A DNA stretch of 25,293 nt from a virus: the IMG/VR virus record IMGVR_UViG_3300042402_001074, positions 1 through 25,293 of that record; one strand, 5' to 3'. The position numbers and the translations under genes are program-made. The notes beneath the pieces were generated by a model that ran no database searches, was not told where the DNA came from, and saw only the letters and a list, made by a program, of their open reading frames with translations. The number at the start of each line of letters is the position of its first letter. Within the stretch, counting starts at the first letter, position 1. Positions 1 to 25,293 of this stretch are shown in pieces.

Positions 1-33
1 TGCCCAGAACCTGTCGAACCCTGATTCAAACAT
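1..33 (-). CDS. Start of a probable phage replication protein (partial, runs off left edge)
   Basis: Only the first 11 codons are inside the window; they read MFESGFDRFWA. A good ribosome binding site (AAGAAAGGAAAG) lies just upstream of the ATG. A pattern of F-x-x-F-W-x-x-Y-P-x-K near a protein start is common in phage replication proteins of the gpO/DnaT-like kind, and FDRFWA fits its first half. The gene sits leftward of a Cro-like repressor gene, where lambdoid phages often carry replication genes. The real start is well supported by the ribosome binding site; the function is inference from very few residues. Confidence 0.5.
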   Translation of the reverse strand, partial: MFESGFDRFWA

Positions 34-118
34 TGCTTTCCTTTCTTGCATAGGTTACCCAAGGGTGGATAGCCGATCCTCCCTGCTCCAGCTTTCGATC
101 CGCTATCCGGTCTGTCAT
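26..118 (-). CDS. Possible 30-aa ORF coupled to the replication gene
   Basis: This tiny reading frame (starts MTDRIADRKL, ends ARKESNV) stops at a TGA that overlaps the first codons of the downstream gene starting at 33, an arrangement typical of translational coupling. It has no convincing ribosome binding site and an in-frame TAA lies directly before its ATG, so it cannot be longer. It also contains the inverted repeat at 67-108, which could instead be the reason this stretch is conserved. I do not recognise the protein. It may be a chance frame. Confidence 0.2.
   Translation of the reverse strand: MTDRIADRKLEQGGSAIHPWVTYARKESNV
67..108. repeat. Inverted repeat, 12-bp arms, 11/12 match
   Basis: Left arm GGATAGCCGATC (67-78) and right arm GATCCGCTATCC (97-108) are complementary at 11 of 12 positions, with an 18-nt loop. 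It lies 34 nt upstream of the leftward gene that starts at 33. It could be a regulatory hairpin in that gene's leader or a structural element of a replication origin. Confidence 0.55.
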
Positions 119-505
119 TTAGTCAGTCATCTATGTGCAGTCTCATCAGCCCAAGTGCGCGTGACGGATTGATTCTCTTATACGCAAAGTCTTGTCCCAC
201 CATGTCCTTTGCGCTTCACCGGTCGGTCAATCAACGCCGGTCGGCAGATGCGGGGTGTCTCGCTCTGTCGGTGTTCCTTGGGTGCAGCCCATGCAGGCCC
301 ATCAGCTAACGCGCCCTGACGGTCTGGGCCAAAAAGCAAAAAACCCCTGAGAGATGCTCTGTGGTCTTGGCTCTTGGCAGAGCAGCAGCTTGGCGGTTGA
401 ACTAGAGGCAAACACCTCACCAGCTACCTTGCAAGACCACACAGCACCCTCAAGGGTTCTGTCCTCTAGTTCATCGCCTAGTTGCCACACCAGACGGCTC
501 GTATT
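119..505. other. Gene-poor leader/intergenic stretch with inverted repeats
   Basis: I see no convincing protein gene here on either strand; the open frames present have no ribosome binding site and unusual compositions. It holds an inverted repeat CGCAAAG/CTTTGCG (183-189 and 207-213), a directly repeated CCGGTCGG (219-226 and 237-244), and a larger inverted repeat at 392-478. Its position between a Cro-like gene and a probable replication gene is where lambdoid phages keep regulatory RNAs and origin elements, but nothing here identifies one specifically. Confidence 0.4.
392..478. repeat. Long imperfect inverted repeat (possible structured RNA)
   Basis: Arms GGCG-GT-TGAACTAGAGG (392-408) and CCTCTAGTTCA-T-CGCC (463-478) pair over 15 bp with one small internal loop, enclosing 54 nt. 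Inside the loop is a further short dyad, ACCCTCAAGGGT (447-458). It lies just downstream of the repressor gene on the leftward strand. It could be a 3' UTR structure, a small RNA or an attachment/origin element; the sequence alone does not decide. Confidence 0.5.
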
Positions 506-700
506 TTAGACCGATTCGTTAACCTGCGTAAAGCCCCCTTCAAACCATTCTGGCCGTAGGGTCTTCAGTTGAGCCACCCGCGCATCTGGCACGGTGTAGC
601 CCCACTGCGTAATGGCGCTCCTGCTGACCCCTAGTAGGCGTGACAGCGCAGCGGCTGATCCTGCTAGGACGATGGCTTGATCTTTTGTTAAGGAATTCAT
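506..700 (-). CDS. Cro-like helix-turn-helix repressor
   Basis: A 64-residue protein with the layout of Cro/YdaS-type phage regulators. A helix-turn-helix spans about residues 14-35 (AGSAAALSRLLGVSRSAITQ), followed by W-G-x-x-V-P-D-x-R-V-A-Q-L, the usual end of the Cro fold. Such proteins bind operators as dimers and switch early transcription. It is divergent from the rightward early operon across a 151-bp control region that holds dyads and repeats suitable as operators. The ribosome binding site is weak. The family is clear; which lysogeny or lytic decision it controls cannot be told, as no CI-like partner is in view. Confidence 0.85.
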   Translation of the reverse strand: MNSLTKDQAIVLAGSAAALSRLLGVSRSAITQWGYTVPDARVAQLKTLRPEWFEGGFTQVNESV

Positions 701-851
701 GGCCGCAGTGTAAAGGTCTTAACAACCCAAAACCATTCCCGACCATTTTTTAGGGTCATTTTTTTGGGCGTCTTTACTTTGGTGTTAAGTTGCGCCGAGA
801 ATCTCGGCATGCCGTAGCGCAACGCAAGCGGTCTTAACTGGAGATGATGAA
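701..851. promoter_or_regulatory. Divergent early control region with operator-like dyads
   Basis: This region separates the leftward repressor gene from the rightward operon. It contains a perfect dyad GCCGAGA-A-TCTCGGC at 794-808 (7-bp arms, 1-bp centre). GGTCTTAAC occurs twice, at 715-723 and 830-838, each 14-15 bp from the nearest start codon, and a related GGTGTTAAG lies at 781-789. The short spacing of the dyad suits a small dimeric repressor. I could not place a clear -35/-10 pair on either strand, so promoters are assumed rather than seen. Confidence 0.55.
811..835 (+). repeat. Leader repeat, copy 1
   Basis: GCCGTAGCGCAACGCAAGCGGTCTT, shown here in two parts: GCCGTAGCGC then AACGCAAGCGGTCTT. 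It matches the copy at 1086-1110 at 22 of 25 positions. Each copy lies 16 nt upstream of a start codon (852 and 1127), so the repeat may be a shared operator or leader element. Confidence 0.6.
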
Positions 852-1028
852 ATGACACTAGTAGCAAAGCAAGGCAACCGGGAAATCTGGGCAACTTTCG
901 ATCAGTCTGCCCAAGTCTACGAATTGTTTTTTGACCGGGAAGGTGAGACCTTTACCGGCTGGTATGTAGACTCCATCAAAGATGCCAAGGTCGCAGCAAA
1001 ACACATCTTTGCTGAACTCACCGCCTAA
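852..1028 (+). CDS. Small early protein, 58 aa, unknown function
   Basis: First gene of the rightward early operon. The 58 residues run from MTLVAKQGNREIW to HIFAELTA. A ribosome binding site (GGAG, overlapping GAGATGATG) precedes the ATG. The protein looks like a single small alpha/beta domain with an aromatic middle (YELFFDREGETFTGWYV) and a helical end (DAKVAAKHIFAEL). I do not recognise a family. It is followed by a GC-rich hairpin at 1041-1061. Its position right after the control region suggests immediate-early expression. The reading frame is convincing; the role is unknown. Confidence 0.75.
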   Translation: MTLVAKQGNREIWATFDQSAQVYELFFDREGETFTGWYVDSIKDAKVAAKHIFAELTA

Positions 1029-1040
1029 CAACATAGCCTG

Positions 1041-1061
1041 TAGCCCCCTCTCCGGGGGCTA
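1041..1061 (+). other. GC-rich hairpin between first two early genes
   Basis: TAGCCCCC-TCTCC-GGGGGCTA forms a perfect 8-bp stem with a 5-nt loop, 12 nt after the stop codon of the 58-aa gene. No T-tract follows, so it is not a standard intrinsic terminator. It may attenuate transcription or stabilise the upstream mRNA end. A very similar hairpin follows the tail tube gene at 23810-23833. Confidence 0.6.
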
Positions 1062-1085
1062 TGGGGTAGGTTGTCTACCACTCTA

Positions 1086-1110
1086 GCCGTAGCACTTCGC
1101 AAGCGGTCTT
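1086..1110 (+). repeat. Leader repeat, copy 2
   Basis: GCCGTAGCACTTCGCAAGCGGTCTT, shown in two parts: GCCGTAGCAC then TTCGCAAGCGGTCTT. It differs from the copy at 811-835 at 3 of 25 positions and lies just upstream of the DUF932 gene. Confidence 0.6.
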
Positions 1111-1126
1111 TTTAAGGAACTGAAAA

Positions 1127-2122
1127 ATGGCTCACCTGATCGAAACCAACCAAATCACCAACAAAGCTGAGATTGCCTACGCTGGCGATGTGCCTTGGCA
1201 CGGGCTTGGTCAATCCCTGTCTGCTAATGCTCCCATCGACGTGTGGCAGCGTGAAGCCGGTCTGGATTGGCAAGCTGTTGTGTCGCCGGTCATGTACTGG
1301 CCCGATGGCTCGGCCGCGCCCAAGACTGTCGTTGGACGCAATGTGATCTTCCGCAACGATACCCAGCAAGCCCTTGGCGTTGTGACTGACCGCTACAGGA
1401 TTCACCAGCCCAACGAAATTCTGGCGTTTTTCGACACGCTAGTGCGCTCGGCCGGGTTCAGCCTTGAAGTTGCTGGCGCAATCAGTGGCGGCAAGCGCAT
1501 CTGGGCCTTGGCCAACGTCAACCGTGAAGCTTGTGTGCTTGGCGATGACGCTGTGCGCGGCTATCTGCTGTTGTCCACAAGCTTTGACGGCTCCACTGCG
1601 ACTATCGGTCAATTCACCAGCGTCCGGGTTGTTTGCAACAACACCCTGTCGATGGCTGACCGCGAAAATGCCCCGTCCCGCGTTTCGCTCACGCATGGCG
1701 CACGGTTTGACGCTAGCCTGATGCGCGACAAGCTTGGCATCATCGTGGGCGGGTTCGACGGGATGATGGACAACTACCGCAAGCTTGCGCGTCAGGATGT
1801 CAATTCTGCGTTTGTGAAAAGCTTTCTGTCTGAGTTGTTCCCGCCCACTTTGCAGATCGCCAAAGTGCCGGGCAAGCTTGTCAAGCAAGAGGTGTACGCT
1901 GATTCCCGCGCTTACAAGAAGGTGCTGGAATTGTTCGACGGTGCAGGCATCGGCAGCGACTTGCCCGGTGTCAGCGGAACCCGCTGGGGCTTGCTCAACG
2001 CCGTGACGCAATTCATCGACCATGAACGCGGCCACAACGTCGATACCCGCATCAACAACGCGTGGTTTGGTGATGGCGCTCGTCTCAAGTCTTCCGCTGA
2101 AGACCTTCTGCTGACCGCGTAA
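1127..2122 (+). CDS. DUF932 phage/plasmid-like protein
   Basis: A 331-residue protein matching the DUF932 / TIGR03299 'phage/plasmid-like protein' family. The hallmark is AGDVPWHGLGQ near residues 19-29, followed by the conserved region around DRYRIHQPNEILAFFD and VCNNTLSMA. Family length is usually about 300-400 residues, so it looks complete. The molecular role of the family is not established; members are regularly found beside phage recombination and replication genes, as here with ERF and YqaJ proteins a few genes downstream. The start is supported by AAGGA 8 nt upstream of the ATG and by the conserved N-terminus. Confidence 0.88.
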   Translation: MAHLIETNQITNKAEIAYAGDVPWHGLGQSLSANAPIDVWQREAGLDWQAVVSPVMYWPDGSAAPKTVVGRNVIFRNDTQQALGVVTDRYRIHQPNEILAFFDTLVRSAGFSLEVAGAISGGKRIWALANVNREACVLGDDAVRGYLLLSTSFDGSTATIGQFTSVRVVCNNTLSMADRENAPSRVSLTHGARFDASLMRDKLGIIVGGFDGMMDNYRKLARQDVNSAFVKSFLSELFPPTLQIAKVPGKLVKQEVYADSRAYKKVLELFDGAGIGSDLPGVSGTRWGLLNAVTQFIDHERGHNVDTRINNAWFGDGARLKSSAEDLLLTA

Positions 2123-2124
2123 TC

Positions 2125-2250
2125 ATGTGGCCCTTCCCGCCTCCGGGCGGGCCTGTCCCTTGGACGCGCAAGCAAATTCAAGAACACGCCCGCCAGCAAC
2201 GTCAGCGCGATGAACAAGACCGCGCCAAACTTCCTCCAGCCCCGTTCTAA
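2125..2250 (+). CDS. Putative 41-aa protein
   Basis: This frame starts 2 nt after the DUF932 stop codon and reads MWPFPPPGGPVPWTRK, then a highly charged, Gln/Arg-rich helix and the end LPPAPF. The very tight spacing suggests translation coupled to the DUF932 gene, since no ribosome binding site is seen. The next gene begins 9 nt downstream with a good ribosome binding site, so the frame fills the gap neatly. I do not recognise it, and its short length keeps confidence moderate. Confidence 0.45.
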   Translation: MWPFPPPGGPVPWTRKQIQEHARQQRQRDEQDRAKLPPAPF

Positions 2251-2259
2251 GGACACGAC

Positions 2260-2373
2260 ATGAGACAACACTACAAGACAACGCCTAAAGCCTCACCGTG
2301 GCTTGATTTGGCCCTCGCCACAGTCATTGGCATTGCGATTGCCGCGCTGCTTTTTTTCTGGTGGTCAGCATGA
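2260..2373 (+). CDS. Small single-pass membrane protein, 37 aa
   Basis: A strong ribosome binding site (AAGGACACGAC) precedes the ATG. The protein has a short polar N-terminus (MRQHYKTTPKASPW) and one hydrophobic segment of about 21 residues (residues 15-36), ending in FFWWSA. It is probably an inner-membrane peptide with the N-terminus in the cytoplasm or periplasm; topology is unclear. Its stop overlaps the next start (ATGA). Small early membrane proteins in phages often act on the host, but nothing here shows a specific role. Confidence 0.6.
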   Translation: MRQHYKTTPKASPWLDLALATVIGIAIAALLFFWWSA

Positions 2374-2534
2374 AAGTCAAAATGCTGCGCCATGTGCGCG
2401 AACTGTGGAACAGCCCGCTAGTCACGCGGGAAATCAATCGCGCAAATCAGCGCAAATGGATTCGCCAAGTGCGGATATTAGGTGACAGATGGCTCTTAGC
2501 TAAACACGTTGAAAGGCACAAAAATGCAAGTTAA
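2370..2534 (+). CDS. Small basic protein, 54 aa, unknown function
   Basis: The frame begins at an ATGA overlap with the preceding membrane-protein gene and ends 11 nt inside the next one. The protein is rich in Arg and Lys (for example MLRHVRELW and NRANQRKWIRQVR) and predicted to be mostly helical, so nucleic-acid binding is possible but unproven. I do not recognise a family. The overlaps on both sides support it being a real member of the operon. Confidence 0.55.
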   Translation: MKVKMLRHVRELWNSPLVTREINRANQRKWIRQVRILGDRWLLAKHVERHKNAS

Positions 2535-2715
2535 CCCTGACGCAATCATCAACAGCATCGAGAAATCGGCTGGCATCCTGTACCGGGACAGTGAAGCCGC
2601 TGACCGGCTGGCTTGGCAGGTCGGCGCTCTGACCGCAAAGATTCGTGAGTTGTCAGCACTGCTGCAATACACGGTTGACCAGTTGAACGAACTTCAAGCA
2701 AAGGAAATGAAATGA
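2524..2715 (+). CDS. Small coiled-coil-like protein, 63 aa
   Basis: I chose the ATG at 2524 (MQVNPDAIINSIEK) because GAAAGG lies 7 nt upstream; a TTG at 2509 is also in frame but has no such support. The second half (AKIRELSALLQYTVDQLNELQAK) has heptad-like leucine spacing and is likely an amphipathic helix or short coiled coil. It sits directly before the ERF gene, sharing an ATGA overlap, so it may be a partner of the recombination proteins. Function is not known. Confidence 0.65.
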   Translation: MQVNPDAIINSIEKSAGILYRDSEAADRLAWQVGALTAKIRELSALLQYTVDQLNELQAKEMK

Positions 2716-3323
2716 TTGGTAGCAACATTGCAGCCGCGTTTGTCAAAGCTCAAAAAGAGTTTGGCCCTGCGCTTAAGTCTGCCGTTAATCCTGCGTTCCA
2801 ACGCAATGGCAAGGGCGGGCGATATGCTGACCTTGCTTCTTGTGTTGAGGCAGTCATCGACGCACTGAACAAACACGGGATTGCGCTGATGCAGCAAAAC
2901 GTCGAATGCAACGATGGCGTAATCGTGCAGACGATGTTTGTTCACGAATCGGGCGAAACCATCTATAGCGGGCAACTGCATGTCCCTGCGGCAAAACAAG
3001 ACCCTCAAGGCTATGGATCGGCGCTGACTTATGCCCGCAGGTACAGCTTGATGACTGCTTGCGGCATAGCGCCTGAAGACGATGACGGGAATGCTGCCGT
3101 AAAGCCTTCCAGCAACGTCAGCGCAGCAACGATAGCGGCTCACATTGCCGACATTCACGACAGCGCCAACAGTGATGAGATGACAGCCGCGTACAAGCTT
3201 GCGTATGAAGCTTGCCAAGGTGACCCGCACTGGATCGCCAAAGTTGTGGAAGCAAAAAAGGCAAGGCAGGCCCGCGCACAGCGCGAAAAAGAGGCGCGTG
3301 AGCAAGGGGCTGTAAATGGATGA
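2712..3323 (+). CDS. erf: ERF-family ssDNA-annealing recombinase
   Basis: A 203-residue protein of the ERF superfamily, which anneals complementary single strands during phage recombination and genome circularisation or repair. The family signature is present at residues 95-113: KQDPQGYGSALTYARRYSL. The N-terminal part (about 1-60) includes FQRNGKGGRYADL, also typical. The C-terminal third is charged and helical (KKARQARAQREKEAREQG), likely flexible. Length fits the P22 Erf group. It starts within the stop of the previous gene and overlaps the exonuclease gene by 8 nt. The ERF/YqaJ pair is the standard two-component single-strand annealing system. Confidence 0.92.
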   Translation: MIGSNIAAAFVKAQKEFGPALKSAVNPAFQRNGKGGRYADLASCVEAVIDALNKHGIALMQQNVECNDGVIVQTMFVHESGETIYSGQLHVPAAKQDPQGYGSALTYARRYSLMTACGIAPEDDDGNAAVKPSSNVSAATIAAHIADIHDSANSDEMTAAYKLAYEACQGDPHWIAKVVEAKKARQARAQREKEAREQGAVNG

Positions 3324-3930
3324 GCAGCGCACAGACGAATGGTTTGCCGCACGGCTAGGCAAGGTCACGGCCAGCCGCGTAGCAGACCTCATGGCAACCA
3401 CTAAGTCAGGCTATGCGGCCAGCCGCGACAACCTCATGGCGCAGTTGGTTGTTGAACGGCTCACCGGCCAGCAGCAAGACGGCTACACCAGTGCTTCTAT
3501 GCAGTGGGGTACAGAGCAAGAACCGTTTGCCCGTGCGGCTTATGAAATCGCAACCGGGCAGATGGTCGATGAGTGCGGGTTTGTGCCGCACCCAACGATT
3601 GCCAATGCTGGCGCATCACCTGACGGCCTTGTGGGCGCTGACGGTCTTGTAGAGATCAAGTGCCCCAACACAGCTGGGATGTTTGACGCGCTGCTGACCC
3701 AGACCGTCCCCGGCAAATACAACACCCAGATGCAAATGCAGATGGCTTGTACCGGGCGGGCTTGGTGCGACTACGCTGTGTTTGACCCGCGTATGCCTAC
3801 TAAAGCGCAACTGTTTATCAAACGTGTGCCCCGCGATCCGGTTTTCATCCAAAAGATGGAAGCTGAGATTGTCAAATTCCTTGGCGAACTTGATGCCAAG
3901 GTCAACCAACTGAAGGAACTTTTTACATGA
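3316..3930 (+). CDS. YqaJ-type (lambda Exo-like) recombination exonuclease
   Basis: A 204-residue PD-(D/E)XK nuclease of the YqaJ viral recombinase family, which resects double-stranded ends 5' to 3' to give the strands that the ERF protein anneals. The active site is visible: the GTEQEPFARAAYE helix (E67/E69), D103 in ASPDGL, and E113-x-K115 in VEIKCP. The later Y-N-T-Q-x-Q-x-Q and WCDYAVFDPRM stretches are also characteristic. The family is usually 190-320 residues, so this is a compact member. It overlaps ERF upstream and shares an ATGA with the gene downstream. Confidence 0.93.
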   Translation: MDEQRTDEWFAARLGKVTASRVADLMATTKSGYAASRDNLMAQLVVERLTGQQQDGYTSASMQWGTEQEPFARAAYEIATGQMVDECGFVPHPTIANAGASPDGLVGADGLVEIKCPNTAGMFDALLTQTVPGKYNTQMQMQMACTGRAWCDYAVFDPRMPTKAQLFIKRVPRDPVFIQKMEAEIVKFLGELDAKVNQLKELFT

Positions 3931-4202
3931 GACAGCAATTTGAAATCAAATACCCGGCCCGTGAGTACACGCTTTCCAACGGGGAGAAAAAAACTTTTTG
4001 GAGTACACACGGCTCCATTTGGATTGACGATGACCGCAAGAACATTTCGGTCAAGATTGACAGCCTTCCAGTAGGGGACAAATTCACGGGCTACTTCAAG
4101 GCATTCCCGTTTGTTCCCAAGCACCAACAACAAAAAAAGACCGCGTATGAAGGTCTGCCCTCTGACGATAGTTTCGACGAACTTGGCGACGCGCCGTTTT
4201 GA
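3927..4202 (+). CDS. Possible SSB-like protein with acidic C-terminal tail
   Basis: A 91-residue protein whose first 60 residues look beta-rich (YTLSNGEKKTFWSTHGSIWI, then FTGYFKAFPF), followed by a polar linker and an acidic end DELGDAPF. A short acidic tail ending in Pro-Phe is the hallmark of bacterial SSB C-termini, which recruit partner proteins. It directly follows the exonuclease gene by an ATGA overlap, where phage recombination operons commonly encode SSB. No canonical OB-fold motif is recognisable, so the SSB role is inference from the tail and the neighbourhood. It could be another small recombination accessory. Confidence 0.6.
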   Translation: MRQQFEIKYPAREYTLSNGEKKTFWSTHGSIWIDDDRKNISVKIDSLPVGDKFTGYFKAFPFVPKHQQQKKTAYEGLPSDDSFDELGDAPF

Positions 4203-4213
4203 AAGGACACATC

Positions 4214-4366
4214 ATGCTTAAACGAATCTTGGCCGGTCTTGGTATTGCCCTCATCACCACGGGCGCATGGGCGCAATGCTCAACGCACACCATCTTTAGC
4301 AACGGCCGTACAGTCACCTGTACTACCTGCTGCTATTTTGGGAATTGCACGACGAACTGCTTCTGA
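4214..4366 (+). CDS. Secreted Cys-rich peptide, 50 aa
   Basis: This frame begins after a good ribosome binding site (GAAAGGACACATC). It has a classic signal peptide: MLKR, a hydrophobic core (ILAGLGIALITTG), then AWA before Q21, giving a mature peptide of about 30 residues. The mature part has six cysteines (C22, C36, C39, C40, C45, C49) and many Thr, ending TTNCF. Six cysteines suggest up to three disulfides formed in the periplasm. I do not recognise a family. A role at the cell envelope, such as superinfection exclusion, is conceivable but not shown. Confidence 0.65.
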   Translation: MLKRILAGLGIALITTGAWAQCSTHTIFSNGRTVTCTTCCYFGNCTTNCF

Positions 4367-4394
4367 CATTCGGGCCGAAAGCTGATGGCTTAGC

Positions 4395-4408
4395 GATTGC
4401 TTGCAATC
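4395..4408. other. Short perfect inverted repeat
   Basis: GATTGC-TT-GCAATC, a 14-bp dyad in the 89-nt gap before the gene at 4456. It could be a protein-binding site; it is short enough to be chance. Confidence 0.3.
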
Positions 4409-4455
4409 CGATAGACACTTTGAGTAGGCCCACCTTCTACACGAAAGGACACGAC

Positions 4456-4803
4456 ATGGAAAAAGTTGAATTCGCGGCCTTGGAAAAGGCCATGCGCTTG
4501 TTGGACGCTACCGGCTGCAAGTACCGCATCTGCACCCCCGGTGGAAGCTGGTTTGGCGACTTAAACCTTGCAAAACCTAAACGCAAATTCAAGTACCCTA
4601 AAGGTGAAAAGGTGACGTACTTGCGCCAGCATCTTGACAGCATTCAAGTGGGCGATGTGGTCAAAGTGCCGTCTGACAAATACGACATTGGGGATTTGCA
4701 AAAAAGCATTTCCTCGTATCTCAGCAAGACGCTAGGCCCGAAAAGCCACACCACCGCCATGAACCGCGATGCCAACTGCGTTGAAGTGCTGCGGGTGGCG
4801 TAA
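4456..4803 (+). CDS. Conserved hypothetical phage protein, 115 aa
   Basis: I chose the ATG at 4456 because AAAGGACACGAC lies directly upstream; the frame is open further upstream to 4345, but that would overlap the secreted-peptide gene by 22 nt and lacks a ribosome binding site. The protein starts MEKVEFAALEKAMRLLDATG, has a basic middle (LAKPKRKFKYPKGEKV), and a C-terminal region (LQKSISSYLSKTLGPKSHTT and then CVEVLRVA) that looks like a small winged-helix or similar fold seen in other phage early proteins. Function unknown; DNA binding is plausible. It overlaps the next gene by one base (TAATG). Confidence 0.7.
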   Translation: MEKVEFAALEKAMRLLDATGCKYRICTPGGSWFGDLNLAKPKRKFKYPKGEKVTYLRQHLDSIQVGDVVKVPSDKYDIGDLQKSISSYLSKTLGPKSHTTAMNRDANCVEVLRVA

Positions 4804-5114
4804 TGTCAGTGATGCACATTGCCCAAGAAAACCGGGATCAATTCCCCGAGGAATTCCTAGATTGGCTGCGTGACAACCAGCACATCTGGGTGGGCTTTGT
4901 GTCTGAGGCCAGCAAGGTTATCAACGCTGGCTTTCAGCACTACTCAGCCCGAACAATCATTCATGTGCTGCGCCATCACTCGGCCTTGGCCGAACGTGGC
5001 AGCGAATGGAAGATCAACAACAACGTCAGCCCGTATCTGGCCCGATTGTTTGCGCTGTGTTATCCGCAGCACAAAGATTTGTTTGAATACCGCATCACCA
5101 AAAAATTATTGTAA
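4803..5114 (+). CDS. Conserved hypothetical phage protein, 103 aa
   Basis: The last gene of the rightward early operon, starting at a TAATG overlap. The 103 residues are predicted helical with aromatic patches: EFLDWLRDNQHIWVGF, then HYSARTIIHVLRHHSAL, and SPYLARLFALCYPQHKDLFEYR. I recall similar proteins in other phages of environmental bacteria, but no function is attached to them. Its 3' end overlaps the end of the convergent endolysin gene by 9 bp, and no terminator separates the two operons. Confidence 0.75.
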   Translation: MSVMHIAQENRDQFPEEFLDWLRDNQHIWVGFVSEASKVINAGFQHYSARTIIHVLRHHSALAERGSEWKINNNVSPYLARLFALCYPQHKDLFEYRITKKLL

Positions 5115-5612
5115 AAACATTGCGCGTTCATCTTTGCGCCGTTTATCAAGCCCCGGCAGAACCCTGCCCCCTGCTTTGTTCCAGAGCAAAAAGGCATCTG
5201 CTGCGGCTTCCCATTCGCCCCGGTTAGCTTTAATGCGGATCGTGCTGCGCTGTAGGTTGCCAAGCCCTACATTAAAGGCAAAAGATACCAGAGCGTCAAA
5301 GCGGCCTTGATGCCCAGCACAGCCGGGAACAAGACGTAAAACACCGCGTTCAAAAGACGCGATATCAGCCGCGAATAAATCATCAGTTTCCTGTCGTGTC
5401 CACGCACGGTTATGCTCCGGTCTTAGCGGCATCTCCTTGCGAATCATTGCCACTGGTTTTTCGTCTGTCCTGCTCATCGGCAGTCTGATCTGCTCTTGAT
5501 ACAGCACATGCCCATAACCGATTGTCCAAATATGGGCAGGGCACAAATACGGGCGATTTCGATACCCCTCGTATTTGTGCATCATGTCGGCTGCGGGCTT
5601 ACTCAACTTCAT
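5106..5612 (-). CDS. GH24 endolysin (T4/P22-type lysozyme), E-C-T triad
   Basis: A 168-residue muramidase that cleaves the glycan strands of peptidoglycan to lyse the host. The catalytic region is EGYRNRPYLCPAHIWTIGYG (from residue 15): E15, C24 and T30 follow the E-8-D/C-5-T spacing of this family, with Cys instead of the usual Asp. The C-terminal LPGLDKRRKDERAMFL is also typical. There is an extra stretch between the first motif and the core (about residues 37-72). No signal peptide or membrane segment is present, so it should need the holin to reach the wall. It starts by ATGA overlap with the holin gene. Confidence 0.92.
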   Translation of the reverse strand: MKLSKPAADMMHKYEGYRNRPYLCPAHIWTIGYGHVLYQEQIRLPMSRTDEKPVAMIRKEMPLRPEHNRAWTRQETDDLFAADIASFERGVLRLVPGCAGHQGRFDALVSFAFNVGLGNLQRSTIRIKANRGEWEAAADAFLLWNKAGGRVLPGLDKRRKDERAMFLQ

Positions 5613-6112
5613 TTCTTAGCCCAGTTTCGAGAACCAAACCAAAAGCCAATGATGCCGCCCAGCATTGCCATTTCGTCCGTTGAGAAAATCAAATCCGAAT
5701 ATTTAACAATGTCGTCAATGCTTTTAATCATCTCGGGATGCTTCCAGAGATAAAAAGCCAGGAACCCGTTGATAAGAATCAACTCAATGACAAACAGATA
5801 TGTTACTGTTGGGCGAACCGTACCAATGTAATTTGCCACCCAGGTGCTGGCTTTGTCCAAAATCTTTTCGTCGTGCTTTAGCGCCGCTTCTGTCATTTGC
5901 GCTTCAGTCTGCATCATCACCTGATCGGTGCGGATTTCTTCAATGCGCTGCTGGGCCGCATACCCTTGCGCTGCCATCGCCAATTCACGTTCGTTTTGCA
6001 ATCGAGCCAAAGCCAATTCGTGTTTTTGGTCGCTTTTGTTTTGAAAAAATTCCAGCAGCTTTGGCAAGCCACTGATAAGCAAGCCCCCAAGGGTAGAGAT
6101 GAGTGACAGCAT
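5609..6112 (-). CDS. 3TM holin (GTA-type holin family)
   Basis: A 167-residue membrane protein matching the three-transmembrane holin family (GTA_holin_3TM-like). Hydrophobic segments lie at about residues 2-23, 102-123 and 147-160; between the first two is a long Gln/Glu/Ala-rich helix (about 25-90). The stretch ASTWVANYIGTVRPTVTYL and the end GGIIGFWFGSRNWAKK are characteristic. Holins form the inner-membrane lesion that times lysis and lets the endolysin through. It overlaps the upstream gene by one base (TAATG) and the endolysin gene by ATGA, so the lysis genes are co-translated. Confidence 0.88.
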   Translation of the reverse strand: MLSLISTLGGLLISGLPKLLEFFQNKSDQKHELALARLQNERELAMAAQGYAAQQRIEEIRTDQVMMQTEAQMTEAALKHDEKILDKASTWVANYIGTVRPTVTYLFVIELILINGFLAFYLWKHPEMIKSIDDIVKYSDLIFSTDEMAMLGGIIGFWFGSRNWAKK

Positions 6113-6594
6113 TATTTTGTTCCTTGTGCAGTTGCTTCCATAATAAACCAGATCGTTGCGCCGACAGTAACGAACACCACAACGATGCCAATCACTATGA
6201 CGAACAATTCTTCCATTTCTTGTTCGTGTTTCTTTTGGGCTTCTTTTTTACGCCGTGCCGCGTGTGCCGCGTCAGCTTCCATCCTTTGCGCCCGAGCCGC
6301 TATTCGCATCCAAACGTCCATTTTGTTCGCTTGGAAAAACAGCATTTTGATTTGATTTTCAAATTCTTTGGCTTGCTCAATAGCCATTTCCAGTTCAAGC
6401 GCCTTGCCTAGCGCCGAACCTTTAAACCCGCCCTCTTGTGACTTTTGGACAACTTCAATCGCATCGGCTTTGGCATCAAAATATTTGCCAAGCACAGGCC
6501 CAAGCGATGTAACGTCATCAACCGTCGCAGCCACCTTTTTGACCAACTCAACCGCCGACGATATGGCGGCAAGGGCTGTGATCGGGTCGATCAT
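6112..6594 (-). CDS. Membrane-anchored coiled-coil protein of lysis cassette, 160 aa
   Basis: The N-terminal part is helical (MIDPITALAAISSAVELVKK, then SLGPVLGKYFDAKADAIEVV), followed by a charged helix (about 95-130, rich in Ala, Lys, Glu) and one strong transmembrane segment at about 131-151 (FVIVIGIVVVFVTVGATIWF). No lipobox or signal peptide is seen, so it is not an obvious spanin. Similar proteins occur in other phages beside holin genes, without known function. A role in lysis control or membrane-tethered virion maturation is inference from its place between a small TM protein and the holin. Confidence 0.75.
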   Translation of the reverse strand: MIDPITALAAISSAVELVKKVAATVDDVTSLGPVLGKYFDAKADAIEVVQKSQEGGFKGSALGKALELEMAIEQAKEFENQIKMLFFQANKMDVWMRIAARAQRMEADAAHAARRKKEAQKKHEQEMEELFVIVIGIVVVFVTVGATIWFIMEATAQGTK

Positions 6595-6596
6595 GA

Positions 6597-6776
6597 TTAC
6601 ACTTTAGCAAACGATGCCCAAATAACGCCAGCCATAGACACAATCAACACCGCGCCGGTTTTTATGATGATGCCTTCAAGACGTTTTAGCCTTGCGTTGA
6701 TCGTTTCATAACGAAAAGCGCACACTGCTTCGTGCGAATTTAACCGTGCTTCTGTTTCGTTGATCGTAGCCATCAT
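6597..6776 (-). CDS. Small coiled-coil/TM protein, XhlA/holin-like, 59 aa
   Basis: The protein reads MMATINETEARLNSHEAV, then CAFRYETINARLKRLEGI and a hydrophobic C-terminal segment (about residues 36-55, IIIKTGAVLIVSMAGVIWAS). A short coiled coil followed by one transmembrane helix near the C-terminus is the layout of XhlA-like holin-associated proteins. It starts by ATGA overlap with the dioxygenase gene (a second ATG follows immediately) and ends 2 nt before the 160-aa gene. It likely belongs to the lysis set as a holin partner, but this is a layout-based guess. Confidence 0.75.
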   Translation of the reverse strand: MMATINETEARLNSHEAVCAFRYETINARLKRLEGIIIKTGAVLIVSMAGVIWASFAKV

Positions 6777-7318
6777 CTAAACCTTGGGCCATGAAACCAG
6801 ATTGTTGCCGTGTATCGCACACCCGATAACACGGGCATTACGCGATGCTCCAAAATTGACGGGAATGCTATTACCGAACCTTTTTCCAATGGTGCGCTGT
6901 ATTCTTGATACAGGCGCACCTGAAACTGCCCGCCCTCAAATTCTGACGGGTCATTTAACAAACAGACCGTCGTGATCTTTCGGTCTGTTGCCTTGCCTGC
7001 CAACGGGAAAACGTCAACATGCCACCCATAATGCTGATCGGGGCCATATTGAGCAAATTGAATTGCTTCCCTGCCATCAACGTCATATTGCCAACCGCAC
7101 ACATCATTTGCTTCTGCCGCGATTTGACTCAACTGATCGCTAAACCAATATTCGAACGGGGCAAATGTAACAGTTGTGTTTCTGTGGCTGTGTTGCTTTG
7201 TCTCGCCGTCAATACCCATTGACGCATCACGCGATGGCAATGCGCTTAACTCTTTGATGACTTGATCGCAAGTATCGGAATCAACTTTTCCCAAATACCA
7301 AATTGGCAAATGACTCAT
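6773..7318 (-). CDS. 2OG-Fe(II) dioxygenase (PKHD/prolyl 4-hydroxylase type)
   Basis: A 181-residue protein of the 2-oxoglutarate/Fe(II)-dependent oxygenase superfamily. The iron ligands are H100-x-D102 in YGWHVDVFPL and H158 in SILEHRVMPV, and R168 in GVRYTATIW should bind 2-oxoglutarate. These enzymes hydroxylate protein side chains, commonly proline, or other substrates, using O2. The length is compact but complete for the double-stranded beta-helix core. The gene is coupled by ATGA overlap to the fibre-associated gene upstream and to the 59-aa gene downstream. Being two genes from a proline-rich collagen-like fibre makes that fibre a candidate substrate (inference). Confidence 0.9.
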   Translation of the reverse strand: MSHLPIWYLGKVDSDTCDQVIKELSALPSRDASMGIDGETKQHSHRNTTVTFAPFEYWFSDQLSQIAAEANDVCGWQYDVDGREAIQFAQYGPDQHYGWHVDVFPLAGKATDRKITTVCLLNDPSEFEGGQFQVRLYQEYSAPLEKGSVIAFPSILEHRVMPVLSGVRYTATIWFHGPRFR

Positions 7319-7665
7319 GGTGCGACAGGCTCCGGTGTTGGGTTCCAGGGCAACGGCTGCTCGGTCACTGGGTCGATTTTGTCTGCAATTTGTTTTGCAA
7401 TAACACCATCAACGTGTTCCGCATATGCACCTGTAACCATTGGCTCGATCCAACCCAAAACAATTTGCTCGGTCAACTGGTCAAAAGGAATAAAACCGGG
7501 CTGATTTGGGGTCGGCGCAAATGGGGTCGCTCCTGTAAACGTGCCGGTATTGCCGTTAGCATCAGTGCCGGTTTTTGTCCAATACGTTTGCACAACATAA
7601 TTGGTTTCACTGCCGACATTTGTGACTTTCATGCCGGTGACAGCCCAGGTGTAAGTGATGGTCAT
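7315..7665 (-). CDS. Tail-fibre-associated protein, DUF7936-like, 116 aa
   Basis: The protein begins [16 protein letters not shown] and continues with [20 protein letters not shown], a pattern I associate with a widespread small phage protein family (DUF7936-like) found next to tail fibres. A C-terminal part ([17 protein letters not shown], then [14 protein letters not shown]) is helical. It is short, has no signal peptide, and ends in Pro-rich [10 protein letters not shown]. It starts by ATGA overlap with the large fibre gene. A role as a fibre assembly factor or minor structural protein is likely from context but unproven. Confidence 0.75.
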
Positions 7666-10600
7666 TTCTGATCTCCAATCAGTTTGTCAAGAAGGGATTC
7701 TAGGCGAGCAATCCTTGCGTCTTGCTCCACGACTCGTTGCGCCAGTTTGACCGCCGCGACCAGTGCTGCGTTGCCATAGGCCAGCGACAAAGTCTTGTCT
7801 TCGTCCTCGGTGGCATGCACTACCTCGGGAAGCAGTTTTTGCCAATCTTGAGCAGAAGAACCAGCCTGCCGCTCGCCGCTATCAATGCGAGTGTAGGTGC
7901 CAGCCTTGACCTTTGCAACCTGCTCAACGAAATCATCAGCAAGGTCGGCCCAGTCCTTTTTTAGGCGCTCGTCGGAGTTGGCTGCGATGTTACCGGATGC
8001 CGTTAATGAACCTCCAGTGGTCAGCGTCATTATGTTTGACCCCGAGACACTGTTGTACCAGTTGAGCGTTGTGCCGCTGGTATCTACATAATTCCACCAA
8101 AGGTTTGTACCACCTTGTGCCCAATTAAACCCGACCTGACCACTACCAGAAGACGATCTGTTTGCGCGAATGTAAGCACTACCAGACGTTACTGTTAATG
8201 AATCGGCAACAACAGCATTTAGATTGCTCGTGCTGGCAGGGTCGCAATAGTAACCAGTGTTATTCTGATCGTAGTAAATTGTTGCGTACAGCGCACCGCC
8301 GCCATTTACATTTATGTCATAGACGGCTGGGTATCTCCAACTGTTAAAAGAACCTGTATCGCCGTTTCTGGTTCTAAATGCCAAGCCATAACCACCGCCG
8401 CTATAAGGCGCATTCAGCCATAGGTCATAGCTTCCATCAGTGCTAAATCTAGCTATTGGGCCTGTATATGGCGCATTAACGGAATATGTAAATCCCGTTG
8501 CGTTGGTGGCCATCGTGTTTGCATCCAAGGTAAAACCTTGGTAAAACATTGCATTTGTAGTGCTGCGTCCACCTAAAGTCAACGCATTTAAAACGCTTGT
8601 GCTGGCAGGGTCGGTGTAGTAAGCGGTGTTGTTGCTATCGTAAAAGATGGGGGTACGCATTGACCCCGAACTGATAACGATACCGCCATCGGAATCAAGA
8701 AAAATACGGGATACGCCGCCAGATGCAACATACATCCCCCAGCCACCTAAACCAAGACCGGGATTTGCTGAACCGTTTCCAACGGTATAGCCTATGCCAT
8801 ACATATTGCCAAGGTTTGTTCCCCCCGGCTGATATGAGCCACCAATGGTGTAAATGCAAGCCGAACTGTTGCTGTCCGTAGATGTTGGATAATTACCTTC
8901 AAGATACCCCGCCGCCGATGTGTTGCGGCGCAGGACTCCCTGCATGTTAATCTGGTTGAAATTTGATATGTTGGCAGGGTCTGCGTAGTACCCGGTATTG
9001 TTGGCATCGTAAAGAATGCTGGCATATGCAGCGTTTGTATTGTTGGTGCTGCTTGTTGGTGGGTAAACAGTATGCGTCGCTTGGACGCTGTTGTAAGACG
9101 AAGCGTTAAACGTAATTGCCCAGCCGTTATCCCAACGATCATATTCATAATTGGTGTAACCAACCTGAACCTCAGTGATAAACACCTGCGGATATGACCA
9201 CGACGAACCCAATTCACCAATGTATACATACATGGTGCTTCCGTCGCTGGTAAATCTTACATTTAGGGCAGACCGATTTTGCGTCCCCATGTAAGCAAAG
9301 GTGTTGTACCAATAATTGCTAGATGTATGACCGCCACAATAAATGTCGAAAGACAACCCATCGTAGGTGTACACACGGACAGTAAACCGGATCATCGGAT
9401 ATACCGACTGCGGCAGAGCAATTCTGATGGCTCCGCTTACGGTTGACGCGCTTGTTACATAAGAGCCGCCACCTGGGTTTATATTTCGTAAGCCATTGAT
9501 GTTGTTGCTGACAGCATCTGTGGTTCTCAGATTGACAATGTTGCTTGTGCTGGACGGGTCAACGTAATAACTGGTGTCGTTGGAATCGTAAAAAATTGGC
9601 GCTCGAAACGAACTGGCAACCCAGTTATTGCCCGACATATCCAATTCCCAACGATTAGCAGCAGCAGACCAGCCGCCAATCCGCATCACGTTGTCAGAAT
9701 CAAGCCCAAAATTAACAGCGTATTGTCCGGCGCGATGAAAGGCCATAATGGCCCCGCTGCCGTTGTCGGAATATGCTTGTAAAGGCGAACCAGAAGTCGG
9801 CGCTGTGTTTCCGTTGGATCGGAAATAGTTTGCCCCCGTCCATGTGTTTGTCGTGCCTAAAATGCTTGCGCCAGATGGCCCAGGCGGGCCAGCGGGGCCG
9901 GTGGGGCCGGTCGCTCCGGTTGGGCCTGTTGGGCCAGGGTTTCCCGTTGGGCCTGTTGCACCAGTTGGGCCTGCGGGGCCAGTTGGCCCAGGCGCTCCCG
10001 TTGGCCCCGTTCCACCCGTTGGGCCGGTCGGGCCGGTTGGAATAGTAAAATTAAATACCGCAGCAGATGATGTGCCGCTATTTGTTACCGATGCAGCCGA
10101 TCCTGCGGGGCCGGTTGTAGTTGGGCCAACCGCAATTGTTGCTGCGGCTCCTGCCGCCCCTGCGGGGCCAGTTGGGCCGGTTGGGCCGGTCGGGCCGGTT
10201 GTTCCAGGCGGGCCAGCAGGGCCGGTAGGGCCAGGGCCACCTGTTGGCCCCGTCGGGCCTGTGGGGCCGGTCGCCCCAGTTGGGCCAATCGGAATGCCAA
10301 AGTTAAACGTAGCTGCCGACGATGTGCCGCTGTTTGTTACCGTTGCCGCGCTTCCTGCTGCAAGGTTTGTGGTTGTACCAACCGCAATGGTTGCCGCTGC
10401 ACCTGTAGGGCCGGGACTACCTGTTGCGCCAGTTGGCCCTGTTGGCCCCGTTAAGCCAGTTGGCCCTGTTGGGCCTGCTGCACCTGTAGGGCCGTTAGGG
10501 ATGCCGAAATTAAATACCGCCGCCGATGATGTGCCGCTGTTCGTGACCGTAGCAGGACTGCCAGCCGTCAGGGTGCTAGTAGTGCCAACCGCTATGGTTG

Positions 10601-11483
10601 CGGCTGTTCCGGTTGGGCCGGGTGCGCCAGTTGGGCCGGGCGATCCTGTGGCTCCTGTTGGCCCTGTGGGGCCGGTTGGGCCAGCAGGGCCGGGTGCGCC
10701 TGTTGCTCCAACGGGGCCGGGTGCTCCTGTTGGCCCCGGCGCTCCAGTGTTTCCTGTTGGGCCTGTTGGCCCGGTCGGGCCGGGACTACCTGTAGGGCCG
10801 GGCGCGCCTGTTGGGCCAAGCTGGGTATACATCACCTGCGTTGCCGTCAGGATGACGCTCGGTGTAACCGGATAATTGCCGCTTGCCGGTATTGCTTCTA
10901 GCGAAACGCTTGTGTTATTTGTTTGCCAGAAAATTTCGATGTAATCGTTTGCGGCAACATTCAAAACATAATTGACCGTGAAAACTTCACTGCGAATGGA
11001 ACCGCTTTGTTTGTCTTGAACGTCAAAATGCGAATTGCTGTCGGCTAAATTGCTACCGTTTTTCTTCAGCCAAACTTGCGTTGACCCAACTTGATTGCTT
11101 GTATTGGTGAATTGAATCGAAAACGTGATGCTGTAAACGCCGACATATTGGAATGTCAATCGCGAACCAGAAGCAATAGAAACACCGCTGTTTGCCGCGT
11201 CAGCATTATTTAACGTGACAGCGTATGCCGTATTTGCCGCTGCTGCTGTTTGGTCTGCTGTTGACCAAAACGAACCCCAATAACCTAAAGCGCCGCCCGC
11301 CCCGGTCGGGCCTGTCGGGCCGGTAGCCCCGATTTGCACAATGCTTTGACTGCCGCCAACATCTTTTTTTATAAACAGCTTGCCGTCAGTTGTGTTAACC
11401 GCAAACTCACCTAAATCGAGATCGGATGTTGTCGGCACTTTGCCAAGAACAGATGATCGCTTAACCTGAATTTTGTTTGGCAT
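7662..11483 (-). CDS. Large collagen-like tail fibre with S74 intramolecular chaperone
   Basis: A 1273-residue fibre. Residues 1-50 ([17 protein letters not shown]...) form an N-terminal attachment domain also present in the 399-aa neighbour. Residues about 65-215 look like a C1q/TNF-type jelly roll. Residues about 219-540 are Gly-X-Y repeats (GPTG, GAPGPTG) interrupted by three similar 35-40-residue beta modules (ATIAVGTT...[14 protein letters not shown]). Four copies of a YDxNNTxYYxDP motif occur near 629, 821, 943 and 1066, marking distal beta domains. From about 1166, SDERLKKD starts a peptidase S74/endosialidase-type chaperone, whose Ser and Lys should self-cleave, ending in a coiled coil. 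It is the likely receptor-binding fibre. Confidence 0.93.
9870..10830 (-). repeat. Collagen-like GXY coding repeats
   Basis: Highly repetitive 9-nt units coding for Gly-Pro-Thr and related triplets, in four blocks (about 10825-10610, 10500-10410, 10280-10140 and 10030-9870) separated by three homologous beta-module segments. The low complexity makes length change by slippage or recombination likely. The same repeats produce a long proline/valine/glycine frame on the opposite strand that is not a gene. Confidence 0.9.
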
Positions 11484-11522
11484 ATGCCTTTCCCTTCTTG
11501 GCTATTGAGCCGGGATGATGCG

Positions 11523-12722
11523 TCAGTATGTGCCGCCGTCTACGTTGATATCGTAAGTTGCTGCTGCGGTCAGTTGGCCTTGTGCGTTGACCGTAAACAC
11601 TACGGTTTGAGTGCCGTTAACGTTGCCATACGTTGCTGCCGTAACCGCCGTGTTTGTGATGCTGAACTGATTACCGGTCAGCGTCAGACCCGTGCCTGCG
11701 GTGTATGTGCCAGCACCGCTGAACTGCACAAACTCAATTGGGTCTGTGCCAATGACGTTTACCGGCTCTGTCTGAACCCAACCCGTGTTGTCCAGCACCG
11801 TGCCAGCAGAAACAAAAGTAAAGTCGCCACCAGCAATTTCTGCTGCGGTGTCGAAATCGCTAGCACGGGTCAGAACAGTTGAACTGGTGTAAACATAAAT
11901 GCCGTTGTTGGCAAGGTTGGCTTCGTTCTTAACCAGAATTCGAAAACCATTGCTTAGCGTCACGCCATCAAGCACGGTTAACGGGTTGCTCAAAGTCAAC
12001 GTAGCGCCAACGCCTGCTGTGCCGTTGTTGTAGGTGACTGTGCCGCCTGTGATGCTTGCCAGGGATGCGGTTGTACCGGCTTCGCACGATGCGTGAACGT
12101 GCAAGCCTTGTGCGATGCCGTCAACGTAGTTTTTTGTCGCAGCGTCTTGCGGGTTGACCGGCTCAGGCAAGTTGCTCAGCGTGAAATTGTTCATGCTGAA
12201 ATTTGCCGTTGGCGCAGCCAAGTCGGTCAGGCTTGCTTGGCTTGCTGCTGTGGCAAGACCTTTGGCATTTACCGTGATCTTGGTGAATGCGCCTACGTTG
12301 CTGTTCACCGTTGCCAGCGTCAGCGCAATGTCAGCGTTTGCAGACCCGTCAAAGCTTGCCGAACCCGTAGCATCTGAACTGACGCTAATGGTGCGGGCTG
12401 TCGTCAGTTGATTGGCCTGCGTTGCCGTAGTTGCGGTTGTTGCGTTGGTGGCTGTTGCAGCGTTGCCGGTAATGTCAGCCGCAATCGCGCTGCTGAACGT
12501 CTTTGTGCCGCCAATCGTTTGATTGGTGCTTACGTCTACGAATGCGCCATTGCCAGCAATCGGGATGATTGACGTAGCCGACCCGCCGCTACCGCCTGTG
12601 CCCGTGCCATAGTACAGGATATTGGTCTGTTCGTTAAACGCCATCTCGGCGTTGGCAAGAGTGGTCGGCGCACCAGCGCCACCGCCGTTAGCCCTGCGTT
12701 TAATGCGGATGGTGTTAGCCAT
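11523..12722 (-). CDS. Tail fibre / structural protein, 399 aa
   Basis: The N-terminus MANTIRIKRRANGGG...PTTLANAEMAFNEQTNILYYG resembles that of the large fibre (M-x-N-x-I-x-x-K-R, P-T, E-x-A-x-N), suggesting a common virion attachment domain. A Thr/Ala-rich helical stretch follows (about 85-115), then FTLSNLPEPVNPQDAATKNYVD (shown as FTLSNLPEPV and NPQDAATKNYVD; about 177-198), which is a motif of phage tail fibres. The C-terminal half is beta-rich with an end like GQLTAAATYDINVDGGTY. It is probably a second fibre or a fibre shaft component. No enzymatic motif is visible. Confidence 0.85.
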   Translation of the reverse strand: MANTIRIKRRANGGGAGAPTTLANAEMAFNEQTNILYYGTGTGGSGGSATSIIPIAGNGAFVDVSTNQTIGGTKTFSSAIAADITGNAATATNATTATTATQANQLTTARTISVSSDATGSASFDGSANADIALTLATVNSNVGAFTKITVNAKGLATAASQASLTDLAAPTANFSMNNFTLSNLPEPVNPQDAATKNYVDGIAQGLHVHASCEAGTTASLASITGGTVTYNNGTAGVGATLTLSNPLTVLDGVTLSNGFRILVKNEANLANNGIYVYTSSTVLTRASDFDTAAEIAGGDFTFVSAGTVLDNTGWVQTEPVNVIGTDPIEFVQFSGAGTYTAGTGLTLTGNQFSITNTAVTAATYGNVNGTQTVVFTVNAQGQLTAAATYDINVDGGTY

Positions 12723-12733
12723 GATTTACCCCT

Positions 12734-13036
12734 TTAGAAATTACCGCCGTCTGCGATTTCGGTTTGCGGCACGTTGACCCATTGATTGCTTACGAACATC
12801 AGCGCATCGTAATTCGTTGCGCTTGTGATGCTGATGGGATACCCGCCTATCGTGTTCGGCCCGGGTGGCCCAGCAGCACCGGACACGCCACGGCTTACAT
12901 TGACCACCTGCCGCGCCTGTGGCGTGACTTGTACGTTGATTTCTGAACCGCTTTGGATCGCTGCGGTGATGTTGTTCCCGTCCAGAACATTGACTGTCGT
13001 GTTGCTAGGGACGGCTTGAACGGTAATGTTCGCCAT
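12734..13036 (-). CDS. Small tail-fibre protein with short collagen-like stretch
   Basis: A 100-residue protein: MANITVQAVPSNTTVNVLDG, then beta-rich residues, a short GVSGAAGPPGP collagen-like piece at about residues 49-59, and an ending NVPQTEIADGGNF typical of phage fibre or baseplate appendage proteins. Located between two other structural genes with short spacers (11 and 9 nt). It may connect the adhesins to the fibres. Function beyond virion structure cannot be assigned. Confidence 0.75.
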   Translation of the reverse strand: MANITVQAVPSNTTVNVLDGNNITAAIQSGSEINVQVTPQARQVVNVSRGVSGAAGPPGPNTIGGYPISITSATNYDALMFVSNQWVNVPQTEIADGGNF

Positions 13037-13045
13037 GCTTGCCCC

Positions 13046-13534
13046 TTACACTTTTACGATTGCGTCTGACCGAACGATGAAGAACAAGAAAATGATGTTG
13101 TCCTCGGCGGGCGATGATCCAACTGCCGGGAAACTGATTTTGATTCGCCCCGAAAATCCTGCGCCGTTCACATCGTTGATCGCTAGCGACACATCGCTGC
13201 TAATCAAGCCCCACGACGAATCGTCTATCAGCAACGTGAACTGTCCAAGCGCATCGTTGCGATTGGCGATGCTCAGGTTGATCGGCGTTGGGGTTGGCGT
13301 GTAGTTGCCAATGTCGAACGACAACCCATAGCGGGTGTCCTTGACGTTTGAAAGTGTGCGCCGAACGATTTGTGCGTCAATCGTTGCGCCGGTTAGGTTG
13401 ACAGGCGTTACATTGTCTTCGCCGGTAAGCGCAAGATTCCAGAATGTACGCTGTTGCCAAACAAGCTCACCAGCAATGATCGGGTTATCAAAGCCCGACA
13501 CCTGCGTGAGCGAATTTTTGTTAAAGACAGCCAT
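13046..13534 (-). CDS. Putative tail appendage protein, 162 aa
   Basis: The protein starts MAVFNKNSLTQVSGFDNPI and contains WQQRTFWNLALTG, DAQIVRRTLSNV and QFTLLIDDSSWGLISSD, a beta-sandwich-like pattern seen in small baseplate/fibre proteins of environmental phages, with a hydrophobic end DNIIFLFFIVRSDAIVKV. A clear ribosome binding site (GGGGAAG) precedes the ATG. It is the first gene after the promoter/terminator element at 13607-13642, so it likely heads a late transcript through the fibre and lysis genes. No family name is certain. Confidence 0.75.
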   Translation of the reverse strand: MAVFNKNSLTQVSGFDNPIIAGELVWQQRTFWNLALTGEDNVTPVNLTGATIDAQIVRRTLSNVKDTRYGLSFDIGNYTPTPTPINLSIANRNDALGQFTLLIDDSSWGLISSDVSLAINDVNGAGFSGRIKISFPAVGSSPAEDNIIFLFFIVRSDAIVKV

Positions 13535-13606
13535 TGCTTCCCCAATTCTCGGGTGTTGACGCGCCGCCGATTACTCTCAGCGAAACGGATCGTGTCTTGT
13601 GCGCTG

Positions 13607-13635
13607 ATTATCGGTCAGGCAAAAAAATCTGTCTA
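13607..13635 (-). promoter_or_regulatory. Sigma70-like promoter for fibre-lysis genes
   Basis: On the leftward strand, TAGACA (13635-13630) and GATAAT (13612-13607) are separated by exactly 17 nt; each hexamer matches the sigma70 consensus at 5 of 6 positions. It would start transcription near 13600, about 65 nt before the ATG at 13534. It overlaps the terminator below, so transcription could end and restart here. Confidence 0.5.
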
Positions 13636-13642
13636 TCAGATT
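13621..13642 (-). terminator. Intrinsic terminator after the 89-aa gene
   Basis: On the leftward strand, AATCTG-ATAGA-CAGATT forms a 6-bp stem with a 5-nt loop, followed by a run of T residues (seven in all, two of which belong to the stem). The stem begins inside the TAA stop of the gene at 13641-13910. The stem is short and AT-containing, so termination may be partial. Confidence 0.5.
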
Positions 13643-13910
13643 AAGGCTGCGGAAGCTCTGGCTTCGGTTCATTGGTAATACATTCTGTTCCGTTCCAAGT
13701 AAACCCGATTTGGGCTTGCCCCATTTCTTGCACCAATACCCAATCTTTGTTAACAATATCGTATTCCCAAACAACTGCCATTGTTGTTGCTTGCACAAGC
13801 ATCACATAATTTGCGGGAGGCTGCCAAGTGTTTGGATCGCCATCCCACACGCATACATTATCCACAATGTTTGTGGATTCATTTACCATTAGATAATTTT
13901 GTTCGTTCAT
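13641..13910 (-). CDS. Hypothetical phage protein, 89 aa (fibre region)
   Basis: I chose the second in-frame ATG (MNEQNYLMVNESTN); the first, at 13922, overlaps the preceding gene by 7 nt and would add four residues. The protein has DNVCVWDGDPNTWQPPANYV, then VWEYDIVNKDWVLVQEMGQ and GFTWNGTECITNEP, features I know from small proteins next to phage tail-fibre genes. It may assist fibre assembly. Neither start has a strong ribosome binding site, so expression may be coupled to the glycine-rich gene. A terminator follows its stop. Confidence 0.7.
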   Translation of the reverse strand: MNEQNYLMVNESTNIVDNVCVWDGDPNTWQPPANYVMLVQATTMAVVWEYDIVNKDWVLVQEMGQAQIGFTWNGTECITNEPKPELPQP

Positions 13911-13915
13911 ATTTA

Positions 13916-14602
13916 TTACCATTCAAAAATAACAACTCCAGCGGCCCCCGCCGCTCCTGCTGACACGCCAGATGCTCCCACATAAGAGCCACTAGCTCCC
14001 CCGCCATAGTTACTCCCAGCAATCCCCGTCCCAAATATTGAAGTCCCGCCGCTTCCTAATATCGTATCGCCGCCGGAACCGCCGCCAGTTTGCGGTGTAC
14101 CATTTGCCCCGCGTTGCCCCGGCATATTTAGCGTTCCATTTGTTGCCGCTCCTCCTGCGCCCCCAGAGGTATTGCCGCCATTTGTGCCCGCAGAACCACT
14201 GCCGCCGCTGCCGGTGACCGTTGTAATTGATTGCGTTCCTGATTGAACACTAGAATTTCCCCCCGTGCCACCATTTGTCGGGCCAGAACCGCTACCCGCT
14301 GTTCCTGCCGCACCAATAGTTACACTTATTGTATTTCCGGGGGTTAAACCGGTTAGATACGAAATTGCCGCTCCCGCACCGCCTCCACCGCCAGATGTAG
14401 CGTAACCAGTAGAACCATCATCTCGCAACCCCCCTGATCCACCACCACCGCCTACAACCGTGATTTTTAATGCGGTGACACCCGTGGGAATTGTGAACGT
14501 GCCGTTGGAAGTAAACGCTTGCGCTCTAAATCCCGTCCAAGCTGTTCCTTGTGTGCTATTGTCATTAAACAATACATTCAAGTTTTGTAGAGTGGTTGGC
14601 AT
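13916..14602 (-). CDS. Glycine-rich adhesin/tail protein
   Basis: A 228-residue protein. Residues about 1-30 (MPTTLQNLNVLFNDNSTQGT) form an N-terminal domain, then FTSNGTFTIPTGVTALKITV opens a glycine-rich domain of the kind found in phage adhesins. Residues about 51-220 are dominated by Gly, Ser, Thr and Ala with GGGGGSGG-type runs. The end AGAAGVVIFEW closes the domain. Such polyglycine-sandwich domains (as in T-even gp38) can bind receptors. It is probably at the tail tip, given its place next to the J-like gene. Confidence 0.82.
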   Translation of the reverse strand: MPTTLQNLNVLFNDNSTQGTAWTGFRAQAFTSNGTFTIPTGVTALKITVVGGGGGSGGLRDDGSTGYATSGGGGGAGAAISYLTGLTPGNTISVTIGAAGTAGSGSGPTNGGTGGNSSVQSGTQSITTVTGSGGSGSAGTNGGNTSGGAGGAATNGTLNMPGQRGANGTPQTGGGSGGDTILGSGGTSIFGTGIAGSNYGGGASGSYVGASGVSAGAAGAAGVVIFEW

Positions 14603-14611
14603 GATTGCTCC

Positions 14612-14956
14612 TTATGGTGTGCCGCCAGCGACAACATCGCTGAGTGCGGTAAATACGCCAGATGAATTTAAAGACGCAATAATTGTCGCGCCATTTTTAA
14701 AGATTAACTTACCGCCAGATTCTTCAATCGTGAAATTGGTAGTTTGTATTCCGTTTGATTTAATTGCCCAATTACCTGTTGCTCCGCTGCCCGATGTAGA
14801 CGGTACATCAAGATTGGCTCTAGCGTTTGCTTGGTTCGATGCGCCTGTACCGCCGTTTGCTACCGGAACCGCATTCACTAAACCGTCTTGAGCATCTAGC
14901 TGGCCCGATGTGTTTAAATTGTTTGCAAGCTGGGATAGGTTATATGCTTGGGTCAT
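14612..14956 (-). CDS. Tail-fibre-like protein, 114 aa
   Basis: The protein begins MTQAYNLSQLANNLNTSGQL and carries AVPVANGGTGASNQANARAN, the NGGTGA motif repeatedly seen in phage tail-fibre proteins. The remainder (FTIEESGGKLIFKNGATIIA) is beta-rich and ends SDVVAGGTP. It is short for a fibre and may be a connector between the tail tip and the adhesins. It lies between the J-like protein and the glycine-rich protein with spacers of about 9 nt, consistent with one operon. Confidence 0.8.
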   Translation of the reverse strand: MTQAYNLSQLANNLNTSGQLDAQDGLVNAVPVANGGTGASNQANARANLDVPSTSGSGATGNWAIKSNGIQTTNFTIEESGGKLIFKNGATIIASLNSSGVFTALSDVVAGGTP

Positions 14957-14965
14957 GGGTTGTCC

Positions 14966-17900
14966 TTACGCTGCTCCATCTCGGGCAAAGGTCTGCTGAT
15001 TCAGCAGGGTGAAATTATTGTTGATGGCGCTTGTCAGGTTGTATCCCGCTGTAGTCGCAGTGTAATCGTAGCCACTACCCTTGGCAAACAATGCGCCGTT
15101 TGCGTACAGTTGCATCGACAACGGGTTGTTCGGGAACGTGTAGGACAAAGCCCCGTTCGTAGAATAAGCCACGGTGTTTGTGATGTTCGACGCAGGCACT
15201 CCAAGATTATTTGCCGCCATTTGCACGATCACAAAACGGCCGGTTAACGCGCCGGGGAAACCGCCTAGCGCCGGGGGTGTCAGGTCATAATCAATTTCGT
15301 TCAACGATGTGCCGTTGATGAACAGCAATTCAAACCCATTCAGCACCGAAATTTCTGTTGGCGTGTATGTTGACACCCCCGTCACGTCCACTTCTACCCG
15401 GCTGAATGGCCTGTACGCGCTGCCCGCTGCTCTGTAGCGATAAATCTGCAAACCTGCCGTCACACCAGCCAGCGTTGTCGTAAACGTGATGGTCTTGGTT
15501 GTTGTGTTTACGCTCGACACGGTGTATTGCGTAGGCGAACCCGTGTTGGCAAACGTGATGACGTTGCCAGCTTCAATCAACTGATAAGGCGCATCGCCAT
15601 ACACAACGCTGCTGCTGCCTACACTGCTGACCGTGGTTTGCAGCGGCTCATAAAACGCATCTGTGCTGACCGCCCGCATATTGAGGACAACCACTGTTTC
15701 ACCGGCCGCGCAGGCGTTGTTCATGACCACCGTTGTTGTGGTTTCGGTGTATTCGCTAGTGCTAAGCAAAACCCCGTTGCGATAGACCAAAACATTGCCG
15801 ACAACGTGCGTCACCGCAAAACTTGTTTGCCCGCCTGTTGCTGTGAAAATATTTTCTGTGAAATAAAACGCATCGGGCTGAGTGAACCCGACCACACGAC
15901 CATAAATGTCAATCGTCAATGTGGCCGCGTTGAAGGTCTTGCTGTAAACACCCGAACCAAAATTTAGGAATCGCTCTAACGACACAACCATCGAACCGTT
16001 CGTGTTGTTCGTGATGTTCAACAACCCGTCTGCGCTGCTCACGGCCGTTGTGCCAACTCGGGTAAGCTGACCTGTTCGCGCATCCAAGTCTATGTAATTG
16101 TTGCCGTCCGGCAAACCCGACCACAACGATGTATCGAATTTAGCCGTGTCAGTTGGCACAAACGTGCCGGTCTGATTTGACTGTGCCGCGCCGCCAATGT
16201 CAAAACTGAACTTGCGATTTTGCCTGTTTGAGAACAACAGGTAATTCGTCGCGCCGAAATTGCTGCTGGCTTGATACCATGTGTATTCGCTGGCCGACAC
16301 TGGCGGGTTTGCGGTTGTATTGTTGTACAACCCAAAATAGGCTTTGTTCCTTGGGTTTGTGCTAAACCCGACAGTCCCAGTAGCGTTGTCGGCGTAAGCA
16401 ACAGCGATGTATCGGTTGACGTACTGAAAGGTCAGCGGTCGCCATACCAACACGCTCGACGCTGCGCTGAATATGCTGCTGCCCAAGGCGTTGACCATGC
16501 GCGTAAAGAAATACCAATCACCCTGCGGAATCTCGGTCAGCGTGACCACGCCCATGCTTGATCCGGGGTTGTACGGGTTGCCACCGGGGTTGACGGCCGT
16601 TGTGCCCGCAAAGATGCGTTGCGCGTCAGTCGGCGTTGCGAATGCGGAATAGTAGACCTCAGCGTATTGCACAACACCGTTAGATGACGCTGTGACTGCT
16701 ACGCCAAACGATGGGATTGCCGCGCTAGGCAACACGTTGGTGATTGTCGGCACGGGGATGCTGCCAAACCCCAAAGGCGAACCGATGCCGGTGTTTGGCG
16801 CAGGCGTGAACTGCGTGACGTTTTTGTCGTCATAAACTGCCGGGTTGAACTCCATCAGGGTCAAGCTTGCTGTGACTTGCCCGTCACCGCTAAACTGCTG
16901 AACCACCTGTGCAATCCTGAACAGCTTTGCAACCCACCCGTAGTTCGCATTCGTCACGGTCACGATATCACCGGCTTCCAACTGCAAGCCCGAGTAATTG
17001 ATATTGACCTTGATTTGCAAATCTTCCCTCGCCGCCTCCAATAGACGGTTGGCAATCAGTTGCGCCCTGACGTTGTTGTTAATCAGATTCAAATTAACCG
17101 TTTGCTTGTTCACCGGCTCGTTGGCGTAAAGCAATGACGGGTTGATTTCTGCCAAGTTGTACAGCGCGGTATTAAACGAATCTTGATTTGTGCCGTCCGG
17201 GAATTTGACCTCGATGATGTTGTAGCTTGAAGACAAATCAATCGGCGTGATTTGAATTGCCGACACCATGCGAGAATCGTCAATAGCCATCGCCACCGTA
17301 TAGGTAGACGATTGCACGATCACGCCCCACTTGGCTGTAATTTCGTTGTACCTGACCAAGCAATCGGCGCACGATGCCATTGCTTGAATGTTGTCCATGA
17401 CCGGCGCATCTGTGTTCAGTACACCGTCAAACCTAAACCGCGCTTGAAACGCCGAACCACCCGTAAATGTTGTATAGGTGACCGCTGTTGCGCTGTAGCT
17501 GTTCAGCGCCGTCAAGCTTGTATAGTCGATTTGTGATGTTGCTAATGCTGCGCCATATCTTGTTGATTGCAAATAGTCAGCGAAACAATCCCCCGGATTG
17601 ACCCTGCTATTGCTGACTTGAAATCTAGTAGCCTGCAAGCCGGTCAAATTTGCCGTCTGACTGTAGGTGATTTCAACGATAGCAAATGCCACGTTGCTCA
17701 TTAGCTTTGACGCATCCCATTGATAGACCAGATCAGCGTTTGACATGATCTGTATTGCGGTTTGCGCGGTGTTCACGCCTGACGATGAACCGTTGCGGAA
17801 CAAATAAATGTTCATCCTTCCAGCTACCGCCGTGTCTGTCACTCCGGTAGATTCGTCCAGCAGCCCAATAACTTTGTATTGATCTGTGCCGTCAAAAATG

Positions 17901-18268
17901 CAGCGTTTGCCGCCCCAATAAACGTTTCCAAACGTAATCGTGTCCGGGGTCTGTCCCGGCTCTGTATTCGTGACCTCGCACAAGGTCATGACGTAATACA
18001 GCCGCTGGTTGTTGCTAGTGATGCTTAGGTCGGTGACGATGCCGCCGACATACGCCGTGCCGTACACCACCGGAACCTTGTTGCTACCAGCAGGGGCAAT
18101 TTGTGTCGGGCTTCCGGGGTTAGCCGTTGCGTCATTGGTTCCAAAGCTTTTTGGCGCAAACGCTTTCGCAATGATTGCGGAAGCAACCATATTGATTGCA
18201 AACGCTGCCGCCGTTGCAGCGTAGCCAGTCAACCCAAGAACATAACCCGCAACAATTGATCCCGGCAT
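14966..18268 (-). CDS. Tail tip / central hub protein (lambda J-like)
   Basis: A 1100-residue protein. It opens with a hydrophobic segment (about 5-36, AGYVLGLTGYAATAAAFAIN) that is normal for this class, then VPVVYGTAYVGGIVTDLSI and YYVMTLCEV, typical of J-type hubs. A Phage-tail_3-like domain lies at about 331-480 (MVSAIQITPIDLSSSYNIIE and GLQLEAGDIVTVTNANYGW). The second half carries fibronectin-like and beta modules, including FTATGGQTSFAV...LVYRNGVLL (about 803-865), found also in other phage tail fibres. It closes the distal end of the tail tube and takes part in receptor contact. It overlaps the GNAT gene by one base (TAATG). Confidence 0.9.
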   Translation of the reverse strand: MPGSIVAGYVLGLTGYAATAAAFAINMVASAIIAKAFAPKSFGTNDATANPGSPTQIAPAGSNKVPVVYGTAYVGGIVTDLSITSNNQRLYYVMTLCEVTNTEPGQTPDTITFGNVYWGGKRCIFDGTDQYKVIGLLDESTGVTDTAVAGRMNIYLFRNGSSSGVNTAQTAIQIMSNADLVYQWDASKLMSNVAFAIVEITYSQTANLTGLQATRFQVSNSRVNPGDCFADYLQSTRYGAALATSQIDYTSLTALNSYSATAVTYTTFTGGSAFQARFRFDGVLNTDAPVMDNIQAMASCADCLVRYNEITAKWGVIVQSSTYTVAMAIDDSRMVSAIQITPIDLSSSYNIIEVKFPDGTNQDSFNTALYNLAEINPSLLYANEPVNKQTVNLNLINNNVRAQLIANRLLEAAREDLQIKVNINYSGLQLEAGDIVTVTNANYGWVAKLFRIAQVVQQFSGDGQVTASLTLMEFNPAVYDDKNVTQFTPAPNTGIGSPLGFGSIPVPTITNVLPSAAIPSFGVAVTASSNGVVQYAEVYYSAFATPTDAQRIFAGTTAVNPGGNPYNPGSSMGVVTLTEIPQGDWYFFTRMVNALGSSIFSAASSVLVWRPLTFQYVNRYIAVAYADNATGTVGFSTNPRNKAYFGLYNNTTANPPVSASEYTWYQASSNFGATNYLLFSNRQNRKFSFDIGGAAQSNQTGTFVPTDTAKFDTSLWSGLPDGNNYIDLDARTGQLTRVGTTAVSSADGLLNITNNTNGSMVVSLERFLNFGSGVYSKTFNAATLTIDIYGRVVGFTQPDAFYFTENIFTATGGQTSFAVTHVVGNVLVYRNGVLLSTSEYTETTTTVVMNNACAAGETVVVLNMRAVSTDAFYEPLQTTVSSVGSSSVVYGDAPYQLIEAGNVITFANTGSPTQYTVSSVNTTTKTITFTTTLAGVTAGLQIYRYRAAGSAYRPFSRVEVDVTGVSTYTPTEISVLNGFELLFINGTSLNEIDYDLTPPALGGFPGALTGRFVIVQMAANNLGVPASNITNTVAYSTNGALSYTFPNNPLSMQLYANGALFAKGSGYDYTATTAGYNLTSAINNNFTLLNQQTFARDGAA

Positions 18269-18723
18269 TACATCACCCAGAATTCTTCAAGCTTTTGAAA
18301 ACCGAACTTTTCGTATTTTAGGTCGGGGCTGTTTACCATCTTGCTGATAAAACAATTTGCAATGCGCCCTGCTTCGCGCATTTTGATTGCCTCATCTAAA
18401 TACTCGCGCAACAAACGATAGCCTGTTGTGCCATTTCTTGCGTCCGGGTCAACCCAATAGGCAAACTCAGTCAAGATCAAATGTTTCGGTGACCAAATAC
18501 TCGGCATCACGCCAGCAATTAGGATGCCGGTAATGCGCTGCTCATGTTCGGCAACCAACACTAGACCTTGCCCTGCCATCAGGTGCGTCAGCAATTCTTT
18601 CACATGGTCAGCGTCATCAGCGTCAGCCAAAAAGCCATAAGGCATACAGCCGCGATAATCCCGCAGCCTGTCAAGAATCTGCGGGATGTCGAATGGCGAT
18701 GCTTTACGAATTTGGGGCCGCAT
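18268..18723 (-). CDS. GNAT-family N-acetyltransferase in tail module
   Basis: A 151-residue acetyltransferase of the GNAT fold, which moves an acetyl group from acetyl-CoA to an amine. I chose the ATG at 18723 (MRPQIRKASPFDIPQIL) because the family begins with this strand; an upstream ATG at 18753 would add ten residues and overlap the previous gene by 50 nt. Motif A is in YWVDPDARNGTTGYRLLREY (RNGTTG binding acetyl-CoA), and the end NSPDLKYEKFGFQKLEEFWV fits family. It sits in the place where lambda encodes gpK/gpI, so it may be a virion- or assembly-linked enzyme. The substrate is unknown. Confidence 0.87.
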   Translation of the reverse strand: MRPQIRKASPFDIPQILDRLRDYRGCMPYGFLADADDADHVKELLTHLMAGQGLVLVAEHEQRITGILIAGVMPSIWSPKHLILTEFAYWVDPDARNGTTGYRLLREYLDEAIKMREAGRIANCFISKMVNSPDLKYEKFGFQKLEEFWVM

Positions 18724-19309
18724 CTTTGCCAAACTGATAGTTGATCGTCTCAATGAAAGGAACCCGATTCATCGACGTATCGTTGCTGTTGTAGAACTGC
18801 CATGAACTGTTGTTCGTGTAGCGGCCTGCAATCCGGTTTTGCAAAATCAACTGAATTGACGATGCCGACACGCTGATTGTTCCAAGGTACATCCGGGCTT
18901 CGTCCATCCACTGCTCACTAATTGCAAACGATGTGATGATGCCGTTGAAATACTGGTACAAGCCGCCTGTGCCGCCTGTTGTGATTAGCGCCCCGTTCGT
19001 ATCAAAAAACCCGTGCCAAAGCTGGATCGGTGAGCCTTTGACGTTTTGCCCTAGAACAAACCCAAGCATAGATGTGTCTATGCCTGACAGCGTGATCGTC
19101 GTGTCGTTTGCCGTTGATTTAATGTCGCGCTGAATGTCTCCGATTGACAGCAAGGTTCCAACCGACTGAAACGGGTTTGCGTCTACCGCCGACACAGTTA
19201 AATTAGCGGGGGCAGTGGTCATCAGGTAAGTGCCACCGACTGTCGTGATCCGCAGGAAATCCGCAATGCGGATATTGCTTGTGCCTTCAACCGGGGTAAT
19301 GACGTTCAC
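18704..19309 (-). CDS. Minor tail protein (between tape measure and tail tip)
   Basis: I start this gene at a GTG (19309) whose last bases overlap the stop of the preceding gene (GTGA), giving 201 residues beginning VNVITPVEGTSNIRI. The frame is open upstream to 19477, but that part lies inside the previous gene and reads like a shadow. The protein is beta-rich: TTITLSGIDTSMLGFVLGQN, GSPIQLWHGFFD and SIQLILQNRIAGRYTNNSSW. Its position matches lambda gpL or siphophage distal-tail proteins. I cannot name the family with certainty. It overlaps the GNAT gene start by 20 nt. Confidence 0.8.
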   Translation of the reverse strand: MNVITPVEGTSNIRIADFLRITTVGGTYLMTTAPANLTVSAVDANPFQSVGTLLSIGDIQRDIKSTANDTTITLSGIDTSMLGFVLGQNVKGSPIQLWHGFFDTNGALITTGGTGGLYQYFNGIITSFAISEQWMDEARMYLGTISVSASSIQLILQNRIAGRYTNNSSWQFYNSNDTSMNRVPFIETINYQFGKDAAPNS

Positions 19310-19986
19310 AGCACTTGCTCCAATGCTTTGAACGGCCCCGACCAACTGATGAAAGAATCGTTTGCCGTGGGCACTAGGTTGTAGGTTGGGTACTCCCTGA
19401 GAACCACGGGAAACGTCACGCCCGTGTAGGTTGTGCCGCCCATAGCAACCGTTGTCCCGAACTCGCCAGCCACACAAGACACGGTGCTAACAAGCGCAGA
19501 AATCAAGTTACGGTGCACCGGCACGTTGACTGTGCTGCCGACACCGCGCTGCACATCTGCTGTCACGATGTACGAATACAAGCCCACCTGAACAAAATCG
19601 CCAACTCGGAACAAGTAGTCAGTCGATGCCAACGCTGGCAACGCTCCAAGCACCAGTACCTTGTTTGCGCTCGATACCTGCCACAAACAATTTCCGATCT
19701 GAACACCGGTCATTTGACCCTGATACTTGACGTAATTCAGCCAGCCGGTTTGACCAAAGTTTAGGTATTGCTGCAATGATTTGTCCGGGATTCGCAAGCT
19801 GTTCAGGGTTGTCCTGTTTTGCGAATAAAGCAAATAATTCATCGGCCGCAACTCAAACTGAAAGGGCACAACCGTCAAGATTTCGGAAGTGGTCAGCTTC
19901 TGATTGCGGCTCAGCGTCTGTCCTACAAACCGCTGGTCATTGATGCCAACGGATTCGCAGATCGAAAGAATTGTTTGTAGGCTCAT
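19306..19986 (-). CDS. Minor tail / distal-tail-like protein, 226 aa
   Basis: The first gene after the tape measure. It starts MSLQTILSICESVGINDQRF and has conserved-looking VVPFQFELRPMNYLLYSQNR, a run of beta strands and SAVVREYPT-like turns (FPVVLREYPTYNLVPTANDS). Proteins in this place contact the tape measure and the tail tube end (Dit-like or gpM-like role). No catalytic motif is seen. Gap of 1 nt to the tape-measure stop; GTGA overlap with the following gene. Confidence 0.8.
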   Translation of the reverse strand: MSLQTILSICESVGINDQRFVGQTLSRNQKLTTSEILTVVPFQFELRPMNYLLYSQNRTTLNSLRIPDKSLQQYLNFGQTGWLNYVKYQGQMTGVQIGNCLWQVSSANKVLVLGALPALASTDYLFRVGDFVQVGLYSYIVTADVQRGVGSTVNVPVHRNLISALVSTVSCVAGEFGTTVAMGGTTYTGVTFPVVLREYPTYNLVPTANDSFISWSGPFKALEQVL

Positions 19987-19987
19987 A

Positions 19988-22177
19988 TCAGCGGCTCATC
20001 GGCAGTGATCGCTGTGCGCTTTGGTTTGCCGCCCAGACTGCTTGTTTATTTTGCGCCAAAAACTGAACACCCGATTGTGTGTCGATGGCGCTCATCTGCT
20101 GAATGAATGGCCCGTTGTAATTGATTGTTTGACCGCCGCCCATCATTCCTGCCAATTGATGCGTTGGAACAATTGCCCCGCTACGTTGCGGCACAAACAG
20201 CTCTGGCCCACGTTCGCCAACCATATATGGCAAACCTCCAGACACCGGCCCGCCTTCTGCTTGTGGCAAGGCTCCCGATAAATACCGATTGAATGACGGG
20301 CCCAATTCCTGTTGAACAAGATTCGGCCCAGTGGTTAGCGGAACACCAGTCGAACCAAATACAGAAAACAGACGCGAAATTTGCGCCCGCATTTGAATCG
20401 CAATAATGTCGGAAATGATGCTGCGAGCCAAATCTTTGAACGACAATTTGCCTGTTCGTACAAATTGCGTTATCGCGTTTTCCATGCTGCTCATCAGCAC
20501 GTTAAACGTCTGCTGTCCCGCCTTAAATGCGCTCATAGCATTGTCAACCGATTGGTACATAGCTTCCTCAAAACCGCCAAGGAATGACCCAGTGCGCGTC
20601 CGGTTCATTAACTCAAAACGCTGTTGCGCCAAATCCATTTCTTGCTGAGATAAATGCAATTGTTCGTTCAATGCTTTTTTTCTTGCCGCCGCCCCAAGAT
20701 TCTCGTTCTCGTTTATTTTTTTAATCGCATCAGCATGTCTGAATCTAATTCCTAAAACTTCTTGTGCAAGCTGCACTTCTTGCGCTCTCATGAACCGCGC
20801 TTTTTCGCTTAGCTCCAACATTAGGCGTTCGCGCCTCAACCTTTCATTTGCTGCACTTTGCTCATTTTCTACTGCAACTTCTTGCTTTTTCTGGGCGCTA
20901 AGATATTCAATAAACTCCTGACGCTCTTTTTGCTGGCGTTCAATATCTATTGTTCGGCGCTCAGCCACGACAGCTTTTTGTCTTTCCAATTCATCTCGAT
21001 ATTGCTTTTGATAGTCCAGCAATTCTTGCAATTCTCTGATTTGACGCTCTCGATCCCTTTCCCTCAGCGCCATATCTCGCGCTGCTTGCTCCGACAGACG
21101 CTGCTGTTCACGCTCTTGATCTTCAGCGTATTTTTTTTGATATTCCCTTAATTCCTCAAATTCTCTGATCTGCCGTTCTTTGTCCTGTTCCCTCAGCGCC
21201 ATAACCCTGCGCCGGGTTTCCATTTCTTTTTTTGCGGCTTCTTCTGCTGGCTTATTCACGCCGGCAGTTACGGTACGCACAGGCGTTCTTGCGCCACCGA
21301 CACCGGGCCTATTCGCAAGTGCGGCATCTTGAGCAGCAAGCTGCTCTTGATTCAACCCTTGACCGCTTTCTGCTCCCGGCTGTCCGGCCAAGAACAGCCT
21401 GAAACCCGGCATGATGGCAAAAAGCTTTTCGTATTTTTTTGCCATTTGCAGGAATTCATCGCCTGCCTTTTTTATCGCATCGGTCAGCTTGTCAAATTGC
21501 TCGATAGCAGCTTTGATTCCCGGCCCAATGGTTGCCGCAAATCCTTCCATCGCTTTGCGGCTGCGCTCAGCAAGCATGTCGTATGCGTCTGCCGCCGCCT
21601 TTAGCCCTTCTTCGTGCCTTTTCAAATCGGCCGTAGTGACCTTGTTCACTTGTTCGCTAAAATCTTTTACGTCTACGCCTTTCATGGCGCGGCCAAAGAC
21701 TTCAACGCTTTTTGCGTTTCGGGTCAGGGTGTCATCCATTTGCGAAAGCCCTGAAGCGGCCTTCTTGAACAACTCATCTATGCTTAGCGTTTTTAGGTCT
21801 TGCAGCGAAACGCCTAAGCCTTGCAGCGTTTTCTGTGCTTCAAAGGAACCGTCAGCGGCTTTGTCAATGTACTGCGTAAAGCTCGATAGCAGCTTAGATG
21901 CGTTTGATGCTTCCCCGCCAGTACTGGCTAGGGCATTGCGTAGCTGGACGATTGAACTGACCGCTACATCGTTAGCCTTTGCAACATCGACAACTTCGTC
22001 GGCATAGCGCAGTGCGGCCCCGGCTGCGGCAGAAAAACCGGCAGCAGCAATCGCCCCGTATTGTTTTACAAAGCCCCCCAAGGCTTGCAATGACCCCTTG
22101 GCGCTTTCAATCCCGCGTGTGAACTCCGCGCTGTTCAGACCTAGCGTAACCCCAAGTCGACCGACAAAATTAGTCAT
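19988..22177 (-). CDS. Tail length tape-measure protein
   Basis: A 729-residue protein that spans the tail lumen and sets tail length. N-terminal VGRLGVTLGLNSAEFTRGIE is typical of lambda-like tape measures; a hydrophobic stretch follows (about 40-57). Residues about 310-500 form a long charged coiled coil containing a 43-residue tandem repeat (MALREQDKERQIRE at 326, MALRERDRERQIRE at 369, and a weaker third copy around 412). The C-terminal part has GGLPYMVGERGPELFVPQRS, a strongly conserved tape-measure motif. By the usual 0.15 nm per residue, the tail would be about 110 nm. It overlaps the G-T frame by 8 nt. Confidence 0.93.
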   Translation of the reverse strand: MTNFVGRLGVTLGLNSAEFTRGIESAKGSLQALGGFVKQYGAIAAAGFSAAAGAALRYADEVVDVAKANDVAVSSIVQLRNALASTGGEASNASKLLSSFTQYIDKAADGSFEAQKTLQGLGVSLQDLKTLSIDELFKKAASGLSQMDDTLTRNAKSVEVFGRAMKGVDVKDFSEQVNKVTTADLKRHEEGLKAAADAYDMLAERSRKAMEGFAATIGPGIKAAIEQFDKLTDAIKKAGDEFLQMAKKYEKLFAIMPGFRLFLAGQPGAESGQGLNQEQLAAQDAALANRPGVGGARTPVRTVTAGVNKPAEEAAKKEMETRRRVMALREQDKERQIREFEELREYQKKYAEDQEREQQRLSEQAARDMALRERDRERQIRELQELLDYQKQYRDELERQKAVVAERRTIDIERQQKERQEFIEYLSAQKKQEVAVENEQSAANERLRRERLMLELSEKARFMRAQEVQLAQEVLGIRFRHADAIKKINENENLGAAARKKALNEQLHLSQQEMDLAQQRFELMNRTRTGSFLGGFEEAMYQSVDNAMSAFKAGQQTFNVLMSSMENAITQFVRTGKLSFKDLARSIISDIIAIQMRAQISRLFSVFGSTGVPLTTGPNLVQQELGPSFNRYLSGALPQAEGGPVSGGLPYMVGERGPELFVPQRSGAIVPTHQLAGMMGGGQTINYNGPFIQQMSAIDTQSGVQFLAQNKQAVWAANQSAQRSLPMSR
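20945..21202 (-). repeat. Tandem 129-nt duplication inside the tape-measure gene
   Basis: Two adjacent in-frame copies of about 129 nt (21202-21074 and 21073-20945) encode the 43-residue coiled-coil repeats. A degenerate third copy follows. The copies are still similar at DNA level (for example CTCAGCGCCAT occurs in both). Confidence 0.75.
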
Positions 22178-22532
22178 GCTTCTTGAACCTGTTCGGGTTG
22201 AACCCCGGTGCTGCGCTCATCCACGTTTTCAGCGCGTTTTGGGTGGCATCCTGCTGCTGCTCTTTGCTCAGCGGGGGCACAATGTAATCATACGCAAGAC
22301 CCAAAATCTTGGCTAGCTTGTAATCGGGAGCATTCGCCGGGCGCATGTAATTAAATACACCAGCCGTTAACTGCCCCAAGACGGTCAAAATTCCTTGGTT
22401 GCCAATGATGCCGTCAGCGTACATAACCTGTATGCGGGCCATCGTCATTTCGTCTAGTTGCGCGATAGATTCTTTCGTGTGCCCATTGAAGATCATCGCG
22501 CTCTCAACTTGCGACTTCAATGAGCCTATCAG
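22170..22532 (-). CDS. Tail assembly chaperone T frame (expressed as G-T fusion)
   Basis: This frame lies -1 relative to the 160-aa chaperone and is entered from its last codon. Reading continues LIGSLKSQVESAMIF and ends APGFNPNRFKKHD, adding 120 residues. There is no convincing own start: only a TTG at 22520 and no ribosome binding site. This arrangement equals the lambda G/GT pair, where the fusion binds the tape measure during tail assembly. The predicted fusion covers 22170-23011 and is 280 residues long. The T part is Gln- and helix-rich, with no known enzymatic motif. Confidence 0.85.
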   Translation of the reverse strand: MIGSLKSQVESAMIFNGHTKESIAQLDEMTMARIQVMYADGIIGNQGILTVLGQLTAGVFNYMRPANAPDYKLAKILGLAYDYIVPPLSKEQQQDATQNALKTWMSAAPGFNPNRFKKHD

Positions 22533-22538
22533 TTTCCC
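22503..22538 (-). promoter_or_regulatory. -1 programmed frameshift signal
   Basis: On the leftward strand, the heptamer GGGAAAC (22538-22532) lies in the frame G GGA AAC and is followed at once by the stop TGA. A stem (CTCA-TTG-loop-CAA-GT-TGAG, 22524-22503) begins 7 nt after the heptamer. Both elements fit classic -1 slippage, and the -1 frame opens directly into the T reading frame. Confidence 0.88.
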
Positions 22539-23011
22539 CGCGTTTCCTTGTAGGTCGGGCTGATTGCTTCGGTGATTTTTTCAATCAGCGCAATCTGTAC
22601 CGTCCACGGGAATTCCGACTCAATCTCAGCATAGGTCAAATCGTCCAGCGTCATTTCCGGGTTTTCCGGCACTAGCAATTTGATGAATTCTGTCACCCTG
22701 ATTTCGGTGATTGCTTTGTTTTTCGCGGCCTCACGCATCGACCGCCCGTTCACAATCACATCGTTTTCGGTGAACTCAACGCCTTCGCTGGCTTGCTCTT
22801 TGAACTTCAACAGCGGCTCAGCCAGCAGTTGATAAATGTTTTCAACCTGCTCCGGGTCTGGGTTGTTGATCTTTTCGTAGATGGCATCTGTTTCTGCCAC
22901 ATACGGAATCCTGACCTTGAACGTGTGCCCGCCCAATTCAAACGTGCGGGTGAAGATGTTAAGTTTTTTGGCTTGATATTTTTCGCCAAGGGCTGATGCA
23001 AGTTTTGTCAT
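22529..23011 (-). CDS. Tail assembly chaperone G
   Basis: A 160-residue protein placed directly before the tape-measure gene, as lambda gpG is. It reads MTKLASALGEKYQAKKLNIF, has FELGGHTFKVRIPYVAETD typical of such chaperones, and a helical C-terminus. The last three codons contain the slippery site G GGA AAC, so part of the ribosomes should shift to make the G-T fusion. It starts by ATGA overlap with the HK97 gp10-like gene. The protein is not expected in the mature virion. Confidence 0.88.
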   Translation of the reverse strand: MTKLASALGEKYQAKKLNIFTRTFELGGHTFKVRIPYVAETDAIYEKINNPDPEQVENIYQLLAEPLLKFKEQASEGVEFTENDVIVNGRSMREAAKNKAITEIRVTEFIKLLVPENPEMTLDDLTYAEIESEFPWTVQIALIEKITEAISPTYKETRGN

Positions 23012-23562
23012 GTCGTGTTCTTTGCTCTGTATTCGTTGATTCGTCTTTTGAGAACTTCGGCCAACTTGTTCACGGTAGCTTGAGCATTGTTTTCTAATGC
23101 GGGCCTCATGAACGGTTGTGCCGGTTGCGATGCCGTGCCGAACTCCTGCGCGATTGCTCTAGCATCGTAAGGAAAATTTATCGACTTGGCGAATTCCTTG
23201 AATTTTTTCTTGCGTTGCTCCTTGCTCAAATTTTTGTTGGCCTCATAAAACTGCTTTTTCAGTTTTTTCGGGAATGCTTTCGTTGTGATTGCGCCGATGA
23301 CCGTGTCAGTCTGCAAAATGTATTTGCTGCGTATATCGCGCCTCGTTGGCCTTCTGGCTTCGATTTGCAACGATGCGGCCAGTTGCCCTGTGTCTCGCGG
23401 GGCACTAGCTTTCGCCGCGTTCAACACCGGGCGCATCGCTTCCCGCACCGCTGGCACTAGAACTCGCTTTGCGCTTTCCTTGTGCCCAAAATCATCCTCC
23501 AGTTGCCGCAACATCTTATCCACCTCACCGATGCCCTCTAGCTTGATGGAAACGCCAGCCAT
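23008..23562 (-). CDS. HK97 gp10-like tail completion protein
   Basis: A 184-residue protein of the HK97 gp10-like family. The opening VSIKLEGIGEVDKMLRQLED, then AMRPVLNAAKASAPRDTGQL and RAIAQEFGTASQPAQPFMRP match its signature. The insert rich in Lys (NLSKEQRKKKFKEFA) is common in this family. Such proteins act at the head-tail interface or tail end during tail completion. It is unusual that it lies after the tail tube gene rather than before the tail terminator. It overlaps the chaperone start by ATGA. Confidence 0.9.
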   Translation of the reverse strand: MAGVSIKLEGIGEVDKMLRQLEDDFGHKESAKRVLVPAVREAMRPVLNAAKASAPRDTGQLAASLQIEARRPTRRDIRSKYILQTDTVIGAITTKAFPKKLKKQFYEANKNLSKEQRKKKFKEFAKSINFPYDARAIAQEFGTASQPAQPFMRPALENNAQATVNKLAEVLKRRINEYRAKNTT

Positions 23563-23563
23563 A

Positions 23564-23797
23564 CTATGCCCCCGGCTTGATGATGCGGTGAAAGATTTCG
23601 TTGTTTAGAATCTTGACGTAATCGACCACCTCAGCCGGGGTCATTTTGTCTGCGTGTCGCGCTGCTATCTGGTGCGCCAAAGCCACGCCGGTCATTCTTT
23701 GCTGAAAATAACCGAACCATTGCTTGCCATCTTTTTCAGCCTGCGCGGCCAAAAAATTTAGCAAGTCATCGCTGGTTTTGATTTCGTGCGGTGTCAT
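23564..23797 (-). CDS. Small hypothetical protein after tail tube gene, 77 aa
   Basis: I start at the ATG at 23797 (MTPHEIKTSDDLLNFLAAQA); the frame is open further up to 23878 but would run through the hairpin and the end of the tube gene. The protein is helical with WFGYFQQRMTGVALAHQIAA and KMTPAEVVDYVKILNNEIFH. No family is recognised. Its ATG lies only 12 nt after a strong hairpin and has a weak ribosome binding site, so its level may be set by that structure. Its place between tube and chaperone genes suggests a tail-assembly role. Confidence 0.7.
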   Translation of the reverse strand: MTPHEIKTSDDLLNFLAAQAEKDGKQWFGYFQQRMTGVALAHQIAARHADKMTPAEVVDYVKILNNEIFHRIIKPGA

Positions 23798-23809
23798 ATC
23801 TTGTTGTGT

Positions 23810-23833
23810 AGCCCCCCGTATTTCAGGGGGGCT
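23810..23833 (-). other. GC-rich hairpin after the tail tube gene
   Basis: AGCCCCCC-TGAAATAC-GGGGGGCT on the leftward strand, a perfect 8-bp stem with an 8-nt loop, beginning 7 nt after the tube gene stop. No T-tract follows, so it is more likely an attenuator or mRNA stabiliser than a full terminator. That would favour high expression of the abundant tube protein over genes downstream. Confidence 0.7.
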
Positions 23834-23840
23834 TGTTTGC

Positions 23841-24371
23841 TTAGGTGTTGGTAGACCAGCCGTAGCTGTTGCCGCCAACGGGATGCAGCGTGAAATTAAA
23901 CTTGCTCTCGGCAGCGGTGTTCAAATCCCAAGTCATGCCGCCCACGCGAGCGTTGAAGGCGTAAGCCACGGTGTTTGTGCCGTCATACACAGCCACGACA
24001 TAGGTGCGGATAACCGAACCGCTGTAGCCGTCACCACGGATCAGCAGCAGGGCCGGATCAGCACTGTTCCAAGCGGCCGTGATTGCCATGCTGGTCACCT
24101 GATTCTGCGTAGTAATCTTTGCACCAGTACGCGCACCAGCCACAGCGTAAGCCGCAACCGCGTCATCAGCGCCAAACGGGGGGATGTTCTCAACCGGGAT
24201 CAGCAGGCAAGTAGTGCTTGTGCCAGTACCGCCAGCAGATGCGCCGATCAAGTTAGCAACCTGCGCTGTCCATGTAGACAGTTGAGCATCGGTCAGCGGG
24301 ACAGGCGAAACTTCATCTTGCATCCAAAGGGTTGCAACATAACCGGGAAGAACTTTGTTGATAAGTGCCAT
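23841..24371 (-). CDS. Major tail tube protein
   Basis: A 176-residue protein that should polymerise into the tail tube. It begins MALINKVLPGYVATLWMQDE, and the end NFTLHPVGGNSYGWSTNT is beta-rich, with WDLNTAAESKFNF before it. Its size, position directly after the tail terminator gene and before the chaperones, and the following hairpin all fit the major tail protein of siphophages. A good ribosome binding site (AAGGAAAAATC) precedes the ATG. No exact subfamily can be named. Confidence 0.82.
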   Translation of the reverse strand: MALINKVLPGYVATLWMQDEVSPVPLTDAQLSTWTAQVANLIGASAGGTGTSTTCLLIPVENIPPFGADDAVAAYAVAGARTGAKITTQNQVTSMAITAAWNSADPALLLIRGDGYSGSVIRTYVVAVYDGTNTVAYAFNARVGGMTWDLNTAAESKFNFTLHPVGGNSYGWSTNT

Positions 24372-24409
24372 GATTTTTCCTTGCGTCAGGGTTGAAAATT
24401 AGTGTCTTA

Positions 24410-24829
24410 TCAATTCGGAATGTACATGGTGCAATCCAGCACAATTTGCGCTAGATTTTCCTCGTTGTTAAACGTGTTGTAAAGCCATGTCACATCGGCT
24501 TTTGCCAGAAAAAAACCGCTTGTGGCAGGGTTTCCGAACATACCCGAATAGCCATGCAAGGCTTGCATGATCTGATTTGAAATCGTAAATCCCGTGGCAA
24601 TGCTCTGCGTGAACACCGAGATTTGGAATATCGGCGTGTCGATGCCTTTGTTGCTTTGCGTCTGACCCGTGTACACCGGCTGATGAATGTTTCGCAGCAT
24701 CCAGACCAGAAAATTCGGCTGTGTTGCGAAATTGCGATTGAATGCGGCATACACCGGGGTAGGCGTGACGATGCTTTCCAACTGATATTGGATTGTCTCG
24801 CCTAGCAGTAACGGGTTGGTTTGCGCCAT
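24410..24829 (-). CDS. Tail terminator-like protein (DUF3168/gpU position)
   Basis: A 139-residue protein, MAQTNPLLLGETIQYQLESI at the start, with PTPVYAAFNRNFATQPNFLV and TPIFQISVFTQSIATGFTIS. A short helix, a central strand ending in F-Q-I-S-V-F, and a final sheet (LAQIVLDCTMYIPN) are typical of tail terminators that cap the tube and join it to the head. Its place between the head-closure-like gene and the tail tube gene is the normal one. The stop of the upstream gene is directly before its ATG (TAAATG). Confidence 0.8.
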   Translation of the reverse strand: MAQTNPLLLGETIQYQLESIVTPTPVYAAFNRNFATQPNFLVWMLRNIHQPVYTGQTQSNKGIDTPIFQISVFTQSIATGFTISNQIMQALHGYSGMFGNPATSGFFLAKADVTWLYNTFNNEENLAQIVLDCTMYIPN

Positions 24830-25174
24830 TTACACCGCCGTGACCGGGTCGCTACGATAGCAAATCAACATCACGCTCATCCTGTCGTTTGATTCGCGGG
24901 CATCTGTGATGCGCCAATCGTGATTGCGCCAACGAACTGAATATGCGTTCTGATCGTTCACAATGGTTTTGGCGTTGGGCGTGTATCGAATCCGCAACGT
25001 GATTAAGTCTTGGTACAGCCTGTAACGCTCACTGATCCGCAAGGAATTCGCCACATCGGAAACTTCAGCCCGCGTAGTAAACCATTTTGTCTGGGCCGTG
25101 GTCTGTTCCCCAAACGTGCTTTTCCCAAACGTCAGGGTGTTAATGTCGATGTTTTCATATCGACGGATGGTCAT
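24830..25174 (-). CDS. Head-tail joining / head-closure-like protein
   Basis: A 114-residue protein, MTIRRYENIDINTLTFGKST, with LRISERYRLYQDLITLRIRY and WRITDARESNDRMSVMLICY. A small beta-barrel with a terminal strand following RxxDW-RI-TDARE is characteristic of phage head-tail joining proteins (SPP1 gp16/HK97 gp7-like). It lies after the connector gene and before the tail terminator, the usual order. It starts at a TAATG overlap. Confidence 0.82.
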   Translation of the reverse strand: MTIRRYENIDINTLTFGKSTFGEQTTAQTKWFTTRAEVSDVANSLRISERYRLYQDLITLRIRYTPNAKTIVNDQNAYSVRWRNHDWRITDARESNDRMSVMLICYRSDPVTAV

Positions 25175-25293
25175 TACAGCACCAACGGTTTGTAGGGCCG
25201 TAGCAACGTAGACACGCCAAACGGGATTTCGTTCAGCGTCCCCTCGGTGGTGTTGCTGCGGTTGTTGTACAGGTGAACAAACAGCAGCAGCCC
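25174..25293 (-). CDS. Head-tail connector protein (partial, C-terminal 39 aa)
   Basis: Only the last 39 residues are inside the window: GLLLFVHLYNNRSNTTEGTL, then NEIPFGVSTLLRPYKPLVL. The pattern of hydrophobic-V-H-L-Y-x-N-R, a Gly-Thr-Leu turn, E-I-P-x-G-V and L-L-x-P-Y-(R/K) is the C-terminus of the gp6/gp15-like head-tail connector family that docks under the portal. The order connector, closure, terminator, tube supports it. The N-terminal part is beyond the right edge. Confidence 0.82.
   Translation of the reverse strand, partial: GLLLFVHLYNNRSNTTEGTLNEIPFGVSTLLRPYKPLVL

What the first reader, a model, noticed from the sequence alone, without database searches (positions are those of the whole stretch)
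22503..23011. Complete -1 frameshift cassette for tail chaperones G/G-T
The chaperone frame ends in G GGA AAC TGA, a canonical X_XXY_YYZ heptamer in the correct frame right before the stop. A stem-loop starts 7 nt downstream, and the -1 frame opens into the 120-residue T part that has no start of its own. Use of GGGAAAC (lambda uses GGGAAAG) directly abutting the stop is a clean example. The predicted G-T product is 280 aa.
Basis: partly seen in the sequence, partly recalled or inferred. Interest (0 to 1): 0.6.

Follow-up and report, generated by a model that had tools for sequence, protein, structure and literature searches.

The report
Phage tail-chaperone minus-one frameshift site
A freshwater-type tailed phage most likely makes a second, longer tail-building helper protein by letting some ribosomes slip back one base at GGGAAAC; relatives keep the slip site and a hairpin just after it, so the site looks real, but the trick itself is well known.

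Summary
On the minus strand, the 160-codon gene 23011-22529 ends CGG GGA AAC TGA. GGGAAAC (22538-22532) sits in the X_XXY_YYZ frame against the stop, and the -1 frame (22532-22170) adds 120 residues, giving a 280-aa fusion. All 100 distinct relative junctions examined keep the -1 relation. The heptamer is GGGAAAC in 87. Elsewhere it changes only to other shift-prone strings: AAAAAAC in apparently three lineages, GGAAAAG, GTCAAAG and GGGAAAG.

A 12-bp hairpin (11 bp in this window), first paired base 7 nt downstream, is conserved. Its variable pairs change together at synonymous third positions on both arms. Three of its pairs are the top three of 36,856 third-position pairs in the two genes. 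An AAGGAA/AGGGAA motif 5 nt upstream is also kept by codon choice. The T frame does contain a TTG and a conserved ATG, but neither behaves like a start. G has no Pfam or PHROG match, yet its predicted structure best matches the HK97 tail assembly chaperone (2OB9), and the next gene is the tape measure.

This is a well-documented new member of the lambda G/GT class. GGGAAAC was already proposed in haloarchaeal tailed viruses and IS elements. Frameshifting itself was not measured.

The parts
22529..23011 (-). G part: tail assembly chaperone ORF, 160 aa, zero frame, stop TGA at 22531-22529
   Evidence: dN/dS about 0.17 across relatives; best PDB fold match HK97 tail assembly chaperone 2OB9
22532..22538 (-). 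Slippery heptamer G_GGA_AAC in the X_XXY_YYZ frame, directly before the zero-frame stop
   Evidence: kept or replaced by other slippery strings in 100/100 distinct junctions; GGA and AAC codons show no synonymous variation where the residue is kept
22544..22549 (-). AAGGAA Shine-Dalgarno-like motif, 5 nt upstream of the heptamer (possible stimulator)
   Evidence: AAG in 49 of 54 lysine codons (27% elsewhere in the two genes), AGG in 35 of 37 arginine codons (12% elsewhere)
22514..22525 (-). 5' arm of the conserved 12-bp hairpin, first paired base 7 nt downstream of the heptamer (11 pairs form in the window: 22525-22515)
22481..22492 (-). 3' arm of the conserved hairpin (22491-22481 paired in the window)
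22170..22532 (-). T part in the -1 frame: 120 residues LIGSLKSQVESAM...RFKKHD, stop TAA 22172-22170
   Evidence: dN/dS about 0.17
19988..22177 (-). Tape measure protein (729 aa); its ATG overlaps the T stop
   Evidence: Pfam Tape_meas_lam_C 8e-16; PHROG tape measure families
23008..23562 (-). HK97 gp10-like tail completion / Neck1 protein upstream of G
   Evidence: Pfam HK97-gp10_like 3.4e-06, phrog_5 3.6e-19

Best explanation
This is a programmed -1 ribosomal frameshift cassette of the lambda G/GT kind. Most ribosomes stop at TGA 22531-22529 and release the 160-aa chaperone G. A minority, paused with GGA in the P site and AAC in the A site by the hairpin at 22525-22481 (perhaps helped by the AAGGAA motif behind them), slip to GGG and AAA and go on in the -1 frame through CTG ATA GGC..., making the 280-aa G-T fusion. 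By analogy with lambda, G coats the tape measure protein (the next gene) and the T part of the few G-T molecules recruits the tail tube protein; both then leave the tail. Shown here: anatomy, conservation, covariation, chaperone-like fold, gene order. Inferred: that slippage happens, its efficiency (a few percent expected), the role of the upstream motif, and the assembly function.
For: Frame and anatomy. -1 relation kept in 100/100 distinct junctions; heptamers GGGAAAC 87, AAAAAAC 5, GGAAAAG 5, GTCAAAG 1, and GGGAAAG in the two where the zero-frame stop lies 12 sense codons further on. AAAAAAC appears in three sequence contexts (AGA AAA AAC, CGA AAA AAC, CAA AAA AAC; L060 group, L156, L153): glycine becomes lysine while all three X bases change together. 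Synonymous constraint peaks over the last 10 G codons and first 10 T codons, excess 0.56 and 0.47 against a mean of 0.23. Hairpin: 98.4% of cells paired, 44 cells changed on both sides against 16.5 in shuffles, slid controls 29-59% paired. The stem pairs T6-T14, T4-T16 and T5-T15 rank 1, 2, 3 among 36,856 third-position pairs; on the tree T4-T16 changes about 10 times and T5-T15 about 13 times, nearly always on both sides. Median energy of the 51 nt after the heptamer -19.2 kcal/mol against -8.0 for other stretches of G and T. T residues before Met13 are conserved with synonymous changes only: Ser4 and Leu5 91/91, Gln8 91/91 as CAA or CAG. Chaperone identity: HK97 TAC 2OB9 is the top fold match (Foldseek probability 0.82; Z 6.1 over 102 residues); tape measure directly downstream.
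Against: No protein-level evidence. A_AAC heptamers are weak in E. coli (PMC4066793), so efficiency may be low unless stimulated or unless the host differs. Met13 of T (ATG 22496) is present in 88/91 relatives and was used as the T start in the P19250A record. The fold match to 2OB9 is moderate (Foldseek E 0.37). G and T match no Pfam or PHROG chaperone model.
Confidence: 0.95

Rival explanations
1. T is a separate gene started at ATG 22496 (T codon 13) or TTG 22520 (T codon 5) by coupled re-initiation after the G stop; the heptamer is incidental.
For: ATG13 is present in 88/91 relatives; the P19250A record annotates T from that ATG; TTG5 is present in 69/91.
Against: ATG13 has no Shine-Dalgarno pairing (median +0.3 kcal/mol against -6.1 for the tape-measure start) and is CTT in three relatives. 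TTG5 is TTA in 22/91 and lies in the hairpin; the purine run upstream of it is too far away for initiation. T residues before Met13 are conserved with synonymous changes (Ser4, Leu5, Gln8), so that stretch is translated from upstream. The rival does not explain heptamer conservation or the coordinated GGG to AAA switch.
Confidence: 0.04
2. The fusion arises by transcriptional slippage on the homopolymer runs rather than by ribosome slippage.
For: Some relatives carry AAAAAAC.
Against: Most members have only GGGG and AAA runs, short for polymerase slippage (about nine A or T in the cases described in PMC5009743). A covarying hairpin 7 nt downstream fits ribosomal frameshifting (usual spacing 5-8 nt, PMC4066793).
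Confidence: 0.01

Closest known systems
Phage lambda G/GT tail assembly chaperones and their -1 frameshift (Xu, Hendrix and Duda, as reviewed in PMC5009743)
   Same: Short ORF, -1 frame extension, order tail completion gene - G - GT - tape measure, GGGAAA-type heptamer near the end of G
   Different: GGGAAAC instead of GGGAAAG, heptamer directly abutting the stop, a covarying hairpin and a conserved upstream purine motif; no detectable sequence similarity in Pfam or PHROGs
HK97 tail assembly chaperone (2OB9)
   Same: Best solved-structure match of the predicted G fold
   Different: Longer (160 against about 107 residues), about 15% identity, moderate scores
Haloarchaeal tailed viruses HCTV-1 (G_GGA_AAC), HCTV-2 (A_AAA_AAC), HCTV-5 (G_GGA_AAG)
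   Same: The same three heptamers are proposed for their g-t genes (PMC5009743)
   Different: Archaeal hosts; those heptamers are spread over three viruses, while here they alternate within one gene family
Methylophilaceae phage P19250A genes P19250A_0013/0014
   Same: Homologues of G and T (50% and 48% identity), -1 relation, same hairpin
   Different: GTCAAAG shift site; annotated as two separate hypothetical proteins
Bacterial IS-element and dnaX -1 cassettes
   Same: Heptamer plus downstream hairpin, and an upstream SD-like motif in dnaX and IS911
   Different: Different genes; usually A_AAG or A_AAA heptamers. The 5-nt gap between motif and heptamer here looks shorter than in dnaX (about 10 nt, from memory)

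Membership tests
Phage tail assembly chaperone G/GT frameshift pair | Two overlapping ORFs in -1 relation between tail completion/tube genes and the tape measure gene | tested here: met
   -1 relation in 100/100 distinct junctions
Phage tail assembly chaperone G/GT frameshift pair | Slippery heptamer in the X_XXY_YYZ frame near the end of G, conserved in relatives | tested here: met
   strict X_XXY_YYZ in 94 of 100 (87 GGGAAAC, 5 AAAAAAC, 2 GGGAAAG), relaxed in 6 (GGAAAAG, GTCAAAG)
Phage tail assembly chaperone G/GT frameshift pair | Downstream frame has no conserved independent translation start | tested here: met
   caveat: ATG at T codon 13 is present in 88/91, without a Shine-Dalgarno match
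Phage tail assembly chaperone G/GT frameshift pair | G has the tail assembly chaperone fold | tested here: met
   Top PDB match 2OB9 by both aligners, but moderate: Foldseek E 0.37, probability 0.82; Z 6.1, 3.7 A over 102 residues. Not recognised by sequence profiles
Phage tail assembly chaperone G/GT frameshift pair | G and G-T both made, at a low G-T fraction, and both needed for tails | not testable with these tools
   needs protein and genetic data
-1 programmed frameshift with RNA stimulator | Stable RNA structure starting about 5-8 nt after the heptamer, maintained by selection | tested here: met
-1 programmed frameshift with upstream Shine-Dalgarno stimulator | SD-like motif at a stimulatory distance upstream of the heptamer | tested here: inconclusive
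   Motif conserved by codon choice, but its 5-nt spacing looks short compared with dnaX; effect unknown

The most novel reading that the evidence does not exclude
In this phage lineage the weak bacterial A_AAC heptamers (GGGAAAC, AAAAAAC) are the normal choice for tail-chaperone frameshifting. They may be made workable by a dedicated covarying hairpin plus an SD-like motif, while relatives that switched to A_AAG have let the XXX part, and in most cases the upstream motif, decay. That would be a natural experiment on how heptamer and stimulators trade off.
Probability: 0.3. Interest if true: 0.45.

Novelty: new member of a known kind. Interest (0 to 1): 0.3.

Why it matters
It gives a functional assignment, including a joined 280-aa product, to two uncharacterised protein families in a freshwater-type phage group whose isolated member (P19250A) is annotated as two unrelated hypothetical proteins. 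The lineage is also a clean comparative data set: one frameshift cassette with a strongly covarying hairpin and several natural heptamer variants, usable for testing how weak A_AAC sites are stimulated in bacteria.

Tried and rejected
Heptamer abundance as evidence: GGGAAAC is not enriched in the window. Folding 99 nt from the heptamer: not unusual (z -0.8); the signal appears only for the local hairpin. Rfam: no match in the window. Pfam and PHROG profiles for G and T: nothing above noise. PDB sequence search with the G profile: nothing credible. T fold: low confidence (pTM 0.39) and matches only unnamed phage proteins. Separate T start at TTG 22520 or ATG 22496: rejected on conservation and lack of SD pairing. 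An automatic call of the last seven G bases in L012/L013 as the shift site was wrong: the homologous site is GGGAAAG, 12 sense codons earlier. Inner part of the hairpin loop: weakly supported, not claimed. Literature searches found no report of this cassette in the papers held, but subscription papers, including Xu et al. 2004, could not be read.

Full report
What is there. On the minus strand, ORF 23011-22529 (160 aa) ends ...TAC AAG GAA ACG CGG GGA AAC TGA, and the -1 frame continues from the C of the heptamer as CTG ATA GGC TCA TTG AAG... to TAA at 22172-22170. GGGAAAC as a string is not rare in the window, 5 copies against 3.8 expected, so the case rests on frame, position and conservation. 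Upstream lies an HK97 gp10-like tail completion gene and downstream, overlapping the T stop, a 729-aa tape measure gene, which is the standard place for G/GT.

Conservation. Scans of IMG/VR with G and T gave relatives down to about 41-50% identity, plus one isolated phage, Methylophilaceae phage P19250A. One scan of bacterial and archaeal genomes gave only two hits, on short MAG contigs. In 100 distinct junctions the T frame is always -1 to G. The heptamer is GGGAAAC in 87, AAAAAAC in 5, GGAAAAG in 5 and GTCAAAG in P19250A. In two distant loci (L012, L013) GGGAAAG is at the homologous place and the zero-frame stop lies 12 sense codons later. AAAAAAC occurs in three codon contexts (AGA AAA AAC, CGA AAA AAC, CAA AAA AAC), so the glycine codon becomes lysine while the three X bases change together. 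Selection is on slipperiness, not on the amino acids. Synonymous constraint peaks at the junction, and both halves evolve under purifying selection, dN/dS about 0.17.

The hairpin. Twelve base pairs (22525-22514 with 22492-22481; the innermost pair does not form in the window itself) are kept in 98.4% of cells over 36 sequences, and four pairs show compensatory changes. These are third codon positions on both arms (T codons 3, 4, 5, 6 with 17, 16, 15, 14), where the protein does not demand them. Among all 36,856 pairs of third-position columns in G and T, the pairs T6-T14, T4-T16 and T5-T15 are ranks 1, 2 and 3; on the tree T4-T16 and T5-T15 change about 10 and 13 times, almost always together. 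The median energy of the 51 nt after the heptamer is -19.2 kcal/mol against -8.0 elsewhere in the genes. The first paired base is the 7th nucleotide after the heptamer, within the usual 5-8 nt (PMC4066793). Rfam has no such family.

Upstream motif. Five nucleotides before the heptamer stands AAGGAA or AGGGAA. At this codon lysine is AAG in 49 of 54 (27% elsewhere) and arginine AGG in 35 of 37 (12% elsewhere). It looks selected and resembles a Shine-Dalgarno stimulator, but the spacing looks shorter than in dnaX (my recollection, about 10 nt), so its role is left open. It is lost in 5 of the 6 A_AAG-type relatives in the 91-sequence set and kept in all 85 A_AAC ones, allowing CGGGAA in two. This may be one or two evolutionary events only.

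Starts for T. The T frame contains TTG 22520 (codon 5) and ATG 22496 (codon 13). TTG is TTA in 22/91. ATG is present in 88/91, but its upstream region has no anti-SD pairing (median +0.3 kcal/mol against -6.1 at the tape measure start). Residues before it (Ser4, Leu5, Gln8) are conserved through synonymous changes, so they are translated from upstream. The P19250A record starts its T gene at the equivalent ATG, which is probably an annotation convenience.

Identity. G and T match no Pfam or PHROG family. An AlphaFold model of G (pLDDT 85.7) has the HK97 tail assembly chaperone 2OB9 as its top solved-structure match by both aligners, and several named phage tail assembly chaperones appear among weaker viral matches. 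With the gene order and the frameshift, the chaperone assignment is about 0.9 likely. The T model is poor.

Compared with what is known. The lambda-type G/GT frameshift is textbook, and proposals for GGGAAAC, AAAAAAC and GGGAAAG at g-t sites exist in haloarchaeal viruses (PMC5009743). GGGAAAC and AAAAAAC are weak in E. coli yet very likely used by IS elements (PMC4066793). Frameshifting in an HK97-like TAC cluster was measured at 6-7% (PMC3711429). So this is a new, unusually well supported member of a known kind. Efficiency and the fusion product itself remain unmeasured.

Noticed in passing
7662-11483 (-) and 6773-7318 (-): A 1273-aa tail-fibre-like protein with collagen repeats (Pfam Collagen 1.8e-26) and a C-terminal Peptidase_S74 chaperone domain lies close to a 2OG-Fe(II) oxygenase (PF13640, 2.4e-18). 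This suggests, without test, a phage collagen-like fibre with its own proline or lysine hydroxylase.
   Followed up: partly
18268-18753 (-): A GNAT-like acetyltransferase ORF sits inside the tail gene cluster (Pfam Acetyltransf_1 3e-4, just over its cut-off).
   Followed up: partly
L095 4004-4312 (KX815270.1 10407-10715): Methylophilaceae phage P19250A gene P19250A_0014 is probably the C-terminal part of a frameshift fusion with P19250A_0013, and its true T part starts 12 codons earlier. Its shift site reads GTCAAAG, which fits only the A_AAG tetramer.
   Followed up: partly
L012 3457-3560: In the distant relatives L012/L013 the shift site is GGGAAAG with the zero-frame stop 12 sense codons downstream; a different hairpin (GGTCAG...CTGACC) stands at a similar distance, z -2.9.
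   Followed up: partly
1127-3930 (+): Opposite-strand block with DUF932, ERF recombinase and YqaJ exonuclease genes: a phage recombination module.
   Followed up: no
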